From assembly GCA_015655465.1 (NCBI GenBank), contig JAATEY010000025.1, forward strand, positions 1 through 54,366: DNA of 54,366 nt, read 5' to 3'. The stretch's first letter is position 1. The number at the start of each line of letters is the position of its first letter. Positions 1 through 54,366 of this stretch are shown one piece after another. The notes below the pieces were generated by a model that was not told the origin of the DNA, did not search any database, and worked only from the letters and a program-made list of their open reading frames with translations. The stretch comes from Gammaproteobacteria bacterium (lineage in GTDB: Bacteria > Pseudomonadota > Gammaproteobacteria > Steroidobacterales > Steroidobacteraceae). A program made the translations under genes and the position numbers.

Positions 1-213
1 ACCAAGGCCTGCACGCGCTGCGTGATCACCACCATCGACCATGTGAGCGGTGAGCGCACCGGCGACGAGCCGCTGCGCACGCTCAGGAGTTACCGTTTCG
101 ATGCCGCGCTGCGCGGCGTGGTGTTTGGCCGCAATGCCTACGCCACGGTCGGTGTCGGCACCACCTTGCGCCGCGGCGATGCCGTGCAGCTGCTGCAGAT
201 GTTGCCGCTATAA
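1..213 (+). CDS. MOSC domain-containing protein, C-terminal fragment (truncated by window edge)
   Basis: Open from base 1 in frame: [32 protein letters not shown]...[24 protein letters not shown], typical MOSC C-terminus (CxRCxxTTID..LRTLRxYR). Confidence 0.85.
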
Positions 214-224
214 TCAGGGTCATC

Positions 225-755
225 ATGGAACGCACAATCGAACGCCTGTTCTTCGCCAGCCGCTGGTTGCTGGCGCCCGTTTACCTTGGCCTGTCGTTGG
301 CGCTGATCATCCTGGGCTACCAGTTCTTCACGGAGCTGTTCCATGCGTTCCAGCATGTGATCGGTCCGGATGCCAAGGAAGCCGAGATCGTGCTTTCGCT
401 GCTGGCGCTGGTCGACCTGTCGCTGGTGGCGGGCCTGATCGTGATGGTGATGTTCTCCGGCTACGAGAACTTCGTTTCCAAGATCGACATCGATGAAGCT
501 GCCGGTGGCGACAAGCTCGGCTGGCTGGGCAAGCTGGATGCCGGCACGCTGAAGATGAAGGTGGCCGCCTCGATCGTGGCCATCTCGTCCATTCACCTGC
601 TGCGCAAGTTCATGGAAGCCGAGCACATCGAAAACGACAAGCTGATGTGGTACGTCATCATCCACATGACCTTCGTCTTTTCGGCCGTGCTGATGGGTGT
701 GCTCGACCGTATTTCCGGCGGCGGGCATCGCGCTGCGCATGGTGCAGACGCCTGA
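225..755 (+). CDS. YqhA/UPF0114 (TIGR00645) family membrane protein
   Basis: 176 aa; [27 protein letters not shown]...[10 protein letters not shown]...[22 protein letters not shown] matches the YqhA family pattern. Confidence 0.9.
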
Positions 756-1006
756 CCTCAAAGCTGGTATTTCCACCAGCAGTACCTGCACAAGTTCTCC
801 AGCCAGCCGTCTACAGGTCTTTCTCGAAAGACGGCGAGGTACTCCACTCCGGGGGATTGACGTACGTCCGACTGGGGAAAGCGACGGTGCCTGAGTGCTA
901 TGGCGTTAAAGAATTTCCCCAAATTGGGCAGATATTCGAACGGCTGGAGGGGTTGGGTGGCATATAATTGCCCGCACCGTCCCGAGCTTCGTCCAGGAGC
1001 GATGTC

Positions 1007-1210
1007 ATGAGCACGGCAGCCAAAGGTATCCAGCAGAAGGTTCACGAGTTGGCCGAGCAGCTTCCCGAAGATGCGACCTGGGAGGACGTGATCGACGAAG
1101 CGCGCTTTCGCAGGGCTGTGGAAGCGGGAATCGCTGCCGCTGATCGCGGTGCGTTCGCGTCGGAAGGTGAAGTTCAGGCAGCCTTCGCCAAATGGGGCGT
1201 GAAAGTTTGA
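1007..1210 (+). CDS. ParD/RelB-like antitoxin (addiction module)
   Basis: In-frame ATG at 1007 of the 968..1210 ORF: MSTAAKGIQQKVHELAEQLPEDATWEDVIDEARFRRAVEAGIAAADRGAFASEGEVQAAFAKWGVKV; immediately 5' of and overlapping a ParE-like ORF. Confidence 0.75.
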   Translation: MSTAAKGIQQKVHELAEQLPEDATWEDVIDEARFRRAVEAGIAAADRGAFASEGEVQAAFAKWGVKV

Positions 1211-1488
1211 GGGTTCGCTGGACCCGACCCGCGCTGGCGGATTTCGTCGAAACCCAGGAATACATCGCCAGCGAGAATCCAGATACTGCGGCTCGAATTG
1301 CGGAACGCATCTGGCAATCGGTTCAGCATCTGGCGACCTACCCGCATGCAGGCAGGGAGGGCCATGTTTCCGGGACTCGTGAATGGCTTGTCAGCGGAAC
1401 GCCGTATTTGGTGGTCTACCGCATTCAGATGGATGACGTTGAAATTCTGCGTTTGTGGCACGGTCGCAGGGATTGGCAGAACGCATAG
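1192..1488 (+). CDS. ParE/RelE-family toxin
   Basis: LRVRWTRPALADFVETQEYIASENPDTAARIAERIWQSVQHLATYPHAGREGHVSGTREWLVSGTPYLVVYRIQMDDVEILRLWHGRRDWQ, classic ParE fold pattern. Start may be ATG 1192 or TTG 1207 (overlapping the antitoxin stop). Confidence 0.9.
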   Translation: MGRESLRVRWTRPALADFVETQEYIASENPDTAARIAERIWQSVQHLATYPHAGREGHVSGTREWLVSGTPYLVVYRIQMDDVEILRLWHGRRDWQNA

Positions 1489-1554
1489 CCGGTCTACCGC
1501 TCACGCTGCCGCAAGCCGCCGGCGGTTGACGCCGAGTTGGTGGCCGCCGTCTGG

Positions 1555-3822
1555 TCAATCGCCGGGCGCTGCCGGCCCGCGTAACCAGCGACCGCGTGCC
1601 ACCAGCCACAGCAGCACCACCAGCAGCAAAAACGGCAGCATCGAAAGCAGGTCGGCATGCGGCCCTTCGAAGAACGGATTGCTGTTGGTGGCCCAGCGCT
1701 GCAGGGTGGCGTCGAAGTCGCCCGTCACGCCGGCGAGGAAGGCGATGACAATGCCGGCGATGGCGCCACCGGCGATATAACCGGATGCGAACAGCACGCC
1801 GGGGCCGCGATCGGTCATGGCTGCAAACTGCGTGTCATCCAGCGCCAGCGCTGCGGGTTCCCTGCGCTTCTTGCGGTCGATGTAATAGCGGATCAGGCCG
1901 CCGATGAAGATCGGCGTGGTCGACGAAATCGGCAGGTACACGCCGACGGCGAAGGCCAGCGAGGGCACGCCGGAAATTTCCATCAGCAGCGCGATCATCG
2001 CGCCGATCAGGATCAGGTCCCAGGGCAGTTCGCGATCGAGGATGCCCTTGATGATGTAGGACACCAGCGTGGCCTTCGGTGCATCGAACTTGCGCACTTC
2101 GGTGCCGTCGGGGCGGGTGTTGTGCACGCCGTTGATGCCGGGGTCCACCAGCCATACGGCACGGCCGCTGTCGTCCACCAGGTATTTGCCGGCCGGTCCG
2201 CCGACGAGGTCGGTCTTGTGCCAGACGTGGTAACTGGCGGTGTCGTCCTTCGCCTGCACGCCGGCCAGCGATTCGCGTTTTTCACCGAGCGTGCCGGGGT
2301 TGGTGCCGAGCCCCTGCGGCGCCACCTGCGCAATGGGCACATACACCGTGGCGTTTTCATTGAGCTTGAGCAGGATCGGGCCCATCAACACGGCGGAAGC
2401 GAATGCCCCGAACAGGATGGCAATCTGCTGCAGTTTCGGCGTGCTGCCAACCAGGAAGCCGGTTTTCAGATCCTGCGAGGTGGTACCGCCGTTGGAGCAG
2501 GCGATGCAGACGATGCCGCCCACCGACAGCGCCGTGATGTAGTACGCGCCACCGGTCCAGCCGACGATGAGGAACACCAGGCAGGTGAGCATCAGCGTGG
2601 CGATGGTCATGCCGGAGATGGGGTTGGAGGTGGAGCCGATCTCGCCGGTGAGACGCGACGACACCGTGACGAAGAATGCGCCGAGGATGACGATGAGCAG
2701 GGCGCCCAGCAGGTTCATGTGCAGCGAGGGTGCCAGCATGATCAGCGCCAGCAGCACCAGCACGCCGATGCCCACGAACTTCAACGGCAGGTCCTGGTCG
2801 CGGCGGTCGGTGCTGGCCTTGCCGGCGCGCGCGGCGGCCGCATCGCCGAACCCCTGCCTGATGGAGCCCGCGATCAGCGGCAGCGAGCGGATCAGGCTGA
2901 TGATGCCTGCTGTGGCCACCGCACCGGCACCTATATAAAGGATGTAGGCGCTGCGGATGGCGCCCGGCCCCATTTCGCCGATGGGCACGGTGCCCGGCGC
3001 GATGATGCCCGGCACCTTCGAGCCGAAGAACATGATCATCGGGATCAGCACCAGATAGGTCATGAAGCCGCCGGCGAACATCATGGCCGCAACGCGCGGG
3101 CCGATGATGTAACCCACGCCGAGCAGCTCCGGCGAAACTTCAGCAGCGATGGAGCCACCTTTCAGCGGTGCGCCGAATGCAACGCCGGGCGCATCCCGCC
3201 AGCCCTTGAAGGCCACGTTCAGGGCCTTGTACGCAAGGCCGATGCCGAAGCCGGTGAAGATGGTGCGCGCGCTGATGCCGATGGCCTGGGTATCGACAGC
3301 CGCCGGGTCCGCGGCCGCGCGCGATTCTTCCGACGCGCCGGCCTTCAGCACTTCGGCGCAGGCGGTGCCTTCCGGATATTTCAGCACACCATGCTGCTTC
3401 ACGATCAGCGCACGTCGCAGCGGAATCATCATCAGGATGCCGAGCAGGCCGCCCAGCACGGCAACGAGCAGCACGCGCGTGAGTTCCAGATCGAAACCGA
3501 GGATGAGGATGGCAGGCATGGTGACGCCCACGCCGAAGGCGATGGACTCGCCGGCAGAGCCCGCGGTCTGCACGATGTTGTGTTCCAGGATGTTGGCGTC
3601 GCGCACGCGCAGCTTCGACAGCAGCCGGAACAGCGTGATGGAAATGACCGCCACCGGAATGGAGGCGCTGACCGTGAGGCCGACCTTCAGCACCAGGTAG
3701 AGCGAGGAGGCGCCGAAGATGACTCCAAGAATGGTGCCGGTGATCACGGCGCGCAGCGTCATCTCGGGCAGGCGCGTCTGCGCAGGAATATAGGGCCGGT
3801 GTGCCAGCTTCTCGGTATCCAT
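1555..3822 (-). CDS. OPT-family oligopeptide transporter
   Basis: 755 aa polytopic; MTLRAVITGTILGVIFGASSLYLVLKVGLTVSASIPVAVISI, KYPEGTACAEVLKAG and ACSNGGTTSQDLKTGFLVGSTPKLQQ are OPT signatures. Confidence 0.95.
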   Translation of the reverse strand: MDTEKLAHRPYIPAQTRLPEMTLRAVITGTILGVIFGASSLYLVLKVGLTVSASIPVAVISITLFRLLSKLRVRDANILEHNIVQTAGSAGESIAFGVGVTMPAILILGFDLELTRVLLVAVLGGLLGILMMIPLRRALIVKQHGVLKYPEGTACAEVLKAGASEESRAAADPAAVDTQAIGISARTIFTGFGIGLAYKALNVAFKGWRDAPGVAFGAPLKGGSIAAEVSPELLGVGYIIGPRVAAMMFAGGFMTYLVLIPMIMFFGSKVPGIIAPGTVPIGEMGPGAIRSAYILYIGAGAVATAGIISLIRSLPLIAGSIRQGFGDAAAARAGKASTDRRDQDLPLKFVGIGVLVLLALIMLAPSLHMNLLGALLIVILGAFFVTVSSRLTGEIGSTSNPISGMTIATLMLTCLVFLIVGWTGGAYYITALSVGGIVCIACSNGGTTSQDLKTGFLVGSTPKLQQIAILFGAFASAVLMGPILLKLNENATVYVPIAQVAPQGLGTNPGTLGEKRESLAGVQAKDDTASYHVWHKTDLVGGPAGKYLVDDSGRAVWLVDPGINGVHNTRPDGTEVRKFDAPKATLVSYIIKGILDRELPWDLILIGAMIALLMEISGVPSLAFAVGVYLPISSTTPIFIGGLIRYYIDRKKRREPAALALDDTQFAAMTDRGPGVLFASGYIAGGAIAGIVIAFLAGVTGDFDATLQRWATNSNPFFEGPHADLLSMLPFLLLVVLLWLVARGRWLRGPAAPGD

Positions 3823-3831
3823 GTTTCGAGC

Positions 3832-4722
3832 CTAGCCTGTTTCTTGTTGCAGCAATACCCGTAGCAGCGCCAGCAGCGCAATTGGCTGGCTGATCGGCAG
3901 GTGATGGTGGCTGCAGGGAATGCCGGTGACCGTGCGCACATTGGGCAGGCAGTGCGCCAGCAACGCGGCCCGGGCCGGGGTCACCACCTGGCTTTCCTCG
4001 CCGTAGATGAAATCCACCGGGGTCTGCAGATCCTTCAGCACCTCGCTGTCATCGACGCCGGGTGCATTGCCGCGATTCTGGAACAGGCGCGAAACGTTCT
4101 CGTCGAATGTCCATACCCAGCCGTCTTCTTCCCTGCGGAGGGAGGCCTGCGCCATGTGCTGCATGGCGATTGCCGGCGCCGGCTCCACCGGGCGCAGCAG
4201 GAACCGGCTGAGGATGGTGGCTTCGTCCGGGTAGCGCTTCTTCGGGCGCCAGTCTTCATCGAAGCCACGCAGCGGGTCACTGACCGAGCCCAGCCGCGAG
4301 TCGACCACGATGGCACGCTTGAAAAGCCCGGGGTGCAGGGCGCAGGCATGGAGCAGTGCCCGGCCGCCAAAGCTGTGGCCGATGGCGCTGCAGCCGCCGA
4401 TGTCGGTGGCATCCACGATGCCGGCGATTTCATCGTGGAACTGCGCGTGGCTGTAGTCGGGCCGGTATTCGCTGTCGCCCATGCCGCCAAAATCAGGGGC
4501 AATCACGCGGTAGTGCTCGGCCAGCCAGGGCGCGATGAAATCCCACCAGTGCGCATGGGCCAGGAAGCCGTGCAGCAGCAGCAGGGCGGGCGCATCGGCA
4601 GGGCCCGGCCATTCCAGATAATGCATGCGGATGCCGGCAATCCGCGCATGGCGGGACTTGCCCGGACGGGCGACCGAACGCGCGACAAAGGCGTTGAAGG
4701 ATTGCTGGAGCGGGTCGGTCAC
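3832..4722 (-). CDS. alpha/beta hydrolase
   Basis: LLLLHGFLAHAHWWDFIAPWLAEHYRVIAPDFGGMGDS...AIGHSFGGRALL (GxSxGG nucleophile elbow) and a C-terminal catalytic His region. Confidence 0.9.
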   Translation of the reverse strand: MTDPLQQSFNAFVARSVARPGKSRHARIAGIRMHYLEWPGPADAPALLLLHGFLAHAHWWDFIAPWLAEHYRVIAPDFGGMGDSEYRPDYSHAQFHDEIAGIVDATDIGGCSAIGHSFGGRALLHACALHPGLFKRAIVVDSRLGSVSDPLRGFDEDWRPKKRYPDEATILSRFLLRPVEPAPAIAMQHMAQASLRREEDGWVWTFDENVSRLFQNRGNAPGVDDSEVLKDLQTPVDFIYGEESQVVTPARAALLAHCLPNVRTVTGIPCSHHHLPISQPIALLALLRVLLQQETG

Positions 4723-4770
4723 GCGCGGCCTCGTTGACAGTACGCAGGCGAAGGTAGTGTAGTTCCGGCG

Positions 4771-6261
4771 ATGTTGCGCGAAAAACTCTTCATTGCCGCA
4801 CTGCTGCTTGCAGGTGCCCAGCCGTTGCAGGCTGCCGAGCCACAGCTGGTGCCGACGCCGCGGGCCAGGGTGCTTGCCATCAGTGCCACCAACCGGCCCT
4901 TTCTGGCGGCGGCAAGGTCGCAGCAGCCGGTGGATCTGGCAGCGCGTGGTTATGTGGAGAGCGAGCTGCTGGTGAGCGGCTATGCCAATGTTTATGACTG
5001 GGCTGCTGCCGGCAGCAGGGAGCTTGCGGTCCGCAATGCCAACCAGCCCTATGCCACACGCATTCTCGTGCGCCGTCCGCGGGATGCGCGCAAGTCCAGC
5101 GGCAGGGTGATCGTCGAGTTGCTGGACCCTTCAGGCCAGTACGACTCCGCGCCCCTGTGGGGCTTTTCATATGAACACTTCCTGCGGCGAGGCGATGTAT
5201 GGGTGGGCGTGACGGTGAAACCGGCGGCCGGGGCTACGCTGCGGAAATTCGACCCGGTACGTTACGCCGCGGTGGGTTTTGCATTCAAGCAGCCGGAAGG
5301 CTGCGCGGAGCCCAAGGATTCCGAAGACGGGCTGGCCTGGGACGTGATCGCGCAGGTCGGTGCCTTGCTGCGCAGTTCGAGCAAGGAGAATCCGCTGCTG
5401 GACCTCAATCCGCAGCGCCTGATTGCCGCGGGCTATTCCGGGAGCAGCGGCTACATCACCACCTTTGCCAATGCGCTGCATCGCAGGTTGCGGCTGGGTA
5501 ACGGCGCTCCGGTATTCGATGGCTATCTCCATGCAGCGGGCAGCATGGTGGTGACGCCCATCAACCAGTGCGCCGCGGCGCTGCCCGACGACGATGTGCG
5601 GCGCGCTGCCCTGCCGCGCGATGTGCCTTTCGTGAGCGTGATGACCGAGTCGGATTTCAACCGCGCGCCGGCCCTGCGTCGCGCCGACAGCGATGCGGAA
5701 CGCGATGTGTTCCGCCTGTATGAAATCGCCGGTGCCGCGCATTCCGGGCCGTTTGCGGCTGGAACTCCGGCGCCTGCCGACCTCGCCATTGCCGGACTCG
5801 ACCTGCCCGCCGGGACTCTGTGCCGCGAGCCGCGCAGCAATTTTCCGTTGGGGTATGCCTTCAATGCGATCTGGCAGCAGTTCGACGAGCTGCTGCTGCG
5901 CAAGCTGCCGATGGTCAGTGTGCCGCGGATTGAAACCGATGCCGCCGTGGCGCCCACGGTTGACGCCAACGGCAATGCCCTGGGTGGCTGGCGCCTGCCG
6001 CAGATCGAAGTGCCGCTGGCCCGTTACGCGGGTCGCAGCACGCCGGCGGACGACAGCGACCGGGCGCGCCGCGTCTGCGAAGCGACCGGGGCCATGCAGC
6101 GTTTCGATGCCGCGAAGCTCAAGGCGCTGTACCGCGACCGCAATGAGTACCTGCGCCGCTTCAATGCCGCGGTGGACCAGGCCGTGCTGGCGCGCCTGCT
6201 GGTCAAGGAAGATGCGGATGCGCTCAGGGCATCCTCGGCCCGCGCATTGCCGGCGTTCTGA
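4771..6261 (+). CDS. secreted alpha/beta hydrolase domain-containing protein
   Basis: 496 aa with signal peptide (MLREKLFIAALLLAGAQPLQAAEP); AGYSGSSGYITTFANALHRR nucleophile-like motif and C-terminal GAMQRFDAAKLKALYRDRNEYLRRFNAAVDQAV, typical of large 'alpha/beta hydrolase domain' proteins. Confidence 0.75.
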   Translation: MLREKLFIAALLLAGAQPLQAAEPQLVPTPRARVLAISATNRPFLAAARSQQPVDLAARGYVESELLVSGYANVYDWAAAGSRELAVRNANQPYATRILVRRPRDARKSSGRVIVELLDPSGQYDSAPLWGFSYEHFLRRGDVWVGVTVKPAAGATLRKFDPVRYAAVGFAFKQPEGCAEPKDSEDGLAWDVIAQVGALLRSSSKENPLLDLNPQRLIAAGYSGSSGYITTFANALHRRLRLGNGAPVFDGYLHAAGSMVVTPINQCAAALPDDDVRRAALPRDVPFVSVMTESDFNRAPALRRADSDAERDVFRLYEIAGAAHSGPFAAGTPAPADLAIAGLDLPAGTLCREPRSNFPLGYAFNAIWQQFDELLLRKLPMVSVPRIETDAAVAPTVDANGNALGGWRLPQIEVPLARYAGRSTPADDSDRARRVCEATGAMQRFDAAKLKALYRDRNEYLRRFNAAVDQAVLARLLVKEDADALRASSARALPAF

Positions 6262-6374
6262 CGAGGGTCGGGCTCCGGCCAGGGACGCTGAAGGGCGCCT
6301 GCAACTCCGGGCGTCGACCGCAGAGGGCAGTTGGTGCAGAATGTCCGGCAAAATACCGGGTGGGGGGAATCGAA

Positions 6375-7433
6375 ATGAAGATGCTGCGTAGTGTCCTCGT
6401 CGGCGGCGCGCTGACGTTGGCAGGCTTTGACTTTGCGCTGGCCGCGCAGCCGGCCTGCGACCGTGCCTGCCTGGAAGGCTTCGTCGAGAAATATTTCGAT
6501 GCGGTGGTTGCGAACGATCCGAAGCTGGTGCCCATTTCGCCCAATGCGAAGTTCACCGAGGACGGCCAGCGGCTGCTGATCGGCGACGGGCTGTGGAATA
6601 CGGCCAAGGCCAAGGGCAAGTACCGGCTGTTCGTCACCGACGTGCCGGCGCAGCAGGTGGCGGTGCTCGCCACCATCCAGGAAGATCACAAGGATCCGGC
6701 GCAGTTCAGCGGCGCGCTGATCGCGCTGCGGCTGCGCATCGGCAATGGCCAGATCACCGAGATCGAGCAGATCGTGATCCGCGGCGCGGCCGACAACCAG
6801 AACCGCACCTACAACACCGTGGATGCCATGGCCACGAACAAGCTGTACCTCACGCCCGTGCCGGCCAGCGAGCGTGCCTCGCGCGCCGAGCTCATCGCAC
6901 AGGGCAACAAGTACTTCAGCGGCATGCAGCGCAACGATGGCAAGGGCGACTACAACTTCACCGATGATTGCGTGCGCAATGAGAACGGCGGGCAGTCCAC
7001 CATGGCGCCAGTGGCGCCGGGCCAGACAAAGCCCGACCCGAAGACGGCCAGCAGCTATTCGGGCACATGGACCTGCAAGGAGCAGTTCCAGTCCGGCCTG
7101 CTGCACTTCGTGAATCGCATCCGTGACCGGCGCTTCGTGGCAGTGGACCAGGAACGCGGCATCGTGTTCGCGTTCGGATTCTTCGACCACTCCGGTGGCG
7201 AGACGCGCAAGTTCAAGACTCCCGATGGTCGCGACATCGTTGGCGGCCCCGTGGTGCCGTACACCTGGGAGATCGCGGAGCTGTTCAAGATCGAGAAAGG
7301 CAACATCCGCAAGATCGATGCCTTCCTGCAGCGCGTGCCCTATGGCATGAACGCCGGCTGGAGCACCTGGGAACAGGGCATGTCCGACATTGCGCGCGAT
7401 GTGACCATGGAAGCGCCGACCTGGATCTTCTGA
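6375..7433 (+). CDS. secreted DUF8021/NTF2-like protein (paralog 1)
   Basis: In-frame ATG 6375 (MKMLRSVLVGGALTLAGFDFALAAQPACDRACLEGFVEKYFDAVVANDPKLVPISPNAKFTEDGQRLLIGDGLW); signal peptide plus CDRxCL start and 'AHDP..LP' pattern. Confidence 0.75.
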   Translation: MKMLRSVLVGGALTLAGFDFALAAQPACDRACLEGFVEKYFDAVVANDPKLVPISPNAKFTEDGQRLLIGDGLWNTAKAKGKYRLFVTDVPAQQVAVLATIQEDHKDPAQFSGALIALRLRIGNGQITEIEQIVIRGAADNQNRTYNTVDAMATNKLYLTPVPASERASRAELIAQGNKYFSGMQRNDGKGDYNFTDDCVRNENGGQSTMAPVAPGQTKPDPKTASSYSGTWTCKEQFQSGLLHFVNRIRDRRFVAVDQERGIVFAFGFFDHSGGETRKFKTPDGRDIVGGPVVPYTWEIAELFKIEKGNIRKIDAFLQRVPYGMNAGWSTWEQGMSDIARDVTMEAPTWIF

Positions 7434-7458
7434 ACCCCGATCCATACAGGGAAGGAAC

Positions 7459-8427
7459 ATGAACAAGACGAAACTCTCTGCGCTGCTCTGCGCAGCGGCA
7501 CTGTCTGCAGCCGGTGCCGCGCATGCCGCTGGCGCACCAGCCTGTGATCGCGACTGCCTGCTGAAGCTCGCCGACAGCTATCTGGCGGCGCTGGTGGCGC
7601 ACGATCCGTCGAAGGTGCCGCTGGCCACCGACCTCAGGTTCGTCGAGAACGTCAAGCGCATGAAGGCCGGAGAGGGACTGTGGAAGACGACCACCGGCGG
7701 ACCCACCGCATTCAAGGTCATCGTGCCCGACGCTTCGTCGCAACAGGTTGGCGGCATCGTGATGCTGCAGTCCGACGGCAAGCCGATGCAGGTCGGTTTC
7801 CGCCTGAAGCTCGAGAACGGCAGGATCACCGAGGCCGAGCACCTGCTCGCGGCACCGCGCGAAACCAGCATGGCGAACCTGACCACGCTGCGGCCGGCCA
7901 TTCCGCTGGAAGTGCCGTATGAATATGCCGACTCGCGCGGCCGGATGATCCACATCGCGAAGTCCTACTACGACGCGCTGGACAACAACAACGGCCATCT
8001 CGCGCCCTATGCGCCGGATTGCGAGCGTCACGAGAACGGCATGCGCACCGCGCCGAATGGCGGTCCGTCGCTGGCTGGTGCCGGCATTCCCGGCCAGGCG
8101 CCGCGCCCGGCCTCGCTGCTGGGCATGCAGGATTGCACCAGCCAGATGGATTCGAACACCTTCGAATACATCGAGCGGCTCGACAACCGTCGGGTGGACA
8201 TCGCCGACGAGAAGACGGGTCTTGCGCTGGGGCTTTCGCATTTCCGGCACAACCAGACGCAGAAGGAATTCAAGGTCCTCAACGATCCGGGGCGGTCGAA
8301 GATGTCGATGAGCATGACCATGGACCTGCCGGCGTTGCACATCTTCAAGATCTGGGGCGGCCAGATCCACGATATCGAGGCCATGGGATTCGGAGCGCCC
8401 GCAAATTCTCCCAGTGGCTGGGAATAG
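7459..8427 (+). CDS. secreted DUF8021/NTF2-like protein (paralog 2)
   Basis: MNKTKLSALLCAAALSAAGAAHAAGAPACDRDCLLKLADSYLAALVAHDPSKVPLATDLRFVENVKRMKAGEGLW; RBS GGAAGGAAC upstream; ends IWGGQIHDIEAMGF..SGWE. Confidence 0.8.
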   Translation: MNKTKLSALLCAAALSAAGAAHAAGAPACDRDCLLKLADSYLAALVAHDPSKVPLATDLRFVENVKRMKAGEGLWKTTTGGPTAFKVIVPDASSQQVGGIVMLQSDGKPMQVGFRLKLENGRITEAEHLLAAPRETSMANLTTLRPAIPLEVPYEYADSRGRMIHIAKSYYDALDNNNGHLAPYAPDCERHENGMRTAPNGGPSLAGAGIPGQAPRPASLLGMQDCTSQMDSNTFEYIERLDNRRVDIADEKTGLALGLSHFRHNQTQKEFKVLNDPGRSKMSMSMTMDLPALHIFKIWGGQIHDIEAMGFGAPANSPSGWE

Positions 8428-8451
8428 GCCAGGGACCAGCAAGGAAAGACG

Positions 8452-9474
8452 ATGAACAACAGGAAACTGCATGTATTGCTGGGCGCTGCGGCGATCGTGA
8501 CGATGGCGGGGATGACGCAGGCTGCCGACGCAGGCCTGGATCGCGCTGCGCTGCTGAAGCTGGCAGACAGCTACTTCGCCGCGCTGGTGGCGCACAATCC
8601 GGCGGGCGTGCCGCTGGCTGCAGACATCAAGATCGTCGAGAACCTCAAGCGCATCCGCCCAAGCGAGGGCATGTGGAAGACAGCAACTTCCGGTCCCACG
8701 GCGTTCAGGATCGTGATCCCGGACACCTGGTCGCAGCAGGTGGGCGGCATCATCGTGCTGGGCAGCGAGGGCAACCCGGTGCAGCTGGGTTTCCGCCTGA
8801 AGGTCGTGGGCGGCAAGATCGTCGAAGCCGAACACCTGGTGCAGGGAAACCGTGGGGGCGGGGCGCTCTCCGCGAACCTGCAGACCGTGCGGCCGGCCAT
8901 GCTGCTGGAAGTGCCGTTCGAATATGCGGATTCGCGCGGCCGGCTGGTCCACATCGCCAAGTCCTACTATGACGCACTGGACAACAACAACGGTTACCTC
9001 GCGCCGTTCGCATCCGACTGCGAGCGCCGCGAGAACGGCATGCGTACGGCGCCGAATGGCGGGCCATCGCTGGTCGGTCTGAATGGTCCTGCTGCTGCTG
9101 CTCCGGCGCCAGCTGCCGCTCCCGGCGGTGCGCCGCGTCCGCCAGCGGGCCCCCGGCTGGTGGGCATGCAGGATTGCACGCAGCAGATCAACTCCGGCGC
9201 CTTCCAGTACATCACCACCATCGAGGATCGTCGTGTGGAGATTGCCGACACGGTGACGGGCCTTGCCATGGGCTTCTCGCATTTCCACCACGCGTTCACG
9301 CAGAGGACATTCAAGATCTTCAACGATCCGGGTCGTACCGAGACCACGATGACCAACCAGCCCTTCGACATGCCGGCGCTGCATGTCTACAAGATCTGGG
9401 GCGGCCAGATCCACGAGATCGAGGCGCTGGGCGTGCTCGGCGTGCCTTTCAACGCACCCACCGGCTGGGAGTAG
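8452..9474 (+). CDS. secreted DUF8021/NTF2-like protein (paralog 3)
   Basis: MNNRKLHVLLGAAAIVTMAGMTQAADAGLDRAALLKLADSYFAALVAHNPAGVPLAADIKIVENLKRIRPSEGMW; strongly similar to paralog 2, including HIAKSYYDALDNNNG.LAP..SDCERRENGMRTAPNGGPSL. Confidence 0.8.
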   Translation: MNNRKLHVLLGAAAIVTMAGMTQAADAGLDRAALLKLADSYFAALVAHNPAGVPLAADIKIVENLKRIRPSEGMWKTATSGPTAFRIVIPDTWSQQVGGIIVLGSEGNPVQLGFRLKVVGGKIVEAEHLVQGNRGGGALSANLQTVRPAMLLEVPFEYADSRGRLVHIAKSYYDALDNNNGYLAPFASDCERRENGMRTAPNGGPSLVGLNGPAAAAPAPAAAPGGAPRPPAGPRLVGMQDCTQQINSGAFQYITTIEDRRVEIADTVTGLAMGFSHFHHAFTQRTFKIFNDPGRTETTMTNQPFDMPALHVYKIWGGQIHEIEALGVLGVPFNAPTGWE

Positions 9475-9497
9475 GCTCCGCTCAACGGGCCATGAAG

Positions 9498-9523
9498 AAG
9501 GGGCGCTGCGTGCGCCCCTTTTT
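9498..9523 (+). terminator. intrinsic terminator after DUF8021 tandem array
   Basis: AAGGGGCGC-TGCGT-GCGCCCCTT followed by TTT: perfect 9-bp stem, 5-nt loop and T-run just after the 9474 stop. Confidence 0.85.
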
Positions 9524-9564
9524 ATTCAGTCTGCCGGGTTGTCGATTGGCACATACTTGTGCCC

Positions 9565-10947
9565 ATGAGCACACTGCTGCGAAGCGGCTTCGATCGTCGC
9601 TATGTACTGGTCCCCATGCTGGCGGCCATCGTGCTGGTGATGTCGGTGTTCTTCGTTGCCGAAGCGCGTCGCGCCTACACCCGCGATCTGAGCCTCGTCA
9701 TCCGCGATCGTGAGGACCGGATGCGCAAGCTCACCGAGCTCATCTATGCGAGCCTGGAATCCGAGAGCGCGCAACGCGGTTATCTGCTGACCGGAGAGCC
9801 GGAGTACCTGCAGCCCTATGCCTCCGGACGCAAGCTGACCGAGCAGCTGCTCGCAGATCTCGAATCCCGGTACCGGGCGCGCGATCAGGTGGAGGTGCCG
9901 GTGCTGCGGGAAGTCCAGTCCATGCTCGAAACCAAGTACATCGAGATGGACCGGACGATCAAGCTGCTGGACGTGGGCGCAAACAGGACCGCGCTGCGAC
10001 TGATCAAGACGGATGTGGGCATGCAGGTCATGCAGCAGATCCGCACCAATATCGAGGTGCTGCGTTCGCGCGAGGGCGATCGAATCGCCGCCGGTGTTGC
10101 CGAATGGGACAAGGAGATCCGGGTCAACAGCCTGATAAACGGCCTGTCGACGGCTTTTACGCTGGCGTTGCTGATTGCGGTCGGACTGCTTGCGACCCGT
10201 GACATCAGGCGGCGCGACCTTGCCAACAGGGAGCTGGAGAACGAGGTGTCGCTGCGAACGGCGGAGCTGCGGGATCTGTCGGAGCACATGCTGCGGATTT
10301 CCGAAGTCGAAAAATCGGCGCTGGCGCGCGAACTGCATGACGAGCTGGGTGGCTTGCTGGTGTCGATGCGCATGGACTTCTCGCAGCTGCGGCGCAGGCT
10401 GCAGTTGCCTGATGCGGCTGCCGAGGAACGTTGGGCGCGCATCGATGCCGGGCTGAAGGCGGGCGTGGACCTGAAGCGGCGCGTAATCGAGGAACTGCGC
10501 CCGACACTGCTGGACAACATGGGCCTGGTGGTGGCGCTGCGCTGGCAGGCGGAGCAGAGTTGCCAGCAGGGCAACATGCAGCTGATTGCGCAACTGCCGG
10601 AATCAGAGCCGGAGCTCAACAACGAAGCGGCAATCGCCGTGTTCCGTACGGTTCAGGAGGCGCTTTCCAACATCCTGAAGCATGCCCGCGCCAGCGAAGT
10701 CCGGCTGGTGATGACGGTCCAGGGTGACCACGCGACCATCACGGTGGAAGACAACGGCGTCGGATTGCTGAATGATGCGACCGCGGGAGGGGGATCTCAC
10801 GGCCTCAAGCAGATGAAATTCCGCATACAGGCGATCCGCGGCAGCTGCGAAGTCAGGAATGGCCCGATCCGTGGCACGGTCACGACCATCCGCTTTCCCA
10901 TTGCGAGCAATGCGCGTGCGCCGGCCGGGGTGGAGGAGGCGACATGA
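9565..10947 (+). CDS. CHASE3 sensor histidine kinase (NarX/LuxR-RR type, HisKA_3 + HATPase)
   Basis: Periplasmic LTELIYASLESESAQRGYLLTGEPEYLQPY (CHASE3), EKSALARELHDELGGLLVSMRMDFSQLRRRL (HisKA_3), VQEALSNILKHARASEVRL and ITVEDNGVG (HATPase). GTG 9559 is an alternative start. Confidence 0.92.
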   Translation: MSTLLRSGFDRRYVLVPMLAAIVLVMSVFFVAEARRAYTRDLSLVIRDREDRMRKLTELIYASLESESAQRGYLLTGEPEYLQPYASGRKLTEQLLADLESRYRARDQVEVPVLREVQSMLETKYIEMDRTIKLLDVGANRTALRLIKTDVGMQVMQQIRTNIEVLRSREGDRIAAGVAEWDKEIRVNSLINGLSTAFTLALLIAVGLLATRDIRRRDLANRELENEVSLRTAELRDLSEHMLRISEVEKSALARELHDELGGLLVSMRMDFSQLRRRLQLPDAAAEERWARIDAGLKAGVDLKRRVIEELRPTLLDNMGLVVALRWQAEQSCQQGNMQLIAQLPESEPELNNEAAIAVFRTVQEALSNILKHARASEVRLVMTVQGDHATITVEDNGVGLLNDATAGGGSHGLKQMKFRIQAIRGSCEVRNGPIRGTVTTIRFPIASNARAPAGVEEAT

Positions 10948-10959
10948 TTCCGGCCGTGC

Positions 10960-11316
10960 TCAGCCGTTGCGTCGAAGCTCCACAAGGATCTCCGGCAAGC
11001 GGTCGAAATCCACCGACTTGTCGAGAAAGTATTCCACGCCATGGCGTCGGGCGAGTTCGCGGTACTGCGGCAGGGCGTAGTTGGTCATGACGATGGTCTT
11101 CGGGCGGTGCAGGCCGAGCGCCTCGAGCACGCCGAAGCCGGTGCCAACCGCCAGCTGCAGATCGAGAATCATGACATCGACGTCGGACCGGCGCGCGCTG
11201 TCGATGGCGGATTGCTGATCGCGCACCGTGGCAACGATGTTGACCTCGGGATCCGTTGTAAGCAAATCCCGTACGCGTGCGGCTATACGCTCCGAATCTT
11301 CCACCAGCAGGATATT
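10960..11316 (-). CDS. single-domain response regulator (REC)
   Basis: In-frame ATG 11316: MNILLVEDSERIAARVRDLL...DVDVMILDLQLAVGTGFGVLEAL...TIVMTNYA...YFLDKSVDFDRLPEIL; no output domain. Confidence 0.88.
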   Translation of the reverse strand, partial: NILLVEDSERIAARVRDLLTTDPEVNIVATVRDQQSAIDSARRSDVDVMILDLQLAVGTGFGVLEALGLHRPKTIVMTNYALPQYRELARRHGVEYFLDKSVDFDRLPEILVELRRNG

Positions 11317-11320
11317 CATT

Positions 11321-11953
11321 TCACTGCATGAGGCCGTTGCGGAGTGCATAGGTCGTGATGTCGGCGTTGGAAATGAAGTTCATCTTTTCCAGTACCCTGC
11401 TGCGGTAAGTGCTGACGGTCTTGACGCTGAGGCAGAGCTCCTGGGCGATATCGGAAACGGCCTTGCCGGTAGCCAGCTTGCAGAAGATCTGGAATTCGCG
11501 CTCGGACAGGCCCGCATGGATGGGCTTCTCGTTGTCCACATCCAGGTCCGTAACCAGCTGCTCGGCCAGCGTTGCACTGACGTAGCGACGACCGGTCAGC
11601 ACGATATGCACCGCCTTCAGCAGTTCTTCCGGCGCGCTTTCCTTGGAGATATAGCCGCTGGCGCCGCCCTTCAGCACGTTGACGGCATACTGCCGTTCCG
11701 GATAGCCGCTGACGATCAGCACCCGGGTTTCCGGATGTGCGCTGGTTACATTGCGGAGGATGTCGAGGCCGCTGCGGCCCGGCATGTTGATGTCGAGAAT
11801 CATCAGGTCGTAGCGCTCGCGGCGCAGCACTTCCATGGCCTGCTGGCCGGAGTCGGCTTCGTCGACCTTGGTAATGCGGGGGTCATCCAGCAGAAACTGC
11901 CGTAGCCCCGCGCGGACCACCGCGTGGTCATCGACAATCAGGATATGTGCCAT
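11321..11953 (-). CDS. LuxR/NarL-FixJ-family response regulator (UvrY/GacA-like architecture)
   Basis: MAHILIVDDHAVVRAGLRQFLLDDPRI...LMILDINMPGRSGLDILR...GYISKESAPEELLKAV + HTH LSEREFQIFCKLATGKAVSDIAQELCLSVKTVSTYRSRVLEKM. Confidence 0.93.
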   Translation of the reverse strand: MAHILIVDDHAVVRAGLRQFLLDDPRITKVDEADSGQQAMEVLRRERYDLMILDINMPGRSGLDILRNVTSAHPETRVLIVSGYPERQYAVNVLKGGASGYISKESAPEELLKAVHIVLTGRRYVSATLAEQLVTDLDVDNEKPIHAGLSEREFQIFCKLATGKAVSDIAQELCLSVKTVSTYRSRVLEKMNFISNADITTYALRNGLMQ

Positions 11954-12050
11954 GGCGTTCCCTTTTCAGTCCTGTCGCATGCATGAAACAGGTGTTGGCA
12001 GCCTACACCTGTGGCCGGCAGCTGGTCTCTCTGCCACCTTCTGGTGAGTT

Positions 12051-12068
12051 TGTAGGACCTTTCCTACA
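12051..12068. promoter_or_regulatory. Perfect 18-bp palindrome TGTAGGA-CCTT-TCCTACA, candidate regulator operator
   Basis: Direct reading: tgtaggacctttcctaca between divergent genes 11953(-) and 12175(+). Confidence 0.65.
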
Positions 12069-12088
12069 GATAACACATATCGGACGGT

Positions 12089-12095
12089 TCCTACA
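12089..12095 (+). promoter_or_regulatory. TCCTACA element upstream of lipoprotein gene
   Basis: ggTTCCTACAgcc; 79 nt before ATG 12175. Confidence 0.5.
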
Positions 12096-12174
12096 GCCAC
12101 TCGGGCGCGTGCCTGACCCGGCAATATCCCGAAGCTGGCAATCTGGTCCGGTTTCGAAATCGAGGAGCTGGAAA

Positions 12175-12393
12175 ATGAATATTGCAAGACACCGTGCGTA
12201 CGTCCTGCTGGTTACCGCGGTCATCGGTCTCGGTCTTTCCGCCTGCGAGAAAAAAGGTCCCCTGGAAAAGGCGGGCGAGGAAGTGGATGAGGCAGTGGAC
12301 ACTCTCAAGAACGGCGGCAAGGAACCCGTTGCAGCGAAGATCGATGACGCTGTGGACGACGCGGCCAGGAAAGTGGAGAAGGCAACCAAGTAA
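12175..12393 (+). CDS. small lipoprotein
   Basis: In-frame ATG 12175: MNIARHRAYVLLVTAVIGLGLSACEKKGPLEKAGEEVDEAVDTLKNGGKEPVAAKIDDAVDDAARKVEKATK; lipobox LSAC plus amphipathic/charged tail. Confidence 0.85.
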   Translation: MNIARHRAYVLLVTAVIGLGLSACEKKGPLEKAGEEVDEAVDTLKNGGKEPVAAKIDDAVDDAARKVEKATK

Positions 12394-12477
12394 CCGGTCA
12401 CCGGGCCTGGTCGCTGCAACATCCATCGTCAAGGGCTGGCTGGACATCTTCCGCTGAGCCTTACCCACACACGCGAC

Positions 12478-13677
12478 TTGCGGGACGGCAACGCCGTCTG
12501 GGGGAGATACGCCAAGCCTTCTGTGCGCGGCACCCGCCTGCAACGCTCCGTCCATGCGGAAGTCGTAGTGGTCGGTGCGGGCATCAGCGGCGCCATGATT
12601 GCCCAGTCGCTTGCCGAAGCTGGAATTTGCCCGTTGATCGTGGATCGTCGCCGGGCGGCAATCCTGGGATCGACCGCTGCCAGCACCGCACTGCTGCAAT
12701 TCGAGCTCGATACGCCGCTGACGACGCTGCGTCGTACCATAGGTCCGCGCAAGGCAGAGAAGGTCTGGCTTGCTTCCAGGGAAGCGGTCAATGAACTGCG
12801 TACCCGTTCTGCCCGGCTTGGCATCCAGGCACATCTGGAAACACGACCATCGCTCTATCTGGCCGGCAATGTGCTGGATGCGAAGGGACTGCAGCGCGAA
12901 GTCGCTTTCAGACAAAGGATCGGACTGCAGAGCGAGTATCTGGATCGACATGCCCTGCGGCATCATTTCGGAATCGACCGCAGCGCCGCCCTGCTGAGCC
13001 ACGGCAATGCCGAAGCCAACCCGGTTGAACTGGCGGCCGGCTATCTTCGCATGGCCCTGCGCGATGGGGCCCGCCTGCATACGCCGCACGATATCGTCAG
13101 TATCGATTGCGGCAGGCGTGAAACCACGCTGCTGACTGCGGACGGCATCGAGTTGCGCGCGCGTCATGTAGTGCTGTGTACCGGTTACGAACTCGCCAGG
13201 ATCGTGCCGGCAAGCGGTAGCAGGATCATTTCCACATGGGCCATCGCGACGCGTCCGCAACCCAGGGCACTGTGGCCGCAGAAAGCGCTGATCTGGGAGG
13301 CATCCGATCCCTACCTGTACATGCGTACCACCGTCGACGGCCGGGTGATCTGTGGCGGCGAAGACGAAGCCTTCGCCGACGCCGGGAGACGAAATTCCCT
13401 CGCGCTGCGCAAGTCGAAGCGACTCGAGGCGAAGTTGCACCGCATGTTTCCGGAACTGGATTGCAGGGCCGCTGTTGCGTGGAGCGGCAGCTTTGGCGGC
13501 AGCAGGAACGGCATGCCCACGATTGGCGCCATTCCGGGATATCCGCGCTGTTACGCCGTCATGGGCTACGGCGGCAACGGCATCACGTTCTCCATGCTGG
13601 CAGCAAGACTCATCACGGCAGCGGTGCTGGGAAAGAAAGATCCCGCGGCGCCATTGTTTGCATTCAGGGCTGCATGA
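12478..13677 (+). CDS. FAD-dependent oxidoreductase (DAO family)
   Basis: ADP-binding fold VVVVGAGISGAMIAQSLAEAGICPLIVDRR..ILGSTAASTALLQFELDTPL; C-term MGYGGNGITFSMLAARLI. Start uncertain: the frame is open upstream of TTG 12478. Confidence 0.88.
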   Translation: MRDGNAVWGRYAKPSVRGTRLQRSVHAEVVVVGAGISGAMIAQSLAEAGICPLIVDRRRAAILGSTAASTALLQFELDTPLTTLRRTIGPRKAEKVWLASREAVNELRTRSARLGIQAHLETRPSLYLAGNVLDAKGLQREVAFRQRIGLQSEYLDRHALRHHFGIDRSAALLSHGNAEANPVELAAGYLRMALRDGARLHTPHDIVSIDCGRRETTLLTADGIELRARHVVLCTGYELARIVPASGSRIISTWAIATRPQPRALWPQKALIWEASDPYLYMRTTVDGRVICGGEDEAFADAGRRNSLALRKSKRLEAKLHRMFPELDCRAAVAWSGSFGGSRNGMPTIGAIPGYPRCYAVMGYGGNGITFSMLAARLITAAVLGKKDPAAPLFAFRAA

Positions 13678-13819
13678 TCAGCAGCGCATGGGCCGTGAAT
13701 TGAGGTGCGATCGCCGGATGCTTAACAGGTTGCCTTCGGCAACTGCATATGGGCGTTTTCCTACAAGCATCTCCGAAATACCCGGATAGCGACCGTCAGT
13801 ACGAGCGGCGATTCTCCTG

Positions 13820-13853
13820 TCCAATCTTGCAACTTCCGCAAGAGACGATTGGA
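13820..13853 (+). promoter_or_regulatory. Hairpin in long leader upstream of EPS operon
   Basis: TCCAA-TCTTGC-AACTTCC-GCAAGA-(GACGA)-TTGGA: paired arms with one bulge, in the 13678-13991 noncoding stretch. Confidence 0.4.
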
Positions 13854-14025
13854 GGCGAAGTCGTGACTACTACCGCTGAGCATTTTATCCGACGCACATT
13901 GCGTTCTGTCCCGGACTGCACCGCTTGTGCATGTTTGCGTACGGTGACCCCGGCAGCTCTTCTGCATTCCTGCTCATGCCAGGAGAGGAGCATGAATCAA
14001 ACGAGCAGCAGGAGGGCCTACGGCC

Positions 14026-14298
14026 ATGCGTAGCAGCTTTCTACTATTGTCGATGGTTGCGGCCAGCGCTCTGGCAGGCGAGACGCGGTTCGTCGAAGTG
14101 CAGGGTGCCAGCGCGTGGGATGCAGTGGCGCACTTTCTCTCCCGTGGGGCAGCCGAACCGGGAATGATGGTCGCGCTGGCGGCGGCGACGGTGCTGCTTC
14201 AGTTTGTGCGCAAGTACAGGACTGATCGCAATTCACGGGCACGCATGTTCGAGCCGGCAACCCTGCAGGGGAATGTCCCTGCGACTACAGAGGGCTAG
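14026..14298 (+). CDS. small exported/membrane protein with EPG-TM-RKYR tail (PEP-CTERM-like)
   Basis: MRSSFLLLSMVAASALAGETRFVEVQGASAWDAVAHFLSRGAAEPGMMVALAAATVLLQFVRKYRTD...; upstream AGGAGGG; first gene before the sugar transferase. Confidence 0.6.
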   Translation: MRSSFLLLSMVAASALAGETRFVEVQGASAWDAVAHFLSRGAAEPGMMVALAAATVLLQFVRKYRTDRNSRARMFEPATLQGNVPATTEG

Positions 14299-15736
14299 GG
14301 CAATTCCTGCGCCTTCGAAACCGGCTCGCGGGGGATCGGGGGTTCCCCCGGAAGGGCCGCCGCTGCCGGGAGCAGATCCGGCGTTTGCGCTGGTCGGAAG
14401 TGTCCTGTTGCAGAGCGCGGCGGCAGCTACCGTGGCGGTGTGGATGGTGGTGTGGCGACAACCCCTCAATGGCCCTCACTTCGTGTTGGCGCTGCTCTTC
14501 TTCGCTGCCGCCAGTGAGGCCTGTCCGGTTCCCTGCCCGGATTTCCGCTGCGCCTTTTCGATTCGCGAGTTGCTGCGCATCTCGCTGCGCTGGTTGCTCA
14601 TCTATTCGATGCTGTGGATAGCCTTGCGGCTGGCCGGAATGCTCGATTTCCTGAACCTGCGGGTCCTGGCCTACGCTGCCATCAGCGTCGCGCCGGTGAT
14701 GTGGATGACGCAGTGGCTGGTGCTGGGCGCCCTGACCAGGAGGATGTCCGGTTCTGCGCACAGGCCGCGCGCGGTGGTCGTCGGGGTGACGGACGCGGGC
14801 ATGCATTGGGCGTCGCGTCTGGCAAGGGATGGACGTTGCGAGGAAGCGGTGACCTTCTTCGACGACCGGCATGTCAGCCGACTGCCGGCGCAGAGCACCG
14901 GCACATTGGCGGGCAACGTGGCGCAGATGTCCGAGTTCGTCCGGACCAACAAGGTACAGAGCGTGTACATCACTTTGCCGATTTCACGGCATGCGCGCAT
15001 TGTCCAGATCATCGAGGACCTGCGCGACTGCACGGCCTCGATCTATTTTGTTCCGGACCTTACCGGCTTCGACCTGTTGCAGGCGCGGGTGGAGTGCGTT
15101 CAAGGCATGCCGCTGCTGGCCATCAGGGAATCGCCCTTCGTGGGGATGGCCGGAGTCGTGAAGCGCGCCATAGACCTGGTCGTCTCGGGTGCGGCCCTTG
15201 CCGCGCTGGCAGTGCCGATGCTCGTACTCGCCTTCCTGGTCAAGCTGACTTCGAGGGGCCCGGCGATATTCAGGCAGCGCAGGTACGGCCTGAATGGCGA
15301 GGAGATCCATGTCCTGAAGTTCCGGACGATGGCGGTCATGGAGGACGGTGCCAGCCAGTATGTCCAGGCCGTGCGCGACGATCCAAGGATCACGCGCATA
15401 GGAGCGGTGCTGCGTGCGACCTCGCTCGACGAACTGCCGCAGCTGGTGAATGTGTTCATGGGATCCATGAGCGTAGTGGGTCCCCGCCCCCATGCCATCG
15501 CGGTCAACGAGCGCTATCGGGGCCTCATTCCGAACTACATGGTCCGGCACAAGGTCAAGCCGGGGATAACGGGCCTGGCGCAGATCAATGGCTGTCGTGG
15601 CGGCGATGACCTGGAAAGCATGCGGCGCCGTATCGAGTATGACCTCACGTATCTGCGCAACTGGTCCGTGGGACTCGATCTTTCGATCATGCTGCGGACC
15701 GCAACCATCGTATGGACAGATCGACATGCGTACTGA
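14273..15736 (+). CDS. exopolysaccharide biosynthesis polyprenyl-phosphate sugar-phosphate transferase (initiating glycosyltransferase, WcaJ/GumD type)
   Basis: C-term VVKRAIDLVVSGAALAALAVPMLVLAFLVKLTSRGPAIFRQRRYGLNGEEIHVLKFRTM...TSLDELPQLVNVFMGSMSVVGPRPHA..VKPGITGLAQINGCRGG. ATG 14273 chosen as start. Confidence 0.95.
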   Translation: MSLRLQRARAIPAPSKPARGGSGVPPEGPPLPGADPAFALVGSVLLQSAAAATVAVWMVVWRQPLNGPHFVLALLFFAAASEACPVPCPDFRCAFSIRELLRISLRWLLIYSMLWIALRLAGMLDFLNLRVLAYAAISVAPVMWMTQWLVLGALTRRMSGSAHRPRAVVVGVTDAGMHWASRLARDGRCEEAVTFFDDRHVSRLPAQSTGTLAGNVAQMSEFVRTNKVQSVYITLPISRHARIVQIIEDLRDCTASIYFVPDLTGFDLLQARVECVQGMPLLAIRESPFVGMAGVVKRAIDLVVSGAALAALAVPMLVLAFLVKLTSRGPAIFRQRRYGLNGEEIHVLKFRTMAVMEDGASQYVQAVRDDPRITRIGAVLRATSLDELPQLVNVFMGSMSVVGPRPHAIAVNERYRGLIPNYMVRHKVKPGITGLAQINGCRGGDDLESMRRRIEYDLTYLRNWSVGLDLSIMLRTATIVWTDRHAY

Positions 15737-15783
15737 GTTGCGGTCGAGCCGGAAATGAGGAATCCAGCGACGTGAGGCATCCA

Positions 15784-17832
15784 ATGTCCAGCCAACCAGA
15801 GTCTCTCGTGGCCGCCTCGCCGGTGGAGCTCGCCAGAATCATATCGGCCGGATGGCGAATCGTGCTGGGTGCGGTGGTGGCCGCGATGCTCCTTGCTGCG
15901 TCCTACATCTATTTCATCGCCGAGAAGAAATTCACCGCCACCGGCGCCATCATGATAGAGCCTGCCGCGAACCTCTATCCGTCCACGCCGGGAGTCACCG
16001 AAGCCGGCACGCTGGACAAGTCGGCCATCGTCAGCCAGGGCGAGGCGCTGCGGTCGCGCGACCTGCTGCAAACCGTACAGAAGCGCCTTGATTCCGAGGG
16101 ACTTCAGACCGGTTCGCCTGCAGAAGCTGCACCTGCTCCCGCGGACGGCCGCGCGACTGGCGTCGAACGCCTGCAGGATGCGCTGAAGATAAAGGTCGTG
16201 GATGACAGCCATGTCATCACCGCGGAGTTCACCGATGAGCGACCGCAGGTTGCGGGGCGCGCCCTGACACTGCTGTTCGACGAGTACATCCAGCGCGAGG
16301 TGGACCGGAGAAGCGCGGCGAACGCGGCTGCCCGCCAGCAGTACGAGGCGCGCGCGGCGGCGCTCAAGACCGAGCTGGAATCCCTGAACCGGCAGATCGC
16401 TGCAGAATCAGCCCAGAGCGGGCGCTATCTTGCCGGCGGAACCACGATCCTGGCGAGCAACATGCAGGCCGCGGTGAACCAGCTGATCGACCTTCAGGCG
16501 CAGACCGCCGACGTGAGCGCGAAGATCAAGGCGGCCACCGCGGCCGTTGAAGGGGGCAGCTGGTCAGAAGCGGCGCGGACACTGCAGACCCCGACCATGC
16601 AGAGACTGCTGCAGAACGAGGTCGATCTTGAACTCGAAGCGCAGGCCGCCAGCGCCACGGGTCTGGCGGACCGCCATCCGAAAAGTCAGGCGCTGCAATC
16701 GAGAATATCGGACCTGCATAACCTGATAAGGCAGGAGATGCAGCATGGCCTCGTGGTGCTTGGCGAGAACAGGACCCGACTGCTGGAGCAGTCGCGCGAA
16801 CTGCAGGAGCAGATCGCGAGGCTGAAGTCGGGCAGTGGTCGTGAGTTGCAGGGGACGGCGACTCTCGAGCAGCTGGAGAGGAGCGCCGCAGGGTTGCGCG
16901 AGATGCTGAACCTGGTAGTGGGGCGACTGTATGACACTGCCGTGGCCCCCCGGGCGAATGCATGGATAGTGGAGGCTCCAACCGTGTCCTTCCAGCCGAC
17001 ATCGCCGCGGGTCGGAATAATTTTCCTTGGCGCGGCGCTGCTGGGTTTCATTGGCGGAGCGCTGGTTCCGCTGTGGCGGGAGGGCAGGCGGCGCGCGGAC
17101 CGGGCTGTTCTGGAGATCGATGGCGCCGGCGCGATGCCTTCGCTGTGGACCCTGCCGGCGCCACGGCCGAAGCTGCTGGCCGCGCGCGCACATGCGTCGA
17201 TCGACAATGAGCAGACGGAAAAGTGGCAGGAGACGTTGCGCGCGATCGGACACAGGCTGGCGTTGAAGTCCAGGGCTGGCCATGGTCTGGCCGTGGCGGT
17301 GGTATCCGCCCAACCCAAGGAGGGCAAGACGATGGTTGCCCTGGCCCTGTCGCGGACGCTGGCGAACGATGGCTACAAGGTGCTGCTCATCGATGGAGAC
17401 CTTCGCAAACCGGATATTCATCGCCGCGCGCGCGTGGGTCTGGAAGGCTCGTTCCATTCGGTATTGCGCGGGAGAGGAGACTGGCGTGCCCTGCTGCAGA
17501 GGGATCCGTCGTCGGGATTGCATCTCATAGCGCCCAGCGAGCCGGCCGACCTCTCGGCCGGCATCCTGCGCGAGGGCGGAATGCGGGAGCTTCTCGAAGC
17601 CGTCAGGCAGCACTACGACTTCGTCATCGTCGACTCCTCGCCGGTGCTGCGCGTGGCGGATGGGCTCTTCCTCCTCGATTACGTGGACAGTGCGATCCTG
17701 GTAAGCGGCGAACGCAATGGTCCTGAAGAAACGCGGCAGGTTCTCGAACAGCCCGGCTTTCCCCTGACAAAGGTCGAGGGAGTGGTTCGCCTCGGGAGAG
17801 GCAACGGGGCGTTGTCCTACCCGGGCTATTGA
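15784..17832 (+). CDS. Wzz/GumC chain-length determinant fused to cytoplasmic BY-kinase domain
   Basis: N-terminal Wzz TM and coiled-coil; C-terminal VVSAQPKEGKTMVALALSRTLANDGYKVLLIDGDLRKPDIHRRARVG...YDFVIVDSSPVLRVAD (Walker A/A'/B of BY-kinases). ATG 15784. Confidence 0.92.
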   Translation: MSSQPESLVAASPVELARIISAGWRIVLGAVVAAMLLAASYIYFIAEKKFTATGAIMIEPAANLYPSTPGVTEAGTLDKSAIVSQGEALRSRDLLQTVQKRLDSEGLQTGSPAEAAPAPADGRATGVERLQDALKIKVVDDSHVITAEFTDERPQVAGRALTLLFDEYIQREVDRRSAANAAARQQYEARAAALKTELESLNRQIAAESAQSGRYLAGGTTILASNMQAAVNQLIDLQAQTADVSAKIKAATAAVEGGSWSEAARTLQTPTMQRLLQNEVDLELEAQAASATGLADRHPKSQALQSRISDLHNLIRQEMQHGLVVLGENRTRLLEQSRELQEQIARLKSGSGRELQGTATLEQLERSAAGLREMLNLVVGRLYDTAVAPRANAWIVEAPTVSFQPTSPRVGIIFLGAALLGFIGGALVPLWREGRRRADRAVLEIDGAGAMPSLWTLPAPRPKLLAARAHASIDNEQTEKWQETLRAIGHRLALKSRAGHGLAVAVVSAQPKEGKTMVALALSRTLANDGYKVLLIDGDLRKPDIHRRARVGLEGSFHSVLRGRGDWRALLQRDPSSGLHLIAPSEPADLSAGILREGGMRELLEAVRQHYDFVIVDSSPVLRVADGLFLLDYVDSAILVSGERNGPEETRQVLEQPGFPLTKVEGVVRLGRGNGALSYPGY

Positions 17833-17833
17833 C

Positions 17834-19171
17834 ATGAGCATCACCTGGATCGGCTATGTACTGATGGCAGCCTCGGCTGTGGTGTTCGCGCGCCGCTGGA
17901 GGCAGTTGCTGTACCTGGCGATCTTCTTCTCCGCGTTTTCCGCAACCTCGGTGCTCAACATCGAATCCCTGACTTTCGGTGTCACCCCCTATATCTACTT
18001 CGCTCTTCTCTATTGCGCTGCCGGGCTTCTGACCGGCGGCTACCGCGCATTGCAGCAGGCTGCCCCCTTCCGCGATACGGTGCTGGCGGGAGTGGCGGTA
18101 TTCGCAGTGATCGCCATGCTGGCGACGATAGTCGCCGGCATCGACGGGCGGGCCGGCCTGGGGTCCATCACCCAGTCGGCGTATCTCTCGCTGGGGCTGG
18201 TGATGACCGGGGTCGTGGCATTTGCGCTGGGGAATCCTGAAGTCCGTCTGCAGTCCTTCCGCGCGTTGCGCTATGGAGGAATGTGTGTCGCCGTCTGGGG
18301 AATCTTCCAGCTGGCATGCGGTTACGCGGGCATCGAAAACCCCAGCGGCATCTTCAACAACAGCGTCAGTGACTTTGCCGACCTGTACGACCAGCGGCTC
18401 GCAGGCGGCGTGCATCGCATCTCGTCGGTTTCGGTCGAGCCGTCGTTTCTCGCCTTCTCGCTGGTGCACGTATTTGCGTTTGCCAGTACCCGCATGGTGT
18501 GGGGAAGCGCCTCCGTCAAGAAAGCGGAAGCGGCGACGGTACTGCTGACGGGGGCCTGCCTGGTGCTGTCGACTTCCAGTACCGCATATGTCGGCCTGCT
18601 GGTGTGCGCGGCAATGCTGATGATCGCGCAGCCCGTGCGGATGACGCTCACTGGTGGCCTGCTGGCCGTAGCCGCCATGCTGTTGCTGCTCTACTTCAGC
18701 GGGTTCGCGGCAGTGCTGGACGAGGTCACGCTGAGCAAGCTGGACACCTGGTCATTCAAGGACCGCTTTGCCAACACCCAGCGTGGCTGGGAGCTGTTCC
18801 TCTCGAGGCCGGCGCTGGGAAGCGGGTGGGGAAGCTCGCAGGACAGCCTGCCGATAATGTTGCTGGCCAATGTCGGTTTGATCGGCCTGGTTGCCTTTCT
18901 GCTGGCCATGACCTGGACACTGGTGGGAACCGGAAAAGCGCTCGCGGCCCGGCCCAATGCAGCTGCCGGGGATCTCTGGCTGGATTGCGCCGGCTGTCAG
19001 ACAGCGTTGTACGCCTCCCTGGCGATGAGCATCGCATCGGGCTTCAAGTACGTGGTTTTCGATTTCTGGTTCATGTGGGGCGCGAGCATCGCGACCGTGG
19101 CAGCACTGCACTGGTCGAAGCCCGTGCCACACCGCCAGGACAATCTGATCGTGCCCGTAATCGCGACCTGA
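17834..19171 (+). CDS. O-antigen ligase/polymerase-like (Wzy-type) membrane protein
   Basis: 445 aa polytopic; SVEPSFLAFSLVHVFAFAS...LVLSTSSTAYVGLLVCAAML and NTQRGWELFLSRPALGSGWGSSQ resemble the Wzy_C pattern; genomic context. Confidence 0.8.
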   Translation: MSITWIGYVLMAASAVVFARRWRQLLYLAIFFSAFSATSVLNIESLTFGVTPYIYFALLYCAAGLLTGGYRALQQAAPFRDTVLAGVAVFAVIAMLATIVAGIDGRAGLGSITQSAYLSLGLVMTGVVAFALGNPEVRLQSFRALRYGGMCVAVWGIFQLACGYAGIENPSGIFNNSVSDFADLYDQRLAGGVHRISSVSVEPSFLAFSLVHVFAFASTRMVWGSASVKKAEAATVLLTGACLVLSTSSTAYVGLLVCAAMLMIAQPVRMTLTGGLLAVAAMLLLLYFSGFAAVLDEVTLSKLDTWSFKDRFANTQRGWELFLSRPALGSGWGSSQDSLPIMLLANVGLIGLVAFLLAMTWTLVGTGKALAARPNAAAGDLWLDCAGCQTALYASLAMSIASGFKYVVFDFWFMWGASIATVAALHWSKPVPHRQDNLIVPVIAT

Positions 19172-19184
19172 GGAGCAAGCAGAG

Positions 19185-20036
19185 ATGAATCCAGTGATTG
19201 TCAGTGGCGCCGACGCAAAGTATTACGACCTTCTCCTGGGAGCGGTGATGAGCGCATTGCGCATGCGCTCGGATCCGCAGGAGGTCGTGGTGCTGGATTT
19301 CGGTCTGACCTCCGCCAAGCGCGCCCATGTCACGTCACTGGGCGCGCGCGTGGTGGACCCGAATGACGTGGCGGAAGTACGGCCGATCATCAAGGGACTG
19401 CGTGTCGCCGAGGCCGCACTGATGGTACGCCCGTTCCTGCCGCAGCTGCTTCCCGGATGCTCACCGATCATGTGGCTGGACAGCGATGCCTGGATTCAGC
19501 GCAAGTGGGCCCTTGATGGCTACCTGTCGGCAGCAATGAATGCGGATGTGGTGGTGGCCAAGGAGAGGCACGCGCAGTACCAGCTGCGTCCGCGACTGCT
19601 GTTCTGGGAATGGCGCCACCTGGTCAAGGCCTGCGGCCTGGTGACCGGCACCGCGCTCGCCCTGAAGGAACACGTCAACGCCGGCGTGTTCGCGGCAAGA
19701 GCCGACAGCCCCCTCTGGCCGATCTGGCAACGCACCCTGATGCAGATATTCGAGAAGACCGGCAAAGCTGCGCCTTACGACCAGATGGCATTGAACTACT
19801 GCGTCTACGGGGCAGGACTTGAGAGCATCGTCCTGGATGCGAGATTCAACTGGATATGCAAACGCCGCGTACCCACATGGGATGCGGGGACCCTGGCGCT
19901 GAACGTTCCAGGATCCGACGCGCGCAAGGCCATCGGCATCATTCACCTTGCCGGCGTCGGCAAGGACGATGAACTCCCGTTGCCCAGGGTGGGTGGCGGC
20001 ACCGAGCGCCTGACGTTGCGATTTCCGGCGATGTGA
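19185..20036 (+). CDS. putative glycosyltransferase (GT-A-like)
   Basis: 283 aa; VVVLDFGLTSAKRAHVTSLGARVVDP...MWLDSDAWIQRKWAL (DxD-like) ... HVNAGVFAARADSPLWPIWQRTL; in EPS locus. Confidence 0.65.
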   Translation: MNPVIVSGADAKYYDLLLGAVMSALRMRSDPQEVVVLDFGLTSAKRAHVTSLGARVVDPNDVAEVRPIIKGLRVAEAALMVRPFLPQLLPGCSPIMWLDSDAWIQRKWALDGYLSAAMNADVVVAKERHAQYQLRPRLLFWEWRHLVKACGLVTGTALALKEHVNAGVFAARADSPLWPIWQRTLMQIFEKTGKAAPYDQMALNYCVYGAGLESIVLDARFNWICKRRVPTWDAGTLALNVPGSDARKAIGIIHLAGVGKDDELPLPRVGGGTERLTLRFPAM

Positions 20037-20054
20037 GGCACCGGAACCAGCATC

Positions 20055-21209
20055 ATGCGAATCGGAATCGACGCCAGGTGGATGTTCAGGGACATCGTCA
20101 ATACCCAGTTTTCACTGCTGGGGACGCTGTTGCGCCAGAACGCCCGCAGTCCCTACGACGCCACATTCGTCCTGTACACGGACGAGCTGAACGGCAAGCA
20201 GCAGCACGACCAGGGTGGGAACGTGGTCGTGCGCCAGCTGAATGCGTTGAAGGCCAGGTCCGGCGCCGAACACACCAGCCTGCTCGAAGACCTGTGGTGG
20301 TTCGGCAGGACGATACCGGCGGCACTGGTCGACGACGGCATCACGGTGTTCGTGTCGCCGTACTACCGGGCGCCGCGCGTCAGTGTGCCGGTGATCAACA
20401 TGGTTCACGACCTGTCATTCCTGGTGCTGCAGCGGGAGCTGTTGCCCGGGCACCTGCAGGGCAGGTTCAAGCGCGCCGTGCTGCGCCGGCTGTTCCAGTT
20501 CTACTGCCGCCACGTCGCCTCCCACACGGTCACTGTTTCCGAATACTCGAAGCAGTGTGTGATCGAGCGCCTTTGCATGGAACCGGGGCGCATATCGGTC
20601 TGTTACAACGGCGTCGACACGGATCTGCTGGCGGCGGCGCGCCAGCAGGTGGATCGCGACTCGGGCCGGCCAGCCGGGAACTACCTGCTGTACGTCGGCT
20701 TCAACAGTCCCAACAAGAATCTCGTCGGCCTGCTGCGGGCATATGCCCTGCTTCCAGCAGAGTTCCGCGCGGCGCATCCACTGGTGCTGCGCACCAGGCC
20801 GGGAGAAGAGCAGCAGATCGTGCACGCCCAGGGACTGTCTGCGACGGTGCGGTATTCCTCCGATCACCTGTCCAATGACGGAATTGCCGCGCTGGTCGCA
20901 GGCGCGAGGGTGCTGATACTGGTGTCGCACGACGAGGGATTCGGTCTTCCGGCCGTGGAGGCACTGGCCGCGGGAGTGCCCGTGGTGGTCTCGCGGGGAG
21001 GCGCGCTCTCCGAAGTCACCCAGAGCTCGATGATCGCGGAGGATCCGCGAGATCCACGCAGCATTGCCATGGGCATTGCCCGCGCTGTCGAACACGGCGG
21101 CTCGCGCGAACTGCGTACGCGCTGCCACGAGATCGCCTCCCGCTATTCCATCCAGCGTGCGGCGGATGCGCTGATGGGCGTCATTGCACAGCGGTCGAGG
21201 CCGGAATGA
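20055..21209 (+). CDS. GT4-family glycosyltransferase
   Basis: YNGVDTDLL...YLLYVGFNSPNKNLVGLLRAYALLP...LILVSHDEGFGLPAVEALAAGVPVVVSRGGALSEV. Confidence 0.95.
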   Translation: MRIGIDARWMFRDIVNTQFSLLGTLLRQNARSPYDATFVLYTDELNGKQQHDQGGNVVVRQLNALKARSGAEHTSLLEDLWWFGRTIPAALVDDGITVFVSPYYRAPRVSVPVINMVHDLSFLVLQRELLPGHLQGRFKRAVLRRLFQFYCRHVASHTVTVSEYSKQCVIERLCMEPGRISVCYNGVDTDLLAAARQQVDRDSGRPAGNYLLYVGFNSPNKNLVGLLRAYALLPAEFRAAHPLVLRTRPGEEQQIVHAQGLSATVRYSSDHLSNDGIAALVAGARVLILVSHDEGFGLPAVEALAAGVPVVVSRGGALSEVTQSSMIAEDPRDPRSIAMGIARAVEHGGSRELRTRCHEIASRYSIQRAADALMGVIAQRSRPE

Positions 21210-22492
21210 GATCGGCAGGCGGGCAATTGAACTGGAACTTCATCGTCACGGGCTGGAGAGGGCTGCAGGTATCCGGCACCGCCTCGATGACACTTGGCCA
21301 GCTGGCCCGGCTCGGTACGCAGGCCCTGTACTTCATCATCGCCGCCCGCGCGCTCGGTCCGGCGGAATACGGTTCATTCGCAGCGGCTGCCGCGCTCGCG
21401 GGCGTGGCGGCGCCGTTCGCGAACTGGGGGGCGGGCGAGGTCCTGCTCCAGAATGTCTCCCGCTCGCGGCACGACTTTGCGGTCGAGTGGGGGACAGCGC
21501 TCAGTACGATCGGCAGGTTCGGACTGGTGGGAGTGCTGCTCACCACTGCGGCCGCGGCAATGCTGTTTCCCGCAATACCGCTGGTACTGATCATCGCGGT
21601 GGCCGCGGCGGAGTTCTGGTTCGCCGGCGTCGTGGCAGCTGCAGCCAACGCCTTCCAGGCCGCCGAGGATTTCAGGCGCGCCACACGCGTCTGGTTCGTG
21701 CTGAGCGCCGCCAGACTGGGCGGAGCGGCGCTGGTCGTGCTGCTGATCCACAAGCCCGTCGCAACTCACTGGGGCATCGTGTACGTGCTTTCCAGCGGGG
21801 TTGCGGCGCTGATCGTGGCGCTGGCCGTCAATCGCCACATGGGGCCGCCGCGCCGCGGGGCAGGTCCAGCCAGTCGCGTCAAAGGCTTCGAATTCGCAGT
21901 CAGCCTGTCGTCCGGATCCTTGTCCGCCGAGGTGGGCAAGATGAGTCTTTCGCGCTTCGATCGACTGGAAGTGACTGGCGCCTATGCTGCCGCGGACCGG
22001 ATCATCGGCGTGATATCCGTGCCGATCCTGGCCGTACTCTGCGCCTCCTATCCGCGTCTGCATCGCGCGGGACTGCTTGGCATGCGTGCCGCGATTCGCC
22101 TGTGCCTGCCGCTGCTTTCGGTGACGTTGCTGTATGCCTTCGGGGCCGCGGTGGTGGCGTATTTCTGTGCGCCTCTCATCGAACACTTCCTGGGAGTCGC
22201 GTACCAGCAGGCGATCGCCGCCTGCCAGTTCCTGTGCGGCCTGCTCGTGCTCAGGACATTGACGTCCTTTGCGGCGAATTGCCTGACGGCCACGAACCAT
22301 CAGCGATGGCGCAGCGCCGCCCAGGTCGCCGGCGCGTGCCTGAGCGCGACACTGGCATTCACGCTGGTCCAGAACTACAGCTGGCGCGGAGTCGCAGTCG
22401 CGGCCCTGGTTTCGGAAGCGGTGCTGGCTTCCCTGCTGTGGATTCTGATCTTCACGGTGGCCGCGAGGGAGCGGCGTACGGAACAAGGATAG
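21206..22492 (+). CDS. oligosaccharide flippase (Wzx-like)
   Basis: 428 aa; TLGQLARLGTQALYFIIAARALGPAEYGSFAAAAALAGVAAPFANWGAGEVLLQNVSRS typical of polysaccharide flippases. Confidence 0.88.
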   Translation: MRSAGGQLNWNFIVTGWRGLQVSGTASMTLGQLARLGTQALYFIIAARALGPAEYGSFAAAAALAGVAAPFANWGAGEVLLQNVSRSRHDFAVEWGTALSTIGRFGLVGVLLTTAAAAMLFPAIPLVLIIAVAAAEFWFAGVVAAAANAFQAAEDFRRATRVWFVLSAARLGGAALVVLLIHKPVATHWGIVYVLSSGVAALIVALAVNRHMGPPRRGAGPASRVKGFEFAVSLSSGSLSAEVGKMSLSRFDRLEVTGAYAAADRIIGVISVPILAVLCASYPRLHRAGLLGMRAAIRLCLPLLSVTLLYAFGAAVVAYFCAPLIEHFLGVAYQQAIAACQFLCGLLVLRTLTSFAANCLTATNHQRWRSAAQVAGACLSATLAFTLVQNYSWRGVAVAALVSEAVLASLLWILIFTVAARERRTEQG

Positions 22493-22499
22493 CCTGCCA

Positions 22500-23993
22500 A
22501 TGTCACCACGCGAAAGTTCATCTCCTGCCGCATTGTCCAATGGTCTTCGTTCCCTGCTGTTATTGCTTGGACTGGCGGTTTGCGCAGTTCCGCAGGTCCA
22601 GTCGCAGACACTGGAAGTGGACTTCAGCCGGGTCGTGCGCGAATCGGGCCCCTACATGTTCGGTGGCGCGCATGTCCCGCCTCCTGAACACCCCGGAGCG
22701 ATGGATGCGCTGCGTACTGCAGGCGTGGGGCATATCCGTTTCGACGTCTCGCTCGAAGACATCCTGCCCGCGAACATCACCCTGCAGGACTACCTCGCGA
22801 ACCGCAACGGCGTCGCAGATCCGGCGCGCTGGAACTGGGGACTGGAGTCGGAAATCAACAGGGTGCGTGCTGCCGGACTTGCGGCATACGGCATCCTCCT
22901 CTGGAACCCCAGGTGGCTGACGAAGAACGGCCAGAACAACGGGGAGGTCGTGAACTACGACGTGTGGGAGGACATCGTCCACAAGGTCCTTGTGCGGATG
23001 GGATCCCGGTTCGAATACATCGAGATCTGGAACGAGCCTTGCTGGACGGCGTTTCTCGACCTGGGGCCGGAATGGTCATCGGAAAAGGTCAAGCAGGTGA
23101 CGGTGGAATATCACCGTCGGGCGCTGCGGGCGGCGCAGGGTCTTGGCCTGAAGCTCGGCGGCCCCGCGTGCTATGGCTGGTGGCGCGACACCCTCATCGA
23201 GGCGATTCTCGCCGACAGCTTCATCCGCCAGCAGATCAGTTTCATTTCGTGGCACTACTACGACAAGGATCAATCGGACTACGTCGATTTCGAACGGACC
23301 GTGGCGCTGGTGCGCGAGCGTGCCGGCAGGGACCTGGAGATACACGTCAGTGAATGGAACTACAGCGCTGGCCCGGAAAGCTACCCTGAATACCAGAACA
23401 GTCCCAGGGCAACGGCGTGGGTGGCCAGGAAGCTGATCCAGTTCTATCGCCTCGGGGTCGACTCGGCCACCATGTACCACCTGAGCAACGGTCCATGGGG
23501 ATACGAATACAAGGAAGGCAACGGCAAGTGGGGAGGATATGAGTGGCGGGACGGACGCGCGTATCCGTACGGCTTTCTTTCCGCTTTCGCCCTGTTCGCA
23601 CGCACTCTGGGGCTCAGCCAGGCCGGTGCGAAAGTCGGCATAGTCGATTCGAAAGAAACGGACATGCCTGCGTCGCTGAACGGCGTTGCGCTGAAGAACG
23701 GGGCGCAGGCCAACGTGATCCTGCTGGCCAATCATGGTTCCGGCCAAACCGGCAGGGTGTCGATTCGCGTCAAATTGCCGCCGGGGGGTGCAGCGGCCGC
23801 TGCGGTACAGGCATTTGGTGCCGGTACGGATGGCAAGGTATTCGACGCCATTTCCCTGCTGCGTGAAAACCTGGTCGTGCCACGCGATGGATACGCGGTG
23901 ATTCAGGTCCAGGTGCCAGCCTACACGGCCGTCGGCCTGCGGCTGGACTGGAGGGCGTTGCCCGCTGCGCCTTTGTTGAGTCCCATCCCATGA
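22500..23993 (+). CDS. secreted glycoside hydrolase, GH39-like
   Basis: Signal peptide; YIEIWNEP (acid/base Glu), ISWHYYDKDQ, IHVSEWNYS (nucleophile Glu) on a TIM-barrel-like sequence. Confidence 0.85.
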   Translation: MSPRESSSPAALSNGLRSLLLLLGLAVCAVPQVQSQTLEVDFSRVVRESGPYMFGGAHVPPPEHPGAMDALRTAGVGHIRFDVSLEDILPANITLQDYLANRNGVADPARWNWGLESEINRVRAAGLAAYGILLWNPRWLTKNGQNNGEVVNYDVWEDIVHKVLVRMGSRFEYIEIWNEPCWTAFLDLGPEWSSEKVKQVTVEYHRRALRAAQGLGLKLGGPACYGWWRDTLIEAILADSFIRQQISFISWHYYDKDQSDYVDFERTVALVRERAGRDLEIHVSEWNYSAGPESYPEYQNSPRATAWVARKLIQFYRLGVDSATMYHLSNGPWGYEYKEGNGKWGGYEWRDGRAYPYGFLSAFALFARTLGLSQAGAKVGIVDSKETDMPASLNGVALKNGAQANVILLANHGSGQTGRVSIRVKLPPGGAAAAAVQAFGAGTDGKVFDAISLLRENLVVPRDGYAVIQVQVPAYTAVGLRLDWRALPAAPLLSPIP

Positions 23994-24778
23994 AGATCAG
24001 GCCACGCAATGCCGTGTTGAAACGCCTTGCCAAGCGCTGCATGCCTGCCTCGTTGCTGGCGCTGCGCTCGCACCTGCTGACGCGCAGCATGGACCGTGCC
24101 TTCGCGCAACTGGGCAATCCGGAGGCGTTCGGCAAGATCTATCGCGACGGAGTGTGGGGCGGTGCAGAGGATGGATTCTGCTCGGGGCTCGGGAGCCATG
24201 ATCGCATCACGGTCGAGCGTTATGTGCAGGCGGTCTGCTCCTTCCTTGCGCGGACGGAACGCAAGCTGGATGTCGTAGACCTGGGTTGCGGTGATTTCTC
24301 CGTGGGCTCCAGGATCCGGAACTCCTGTGGTCTTTATGTCGCCTGCGACGTGGTGCCCGCGCTCATCCGGAGGAACGAGCTCAAATACGCGGAGCTGGAC
24401 GTGAGGTTCACCTGCCTCGACGCGACACGGGACGCGTTGCCCGCCGGTGAGGTGTGCTTTGTACGCCAGGTACTTCAGCATCTCAGCAACGCGCAGATTG
24501 CGGCGATTGTTCCCAGGCTGTGCGGGTTCCGGCACCTGATCGTTACCGAACATGTTCCGCGTGGGGTCTTCAGGGCAAATCTCGACAAACGCACGGGGCC
24601 CACGACGCGCATCACGCAATTCAGGCCCAGCGGGGTGGTGCTTTCCCAGCCACCCTTCAACCTGCGCGCCCGTGAATCGGAGACGCTGCTGCGTGTGGAC
24701 GATGAGCTGGGCGGGGAGATAGTGACCACGTACTACTTTGAACCCTGCCTCGAGCGGCTGGCAGAGCCCGCAGAATGA
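23990..24778 (+). CDS. class I SAM-dependent methyltransferase
   Basis: LDVVDLGCGDFSVGSRI (motif I), YVACDVVP, CLDATRDALPAGEVCFVRQVLQHLSNAQIAAIVPRL. Confidence 0.9.
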   Translation: MKIRPRNAVLKRLAKRCMPASLLALRSHLLTRSMDRAFAQLGNPEAFGKIYRDGVWGGAEDGFCSGLGSHDRITVERYVQAVCSFLARTERKLDVVDLGCGDFSVGSRIRNSCGLYVACDVVPALIRRNELKYAELDVRFTCLDATRDALPAGEVCFVRQVLQHLSNAQIAAIVPRLCGFRHLIVTEHVPRGVFRANLDKRTGPTTRITQFRPSGVVLSQPPFNLRARESETLLRVDDELGGEIVTTYYFEPCLERLAEPAE

Positions 24779-25959
24779 TGGAGCCAGGCACGGACATTTT
24801 TCCAGGTGGCGAAAAGGTAGCGGTCGTTCACGACTGGCTCAACAGTTACGTGGGTGGAGAAAGGGTGCTGGAGCAGATCATCGCCGTCGCACCGGCAGCA
24901 GATCTCTTCGTGACCTTCGACAACATGGAAGGGCAGGACCGCGGCTTCCTGGGCGGCAAGATTCCGCGCACCTCCTTCCTGCAGAACTGGCCATTCGTGC
25001 GCAAGCGGTACACGAAGTTCCTGCCGCTATTGACTCTCGCGGTCGAGCAACTGGACGTCACCGGCTATGATGTGGTTCTCTCCAGCAGCGCTTCGATCGG
25101 CAAGGGCGTAATCACCTCCGCCGACCAGATGCATGTTGCCTATGTGCATTCGCCGATGCGCTACGCCTGGGATCTGCAGCATCAGTACCTGAGGGATTTC
25201 GGACTCACCGGGGGGCTGCGGGCCTTTGCGGCGCGATCGGTCCTGCATCACGCACGCATGTGGGACCTGCGCGCGGCAAATGGCGTGGACCATTTCGTCG
25301 CCAACTCCCAGTACATTGCGCGCAGGATCTGGCGTGTATATCGGCGCAGCGCCGATGTCGTCTACCCCCCGGTCGATACGGAAGCGTTCACTTCACGGGA
25401 AGACAAGGATTCATTCTATCTGGCTGCATCGCGGCTGGTGCCGTACAAGAGAATGGACGCCATCGTGCAGGCCTTTTCCCTGCTGCCGTCCCGCAGGCTG
25501 GTCGTGATCGGCGCGGGACCGGAAATGAGCCGCCTCAAGGCGGCAGCCGGACCGAACGTCGAGATCCTCGGGTATCAACCCCCCGGCGTCCTCAGGGATC
25601 ACATGCAGCGTGCGCGGGCATTCCTGTTCGCAGCGGAAGAGGATTTCGGGATCACGCCGGTGGAGGCGCAGGCCTGCGGCACTCCCGTAATCGCCTATGG
25701 CAGGGGTGGAGTCACAGAAACCGTTCGCGGGCTGGACACCGATCAACCAACCGGCGTGTTTTTCGCAGAGCAGACGCCTGGTCATGTTGCCGAGGCCGTC
25801 CAGGAATTCGAACGCCACGAGCACCAGATCCTGCCCGCCGCATGCAGGGCCAACGCGATGCGATTCTCCATCGGGAATTTCCGGCGCAACTATGCGCTCA
25901 AGGTAAGGGAGTTGTGGGACAACTTCGACTGGAAACGTCCGCGGAGCGCGGCATGCTGA
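24775..25959 (+). CDS. GT4-family glycosyltransferase (WbaZ-like mannosyltransferase type)
   Basis: VAVVHDWLNSYVGGERVLEQII...VYPPVDTEAF...LAASRLVPYKRMDAIVQAFSLLPSRRLVVIGAGPE...FLFAAEEDFGITPVEAQACGTPVIAYGRGG. Confidence 0.95.
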   Translation: MMEPGTDIFPGGEKVAVVHDWLNSYVGGERVLEQIIAVAPAADLFVTFDNMEGQDRGFLGGKIPRTSFLQNWPFVRKRYTKFLPLLTLAVEQLDVTGYDVVLSSSASIGKGVITSADQMHVAYVHSPMRYAWDLQHQYLRDFGLTGGLRAFAARSVLHHARMWDLRAANGVDHFVANSQYIARRIWRVYRRSADVVYPPVDTEAFTSREDKDSFYLAASRLVPYKRMDAIVQAFSLLPSRRLVVIGAGPEMSRLKAAAGPNVEILGYQPPGVLRDHMQRARAFLFAAEEDFGITPVEAQACGTPVIAYGRGGVTETVRGLDTDQPTGVFFAEQTPGHVAEAVQEFERHEHQILPAACRANAMRFSIGNFRRNYALKVRELWDNFDWKRPRSAAC

Positions 25960-26975
25960 ACCGCATATCGGTTCTCTGCGGTTCCGTTGCGCCCTTCGGA
26001 TGCGGTGTGCTCGACTACAGCGAGCGCCTCAATACCGAGTTCACAAGACTGGGCCTGCAGGTGCAGGCGGTGCACGAACCGGTCACGTTGGCGGGCGTCT
26101 CCTCCATCCTCGGAAAGATCAGGAATGCCCGGCCCGATATCCTGCTGATGCAGTATCCCAACGCGGCATATGGACACAGCCTGACCCCGCATCTGCTCGC
26201 GAATGTCGCGGGCCGGGTGCCGTTCGTGTTGACGCTGCACGAGTTCGAACCGGCCCACCCGCTGCGCAAATTGTCGATCTCGCTGCTTACAGGCGCCCAG
26301 GCAATCATCGTCACGAACGAGATGGATCGGTCGCACCTGGTCAAATGGTATCCCTGGGTGTCGAAGCGCGTCAGGACCGTGCCGCTTGCGAGCAACATCA
26401 CGGGCAGGCCATGGCAGCCCGGACCCACGTTCACTGTCGTCTACTTCGGCCTCTTCAGGCCGGGCAAGGGGCTGGAGGAATTCCTGCAGTGCGCGCGCCT
26501 CGTGAAGGCACGCACCTCACGCATCCACTTCCGTGCAATCGGCACCCTGACTGGCGGCGCTGCCGAATATGGAAGAGCGTTCCTCGAGGAAGCGCGGACC
26601 CTCGACATGGATGTCCTGGTCGGTGCCTCCGAGGAAGATGTTGCCACCGCCCTTTCCTCTGCATCGGTTGCATACCTGCCGTTTCCGGATGGTGCGACGG
26701 CCCGTCGCGGTTCGATCCTTGCCGCCGCGAACTGCGGGTTGCCGCTTCTCAGCACCACCGGGCCGTTCACGACACCCGAACTTGCCGCGGCCTTGCTGGT
26801 CGCGAGTTCTCCCGCGAGCGCAGCTGAACTGTTGGTGTCCCTGCTGGAAGATCCGCAGCGGCTGGTGGAGGCGCACGTTCGCAGCGAACGTTTCGGCAAG
26901 GCGTTCACCTGGGAAAGCGTGGCGGAACGCTATGTCGACGTATTCAACGGCGCCCGTGCCCCGGCCGGTCATTGA
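25953..26975 (+). CDS. GT4-family glycosyltransferase
   Basis: In-frame ATG 25953 of the 25260..26975 ORF: MLNRISVLCGSVAPFGCGVLDYSERLNTEFTRLG...TVVYFGLFRPGKGLEEFLQCARLVKARTSRIHFRAIG...VAYLPFPDGATARRGSILAAANCGLPLLSTTGP. Confidence 0.88.
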   Translation: MLNRISVLCGSVAPFGCGVLDYSERLNTEFTRLGLQVQAVHEPVTLAGVSSILGKIRNARPDILLMQYPNAAYGHSLTPHLLANVAGRVPFVLTLHEFEPAHPLRKLSISLLTGAQAIIVTNEMDRSHLVKWYPWVSKRVRTVPLASNITGRPWQPGPTFTVVYFGLFRPGKGLEEFLQCARLVKARTSRIHFRAIGTLTGGAAEYGRAFLEEARTLDMDVLVGASEEDVATALSSASVAYLPFPDGATARRGSILAAANCGLPLLSTTGPFTTPELAAALLVASSPASAAELLVSLLEDPQRLVEAHVRSERFGKAFTWESVAERYVDVFNGARAPAGH

Positions 26976-26982
26976 GTGAAAA

Positions 26983-28320
26983 GTGGATACCCCACACCTG
27001 TCTGTCTCCTGCATGACTGGGATAGCGGCTCTGGAGCAGTTCTCGGCCGAGATCGATCGCCTGAATCTTGCAGCGCCGCGTCCCAATCCATTTCTGTCGT
27101 CGGCGTTCCTGAAAACGTATTCCCTGAAATGTGAATATCACGTGCCGGACAAGGAGGAGCGCCTCTACCTGATCTGGGATGGACCCAGACTGATCGGCTG
27201 CGCCCCGATGCGTCGATCGATAGACGGCAGGAGGTTCAGGGCGGCTCGCATTACAGGCTGGAGCAGTATCCGCCTCTGCTTCCTTGCGCCACTTGATACC
27301 GAACTGCCCGGCGTCCTGGCGGCGCCCGAGGACGAGGACCGGGTGGCCAGGGCGCTGATCCGTTACCTCTGCGACATCGAACCGGGATGGGACCTGCTCG
27401 AACTGGCCGGCCAGCGGCCTGGAGGAAGCCTCTATCGCGCTGCGCACGCCGCTGCCAGCTGGCGGTTTCGCGTGCGCGACATCGAGGTTCAGCCCTGCAA
27501 CGATATTGCGCTGGTCTGGAACAGTCTGGATGAATACTTCCGGTCGCTTGCAAAGAAAATGCGTTCGAATATCAGCCGGCAGGCCCGCAGGCTTTTCGCC
27601 GCCGGGGAAGTCGAGTTGATCCTTGCCGATGGTGCGCAGGCCACGACGTCCTGGTTCGACGCCTACTGTGAACTGGACAGCCGGAGCTGGAAGAGCGGCA
27701 CGGCAGCTTCGATCCGGCGCGATCCGCGTCGCGTGCGGTTCTACCAGGACATCGTGGGCGGAAAGGGCGGCATGGATCCGTCGTTCATCGGAATCGTTCT
27801 GGACGGAACACTGATTGCCGGTCTGATCCTCGGATCAAATGCCAGGGCTTCCCCTGGTTACCATGGGGCGTGGTGTCTGGAAATGGCCTACGACCAGTCG
27901 CAGGCGGAACTGGGCCCCGGGCAGCTGCTGTTGTTGCTGGCCGTGAGCTGTGCGATCGAAGGCGGCCACAGACACCTGAGCTTCATGCAGAACTTTTCCT
28001 GCTACAAGCACCGGTGGGGTGCGTTGCCCATCGATGTAGCCAATGTCACGCTGATACGGCGGGCTACATTGCGGAATCTGGTTATCCGGCTACGCGAAAT
28101 CGGACGAAAGGCCAATCACGGGGCAGGCCGACGGGATGACGAACCGGTGCCAGACGATAACGACCTCAACGCCGGATCCGCGCTCGGCCGGGCGCCTGCT
28201 CGCCCTGCGCAGCAACATGCGCGTGCAATGACATCATTGGCCCTTGCATCCACGAGGCAATCCGTCCGGCGGCTCGATCTTGCTGCCGCCAGAGCCTGCC
28301 TCCCTTTCCCGATCGGGTGA
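26983..28320 (+). CDS. CelD/BcsL (FemAB-like) GNAT-fold acetyltransferase
   Basis: LAKKMRSNISRQARRLFAAGEVELIL...WFDAYCELDSRSWKSGTAASI...YHGAWCLEMAYDQSQAELGPGQLLLLLAVSCAIEGG.RHLSFM. Confidence 0.85.
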   Translation: MDTPHLSVSCMTGIAALEQFSAEIDRLNLAAPRPNPFLSSAFLKTYSLKCEYHVPDKEERLYLIWDGPRLIGCAPMRRSIDGRRFRAARITGWSSIRLCFLAPLDTELPGVLAAPEDEDRVARALIRYLCDIEPGWDLLELAGQRPGGSLYRAAHAAASWRFRVRDIEVQPCNDIALVWNSLDEYFRSLAKKMRSNISRQARRLFAAGEVELILADGAQATTSWFDAYCELDSRSWKSGTAASIRRDPRRVRFYQDIVGGKGGMDPSFIGIVLDGTLIAGLILGSNARASPGYHGAWCLEMAYDQSQAELGPGQLLLLLAVSCAIEGGHRHLSFMQNFSCYKHRWGALPIDVANVTLIRRATLRNLVIRLREIGRKANHGAGRRDDEPVPDDNDLNAGSALGRAPARPAQQHARAMTSLALASTRQSVRRLDLAAARACLPFPIG

Positions 28321-28325
28321 GGAAT

Positions 28326-29258
28326 ATGGGAACAGCAACGCATCGCCTGCAATCTGCCCTTCCGGGCGGGCGCCAATTCCTGTCACTGGATGAAGAGGCA
28401 TTTCGCACGCACTTCGAACGACGCCCATTCAAGATCGTCCACCGCCTGGCCGCGCATCCCTTGCTGCAACTGCCGCGGCTGGTCGAGTACGCACAGTCCC
28501 TCGACAGGCCGATACTGTATTTTCGCGGGGATCATGCCATCAACCAGGTCGACGATACGCCCGGCATTGGCCGCGCAAAGCGCACGTTTGTCGATCGGCA
28601 TCTGCCGGGGCCCGCGCTTTCGGCACCTGAAGTTCTCAGGCAGATACAGACCTGCGGCGCGTGGATGCAGCTTCGCGATGTCGGCACCGATCCGGCCTAC
28701 GCAGAGTTGCTGGAAGAGCTTGTCAGCGAAGTGCGCGGCCCCGCGGAAGAGGTGGCGCCTGGAATATCCGGGCCACGCGCGGATATTTTCGTGAGCTCAC
28801 CCGGAGCGACCACTCCCTTTCATCTGGACGAGGAACACAATTTCCTGCTGCAGATACGCGGGTCCAAGAGCCTGTCCATCGCTGACGGCTTCAATCCGGC
28901 GGTGCTGGACAGGGCAAATCTGCGTGCCTATTTTGCCGGAGATGGCGAGCTGGCGCCGTATTCCGAACATCTGGAGCGACACGCGGTGCACATCGAACTG
29001 CGTCCCCACGAAGGAGTTCATATCCCCGCATGTCATCCGCACTGGGTGCGCAATGGCGGCGAAGTCTCGATCTCGCTGGGGTTGCTCTGGTACAGCGACA
29101 GCATTGCCCGCAGGCGTTACCTGTACCGCTTCAATGGCTGGATGGAGCGCTTCGGCCTGAAGCCTTCGACACCCGGCGACCATCCCCTCATGGATGAGAT
29201 CAAGGCGCTTCCGTTGACTGTCAGGAGACGCCTCCGGCGCTGGTACCGGCGGCAGTAG
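28326..29258 (+). CDS. cupin-like/JmjC-like protein (putative Fe(II)/2-oxoglutarate oxygenase)
   Basis: FVSSPGATTPFHLDEEHNFLLQIRGSKSLSIADGF...HIELRPHEGVHIPACHPHWVRNGGEVSISLGLLW; HxD...H facial triad on a cupin scaffold. Confidence 0.75.
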   Translation: MGTATHRLQSALPGGRQFLSLDEEAFRTHFERRPFKIVHRLAAHPLLQLPRLVEYAQSLDRPILYFRGDHAINQVDDTPGIGRAKRTFVDRHLPGPALSAPEVLRQIQTCGAWMQLRDVGTDPAYAELLEELVSEVRGPAEEVAPGISGPRADIFVSSPGATTPFHLDEEHNFLLQIRGSKSLSIADGFNPAVLDRANLRAYFAGDGELAPYSEHLERHAVHIELRPHEGVHIPACHPHWVRNGGEVSISLGLLWYSDSIARRRYLYRFNGWMERFGLKPSTPGDHPLMDEIKALPLTVRRRLRRWYRRQ

Positions 29259-29281
29259 ATGGGTGCGGCCGGTGCGCGCCC

Positions 29282-30427
29282 TTACTGGCTCCGGCGCGCT
29301 ATTGTCACCACACGGCCCAGCAGCGACGCGGGCGGTGCCTGGCGCAACAGGCCGAACAGCTTGCCGCGGACCAGCCGGTTCTGAACCATGGGAGACCACA
29401 CCAGGTAGTCGTTGGACGTGGTCTCGTCTGGCCGCCAGCGGGCCTTGCCGTAGTCGCCGCCGGTGGACAGGTTCACGATCTTGAACCGTTGTTCGAGCGC
29501 CCACTTGATGGCTTCGACGGTCAGGGTCGTCATGACGCTGAACCTGCCCCATTCCGGAGAGTATCCCGAGTAGTAGAGGTAGATTTCCTCGCCGAAGACA
29601 AATCCGATGCGGGTTGCGACCACCTGGCCGTCGATATCGATCTGGAATATCCGCAGCTGATCGCGCTGGGCCATGCCATGCGCATAGTCGCGGAGAAACT
29701 CCCGCGACCTGACAGGCTTGAAGCGGTCGGGGTGCGGCACCCTTCCCTGGAGTTCGGCTCTTGCCCGATGCAACTCGAAGAAGATGTCCAGCGCCGCGTC
29801 GACCTCCTCCGGCTTGCTGACCGCCCGGAACGTGAATGCATGGCCCTCGCGCTTGAGCGAGTTGTAGCATTTGCGCAGCGCTTCTTTCATGTTGCGCGAC
29901 AGCCCGTTCTTGAGCTCCAGCCAGCTGCCCGGCAATTGCAGGTAATGGTCCTTTATCGTGCGGTAGGGGGGTGGAGCGCCCAGCGCCTCCAAAGATTCGC
30001 CGACCGGAACTCCACACCACAGCAGGCTGTCCCACTCGTCGGCCTGTTCCATCAGATAGGCATGCAGCGTCTGCATTGCCTCGACGTAATGCGCGGGGCG
30101 ACAGACCAGTCCCCGCAACTCCAGAATGTCGGTGCCCGCGCCGAAGAACTGGATCTCGCGCATGCGCAATGGTCCCCGCGCCGGCCGCAGCGTGCGAATC
30201 AGCGGCGCCAGCGCAATGAGCCTGCCGTGTTCATCGCGCACAGCGAGCACGAACAGCTCATCCCGGGCCCAGAAACGATTCTCCGTGAAATGCCGCCACC
30301 ACAGCAGATTCCACAGGGGCGAAGTAAACGGTGTCCGCGGGGACGACAGAGCGTCGATCTCCTCCCACTCGGATGCCAGGTTCTCGAGTTCCTTGAGTTC
30401 TGCAATGCGTTTTACGTGGAGGGGCAT
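29282..30427 (-). CDS. CelD/BcsL (FemAB-like) GNAT-fold acetyltransferase
   Basis: LSRNMKEALRKCYNSLKREGHAFTFRAVSKPEEVDAALDIFFELHRARAELQGRVPHPDRF...EIYLYYSGYSPEWGRFSVMTTLTVEAIKWALEQRFKIVNLSTGGDYGKARW. Confidence 0.88.
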   Translation of the reverse strand: MPLHVKRIAELKELENLASEWEEIDALSSPRTPFTSPLWNLLWWRHFTENRFWARDELFVLAVRDEHGRLIALAPLIRTLRPARGPLRMREIQFFGAGTDILELRGLVCRPAHYVEAMQTLHAYLMEQADEWDSLLWCGVPVGESLEALGAPPPYRTIKDHYLQLPGSWLELKNGLSRNMKEALRKCYNSLKREGHAFTFRAVSKPEEVDAALDIFFELHRARAELQGRVPHPDRFKPVRSREFLRDYAHGMAQRDQLRIFQIDIDGQVVATRIGFVFGEEIYLYYSGYSPEWGRFSVMTTLTVEAIKWALEQRFKIVNLSTGGDYGKARWRPDETTSNDYLVWSPMVQNRLVRGKLFGLLRQAPPASLLGRVVTIARRSQ

Positions 30428-30512
30428 GTTGTGGTCAGGGTTCCGGGAGAAGCATGTGGTGCATTGCTGCCTTCATCTGCTTCGCGCCTGTCGTCATCAA
30501 TCGGCTTTGCTT

Positions 30513-30587
30513 TCAGTGGGTGACCAGGGCGATGAGGATAACGATGGGGATCGGTACGCCAAGCAGGAGAAGAAGTATTGAGCGCAT
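30513..30587 (-). CDS. 24-aa small membrane protein (below ORF-track cutoff)
   Basis: Minus strand: MRSILLLLLGVPIPIVILIALVTH*, preceded by GGAAAGGAACCAAC; starts 20 nt after the stop of 30607..31491(-). Confidence 0.7.
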   Translation of the reverse strand: MRSILLLLLGVPIPIVILIALVTH

Positions 30588-30606
30588 GTTGGTTCCTTTC
30601 CGAAAG

Positions 30607-31491
30607 TCAGAACAGATCGCGGCGACGGCCGCCAATGGTGGCCATCAGGCTTGCCGAAAAGGCGCCGATCAGCAGCGAGACGAAAATCCACAGGGACGCA
30701 TACGCTGCGTCCTTGCGGACCTGGTCGGCCGCTTTCTTTGCCCTGGCTTCAGCAGCCTGCAGTTCATTCCGGGCCTCGTTGTAGGCATTGGTGACCCGCG
30801 CTTCTGCAGCCTGCTGACTCATGCCGGTCCGCTGTGCCACCAGTTGACCCGTGTAGCGCGTGTCTTCGGGAGACAGCGAGCCGGCATGCATGCTGTGGGC
30901 AAAGATACGAGCCGCTTCACTCCTGGTGCGCGTCGACTCATCGGCGTTCGAACTTTCCCCATCTGAGGGAATGCGGAACAGCGAATCCATCGTATACATC
31001 GACGCCATGGAGTCCTCTCCCTGCGCCATCTTCTGCGTGTTTCCCGAAGCGGCAACGACCGCAGCGGCGGGCATGCCAACGTTGAGAATGGTGCTTGTCG
31101 CTGATGTCAGGACGGCAGCAGTAGCCAGCGTGGCCACCGCCCAGGCCAGAAAGCCATGTGCCGTGTCGCGGAAGTACACCTCATCCGTATGGACCTGGAT
31201 CCACCTGACGCGCAAGCGACCGGCAAGGTAACCGCCCAGTCCAGAAGACGCGAACGCGGTCAATGCAGTCCAGATGATGGTCAACCACGATATCGTGGTT
31301 GCCCTGTTGGTGCTTCCCCACGGAGACACTACTGATAATCCCAGGCCAATGCCGAGGACCAGAAGAATCAATGAGAGCGCCGCAGCGGCTGCCGCACCGG
31401 CAAATATCGCAGGCCACGACACCGCACTCGAGCTGCCGAGGCCTGTGCCGGGACGAACTCCTTCACCGATTGTAGTTGCAGCCGTAGTCAT
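30607..31491 (-). CDS. hypothetical polytopic membrane protein
   Basis: 294 aa; SWPAIFAGAAAAAALSLILLVLGIGLGLSVVSPW...GGYLAGRLRVRWIQVHTDEVYFRDTAHGFLAWAVATL...; C-terminal TM SLWIFVSLLIGAFSASLMATIGGRRRDLF. Confidence 0.85.
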   Translation of the reverse strand: MTTAATTIGEGVRPGTGLGSSSAVSWPAIFAGAAAAAALSLILLVLGIGLGLSVVSPWGSTNRATTISWLTIIWTALTAFASSGLGGYLAGRLRVRWIQVHTDEVYFRDTAHGFLAWAVATLATAAVLTSATSTILNVGMPAAAVVAASGNTQKMAQGEDSMASMYTMDSLFRIPSDGESSNADESTRTRSEAARIFAHSMHAGSLSPEDTRYTGQLVAQRTGMSQQAAEARVTNAYNEARNELQAAEARAKKAADQVRKDAAYASLWIFVSLLIGAFSASLMATIGGRRRDLF

Positions 31492-31568
31492 GAATGCCTC
31501 GTCATTGTTGTTGCGGGAATTTTGCTTTGCCTGCTACAGGCTGGTGGTAGGAGAAGCGCGCCACTCCA

Positions 31569-31575
31569 TGTAGGA
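31569..31575 (-). promoter_or_regulatory. TCCTACA element upstream of 31491(-); degenerate second copy TCCTACC at 31546-31552
   Basis: Minus strand CTCCTACATGGAG...TTCTCCTACCACC; repeat offset 23 bp; 77 nt before ATG. Confidence 0.5.
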
Positions 31576-31892
31576 GGACGGTGGAGCGATGACTTCACTG
31601 CGAAGCATCTACTGCCATGAGTTCAGAAGGATGTCCACGAGGCGGGCAGAGCGGTGATGCGGGTGCGAGCGTGCTCCAGATGCATCGGCCTCTCCGGATA
31701 TTCCCTGGGTGCGGCACCGCATGCTGGTGCCTGCGGTGCATGAGCCACGACGCAGGTCCGTTCTTACAACTTTCGTCGCCCCCAGCCTACAGTCCCCCAA
31801 ACCATGAATGCCTGATTCTCGCAGCAAGACCTTTCCCATGGACGGTTCGACGCAATCCATGGACGCCAGCACGCCGCAGCGAAGGAGAATTC

Positions 31893-32204
31893 ATGGGAGC
31901 GAGCAGACAGTTTATGGAGCACCGCTGGGGCACGCGAGTGAAGCTGGATGTCCCTGTGGCACTGAGGACCGCAAATGGCCTGGCCAATTCATGGGTGAGG
32001 AATGCAAGCGTCAGCGGCGCCTTCGTGGAAACCAATGAGAAAATCCCCGTGCATGCCCGGGTATCCGTGCAGCTGATTGCGAGAGCCGGGGAGTCGCTGG
32101 ACGCTCTTGTGGTGCGGGTGGAAAATACTGGAGTAGGCCTTGAATGGCTCGATCCCGGATTGCGCTCGGTATCGGCGCTCCTTTCATTCCGTCACGATGC
32201 CTGA
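31893..32204 (+). CDS. PilZ domain (c-di-GMP-binding) protein
   Basis: In-frame ATG 31893: MGASRQFMEHRWGTRVKLDVPVALR (RxxxR) ... NASVSGAFVET ((D/N)xSxxG). Confidence 0.85.
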   Translation: MGASRQFMEHRWGTRVKLDVPVALRTANGLANSWVRNASVSGAFVETNEKIPVHARVSVQLIARAGESLDALVVRVENTGVGLEWLDPGLRSVSALLSFRHDA

Positions 32205-32278
32205 ACGCTCCGACACCTTCCAGAGTCAGGTGCGTCGATTGCCAGTGGGACACTTCTCAACGATTCTTTGCGGCGGCG

Positions 32279-32285
32279 TCCTACA
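32279..32285 (+). promoter_or_regulatory. TCCTACA element upstream of PRC-barrel gene
   Basis: ggcgTCCTACAgacc; 79 nt before ATG 32365. Confidence 0.5.
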
Positions 32286-32364
32286 GACCCACATGGGGGA
32301 GTCCACCTATCGTTTCACCAGCGGAGCGAGTGGTAATTCAACTCACCTTTCAGGAGAATATTTC

Positions 32365-32727
32365 ATGAGCACGGTAAGTGGCCACACATCGGCGATTCGG
32401 GCAAAGAAGGTACTGGGTACCGCGGTGGTAGATGCCTCGGGGCAAAAGATCGGGCAAATCGAGGACATCGTTCTCGACAAGGAATCCAACTACATCATGT
32501 TCGCAGTGGTGAGCTTTGGCGGGTTTCTGGGAATGGGTGACAAATTTCACCCCCTGCCGTGGAACATGCTGGACTACGATCCGGAACAGGACAGTTACGT
32601 CGTGAACGTCACCAGGGAGCAGCTGCAGGCCGCGCCGGCAGATTCTGTTTCGGCCCTCACCCGCAATGACGGACAGGCATTTCGCGATTCTGCGCACAGC
32701 TATTACCACGCGCCACGCTACTGGTAG
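32365..32727 (+). CDS. PRC-barrel domain-containing protein
   Basis: In-frame ATG 32365: MSTVSGHTSAIRAKKVLGTAVVDASGQKIGQIEDIVLDKESNYIMFAVVSFGGFLGMGDKFHPLPWNML; RBS AGGAG. Confidence 0.92.
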   Translation: MSTVSGHTSAIRAKKVLGTAVVDASGQKIGQIEDIVLDKESNYIMFAVVSFGGFLGMGDKFHPLPWNMLDYDPEQDSYVVNVTREQLQAAPADSVSALTRNDGQAFRDSAHSYYHAPRYW

Positions 32728-32742
32728 CGTGCGTCAGCGGAG

Positions 32743-32772
32743 GCAGGTCATTGTCACCGGACAGTGACCTGC
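32743..32772 (+). terminator. Long hairpin after PRC-barrel gene (terminator-like, weak T-tract)
   Basis: GCAGGTCATTGTC-ACCG-GACAGTGACCTGC: 13-bp stem with one G-U wobble. Confidence 0.6.
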
Positions 32773-32987
32773 ACTTTGTACTGGCGCTGGACACCCACAC
32801 CGGCGAAACTTCTTCTGGCTGAATTGTCGTCTTCACAAGTAACTGTTCACCAGATTTCGCGAGGCGCATTTGGAGCGTTATCGGGGTTCCCGCAGGATAT
32901 CGTGCAAACGCGTCGCCCGCATTCATGCGAATGAATATCTGAACCCGACCGATGCAGGTCGCAAGCACGTCGGAAAGGGGCCATTCC

Positions 32988-34946
32988 ATGTCTGATTCAA
33001 TGCCGGCTCGCGACGTTCTGGGTTTGGCGAACCGCCTGGCACGGATGGGCGTCTGGACTCTCCACCTGAAGGAAGATCGCGTCTATTGGAGTCCGGAGCT
33101 CGAAGAGCTGTTTGGAGTGGAGCCCGGCAGTTTCGGCTGCACCCAGGCCGCCTTTCATGCGTTGGTAAATCCGATCGATCTGCCACGTGTACTGCAAGCC
33201 ATAGGCGACAGTCTCACCACCGGTGAAGAATACACCGTAGTCTTCCGCTACAAACACGGCAGCGGCGAATGGCGATGGATGGAAGGTCGAGGACTTCCGG
33301 CCTTCGATGATCTGGGCAAGCCCGTGCGCATCGATGGAGTCGGAATCGATGTCACGGATCGGACAAATGCCGAAAACGCGCGGTTTCGTCTGGCGGCTAT
33401 CGTGGAGTCGTCGGATGACGCCATCCTCAGCAAGACGCTGGAGGGCATAGTCACGTCCTGGAATGCAGGCGCTACGCGGCTGTTCGGCTATTCCGCCGAG
33501 GAAATGATCGGTCAGCCGATTATCAAGCTGATTCCACACGACTTGCTGCCCGAAGAGGTCGAGATCCTGGCGAAGTTGCGCCGCGGCGAGCGCATCGATC
33601 ACTACGAAACCCGCCGTCTCGCCAAGAATGGAACGTCGGTCCAGGTATCGTTGACTGTCTCGCCAATCCGGGATGTCACGGGAGCCATCGTGGGTGCTTC
33701 GAAGATCGCCCGGGATATCGGCGCGTTGCGTCGCGCAATGGCGGATCGTGAATATCTGCTCGAGTCGGAGCGAAATGCACGCGGCGAAGCGGAACGGCTG
33801 GGTCATCTCAAGGATGAGTTTCTGGCGACACTGTCGCATGAGTTGCGCACACCGCTTACCACCATCCTCGGCTGGACCAACCTGTTGCGACGACGGGGGA
33901 ATCTGGAGCCCGAATTGAGGAGTGGCATCGAAACCATCCACCGCAATGCCAGGGCGCAGGCGCAGATCATTGACGATCTGCTGGACATGAGCCGCATAAT
34001 TTCGGGCAAGCTCCGGCTGCAGACCGATACCGTCGATCCGGCCGACCTGGTTCAGGTCGCTGTCGACGGGATCCGGCCTACGGCATCCGCGAAACAGATC
34101 GCAATCAAATTGCTGCTCGATCCCGCCGCAGGTCTGATGGTAGGAGATGCTGCGCGTTTGCAGCAGGTGCTGTGGAATCTGCTCACGAACGCATTGAAAT
34201 TCACCCCCGCCGGCGGTTCGATTCGCGTGACTCTGCAGAAAGCCGGCGCCGAGCTGGAGATCCGTGTCCAGGACTCGGGAATCGGCATCGAGCCGGATTT
34301 TCTTCCTCATGTCTTCGAGCGTTTCCGGCAGGCAGACGGATCGACAACGCGTGAACATGGTGGCCTGGGACTTGGGCTTTCCATTGTGCGCACCCTGGTC
34401 GAACTCCACGGCGGGTCCGTATCGGTACAGAGCGCCGGCATCAATCTGGGCAGCACTTTCAGCGTTCGACTGCCGACCATGCAGACGGAATTGTCCTTGC
34501 AGCAGGGGAGTCTGGTTGCCACCCCATCCGTGGATCAGGCTCTGCCAGTGCTGACGGGTGCGATCCTGCTGATAGTCGACGACGAGGCCGATGGACGATC
34601 CCTGCTCGCCCGCCTTCTGAGGGAGACCGGCGCCGAGATCATTGCCGCAGAGAGCGCGGCCGAGGCCATCGAAATCCTGCAGCGTGAACCTGTGCATTTG
34701 ATATTGAGCGATATTGGTATGCCGGGACTGGACGGATATGAATTCATGCGGCGTGTCCGTTTGCTGGACAATCACGCAATCCGTGCAGTACCCGCTATCG
34801 CGGTAACGGCGTACGCGCGCGAAGGAGATCGCCAGCGCAGCCTGACAGCGGGGTTTCAACTCCATTTGTCCAAGCCCTATTCCTTTCCCGACCTGACCGC
34901 TGCAATTGCCAGCCTGATACGTATCCCAAAGGGCAATCCCTCCTGA
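32988..34946 (+). CDS. PAS-PAS hybrid sensor histidine kinase with C-terminal REC
   Basis: In-frame ATG 32988; PAS motifs (ARMGVWTLHLKEDRVYWSPELEELFG; DDAILSKTLEGIVTSWNAGATRLFGYSAEEMIGQ), DEFLATLSHELRTPLTTILGW, QDSGIGIEPDFLPHVFERFRQAD, REC ILLIVDDEADGRSLL..LILSDIGMPGLDGYEFM. Confidence 0.95.
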   Translation: MSDSMPARDVLGLANRLARMGVWTLHLKEDRVYWSPELEELFGVEPGSFGCTQAAFHALVNPIDLPRVLQAIGDSLTTGEEYTVVFRYKHGSGEWRWMEGRGLPAFDDLGKPVRIDGVGIDVTDRTNAENARFRLAAIVESSDDAILSKTLEGIVTSWNAGATRLFGYSAEEMIGQPIIKLIPHDLLPEEVEILAKLRRGERIDHYETRRLAKNGTSVQVSLTVSPIRDVTGAIVGASKIARDIGALRRAMADREYLLESERNARGEAERLGHLKDEFLATLSHELRTPLTTILGWTNLLRRRGNLEPELRSGIETIHRNARAQAQIIDDLLDMSRIISGKLRLQTDTVDPADLVQVAVDGIRPTASAKQIAIKLLLDPAAGLMVGDAARLQQVLWNLLTNALKFTPAGGSIRVTLQKAGAELEIRVQDSGIGIEPDFLPHVFERFRQADGSTTREHGGLGLGLSIVRTLVELHGGSVSVQSAGINLGSTFSVRLPTMQTELSLQQGSLVATPSVDQALPVLTGAILLIVDDEADGRSLLARLLRETGAEIIAAESAAEAIEILQREPVHLILSDIGMPGLDGYEFMRRVRLLDNHAIRAVPAIAVTAYAREGDRQRSLTAGFQLHLSKPYSFPDLTAAIASLIRIPKGNPS

Positions 34947-35005
34947 TTGCGGGCGGATAAACAGGCCTCTGCGTCGGTTCCGGCCTGCTGCGGCTTTTCA
35001 TCTTC

Positions 35006-35012
35006 TCCTACA
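35006..35012 (+). promoter_or_regulatory. TCCTACA element in long intergenic region
   Basis: cttcTCCTACAgcg; no obvious gene start within 100 nt. Confidence 0.3.
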
Positions 35013-35368
35013 GCGTGGCGACGTCGCCACCATATACATTCCAATCGTCACGTTGATCAGATGCGCCGGTGAGCTTCCCGACCCTCATCTGAATCTGGTC
35101 CGGCGGTTCGATCAATGTGACTTTCTTCGTTCCTCTCCTGTCGCCACAGAGGGTGCCACGATTCCCATGCCTCCAATAAAGACACCCCGCTGGTCGAACA
35201 GCGACCGCTGGATTCCGCCCAAGAGATTCCCCTGGCCGCAACCTCTTGTGGCCAGGCTGCGAAAGCTCAGGTTTCCAGGTCGTTCCCTGACCACACTCTA
35301 GGCAAAAGGGAAGTACCGCCGATGAGGCAGTCCCTGCGGCCGAACGACATTCAAGCCTGTAGTCGTTG

Positions 35369-35375
35369 TCCTACA
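35369..35375 (+). promoter_or_regulatory. TCCTACA element upstream of TonB receptor gene
   Basis: CCTGTAGTCGTTGTCCTACACG; 187 nt before ATG 35563. Confidence 0.4.
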
Positions 35376-35562
35376 CGACTTGCCGATTCCGGGAAATTGT
35401 CCTGCATGGTCGGCTTGCTATCGTAAGCGCAAGCAGCGAGGTTTCCCGCCCCCGTTTTGAAACTGACAGCAGCTCAGCAGGTCGGCACGGTTACCCGATA
35501 ATTTACGACTGTGAAGGTGGGCACGGATCATTGCCCGACAAGGACCAGGGAGTAGTTGCGAA

Positions 35563-37515
35563 ATGGGGAAGTTCAGGGCCCGTTGCTGCCGGCGTGGGTG
35601 GCGGAAGTGGGCAGCCGGGTTGTTCGCCATCGGTTTCTGCCCGGTCGCGGCAATCTCCCCAGCGATGGCGCGAGACCTGGGTGCGGAGGATCTGTCCCAT
35701 CTGTCTCTGCAGGAACTCAGCGACATCCAGATCACATCGGTATCCAAATCGCCGGAGCCACTGCGGGAGGCGCCCGCTGCGATCTATGTCATTACCCACG
35801 ATGAGATAGAACGGTCGGGCGCGGCAAGTCTGGCGGAAGCCCTGCGGCTGGCACCCAATTTGCGCATCACCCAGTTGGGGTCGAGCAATTACGTCGCCTC
35901 GGTGCGCGGGTTCGGTGGTCATCCGGATGTTCAGGCATTTTCCAACAAATTGTTGTTGCTGATAGACGGGCGCAGCGTTTACTCCCCTCTCTTTTCGGGC
36001 ATTTATCTGGATGCCCAGGACCTGATGCTGGGTGACATCGACCGGATCGAAGTCATCAGCGGTCCGGGTGCCACACTCTGGGGTGCCAACGCGATGAACG
36101 GCGTCATCAATGTCATCACTCGACCGGCTTATCTTACCGATGGCACTCTGGTGGTCGCTACGGCCGGCAATCGTGAGCGGGACATGAGCGCCAGATATGG
36201 CGGGAAGATCGGTGACGATCTTGCCTATCGTTTCTACGGCAAGGTGTTTCAACGCGATGCCATGACGCAGGTGGACGGAACAAGTGCGCAGGATGACTGG
36301 TACAAAGGTCAGGCGGGCTTCCGGATCGAGCTGTCGCAGGCGGCAGGCACCGTAACCCTGCAGGGCGACGTCTACGAAGGTGATGAGGAGAGGGTTGGCC
36401 CAGGCAAGCAATCCCTGTCCGGAGAGAATCTTCTCGGCCGCTGGCAGTTCCACACCGATCGAACGGATTTTCAGCTGCAGGGCTACTTCGATCACACGCA
36501 ACGTGGAGCGCCGGTGGACGGCGTTCCGTTCGTGGTGAACACCTTTGACCTGGAGGCTCAGCAGAGTCTGAGCGCAGGGTCATCCCAAAGGCTGGTATGG
36601 GGCGCCGGCGCACGTGCTTATCACTATGACGTCAACAACTCCGCGTCCCTGCTTTTCCTGCCGCCCACCAGGACGCTGCAGCTGTGGAATCTCTTCGTCC
36701 AGGATACCTTGACGCTCAGTACAGCCGTCAAGGTGACGCTGGGACTGAAGCTCGAGCACCATTCCTACACGGGTTGGGAGCCGCAACCGGATGCGAGGCT
36801 GGCGTGGCAGGTCAATGATGCGACGCTGCTGTGGGCTGCGGTATCGCGCGCGATTCGCTCTCCCACTCCGCTCGATGACGATGTGGCCGAAAAAGTGGGA
36901 GGGGAGGTATTTCTTCAGGGCAATCCTGATTTCCAGAGCGAGAAGGTCGTAGCCTATGAAGTGGGTTATCGTGGCAATATCACGCCCACCTTCTCCCTGT
37001 CGGTGTCCAGCTTCTACAACGTCTATGACGATCTGCGCACCGTCGAACCGGCCAGCAGTTCGGTTTTTCTGCCATTGCGCTGGGACAACCTGATGAAAGG
37101 CCATACCTATGGAGTGACCGCCTGGGCCAAGTGGCAGGTTGCCGACTGGTGGCGGATTGCGCCTGGATTTGCCCTGCTCCGGAAGGAGCTCACGTTCAAG
37201 CCAGGAGCCTCCGCACTGCTGGACGTCGGGCAGTCCGGCAACGATCCACGCAGTCATGCGCTGCTCACCTCATCCATGGAACTGGGCACCGGCCAGACCC
37301 TGGATGTTTCCATCCGGCATGTCGCCCCACTGGCGCAGCCTGCTTTGCCGTCCTATACCGAAATGTCGGCACGATTCGGCTGGCGATTGTCTGCCGCATG
37401 GGAGCTCTCGCTTGCCGGAACCAATCTGCTGCACGCCAGGCATCAGGAATATCCGTCACCCGCAGGTGTGGAGATCGGTCGAAGCGTGATGGCCGGGGTG
37501 CGCTGGAGACATTGA
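35563..37515 (+). CDS. TonB-dependent receptor (plug + barrel)
   Basis: LSLQELSDIQITSVSKSPEPLREAPAAIYVITHDEIERSGAASLAEALRLAPNLRITQLGSSNYVASVRGFGG...LLLIDGRSVYSPLFSGIYLDAQDLMLGDIDRIEVISGPGATLWGANAMNGVINVITR. Confidence 0.95.
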   Translation: MGKFRARCCRRGWRKWAAGLFAIGFCPVAAISPAMARDLGAEDLSHLSLQELSDIQITSVSKSPEPLREAPAAIYVITHDEIERSGAASLAEALRLAPNLRITQLGSSNYVASVRGFGGHPDVQAFSNKLLLLIDGRSVYSPLFSGIYLDAQDLMLGDIDRIEVISGPGATLWGANAMNGVINVITRPAYLTDGTLVVATAGNRERDMSARYGGKIGDDLAYRFYGKVFQRDAMTQVDGTSAQDDWYKGQAGFRIELSQAAGTVTLQGDVYEGDEERVGPGKQSLSGENLLGRWQFHTDRTDFQLQGYFDHTQRGAPVDGVPFVVNTFDLEAQQSLSAGSSQRLVWGAGARAYHYDVNNSASLLFLPPTRTLQLWNLFVQDTLTLSTAVKVTLGLKLEHHSYTGWEPQPDARLAWQVNDATLLWAAVSRAIRSPTPLDDDVAEKVGGEVFLQGNPDFQSEKVVAYEVGYRGNITPTFSLSVSSFYNVYDDLRTVEPASSSVFLPLRWDNLMKGHTYGVTAWAKWQVADWWRIAPGFALLRKELTFKPGASALLDVGQSGNDPRSHALLTSSMELGTGQTLDVSIRHVAPLAQPALPSYTEMSARFGWRLSAAWELSLAGTNLLHARHQEYPSPAGVEIGRSVMAGVRWRH

Positions 37516-38175
37516 GTGAGCAATCCTTCCATTGGAGTCAGGGCCCAGCGCTCCGTCTCCGCCATGGCTGCATTCTGGGCGCTGTGGATGTCGACTGTCA
37601 GCACGATCGGCCACGCGGCGGGCGGCTATTCGGAAGACTCGGTCAAGGCTGCATTCATCTATCGCTTTGCCGGATATGTCGATTGGCCCGAAAAATTCCC
37701 TGCACCCCAGACCTTCACCATCGCAGTCCTTGGAGCGGATGAGATTGCAGCCCGGCTTCAGACCCTGACCGCAGACCGGACCATTCGGAATCGACCGGTG
37801 CAGGTGCGTCGAATCACCACCATCCAGGGGGCTGCCGATGCCCAGATGCTGTATGTGCATGCCAGTCCTGGCGCCGATCTGCGGAACCTTCTTTCGGCAG
37901 TCGGCGGGCAGGGCATTCTCACCATTACGGACGAGGAACAGGGCCTGGAGGCCGGCAGCACGATCAATCTTGTGACGGTCGATCGTCGCGTGCGCTTTGA
38001 GGTTTCGATCGTGGCAGCGCGCCGCGCCGGACTCAGGATCAGTTCCGAACTGCTCGCCGTTGCCACGCGCGTGCAGGGAGATCGGATCCGTTCGAGCGTG
38101 GTGTGCGATTCCCGGCACATCCAGGACACCGACTCATCCTGTTCCACGCGGGTGGGCGGCAAGGTGCAGGAATGA
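37516..38175 (+). CDS. YfiR family (DUF4154) periplasmic protein
   Basis: EDSVKAAFIYRFAGYVDWPEKFPAPQTFTIAVLGADEIAARLQTL...GQGILTITDEEQGLEAGSTINLVTVDRRVRFEVSIVAARRAGLRISSELLAVA; GTG start abuts receptor stop. Confidence 0.92.
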   Translation: MSNPSIGVRAQRSVSAMAAFWALWMSTVSTIGHAAGGYSEDSVKAAFIYRFAGYVDWPEKFPAPQTFTIAVLGADEIAARLQTLTADRTIRNRPVQVRRITTIQGAADAQMLYVHASPGADLRNLLSAVGGQGILTITDEEQGLEAGSTINLVTVDRRVRFEVSIVAARRAGLRISSELLAVATRVQGDRIRSSVVCDSRHIQDTDSSCSTRVGGKVQE

Positions 38176-40904
38176 ATATTCCGGCACAAGGCGTCCTGCG
38201 ATCGGTATTTGGCGGTCTCTCGTCAGTAAGAGCAGCGCTCACCGTCGTGGTCATGCTCACTACGACCGTCGCCTTGCTGACCATGACGGTTGCGCTCCTG
38301 CATCAGGATCTGACTGCCTACCGGCGATCCCTGGAAGCCGATCTGACTACCGAAGCAGGAATTCTTGCCTTGTCGACAGCGACGGCCATGGCATTCGATG
38401 ACCGACAGGTTGCGGAAAGAAATCTGTCCGCCCTGAGTGCAAAACCGGCTGTGCTTTCCGCGGCGCTGTACTCGGCTGACGGTGGTCTCTATGCGACATA
38501 CGTCCGCAGTGGCGGACAGCAGCCTGCTGCCCAGTTACAACCTATTGGAACTGGCGCAAGACTGTCCAATGGACTGATGGAAGTCACCCAGGGCATCCTT
38601 CGGAACGGCGAGCGCCTGGGAACGATCTATCTCAGCGGCAACTATGACATGTGGGGTCACATCAACACATATCTGGGCATTCTCGCCGTGATCATGTCGC
38701 TGAGCATGGCCGTTGCGCTGGCGTTGTCCGCGGGGCTGGGTCGCATCATCACCGGGCCCGTCGAAGCATTGGCCGCTGTCGCAGATGCCATCGTCACCGG
38801 GCGCGATCGGACGCTGCGCGCACCGGATACCCGGCTGGAAGAATTTTCGCAGCTCGTCAAGGCTTTCAACAGTGTTCTGGACGAATCCCAGGATCGGACG
38901 CAAGCCCTGCAGCAGTCGAACCTGGCACTGACGCAGCAAGTAAAGGAGCGAAACGCGGCCGAACTGGCGCTGGCGCTGGCCAATGCACGACTGGAAAGCA
39001 CCATGGCGGCGGCGGAAATCGGCAGCTGGGTCTGGAATCTCAAGACCCGCGAAGTGACGCTCGACCGGAATCTTGCGGCCCTCTATGGCCGGGATGCTGC
39101 AGCAGATCTCAGGGGGGACTCTTCGCTCCTCCATCAGCAGATTCATCCAGAGGACTTGCCGCGGGTGCTGGCCGCCGAAGAGGTTTCATTGGAGACCGGA
39201 CATATGGTATCCACCGAATACCGCATTCTGCGCCCGGATCAAACCGTGCGCTGGGTGGTCAGCCGTGGCACTGTCCACAAGAATCAATCGAATCAGCCGA
39301 CCATGCTCCTGGGCCTGTTGATCGATATCACCGCGCAGCGCGTCGCGGAACGGGCGTTGCAACAGAGCGAAAAATTGTACCGGGCAATTGGCGAGTCCAT
39401 CGACTACGGTGTCTGGCTCTGTGACGCCGGCGGTCGCAATGTCTATGCCAGCGAGTCATTCCTGAAACTGGCAGGCATCACCCAGGCGCAGTGTGGGGAT
39501 TTCGGCTGGGGCAATGCCCTGCATCCCGATGACGCGCAGGCCACGATCGCGGCGTGGCAGGAGTGTGTCAGGTCCGGTGGATTCTGGTATCGGGAACACC
39601 GGTTTCTCGGTGCTGATGGGCTCTATCATCCGATCCTCGCCCAGGGCGTTCCCATGCACGATGAGGACGGCAAGACTACAGGCTGGGCGGGAATCAATCT
39701 CGACATCAGCCGCATCAAGAAGACCGAAGAAGCCCTCCGCGACGCGGATCGCCGCAAAGACGAGTTTCTTGCCACGCTCGCACATGAACTGCGCAACCCG
39801 CTTGCGCCCATCCGCCACGCCGCAAGGCTCCTGGGCATGAAAGGGCTGGATGAAGCGCAGAACCAGTCGGCCCGCGACATCATCACCCGCCAGGTCGCCC
39901 GCATGGCATTGCTGCTGGACGACCTGCTGGAGGTATCGCGTATTACGCGGGGACGCCTGGAACTGCGGAAAGAGCCCATTTCGCTTGCCGCGCTGATCAA
40001 GGCGGCGGTCGAGACGACAAAGCCCCTGCTGGATTCCAAGCATCATCACTTTTCCGTTCTATTGCCCGAAACCTCTCTTGAACTGGAAGTCGATCCCCTG
40101 AGAATGTCCCAGGCGCTCTCCAATCTGCTGACCAATGCCGCCAAATACACCGATCCGGGCGGCCGTATCGTTCTCGAGGTCCGTAGCTCACCCACCCAGG
40201 TCAGCTTCGCGGTGAGGGATTCCGGCATTGGGCTCCCGGCAGCGGTCCTGCCCACCATCTTCGAAATGTTTTCACAGGTGGACTCCGCCATCGATCGCTC
40301 CGAAGGAGGTCTGGGTATAGGTCTGGCTCTGGTCAAAGGACTGGTATCCCTGCATGGGGGCACCGTGGAAGCAGCCAGCGAGGGTCTCGGACATGGCAGT
40401 ACCTTCACGATCCGCATTCCCGGCGAATGCATCAGGCACCCGCCGGCCCACCTGCATACGCCCGATCTGCCGGTACAGCTGACAACGGGACCGCGGGGCA
40501 GGATTCTGGTGGCCGACGACAATCGGGATGCCGCCAATTCCCTGGCAACAGTGTTACGGTGTGTGGGCCACGCCACTTTTACCGCCTATTCCGGTGAGCA
40601 GGCCTTGCAGATCGGGGAACAGGAACGTCCAGATGCAATCATCCTGGATATCGGCATGCAGGACATGACCGGCTACGAAGCAGCCCAGCGGATCAGGCAG
40701 ACAGAGTGGGGTAGTGGCGTGTTGCTGCTGGCGATCACCGGGTGGGGACAGAAAGAGGATGTGCAACGTGCCTCGAGTGCCGGCTTCAATTTCCACATGA
40801 CGAAACCCGCGGATCCGGAACGGATCGAGCGTTTGATCGAGGAGTTCCTGGCAATGAGCAAGACCCGCCCCATTACTCTTCCGGAGACACAAGATCAGTA
40901 CTGA
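38172..40904 (+). CDS. CHASE8-like/HAMP/PAS hybrid histidine kinase with C-terminal REC
   Basis: In-frame ATG 38172: TM-periplasmic ADLTTEAGILALSTATAMAFDDRQVAERNLSALSAKPAVLSAALYSADGGLYATY-TM-HAMP (GRIITGPVEALAAVADAIVTG), two PAS, DEFLATLAHELRNPLAPIRHAARLLG, HATPase, REC ILVADDNRDAANSLA..AIILDIGMQDMTGYEAA. Confidence 0.93.
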   Translation: MNIPAQGVLRSVFGGLSSVRAALTVVVMLTTTVALLTMTVALLHQDLTAYRRSLEADLTTEAGILALSTATAMAFDDRQVAERNLSALSAKPAVLSAALYSADGGLYATYVRSGGQQPAAQLQPIGTGARLSNGLMEVTQGILRNGERLGTIYLSGNYDMWGHINTYLGILAVIMSLSMAVALALSAGLGRIITGPVEALAAVADAIVTGRDRTLRAPDTRLEEFSQLVKAFNSVLDESQDRTQALQQSNLALTQQVKERNAAELALALANARLESTMAAAEIGSWVWNLKTREVTLDRNLAALYGRDAAADLRGDSSLLHQQIHPEDLPRVLAAEEVSLETGHMVSTEYRILRPDQTVRWVVSRGTVHKNQSNQPTMLLGLLIDITAQRVAERALQQSEKLYRAIGESIDYGVWLCDAGGRNVYASESFLKLAGITQAQCGDFGWGNALHPDDAQATIAAWQECVRSGGFWYREHRFLGADGLYHPILAQGVPMHDEDGKTTGWAGINLDISRIKKTEEALRDADRRKDEFLATLAHELRNPLAPIRHAARLLGMKGLDEAQNQSARDIITRQVARMALLLDDLLEVSRITRGRLELRKEPISLAALIKAAVETTKPLLDSKHHHFSVLLPETSLELEVDPLRMSQALSNLLTNAAKYTDPGGRIVLEVRSSPTQVSFAVRDSGIGLPAAVLPTIFEMFSQVDSAIDRSEGGLGIGLALVKGLVSLHGGTVEAASEGLGHGSTFTIRIPGECIRHPPAHLHTPDLPVQLTTGPRGRILVADDNRDAANSLATVLRCVGHATFTAYSGEQALQIGEQERPDAIILDIGMQDMTGYEAAQRIRQTEWGSGVLLLAITGWGQKEDVQRASSAGFNFHMTKPADPERIERLIEEFLAMSKTRPITLPETQDQY

Positions 40905-41286
40905 AGACAAAGCGCACGAGATCACTCGCATCATCGTTGCCGAAGACAACGATGATTTGCGCATCCTGATGCAGACCCTGATCAATGAGATGACCGGCCT
41001 GCGCTGTGTTGCATCCACCGCCTTTCTGGACGAGGTGGCACCCCTCATTGCGCAACATCAGGCACAGGTAGCGGTGCTGGACATTCAGCTCCGGGGCGGC
41101 TCGACCATGAAACTCCTGCCTTCTCTCTGCAAGGATTTTCCTTCATCCAGGTTCGTCATCCAGAGCGGCCATTCGAATCCTGGACTCATACGCAGCGCAT
41201 ACGCTGCGGGCGCGCACGCGTATGTGCTCAAATCCGGCGATATAGACGACCTGAACGCAGCGATTCGCGGACTGATTCGTTCGTAG
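40894..41286 (+). CDS. single-domain response regulator (REC); probable non-canonical start
   Basis: In-frame residues before the tracked TTG (40957) read ISTEDKAHEITRIIVAEDNDDL-RILMQTL, encoding the REC acidic pocket. No ATG/GTG/TTG between the upstream stop (40855-40857) and 40957; ATC 40894 lies 6 nt after GGAGA. Confidence 0.65.
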   Translation: MSTEDKAHEITRIIVAEDNDDLRILMQTLINEMTGLRCVASTAFLDEVAPLIAQHQAQVAVLDIQLRGGSTMKLLPSLCKDFPSSRFVIQSGHSNPGLIRSAYAAGAHAYVLKSGDIDDLNAAIRGLIRS

Positions 41287-41305
41287 CGCGCACTGGCCGC
41301 CGGGT

Positions 41306-41620
41306 TCAATCACAATGTGCGGTATCCGTTGCGATTTCCCGCAGCGGCGTTCCGGCACCCGGCTTTTTCCCACCTGGTCCGGATAGCCGATTCATTTGAG
41401 CCAGGTTCCATAACACAGCGGGATGCCAGCGATACTCATGCCCAATGCCCACGCATTGAAACCCCGTGTCGTCCGGCAGCACTTTCAGATGAACCTCGCC
41501 GCGACCCGATCCCCTGCAATGCGGGCAGAGAAGATCGTAGTCTCTCGAGCAGGCTTCGATGCTGTCCGGGGCGACTTCCAGGTGCCGCCACAGGTGTACC
41601 AGCAATTCTCTGCGATCCAT
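41306..41620 (-). CDS. small zinc-ribbon-like hypothetical protein
   Basis: 104 aa; MDRRELLVHLWRHLEVAPDSIEACSRDYDLLCPHCRGSGRGEVHLKVLPDDTGFQCVGIGHEYRWHPAVLWNL; CPHC pair. Confidence 0.55.
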   Translation of the reverse strand: MDRRELLVHLWRHLEVAPDSIEACSRDYDLLCPHCRGSGRGEVHLKVLPDDTGFQCVGIGHEYRWHPAVLWNLAQMNRLSGPGGKKPGAGTPLREIATDTAHCD

Positions 41621-41647
41621 GAGACCTCCCGCGGATATGCCCCCGTT

Positions 41648-42757
41648 TTACGGTAGCGCGGCGCTCACCGCTGTAGGACATCCTTGCAATGTCTTGTGCG
41701 ACGCAGCGGACGCGGCCACCTTTTCGTCCTCGTGGCGCTGTCCCTGGTGCGTGACCACTTCATGCACGAATCGCAGTTTCAACAGCACCTGCCCCGGCAC
41801 CACGAACGGATAAGGATCGTGCAAGCCCATGCTGCGATTCAGGTTGTTGAGTGCATAAGTCAGGGCGAACCAGTTCTTCACCAGTGTGGCAAATCTTTCC
41901 TTGCCGAGAACCGGATCGATATGAGCAATCGATGGTTCCCGGCTATGCAGTGGATGCAGTGCGACACCGCAGGCTGCGGCGGTATCCAGGCTGTCGATCA
42001 TGTGCAGGTAGTGCGCCCAGGTCTCGGCCCAGTCTTCCCAGGGATGGGATGCCGCATAGCGGCTGACGAAGGTTTGTTGCCAGTCTGCGGGTGGGCCGTC
42101 ATCGTAGTAGCGCTGCAGCGCCTGCTCGTAGTCGGCCCTCTCGTCGCCAAACAGCCTGCGATATTCGTCAAGCCAGTCGGTGTCGCGGATCGGCAGGTTC
42201 CAGTAGTAATGCCCGATCTCGTGGCGGAGATGTCCCAGCAGGGTGCGGTAGGGTTCATTCATCTGGATTCGCCGCCGCTCCCGTTCAGGATCATCGGCCT
42301 CGGCGATGTTCAAGGTGACAAGGCCCTCGTCATGTCCGGTAAGTACCGGGCCGCTTTCTGGCGAAGGTTGATCGGCCTTGAACTCAAAGGCCAACCCCCT
42401 TGCCGGATCGATCGCCTTGCTGACCACAGGCAGTCCCAGGTCGAGCAGGGTGTATACCAGGCGCCGTTTGGCGACCTCCACTCGATACCAGGCCTCCTTG
42501 TTTCCTGGCTGTGTCAGGTCCGGAATCACCGAGGTCAGCCGGCAGGACAGACAAAAAGCATCCGGTTCCGTAGCCGGGATCACCCAGTTGCAGACGTTCT
42601 GGACGGTATAGTTCTGACATGCACGGTAGCGCTTGCCCTCCAGCGTGCCCATGGAACCCAGGTCGGGGAAGAACCCCACTGTCCGGCTGCAGCGATTGCA
42701 GGTGACATTCTCGAAAAACAATGGTCCGTCGCATTTGTCGCAATGGAAAGTCTTCAT
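41648..42757 (-). CDS. putative zinc-binding metallopeptidase (COG4307-like)
   Basis: N-terminal zinc ribbon MKTFHCDKCDGPLFFENVTCNRC; active site LLGHLRHEIGHYYWNLPI (HEIGH). Confidence 0.92.
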   Translation of the reverse strand: MKTFHCDKCDGPLFFENVTCNRCSRTVGFFPDLGSMGTLEGKRYRACQNYTVQNVCNWVIPATEPDAFCLSCRLTSVIPDLTQPGNKEAWYRVEVAKRRLVYTLLDLGLPVVSKAIDPARGLAFEFKADQPSPESGPVLTGHDEGLVTLNIAEADDPERERRRIQMNEPYRTLLGHLRHEIGHYYWNLPIRDTDWLDEYRRLFGDERADYEQALQRYYDDGPPADWQQTFVSRYAASHPWEDWAETWAHYLHMIDSLDTAAACGVALHPLHSREPSIAHIDPVLGKERFATLVKNWFALTYALNNLNRSMGLHDPYPFVVPGQVLLKLRFVHEVVTHQGQRHEDEKVAASAASHKTLQGCPTAVSAALP

Positions 42758-42867
42758 GGGCGGCCCGCGTTGCAGTTCGTTGCGCGAGTTTCGACGAAGT
42801 CGGCCGCGAGCACCTTAGGCCAGGGTCGACGGACGGAGTCGGATCAGTCTCACAAGCCGATGCAACA

Positions 42868-43989
42868 CTAGCGTCCAGCCGCATGAATGATCGGTGCGTC
42901 GCGGCCAACCTGCGTTGGGCCGTTTGGCTCGGTGATGGCGCCCCGACCCAGTACCTGTCCCCAGCGCCGCCAGCCCGGATGCGCATCGGCGGCGATTTTC
43001 AGCGAGGTAAGAATGGGAACAGCGAGAAACGCGCCGCCTATGCCCCAGGCGGTAGCGCCAATCAGCAGTCCCAGGATCACGACCAGCGGGTTCAACAACA
43101 GCTTCCTGCCCAGCAGTTGCGGCGTTACAAACTGCGACTCGGTGATATGCAGTACCAGGAATGCGGCCACCGGCAGGAACGTGATCGAGGCGAAGCCATG
43201 GTCCGCGAAACTCCCCGCCAGGATCAACGCGGCCGAAATCAATGCGCCGATGATGGGTACGAAGTTGAACAGGCCTGCCACGACTCCGTAGGCAGCCGCA
43301 TCCTTCACGTCCAGGGACCAGAGCAGGGCGCCTGTCGCGACGCCGAAACTGATGTTGATGACGGTGACCAGATAGAGGTACCGGGAAGCCTGTTGCCGGA
43401 TCGCCGCGCAGACCCGTAGCCAGGCGCGGCGCTCGCTCTTGTTCCGCACCGCCACCAGCACCGCACGGCCCACGCCTGAACCTGAGGTAAGGATGAAGAA
43501 GCACAGCACCACCGAAGTGCCCGCGCCAAGCAGCGATCGGGAAATGCCTGCGGCAACCGGCGTCAGCATGGTCAGCACCGCCTGCTGATCGTCTGTCTGC
43601 GTGCGGGCATTGCGGACAGGCGGCCGCGCCTGGCCGTCGGTGATGTCCATGACTTCATGATGTGCTATGCGCAGGATGTCCGGGCCGCGCGTAAGCAGTC
43701 CCAGCAGCGGCTGCCGCACCAGATAGACGGCGATCCCCACGGTGGTGAGCAGCAGGACCACGGCCAGCAGCGATGCGAGGCCACGTGGAAGGTGCGCCCG
43801 GCACAGGTGATTGCACAACGGCGACAGGGCGAGCGCCAGCAGAATGGCCGCGAACAGCGGTACTGCAACTGTCCGGCTCACTACCAGTGCTGCAAACGCC
43901 GCGACGCCGGCCGCGACCCGAACCCAGGGCATGAGACGCCTTCCATCCGACGCTGTTGCGGCAGCATCAGGGGAAGGGCGTGTGTTCAT
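42868..43989 (-). CDS. AI-2E family (PerM-like) transporter
   Basis: Internal ATG 43989: MNTRPSPDAAATASDGRRLMPWVRVAAGVAAFAALVVSRTVAVPLFAAILLALALSPLCNHL...NFVPIIGALISAALILAGSF...QFVTPQLLGRKLLLNPLVVILGLLIGATAWGIGGAFLAVPIL. Confidence 0.92.
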   Translation of the reverse strand: MNTRPSPDAAATASDGRRLMPWVRVAAGVAAFAALVVSRTVAVPLFAAILLALALSPLCNHLCRAHLPRGLASLLAVVLLLTTVGIAVYLVRQPLLGLLTRGPDILRIAHHEVMDITDGQARPPVRNARTQTDDQQAVLTMLTPVAAGISRSLLGAGTSVVLCFFILTSGSGVGRAVLVAVRNKSERRAWLRVCAAIRQQASRYLYLVTVINISFGVATGALLWSLDVKDAAAYGVVAGLFNFVPIIGALISAALILAGSFADHGFASITFLPVAAFLVLHITESQFVTPQLLGRKLLLNPLVVILGLLIGATAWGIGGAFLAVPILTSLKIAADAHPGWRRWGQVLGRGAITEPNGPTQVGRDAPIIHAAGR

Positions 43990-44576
43990 GCCGCCCGGCG
44001 CCATGCCTCTTGGTACCGTTTTGCGGAGATTTCCCAGTTGCTGTGTGCAAGCAGATCGCGCATGTAATGGTCGCGACCCTTGGCGCCGTAATCCGTCCAG
44101 TATGCGTGTTCCCACAGATCCACGACGTACAGCACTGCACTGTCGGCAGGAAGCCCGAATTCGTGCAGGTCGATCCAGTAGTTGTCGACGAGACCGCTTC
44201 GGGCCTCGAAGCAGGTCAGCACCCAGCCAGGCCCACGGGTCTTGCCAAGCTCCAGGATGTCGTCCTGCCATGCCTGGAATGAGCCGAAGCGTTGCGACAC
44301 CGCGGTGGAGAATGTGCCGTTGTTGCCTTCACCAGGCGCTTCGAACTGCTCGAAGAACAGCTCGTGCAGGCGTGCTCCATTGCCTTCGAATGACAGTCTG
44401 CGCGCCAGTGTTTCCCGTGGTGTCAGCGCAGCAGTCGCCGCCTGCGGAACAGTCGCATCGCGCAGCTGCTTCAGTACGGCTTCTGTCTGCTCGACATAGC
44501 CCTTGTAGAGTCCAAGGTGGGCCTCAACCGACGCTGCAGAGAGGTTGCCGAACGGCGCCAGTTTGAACTCCCTCAT
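43986..44576 (-). CDS. superoxide dismutase (Fe/Mn family)
   Basis: MREFKLAPFGNLSAASVEAHLGLYKGYV...LHELFFEQFEAPGEGNNG...GPGWVLTCFEARSGLVDNYWIDLHEFGLPADSAVLYVVDLWEHAYWTDYGAKGRDHYM. TTG 44585 is an alternative start. Confidence 0.92.
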   Translation of the reverse strand: MREFKLAPFGNLSAASVEAHLGLYKGYVEQTEAVLKQLRDATVPQAATAALTPRETLARRLSFEGNGARLHELFFEQFEAPGEGNNGTFSTAVSQRFGSFQAWQDDILELGKTRGPGWVLTCFEARSGLVDNYWIDLHEFGLPADSAVLYVVDLWEHAYWTDYGAKGRDHYMRDLLAHSNWEISAKRYQEAWRRAA

Positions 44577-44594
44577 GCTCCACAACCTCGCAGG

Positions 44595-44858
44595 TCAGTC
44601 TTTCCTGCGTGTGAATGAACGTGCAATGTCCGCCACCACGCCGATGCCGCTGGTGCCGACAATGCGTGTCGCCAGTACCGCCAGCACGGAACCCGAAAAC
44701 ATCAACACACGGCGGTTGCGCGGGTTGAACGCAAAGCGCATCACCTTGCTGCGGGGGAAATGATCCCCGTCATCGTCCTGGCCGTTGCGCAGGACGCGGG
44801 TGGCAGGAATCAGGTACTCGCGCAGCTGCCGGCGCGTGACATCCATGGGTTCGCTCAT
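44595..44858 (-). CDS. small membrane protein in YqjK-like position
   Basis: MSEPMDVTRRQLREYLIPATRVLRNGQDDDGDHFPRSKVMRFAFNPRNRRVLMFSGSVLAVLATRIVGTSGIGVVADIARSFTRRKD; ATGA overlap with the upstream gene. Confidence 0.7.
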   Translation of the reverse strand: MSEPMDVTRRQLREYLIPATRVLRNGQDDDGDHFPRSKVMRFAFNPRNRRVLMFSGSVLAVLATRIVGTSGIGVVADIARSFTRRKD

Positions 44859-45217
44859 GAGGCTCTCCGCCATTCCTGCAGTAGTGCCAGATCCTGTGCT
44901 GCTTCATCCCGCAGTGTCCTGCTGTGCGGCCCGAGGGTGGCATGTCGGACCGCAAGCATGGCCAGCACCGCCGTGGCGATCAGGCACAACAGCAACGATC
45001 CGATGCAGTAGTTCAGGCGCCACGGCGTATCCCAGAGCAGCGCCAGGCCCGTTGTCCACGCAGCCAGCAGCGTGGCGGTTGCCATCACCAGGGCCCCGGA
45101 CGCGAGCAGGGCGCGCCGGAGGAAGGAGGCCCGGTACTCGCCTGCGGCTTGCCCCACGAGTTCAACATATGAACCCAGGTGCTGTGCCGCAACCTGTGCC
45201 AGGCCCGCAAGCCTCAT
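44855..45217 (-). CDS. phage-holin-superfamily (YqjE-like) membrane protein
   Basis: Internal ATG 45217: MRLAGLAQVAAQHLGSYVELVGQAAGEYRASFLRRALLASGALVMATATLLAAWTTGLALLWDTPWRLNYCIGSLLLCLIATAVLAMLAVRH. Confidence 0.85.
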   Translation of the reverse strand: MRLAGLAQVAAQHLGSYVELVGQAAGEYRASFLRRALLASGALVMATATLLAAWTTGLALLWDTPWRLNYCIGSLLLCLIATAVLAMLAVRHATLGPHSRTLRDEAAQDLALLQEWRRAS

Positions 45218-45219
45218 CG

Positions 45220-45561
45220 CTACTTGCTCCTGATGAAGGCACCGAGCGCCAGGCCGGCAACTGCGGCGATGCCGATGGCAGTCCATGGGCTGTCGTGCAC
45301 GAAGCCGTCCGTAGCCTTGGCGGCGGCCTTGGTGGTTTCCACCGTCTTGTGGATGCTGCGCTCGGCGGTAGTACGCACCGCATTGATGGACGATTCAACG
45401 CGTTGACGGGCCCGCGAGATGTCCGAGTCCTGAAGCGGTGTGACGTGGCGGACCAGATCCTCGACGTCGTCGAGGAACTTGTGCAACTGGCTGCCCTTCT
45501 TCTGGACCACGTCGTCGGCACGATCTGCCAGGTTCGAAAACTTTTCTGCTGCTGATGTCAT
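45220..45561 (-). CDS. DUF883 (YqjD/ElaB-like) membrane protein
   Basis: MTSAAEKFSNLADRADDVVQKKGSQLHKFLDDVEDLVRHVTPL...VHDSPWTAIGIAAVAGLALGAFIRSK, classic C-terminal anchor. Confidence 0.9.
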   Translation of the reverse strand: MTSAAEKFSNLADRADDVVQKKGSQLHKFLDDVEDLVRHVTPLQDSDISRARQRVESSINAVRTTAERSIHKTVETTKAAAKATDGFVHDSPWTAIGIAAVAGLALGAFIRSK

Positions 45562-45565
45562 GTGA

Positions 45566-45730
45566 TTACCCCTTGCGTGTACGGCCAAAAATGAAAGTAG
45601 CTACCGCGAAGATCAGGAATACGACAAACAGGATCTTCGCGATGCCGGCGGCGCCGGCAGCAATGCCGGTAAACCCGAACAGCGCTGCGATCAGCGCTAT
45701 TACAAAAAAAACGACTGCGTAGTGAAGCAT
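45566..45730 (-). CDS. DUF1328 (YtjA-like) small membrane protein
   Basis: 54 aa [54 protein letters not shown], in frame inside the spurious 351-aa ORF of the track. Confidence 0.93.
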
Positions 45731-45820
45731 GAGTCCTCCGGTTGCCGGATTGCCCGGCTGCTGCAGGCAACAGTGCAGTGAATGCCTTGCGGATGTCGTA
45801 GTCCAAAGCTTCTGACCCGG

Positions 45821-45827
45821 TGTAGGA
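45821..45827 (-). promoter_or_regulatory. TCCTACA element (minus) upstream of DUF1328 operon
   Basis: ggTGTAGGAcgc on plus; 90 nt from ATG 45730(-). Confidence 0.5.
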
Positions 45828-45856
45828 CGCTGCCCACGAAGCGGGAATAGGAGGTG

Positions 45857-45863
45857 TCCTACA
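45857..45863 (+). promoter_or_regulatory. TCCTACA element upstream of BON gene
   Basis: ggtgTCCTACAagag; 92 nt before ATG 45956. Confidence 0.5.
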
Positions 45864-45955
45864 AGAGAAGCTGTGCGTTGCTGCTGCTGCGCGCCAGTGC
45901 CGTGTGCCACGCTGAGCCATACCCAATCCGGGAAAGTTTCAAGGGAGCAGTGAAC

Positions 45956-46267
45956 ATGAAGTACACGAGTGCAAAGTTGGTATTGGCTTGCGTGCTGGCT
46001 TTCGGCATGACTGGCTGCAATGTGTTTCGCGGTGAGTCCACGGCGGGCGAGTATGTGGACGATACGGTGATCACCACGCAGATCAAGGCCGAACTGCTGG
46101 AATCGAAGAAGGTTGACGGCTGGGACGTCAACGTCGACGTGTTGAAAGGCAGGGTCAGGCTGATCGGCTGGGCATCGGATGTCGCCGAGCGCAGGAAGGC
46201 GACTGAAATTGCCAAGTCCGTGAAGGGTGTGAAGTCGGTGGACAATCAGCTGAAGATCAAGAGCTGA
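45956..46267 (+). CDS. BON domain lipoprotein
   Basis: In-frame ATG 45956: [103 protein letters not shown]; lipobox MTGC. Confidence 0.93.
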
Positions 46268-46277
46268 CAGCTCATTG

Positions 46278-46303
46278 GGCATGGGGCATGACAGCCCCAT
46301 GCC
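46278..46303. terminator. hairpin between convergent BON and PQQ-ADH genes
   Basis: GGCATGGGGC-ATGACA-GCCCCATGCC: perfect 10-bp stem, followed by GTTT. Confidence 0.65.
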
Positions 46304-46322
46304 GTTTGCCCGGGAACCGGGC

Positions 46323-48461
46323 CTACCGCGCTTTCCTCGCTTCACCCAGCAGGAAGGCGCGGATGTCTTCCACATCCTGGGTGCTGAGCCAGGCATCGAA
46401 GCCGGCCATGCCGCGGGAGCGCAGAGCGCCTGCGTGCACCACCTCCCGGAACAGTTCGGGTGTCGCCAGCCGCGGAGAGCGCGCAAGGTCCGGCGTGTAG
46501 ATGCCACCGATATGGCAGGAAAGGCACCAGTCGGCGAGCAGCTTGCCGCCATGCGCCACATTGCCGCTGGAGGCGGTGACCGTCCTGAAATCAAGCGGCG
46601 GTGCTGGCACATGGGGCGCAAAGTCAGGCGCTTTCACGGTGCCCCCGAGCTTGTAGACGTAAATGCGGCCAGGGCGGCGCGGGAAGCGACCGCCGATCAT
46701 TGCATTGGCGCCGCCATAGCCCACCGTTACGGCGATGTACTGCACGCCGTCGATCTCATAGGTGGCCGGCGCGGCCATCACTGCGGCCGCAGTCCTGTCG
46801 GTCCAGATCTTCTTGCCGGTAACTGCGTCGTAGGCGTTGAAGGTGTTGTCGGAACCACCGAATACCAGGCCGCTGGCGGTGGCGAGCACGCCGCCGGTCC
46901 ATGCATTGTCTTCCGCCGCGATCCAGCGCGGCTGTTGCTGCACCGGGTCCCACGCGATCAGGTAGCCGCCGCCGGCCGGCAGCTTCGCCAGCACTGCTTC
47001 ACCAGCTGCCGAGAGTTTCTCCACCGGCCGGGTATCCGGCGGCCCGAGTGGGCCGAACGCACCTTCCAGCGCGAGGTTCCAGCGGCCGCGCAGGAATTGC
47101 CATGTCGGGTCCTGCTTGTAGGTGAAGCCGTCGCGATGCGCGGGAATGTAGACCAGCCCCGTCCGGGGATTGAAGGCCATCGGCTGCCAGGTGTGACCGC
47201 CGTTCGGGCCGGCCGACAGGCGCGACAGCCCACCTTTCAGATAGCGCGTGCGCGGATTGTCCACCGGCCGACCGGTGGCGAGGTCGATCTTTTCCGCCCA
47301 GTTCACGCCCGCGTATTTTTCCGCCGAGAGCAGCTTGCCGCTGGCGGCGTCCAGCACATAGAAGAAACCGTTCTTGGGCGCCTGCATCACCACATGGTGC
47401 GGCTGGCCGCCGATGGTGAGATCGGCCGTCATGATGTGCTGCGTGGCGGTGTAGTCCCAGCTGTCGCCGGGCGTGGTCTGGTAGTGCCAGACGTATTCAC
47501 CCGTGTCGGGCTTCAGCGCGAGGATGGACGACAGGAACAGGTTGTCGCCCCTGCCATCGGAGCGTGCCTGGTGGCTCCATGGTGAACCGTTGCCGGTGCC
47601 GATGTACACCAGGTCGGTGACCGGATCGTAGGTGATGGCATCCCAGACGGTGCCGCCGCCGCCGGTCTTTTTCCAGCCTTCGCCGAACCAGGTGGCGGTG
47701 GCCTTCTCGGTAAATACCTTGTCGGAAGCCGCGCCGTCGGCTTTTCCTTCCGGATTCGGCGTGGTGTAGAAGCGCCAGGCGAGCTTGCCCGTTTCGGAAT
47801 CGTAGGCCGATACATAGCCGCGCACGCCAAGCTCTGCGCCGCCGTTGCCGATGAGCACCTTGCCTTTCACCACGCGCGGCGCGCCGGTGATGGTGTAGGG
47901 CCAGGCCGTGTCGGTGGTCTGCACCGACCAGACTTCCTTGCCGGTGCCGGCGTCCAGCGCAATCAGCCGGCCGTCGAGCGCGCCGACATACACCTTGCCA
48001 TTCCAGATGGCCACGCCGCGGTTGACCACATCGCAGCAGGCGTCGCGCGCCTTCTGGCCATCGACCCTGGGGTCGTAGCTCCACTTGAGCTGGCCAGTCC
48101 TGGCGTCGAGGGCATGCACACGCGACCAGCTGGTGGTGGTGTAGAGCACACCGTCGACGATCAGCGGTGTGGCTTCCATGCCGCGATCGGAGTCCGCGTC
48201 GAACTCGTGATACCAGGCGAGGCCAAGAGTGTTTACGTTATCGCGGGTGATCTGTTCGAGCGGGCTGAAGCGCTGTTCGGACCAGGTGCGACCACCGCTG
48301 ACCCATTCGGCATTGTGGTCTGCGGCCTGGATGCGTGCTGCGTCGACATTGCCGGCGGTAACAGCCTTGGCTGTAGTGACGGGCGGAGCCTTGTTGCAGC
48401 CGGCCAGGCCCAGAAATGCCGCCACTGCCATGGGCAGTGCCAGCAGGCGAAATGCGCGCAT
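46323..48461 (-). CDS. PQQ-dependent quinohemoprotein alcohol dehydrogenase (type II-like, C-terminal cytochrome c), putative lipoprotein
   Basis: Internal ATG 48461: [58 protein letters not shown] (vicinal Cys), [11 protein letters not shown], heme motif CLSCH. Confidence 0.95.
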
Positions 48462-48537
48462 GAATCCCCCGTCCGCCGGTGATCCGGCTGTGTTGATGGA
48501 TGCTACGAAAGGAAATCCCCAGGTTCGCCGTCCGTCC

Positions 48538-48939
48538 TCAGCCAGGGGCATACTTTGCGAATACTTCCGCTTCGGTCAGGTTCGATGTCTCATTCGCGAA
48601 TGCATAGCTGGCAGGTTTCCTGTCGATGAATATCTGTGCCATGAATTGGAACTCGCGGCCGTTCTGGAACAGCCCGACCGACAGTTCGTGGTCGTTGGTC
48701 GGCAGGTATCGGTAGAAGAGGTGCGTTCCGCACACCTTGCAAAATGCCCGCTCCGCCCACTCCGAGGATCGGAAAGCAGATATGTTGTGGGCCCCGGATA
48801 TCTGCACGTCTGCGCCGCCGTGAATGCAGAAGTAGGGCCCGCTTCCCCAGCGACGACACATGCCGCAATGACAGGCGTTCATTGCGGTGTTGTCGGGGGT
48901 CTCGATGGTTACGGCGCCGCAGAGGCATGACCCCTGCAT
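48538..48939 (-). CDS. GFA (glutathione-dependent formaldehyde-activating-like) family protein
   Basis: Internal ATG 48939: MQGSCLCGAVTIETPDNTAMNACHCGMCRRWGSGPYFCIHGG...SEWAERAFCKVCGTHLFYRYLP. Confidence 0.92.
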   Translation of the reverse strand: MQGSCLCGAVTIETPDNTAMNACHCGMCRRWGSGPYFCIHGGADVQISGAHNISAFRSSEWAERAFCKVCGTHLFYRYLPTNDHELSVGLFQNGREFQFMAQIFIDRKPASYAFANETSNLTEAEVFAKYAPG

Positions 48940-49048
48940 GATCACACCCTGTCCGGATGATTTGCGAAAGTCTTCATGGCTACCCCGGATTCCGATTCGG
49001 GACAGCCTAGGCCAATCCTGACAGCGGGGCAAGACAGGGCCTGGACCT

Positions 49049-49318
49049 TCACAAAGCTCCCCCGAGATTGTGCTGATAGGCGTCGACGTCCAGCAGGGGA
49101 ACGTCCGGGTGCAGAACATTCCGCAGACACTGCCAATGCACAAAGAAATGCTGCGGGCCCCCTTCAGCCAGCCGCAGGTCAACGCTTACCCGATCACCCG
49201 GAGCGCACCTGAGAGCGCAAATTCCGCATTGGACTCTCTGCTGTCTGCTCACAAGGGGTTCCACCTTCGGATGAACATGAGTAGGGCCATAAGGTAACCG
49301 CGCAGCGCTCCACTTCAC
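49049..49318 (-). CDS. small zinc-ribbon-like hypothetical protein
   Basis: VQCGICALRCAPGDRVSVDLRLAEGGPQHFFVHWQCLRNVLHPDVPLLD; CxxC..HxxC arrangement. Start uncertain. Confidence 0.45.
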   Translation of the reverse strand: MKWSAARLPYGPTHVHPKVEPLVSRQQRVQCGICALRCAPGDRVSVDLRLAEGGPQHFFVHWQCLRNVLHPDVPLLDVDAYQHNLGGAL

Positions 49319-49517
49319 AATCTTCGTTGTCCATTCAATCCAGCATTGGCAACGCCAACACTTCTCAGGCTCCCTGGCTGCCGCTGGGCGGATCCTCGTC
49401 CAGCATGCAGGCTGGAGAACTGTTCAAGATCGATCGTGGCTGCATTGTTGCGGTCGAGGCAATGGGTGCGTCGCTGCCATACGGCACGAAGAGCGGGTGG
49501 GGCGAGTAGAACGCCGG

Positions 49518-50318
49518 TCAACCAAGCGCCTGCCTGATCAGTCCAGCGGCCACGAGGCTAAGCAGGATCCTGAACCCCAGGCGGAACACTTTCTCCGGCA
49601 CGCGCGTAAGCAGCCGGCTGCCTGCGGCGGTGCCGGCAAAACCTGAAATCACCATCAGCAGGATGAGCAGCAGGTACTGTCCGAATGCAAACCCCATCGC
49701 CACGAACACGGCCACCTTGAGCACGTGCTGGAAAGTCATGAGCATGGCGTGGGTGGCGACCAGCTGCCGCCGGTCGGCTATGCCACGCACGAATGCCGCA
49801 ACCAGCGGACCAGCGGCGCCTACGACCATTCCCAGGGCGGAGACCACCGCCCCACCTGCGAACTGCAGCGAACGACTGGTGGCGATGGCTTTCGGTTGTG
49901 GCAGCCAGGTGGTGACCAGCACGAAGAACCCGATGGCCGCCGCAAACCATTTCTGGGGTAGCAGCCAGGCGAACCTGCCACCAACCACCGAACCCAGGGC
50001 GGCGCCGAGTGCAACCCACAGGATGAGTTTCCACTGGATGTGCTGACGCTGCACCAGTGCACGACCGGCATTGCTGCCCAGTTGTATGCAGCCGTGCACG
50101 GGCACGACCACGACTGGCGGAAACACCAGCGCCATGACGGCGATCAGCAGCGAGCCACCGCCGAGGGAGAAGGTGGCGGTAATCAGCGAAGTGAGGAAGC
50201 TCAGTGCGACAAGCGCGAGCGTGGCCTCTGCGCCGAGTCCGGGTGGCAGCGTAAGCACTGAACTTCCTTCAGTTGAACGAAGGGGCAGGCGTTGGCGTGG
50301 CCGCTGATTCCATTTCAC
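49518..50318 (-). CDS. TauE/SafE (TSUP) family permease
   Basis: LVALSFLTSLITATFSLGGGSLLIAVMALVFPPVVVVPVHGCIQLGSNAGRALVQRQHIQWKLILWVALGAALGSVVGG. Confidence 0.92.
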   Translation of the reverse strand: MKWNQRPRQRLPLRSTEGSSVLTLPPGLGAEATLALVALSFLTSLITATFSLGGGSLLIAVMALVFPPVVVVPVHGCIQLGSNAGRALVQRQHIQWKLILWVALGAALGSVVGGRFAWLLPQKWFAAAIGFFVLVTTWLPQPKAIATSRSLQFAGGAVVSALGMVVGAAGPLVAAFVRGIADRRQLVATHAMLMTFQHVLKVAVFVAMGFAFGQYLLLILLMVISGFAGTAAGSRLLTRVPEKVFRLGFRILLSLVAAGLIRQALG

Positions 50319-50364
50319 GACACCCCGTCATGTATAGGTCGCCTGATGCGAGCAACAAGCTAGC

Positions 50365-50751
50365 TCATTGGCCTTCAGGCGGCTGCCATAGCTCGACCTT
50401 GTTTCCCTCTGGATCAATGACCCAGGCAAATATCCCGTACTCTGATTCGTCAATCTTCTCGAGCACATTGCAGCTTTCTTCCTTCAACACCTTGACCAGG
50501 GCGCGGATGTCTTCCACCCGGTAGTTGACCATGAAGAGAGCAGAGCTTGGAGCAAACTGACTGCTTTCTTCCGGAGCGATGAGCCAGGCAGGGGGGCCTG
50601 CAACCGGCTTGCCGTCTGCGCCGGTCCAATCGAAGGCAGCTCCGCCCCATACCTGGACATCGATTCCCAGATGCCGCTTGTACCAGGCCCGCAGTGATGG
50701 AGCGTCTTTGGCCTTGAAGAAGATGCCGCCGATGCCAGTGACTCGCCTCAT
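50365..50751 (-). CDS. VOC/glyoxalase-family protein
   Basis: MRRVTGIGGIFFKAKDAPSLRAWYKRHLGIDVQVWGGAAFDW...FMVNYRVEDIRALVKVLKEE...EYGIFAWVIDPEGNKVELWQPP. Confidence 0.93.
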   Translation of the reverse strand: MRRVTGIGGIFFKAKDAPSLRAWYKRHLGIDVQVWGGAAFDWTGADGKPVAGPPAWLIAPEESSQFAPSSALFMVNYRVEDIRALVKVLKEESCNVLEKIDESEYGIFAWVIDPEGNKVELWQPPEGQ

Positions 50752-50799
50752 GTGATCTCCGGTGCGCGGTGGTCGTGGAAGGAACGTTTCTTCTGCGGC

Positions 50800-51144
50800 C
50801 TAACGAGCCCGAGTTGAGCGCGCCGTGCGCCAGGGCAGGCGTCGAGCGGCAAACCACACCACAGCGCCCGTGGCGATGGCAAACAGGACCGCAACAAGGC
50901 CCAAAGGCCAGCTTTGCGCTTCAATGGAGACAATCGCAGTCGGCGCCATTGCGGCCAGAGCACCAACCTGCGCCAGGCGACGCCAGCCGGCCAGCCACGC
51001 ATATCCTGCAGCAGGCAACCCGAGCAGGAGCGACACAAACATGATCGGCGTAAAGGCCCAGAACACAATGAAACACATCGCCGAGGCGATGAGCCCAATG
51101 GCACCGAACGCAGCTCCAGCTTTACGTGATGGCCGCATGTGCAA
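50800..51144 (-). CDS. hypothetical membrane protein
   Basis: 114 aa with four hydrophobic segments: GAAFGAIGLIASAMCFIVFWAF, IMFVSLLLGLPAAGYAWLAG, VGALAAMAPTAIVSI, LGLVAVLFAIATGAVVWF. Confidence 0.7.
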   Translation of the reverse strand: MHMRPSRKAGAAFGAIGLIASAMCFIVFWAFTPIMFVSLLLGLPAAGYAWLAGWRRLAQVGALAAMAPTAIVSIEAQSWPLGLVAVLFAIATGAVVWFAARRLPWRTARSTRAR

Positions 51145-51355
51145 ACCAATTCGTCATGGGTCTGCGGAAGTGGTGCAGATGATGCTATGCCTGCATTGAC
51201 GATAGCATGGACATGTCCGGTGAGAATCGATGCCGCGGCGAGCGGCACTGATGCCGGTTCCCCCGGCGCCGCGCTTGACGTGTTCTTGCGATGTGCGTAA
51301 GTCACCGGTTCGAAGCGTTCTCCCTCTGCAGCTGTCCAATTCGTTTGCAAACAAT

Positions 51356-51392
51356 ACTTGTCATCGGCCCGCAGATATGACAAGTTTACTTG
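51356..51392. promoter_or_regulatory. operator-like cluster of ACTTG/CAAGT half-sites upstream of XRE pseudogene
   Basis: ACTTGTCA (51356-51363), TGACAAGT (51378-51385), and overlapping palindrome CAAGT-TT-ACTTG (51381-51392). Confidence 0.5.
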
Positions 51393-51471
51393 GCGTTGTG
51401 GAGGCAAGCTTTTCGTTTCCCGCGCACCGTCTTGATGGAGTGGCAATCATGACGTGCAGGCGGACGTCGGC

Positions 51472-51611
51472 ATGAAGAACCGCATCCGCGTGCTGCGTGC
51501 GGAGAAGGCCTGGAGCCAGGCCGACTGGGCGACCGCGTGCGCGTCTCGCGCAACTCGATCAGCACCATCGAGAACGGCCGGTTCGACCCGTCGTTGCCGC
51601 TCGCGTTCCGC
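51472..51611 (+). pseudogene. frameshifted and truncated XRE-family HTH regulator
   Basis: Frame 1 MKNRIRVLRAEKAWSQAD, then -1 nt near 51525/51526; other frame LGDRVRVSRNSISTIENGRFDPSLPLAFR. Together a canonical small XRE HTH, but the C-terminus does not continue. Confidence 0.8.
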
Positions 51612-51754
51612 GGTGTGTCCACGATTGGTCCAGGACTCGCAGTAAGAGTTGACCTACAAAAACCCGGGCATTCGTCGCCTCAGCCATCGCTGCCTGCATG
51701 CGTATAGTCTGTCGAGGATGAGCTGGTTGCTCAATCCCCCGACAGGAGTCTCCT

Positions 51755-51928
51755 ATGTCATTTGGCCTTTTCATGCTTGGGTTGGCGGTGCTCATCGGTG
51801 GGATCGCATGGGCCCTTGTTACGGCGGGAGTTGCGGTGACATACGTGGCGATCGCGTGCCTGGTAGTTGCCGGCATTGGCATCATGATGGCGGTGTCCCG
51901 GACTCGGGCCAAGGATCCGCCGGCCTAG
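51755..51928 (+). CDS. 57-aa small membrane protein (below ORF-track cutoff)
   Basis: MSFGLFMLGLAVLIGGIAWALVTAGVAVTYVAIACLVVAGIGIMMAVSRTRAKDPPA*; RBS ACAGGAG; two TM segments. Confidence 0.78.
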   Translation: MSFGLFMLGLAVLIGGIAWALVTAGVAVTYVAIACLVVAGIGIMMAVSRTRAKDPPA

Positions 51929-52033
51929 AAATCTTTTTCTGACGTGTTCGTCCAGCGCACTGGAGAGCAACTCGTTTACCTGTTGACCGGGAACTCCACA
52001 GAGAGTTGCTGGGCGGCAGACGCATCCTCCAAC

Positions 52034-52390
52034 TCAGAGAAGCCTGGCTTCCTGCTCTTCCCAGATCTTGAGCAACGAAAGCATCTCTGGTCCCGCATAT
52101 GCACCTACCACCCTGACGTTGGCATGAACAAGCTGGACACCGACAATCACTGACAAGAATTCCGGTTCAGTACGAAGCTTTGCCAGCCTCTCGCGATTTC
52201 CGCGCACCACAACGAATCCTTCCAGGTCACCCCCATGAGGTTCCAGAAGAATCGTATCGAAGCTTTCGATTTCCCCTTCCCTGTGCAGCCGCGCCAGGTA
52301 CTGATGAGCGCTACCAAGCACTTGCGAGGCGGATTTTTCCCGACCGGGAATGATTGGTCCCCACCCAACAAACAGGCCTCCATTCGGCAT
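52034..52390 (-). CDS. hypothetical protein
   Basis: Internal ATG 52390: MPNGGLFVGWGPIIPGREKSASQVLGSAHQYLARLHREGEIESFDTILLEPHGGDLEGFVVVRGNRERLAKLRTEPEFLSVI...; coherent globular composition. Start uncertain. Confidence 0.7.
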   Translation of the reverse strand: MPNGGLFVGWGPIIPGREKSASQVLGSAHQYLARLHREGEIESFDTILLEPHGGDLEGFVVVRGNRERLAKLRTEPEFLSVIVGVQLVHANVRVVGAYAGPEMLSLLKIWEEQEARLL

Positions 52391-52499
52391 CACTTGGACC
52401 TCCGGAGCTGACAACGGGGGAATTCGCGCTGCAACGGATTGTTGGGCGACCGGCTCGGCGCCGCAGGTTTTACAGGCATTTTCGCGGGATCCACTACAG

Positions 52500-53117
52500 C
52501 TAACGGCATTGGTGCGGCCCAAGCACGCGGTTCAGATAGGCAACGAACTCTGGCTGTTCTCTCATTGTGATGGCGCAATTGAATGGCGGCTGCTGAATTG
52601 GTCCGAAGAGGAAGAGTGAGCCGATTACTGCGAAATACTCCTTTCCGTTTTCGAGAAAGTGCGCCTGCGCATATTCTGCAGGGTAGATTCGTTTCCGCAA
52701 TGCCTCGGCGTAAGCCCCGGCTATCTCGGGAGTGGGCTGCTTCAGTACCTGGTGATGGAGCGCATGCAGAAGTTCATGCAGCACCATGGGCTTGTTTTCA
52801 GGTAATGGAGAGTCAGTCCTGATGCTGACGACCCACTTGCCGTTGACTTGTGTGTACTCCGCATTCGAAGCCGGGTTCAGTACGATGGGCACCGTCCTGA
52901 AGAACTTCGTTACACGTTCCGGCAAACTCACCGAGTCAACGATTTCCAGCTGCTTCACCAGCGCTGGAAGTATCACTTCGAGCTGCCGATCCGTGGCAAG
53001 GCTGGCGTCGATCCGGAAGCCATGTAAGTCCAGCACGCGTGTAGAGGTTTGCTGTTGTGCGTAGCCCACGCCCGCAACCAGTAACAGCGTCAGAATTGCA
53101 GTCATTGCGCCCTTCAT
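52500..53117 (-). CDS. secreted putative metallopeptidase (HExxH)
   Basis: Signal peptide MKGAMTAILTLLLVAGVGYAQQ; PMVLHELLHALHHQVL zincin-like motif. Confidence 0.72.
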   Translation of the reverse strand: MKGAMTAILTLLLVAGVGYAQQQTSTRVLDLHGFRIDASLATDRQLEVILPALVKQLEIVDSVSLPERVTKFFRTVPIVLNPASNAEYTQVNGKWVVSIRTDSPLPENKPMVLHELLHALHHQVLKQPTPEIAGAYAEALRKRIYPAEYAQAHFLENGKEYFAVIGSLFLFGPIQQPPFNCAITMREQPEFVAYLNRVLGPHQCR

Positions 53118-53261
53118 ATGCTCTCCCCGGAGAAGCTGTGCTGGACAGGTTCTGATGAATGGATTGTAAGTGATATCCGCTTGACGGTAATGTCCACGCG
53201 GCAGGGGCGCTCATTCGCACCCTGCCGATCGGGAAGTGCAACGGAGGTTGGGAGTAAATCC

Positions 53262-54221
53262 ATGAAACAGACATCCATATTCACCTTGCTGATCACGGTT
53301 TGCGTGCTCGGCAGCTATGCCAACGCCGCGCAACCTTCCACGGCCTGCGACCGCGAGTGCTTGCGCGGCAAGGTCAGCGAACTGCTGTACGGGTTCGTGA
53401 AGCACGACGTGAGCAAGCTTGCGGTCGCGCCCACGCTGCGCGTCACCGAGGACGCCATCGTGAAGCCGCTCGCCGAGGTCGGGCTGGTCAGGAGCGTGAC
53501 CGGGCTCGCCGGCTATCGCCAGGACATCATCGATGAGCGCGCGAGCGTCGCCGGCGCCCACGTCATCGTCAAGGAAGGCGATGCGTCGGTGATGCTGGTG
53601 GTGCGCGTGAAGGTCGTGGCCAACGCACTCACAGAAGTCGAGCTCGTCGCCAACCGTGGCGGCGGCATGGGGCCCGCCCCGGCGCGGGCCGCAGGTCCTG
53701 GCGCTGGACCCGGCACTGGCCCAGGCCCTGTCGCTGCCGCCGGTCCCAGCCTCGGCCAGAGTCGCCTGTCCGCTCCCAGCGAAGCCACCAGCTACGTGCC
53801 GCGGCCCGAGCAGCTGATGAAGCGCAAGGAGGCCATCAAGATCGCGCTGAAGTATCCCGAAGGCCTCGCCGCGGCCAAGAACTTCGCCTTCGTCAATGCG
53901 CCGTTCTCGCCCGACGCCTACCGTTTCGAGAACGGATCGGTGCTGGCCGGCCCGGAGTGCACCTTCAATCCCACCTGCAAGGACATCTCCACCCAGTCGC
54001 TCGCGGTTTTCGAGCGCCTCGGCGATCCGGTGACCCGCGTAGTCGCCGTCGATGAGCGCATGGGTATCGTGTGGCTGCGCATGGCCTGGGGCGTGCAGAA
54101 GGAAGGCGGCGACCAGCTCTGTGTGTGGGAGACGTTCAAGATCTGGGATGGCCAGATCCACGCCGTCGAGGCGTTCATGCGGACCTTTCCGATCGAGCTC
54201 AGGAACGGTGGCTGGGAGTAG
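53262..54221 (+). CDS. secreted DUF8021/NTF2-like protein (distant paralog 4)
   Basis: In-frame ATG 53262: MKQTSIFTLLITVCVLGSYANAAQPSTACDRECLRGKVSELLYGFVKHDVSKLAVAPTLRVTEDAI...CVWETFKIWDGQIHAVEAFMRTFPIELRNGGWE. Confidence 0.75.
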   Translation: MKQTSIFTLLITVCVLGSYANAAQPSTACDRECLRGKVSELLYGFVKHDVSKLAVAPTLRVTEDAIVKPLAEVGLVRSVTGLAGYRQDIIDERASVAGAHVIVKEGDASVMLVVRVKVVANALTEVELVANRGGGMGPAPARAAGPGAGPGTGPGPVAAAGPSLGQSRLSAPSEATSYVPRPEQLMKRKEAIKIALKYPEGLAAAKNFAFVNAPFSPDAYRFENGSVLAGPECTFNPTCKDISTQSLAVFERLGDPVTRVVAVDERMGIVWLRMAWGVQKEGGDQLCVWETFKIWDGQIHAVEAFMRTFPIELRNGGWE

Positions 54222-54253
54222 GGTGAACCGGGCCGCTGCAACGCAAAATCGTT

Positions 54254-54366
54254 TCAGTGCGTGAGCCACCAGGCAGCGACACCGAAGATCGCAGTAACGA
54301 CGAGAACGACAATTGCCGGAAATCGCTTCGGCAGGCGGTCACGAATGAACTCTGCCTCTTTGCCGT
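54254..54366 (-). CDS. small membrane protein, C-terminal fragment (truncated by window edge)
   Basis: Minus strand GKEAEFIRDRLPKRFPAIVVLVVTAIFGVAAWWLTH*. Confidence 0.5.
   Translation of the reverse strand, partial: GKEAEFIRDRLPKRFPAIVVLVVTAIFGVAAWWLTH

Follow-up and report, generated by a model that had tools for sequence, protein, structure and literature searches.

In the 54,366-nucleotide stretch of DNA analysed here (the window), a gene coding for a NarL/LuxR-type response regulator (RR) and a gene coding for a small lipoprotein are transcribed away from each other with a palindrome located between them. The question raised by this arrangement is whether the palindrome is an operator used by the adjacent RR to control its own expression, as a first-pass annotation of the sequence had suggested, or whether it is the site of a different regulator, a hairpin or repeat element, or a product of chance. 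We conclude that the palindrome, together with a second box beside it, is very likely the operator of the adjacent RR, which would be phosphorylated by a kinase and would regulate both itself and an envelope-stress regulon.

A perfect palindrome and a second box in the divergent region

The RR (11321..11953, minus strand) has a receiver domain (REC, Pfam PF00072) followed by a GerE helix-turn-helix domain (PF00196), and is the proposed binder of the palindrome. Directly downstream of the RR is a gene for a stand-alone CheY-like receiver (10960..11319, minus strand; PF00072) that is probably co-transcribed with the RR. Convergent with the RR and the receiver is a CHASE3-HisKA_3-HATPase sensor kinase (9565..10947, plus strand; PF05227, PF07730, PF02518) that is the probable cognate kinase of the RR. 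This cassette of RR, receiver and convergent kinase is also present in relatives and in Cupriavidus. On the other side of the palindrome, the divergent candidate target gene (12175..12393, plus strand) codes for a 72 amino acid lipoprotein with a signal peptide ending in LSAC, for which no Pfam family was found.

The palindrome itself (box 1, TGTAGGACCTTTCCTACA, 12051..12068) is an 18-bp element with perfect arms in a 7-4-7 layout which we propose to be an operator that the phosphorylated RR binds as a dimer. Its letters are exactly the TGTAGGA-CCTT-TCCTACA described in the first-pass annotation, and its distances of 98 nt to the RR start codon (11953, minus strand) and 107 nt to the lipoprotein start (12175, plus strand) agree with the earlier description of a position midway between the two genes, about 100 nt from each. 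The third TCCTACA reported 27 bp further on is also present, at 12089-12095, 27 bp beyond the copy in box 1, and can now be described more precisely as the right arm of a second, imperfect box (box 2, TATCGGACGGTTCCTACA, minus strand TGTAGGAACCGTCCGATA, 12078..12095). Box 2 matches in 12 of 14 letters, has the same 7-4-7 layout, and has its centre 27 bp from that of box 1. The additional claim that this is the only place in the window with a tight inverted repeat of these elements holds for the perfect 7-4-7 form, which occurs at 12051 alone, but has to be restricted to that form because imperfect 7-4-7 copies exist at 12078, 35358 and 45846 (12/14 each) and at 45821 (11/14). A sigma70-like promoter could not be recognised between the two divergent genes, and no box was found before the kinase in the window.

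Sequence, spacing and copy number of the box

Within the window, TGTAGGA is present in 14 copies versus 1.66 expected, a number that was reached by none of 100 shuffles. When spacers of 0-15 were compared, only the spacer of 4 was enriched, with eight places that match in at least 11 of 14 letters and four that match in at least 12, versus at most four and one, respectively, for the other spacers. Shuffling the 221-bp intergenic region 20,000 times never gave a 14/14 box and gave a box of at least 12/14 six times. A perfect inverted repeat is by itself unremarkable since the window holds 41 of them (7-bp arms, loops of 3-6 nt); the palindrome is set apart by its letters, its fixed spacing and its conservation.

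The whole host genome, which is a draft that is 82% complete, contains two perfect boxes. Sites with at most one mismatch number six, versus none for a reversed control pattern, and all six are intergenic; a simple gene caller assigns about 88% of the window to coding sequence. When up to three mismatches are allowed there are 121 sites versus 103 for the control, without a clear excess, so weak sites of this kind are untrustworthy.

Conservation of the box upstream of RR homologues

A scan of bacterial genomes for the RR gave 80 loci, the closest of which are in metagenome-assembled genomes of Steroidobacteraceae and other Gammaproteobacteria; more loci were added from relatives and family searches. 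Conservation beside RR orthologues, on which the first-pass annotation had made its reading depend, was assessed by scoring the 450 bp upstream of 101 non-identical RR homologues for the 7-4-7 box. With the spacer of 4, a box of at least 12/14 is present in 42 of the 101 homologues, which amount to fewer than 42 independent cases because the positives are related, and a box of at least 13/14 is present in 15. With other spacers from 0 to 12, zero or one locus reaches 12/14, and shuffled upstream regions gave a mean of 0.05 loci with a box of at least 12/14 (maximum 1). For example, in one near relative (L005) a perfect copy precedes the RR by 74 bp, and another (L003) has a 12/14 copy at -106. 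In the RR protein tree, box-bearing loci are found in several separate clades, specifically the clade of the window's own RR, a clade of 17 members of which 14 are positive, and another, more distant, in which 20 of 30 members are positive. The base matrix shows that the GT..GGA and CCTAC arms are near-invariant with a free 4-nt spacer, which would be expected for a DNA site but not for an RNA stem.

A box of at least 11/14 is absent from the 450 bp upstream of 52 of the 101 homologues, including close ones with 66-68% identity in which the RR comes after an NtrC-like gene. Close homologues that have no upstream box and an NtrC-type regulator gene preceding the RR are L006-L011, L086 and L087. 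L006-L010 have an 11/14 box (TGTGAGC-N4-TCCTACA) downstream of the RR, about 2.6-2.8 kb from its start; wherever the kinase appears on the gene map, the box precedes it. There is also one clade (L254, L208, L255, L212, L209, L217, L215 and L218-L220) in which an extra TGTAGGA half-site precedes the main box by exactly 10 bp, or roughly a helical turn. Cupriavidus and Paraburkholderia have no 7-4-7 match before the RR. The Cupriavidus loci L016, L017, L020, L024, L028, L030 and L037 have another block (ATGTCAGCCTGACACCGACAT), conserved in full, ahead of the RR and a conserved TGTAGGACTYGGCTGACA ahead of the CHASE3 kinase. Of the nine Cupriavidus/Ralstonia loci that were checked, seven have TGTAGGACTYGGCTGACA upstream of the kinase.

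Co-occurrence of the box with the RR in family genomes

We searched 217 genomes of the family for the consensus YGTMGGA-N4-TCCKACR; 85 of these genomes contain the RR at E values of up to 1e-58. A site is present in 34 of the 85 RR-bearing genomes versus 16 of the 132 genomes that lack the RR (Fisher p=3e-6). Among RR-bearing genomes, 19 of 54 consensus sites fall in the 500 bp that precede the RR versus 0.006 expected, a figure that is somewhat circular because the consensus was drawn partly from the same RR promoters. A search with the window's own letters gave a single genome match directly upstream of such an RR in each of four genomes (G005, G012, G041 and G001), with the match in G001 located beside a more distant RR (L106, 44% identical). 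The conservation beside RR homologues and the accumulation of genome-wide sites at the RR promoter both support the earlier reading of an autoregulated operator that would be bound by this RR.

One-mismatch matches in many relatives (TGAAGGAGATCTCCTACA and similar) were set aside as they are inside glmS or another coding gene. One such mimic of the box, TGAAGGAGATYTCCTACA, is found within the glmS coding sequence of L157, L158, L161, L169 and others and is a false positive of the motif scan.

Other boxes and the putative regulon

The box is not private to the RR promoter; it marks a putative regulon and belongs to the UvrY/GacA type of site. Within the window, a 12/14 box (AATAGGAGGTGTCCTACA, 45846..45863) is located between a gene for a BON-domain lipoprotein (45956-46267, plus strand) and a divergent DUF883/ElaB-like operon (45561, minus strand). 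An 11/14 box (TGTAGGACGCTGCCCACG, 45821..45838) is present in the same divergent promoter, 25 bp from the first, so that the two boxes have the two-box layout seen at 12051. The region from 43986 to 46267 contains the DUF883/ElaB-like gene and then small membrane-protein genes, divergent from the BON lipoprotein. A weaker candidate is a 12/14 box (TGTAGTCGTTGTCCTACA, 35358..35375) that precedes a gene for a TonB-dependent receptor (35665-37515, plus strand) by about 300 bp.

Strong sites elsewhere in the genome adjoin genes for a DUF4136 lipoprotein, a BrkB/YihY-family membrane protein, an MCP-domain protein and a SnoaL-like protein, and another adjoins an HlyD-type membrane-fusion (efflux) gene that is divergent from a GGDEF/EAL regulator. 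The second perfect box of the genome (L125:3982-3999; G000 C383) is located between this type of gene, coding for an HlyD-type efflux membrane-fusion protein, and a REC-GAF-GGDEF-EAL regulator that is divergent from it. Of the 57 boxes of at least 12/14 in homologous loci, 50 are intergenic, and boxes recur before genes for the RR, the kinase, the receiver and DUF883/ElaB-like, CsbD-like and DUF1328-like proteins, the last three names being read from the sequences of these loci without a profile search. The box is probably a conserved operator through which the RR controls its own gene and genes for cell-envelope protection. Literature searches for the motif, or for a regulon that combines CHASE3, BON, CsbD and DUF883 proteins, found no such system, apart from the paper on UvrY discussed below.

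Alternative explanations for the palindrome

It could be argued that a different GacA/UvrY-like or NarL-type regulator binds the box and that the adjacent RR is merely one of its targets, an explanation that we consider unlikely. The box does fit the general UvrY/GacA site, the genome codes for further NarL-type RRs, and a true GacA may be missing since the genome is 82% complete. However, the RR in the window is itself the best UvrY/GacA match that the genome offers. Specifically, its best NCBIfam profile is UvrY/SirA/GacA (NF007018; 171.9 bits versus a cut-off of 280), and a genome search with this profile gave the RR as the best match at 173.5 bits with no protein in the genome above the cut-off. 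The other NarL/FixJ-type RRs that were read in the genome have no KTVxxYRxR helix and no nearby box of at least 11/14, and the sites track the presence of the window's type of RR and cluster at its promoter.

Far less probable is that the palindrome is not a protein site at all, but an RNA hairpin (terminator or attenuator) or a REP-type repeat. Although the perfect arms could form a 7-bp stem, the palindrome is in a divergent promoter region in which no terminator was called, it has no T-run, and its arm letters are conserved rather than covarying around a free 4-nt loop. An Rfam scan of the window also gave no match and no Rsm-type sRNA. Some Pseudomonas REPs do start with TGTAGGAG, having a GC-rich stem after (T)GTAGGAG and tens to hundreds of copies (PMC2817692), but a REP element was rejected on layout and on copy number, with two perfect copies and six with at most one mismatch in this genome. 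Finally, chance could be invoked in view of the 41 perfect inverted repeats in the window, but it is contradicted by the way in which the specific sequence is conserved beside the RR, by its fixed spacing and by the genome-wide co-occurrence, and we give it almost no weight.

Proposed mechanism

In our preferred reading, in which the box is the operator of the adjacent RR, the CHASE3 sensor kinase would phosphorylate the RR with the stand-alone receiver probably competing for or draining phosphate. A dimer of the phosphorylated RR would then bind TGTAGGA-N4-TCCTACA as a variant of the UvrY/GacA 18-bp site, and from the two boxes of the divergent region would control its own operon as well as the small lipoprotein gene. 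Through the other copies of the box it would control the BON lipoprotein and the DUF883/ElaB-like protein and, in relatives, CsbD, DUF1328, the kinase and the receiver. We infer that binding occurs and depends on phosphorylation, that its effect is activation rather than repression, that the lipoprotein gene is under this control and that the receiver acts as a phosphate drain.

This analysis provides an uncharacterised RR/receiver/CHASE3 kinase cassette with a predicted DNA site, a predicted autoregulatory loop and a predicted set of targets among small envelope-stress genes. It also suggests that a sister regulator uses the GacA/UvrY-type 18-bp box before protein genes rather than mainly before sRNA genes. 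A broader proposal, which we offer tentatively and at somewhat under even odds, is that a GacA/UvrY-like lineage, which many Steroidobacteraceae-type genomes contain and which has a related cassette in Cupriavidus, drives envelope-stress proteins and its own kinase/receiver cassette directly via a Gac-type 18-bp box without a Csr/Rsm RNA relay, with the receiver tuning the flow of phosphate. CsrA is present in the genome.

Comparison with known systems

The ACTU motif of CrbR from the acetate regulon (PMC5715377) is also an imperfect inverted repeat of a LuxR-type RR that was found by conservation, but its sequence (e.g. TACTACCATCGTCGAAT) and its targets differ from those of the window box. 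The SreKRS three-component system of Xanthomonas was rejected as the closest system since its members have no helix-turn-helix domain (PMC4783713), whereas the window RR has a GerE helix-turn-helix.

Judged from its letters, the site looks like a variant form of the GacA/UvrY-type box. At csrB, UvrY (SirA in Salmonella) uses an 18-nt inverted repeat (TGTGAGAGATCTCTTACA) with TGTAGGAGA 5 bp downstream, and at csrC it uses TGTGAGACATTGCCGATA, with a consensus of TGTAAG-N6-CTTACA (PMC4682653). The csrB arrangement was seen directly in the E. coli MG1655 sequence, where the extra TGTAGGA is 5 bp downstream of the site, and the csrC site resembles box 2 of the window. The GacA upstream activating sequence at Pseudomonas rsmY/rsmZ is likewise TGTAAG-N6-CTTACA (PMC4950607), with an outer TGTA...TACA and arm spacing that are identical to those of the 18-bp palindrome. 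Written as TGTAGG-N6-CCTACA, the window box has the same length and spacing as the UvrY/GacA form TGTRAG-N6-CTYACA and is one base off per arm, having TGTAGGA arms where UvrY has TGTAAGA/TGTGAGA. The RR promoter of one relative (L014) contains the exact Gac form TGTAAG-N6-CTTACA (TGTAAGTAAATTCTTACA).

UvrY is also a NarL-type RR that has the KTVxxYRxR recognition helix in common with the window RR, with 35% identity between them. The window RR is nevertheless not filed as GacA/UvrY because it scores below the profile cut-off and has no uvrC linkage. Specifically, E. coli uvrY is directly upstream of uvrC, whereas the window RR is instead followed by the receiver and the convergent kinase, which is of the CHASE3/HisKA_3 type and not GacS-like. 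Finally, the main targets of UvrY are sRNA genes, in contrast to the window where the boxes precede protein genes, including the gene for the RR itself.
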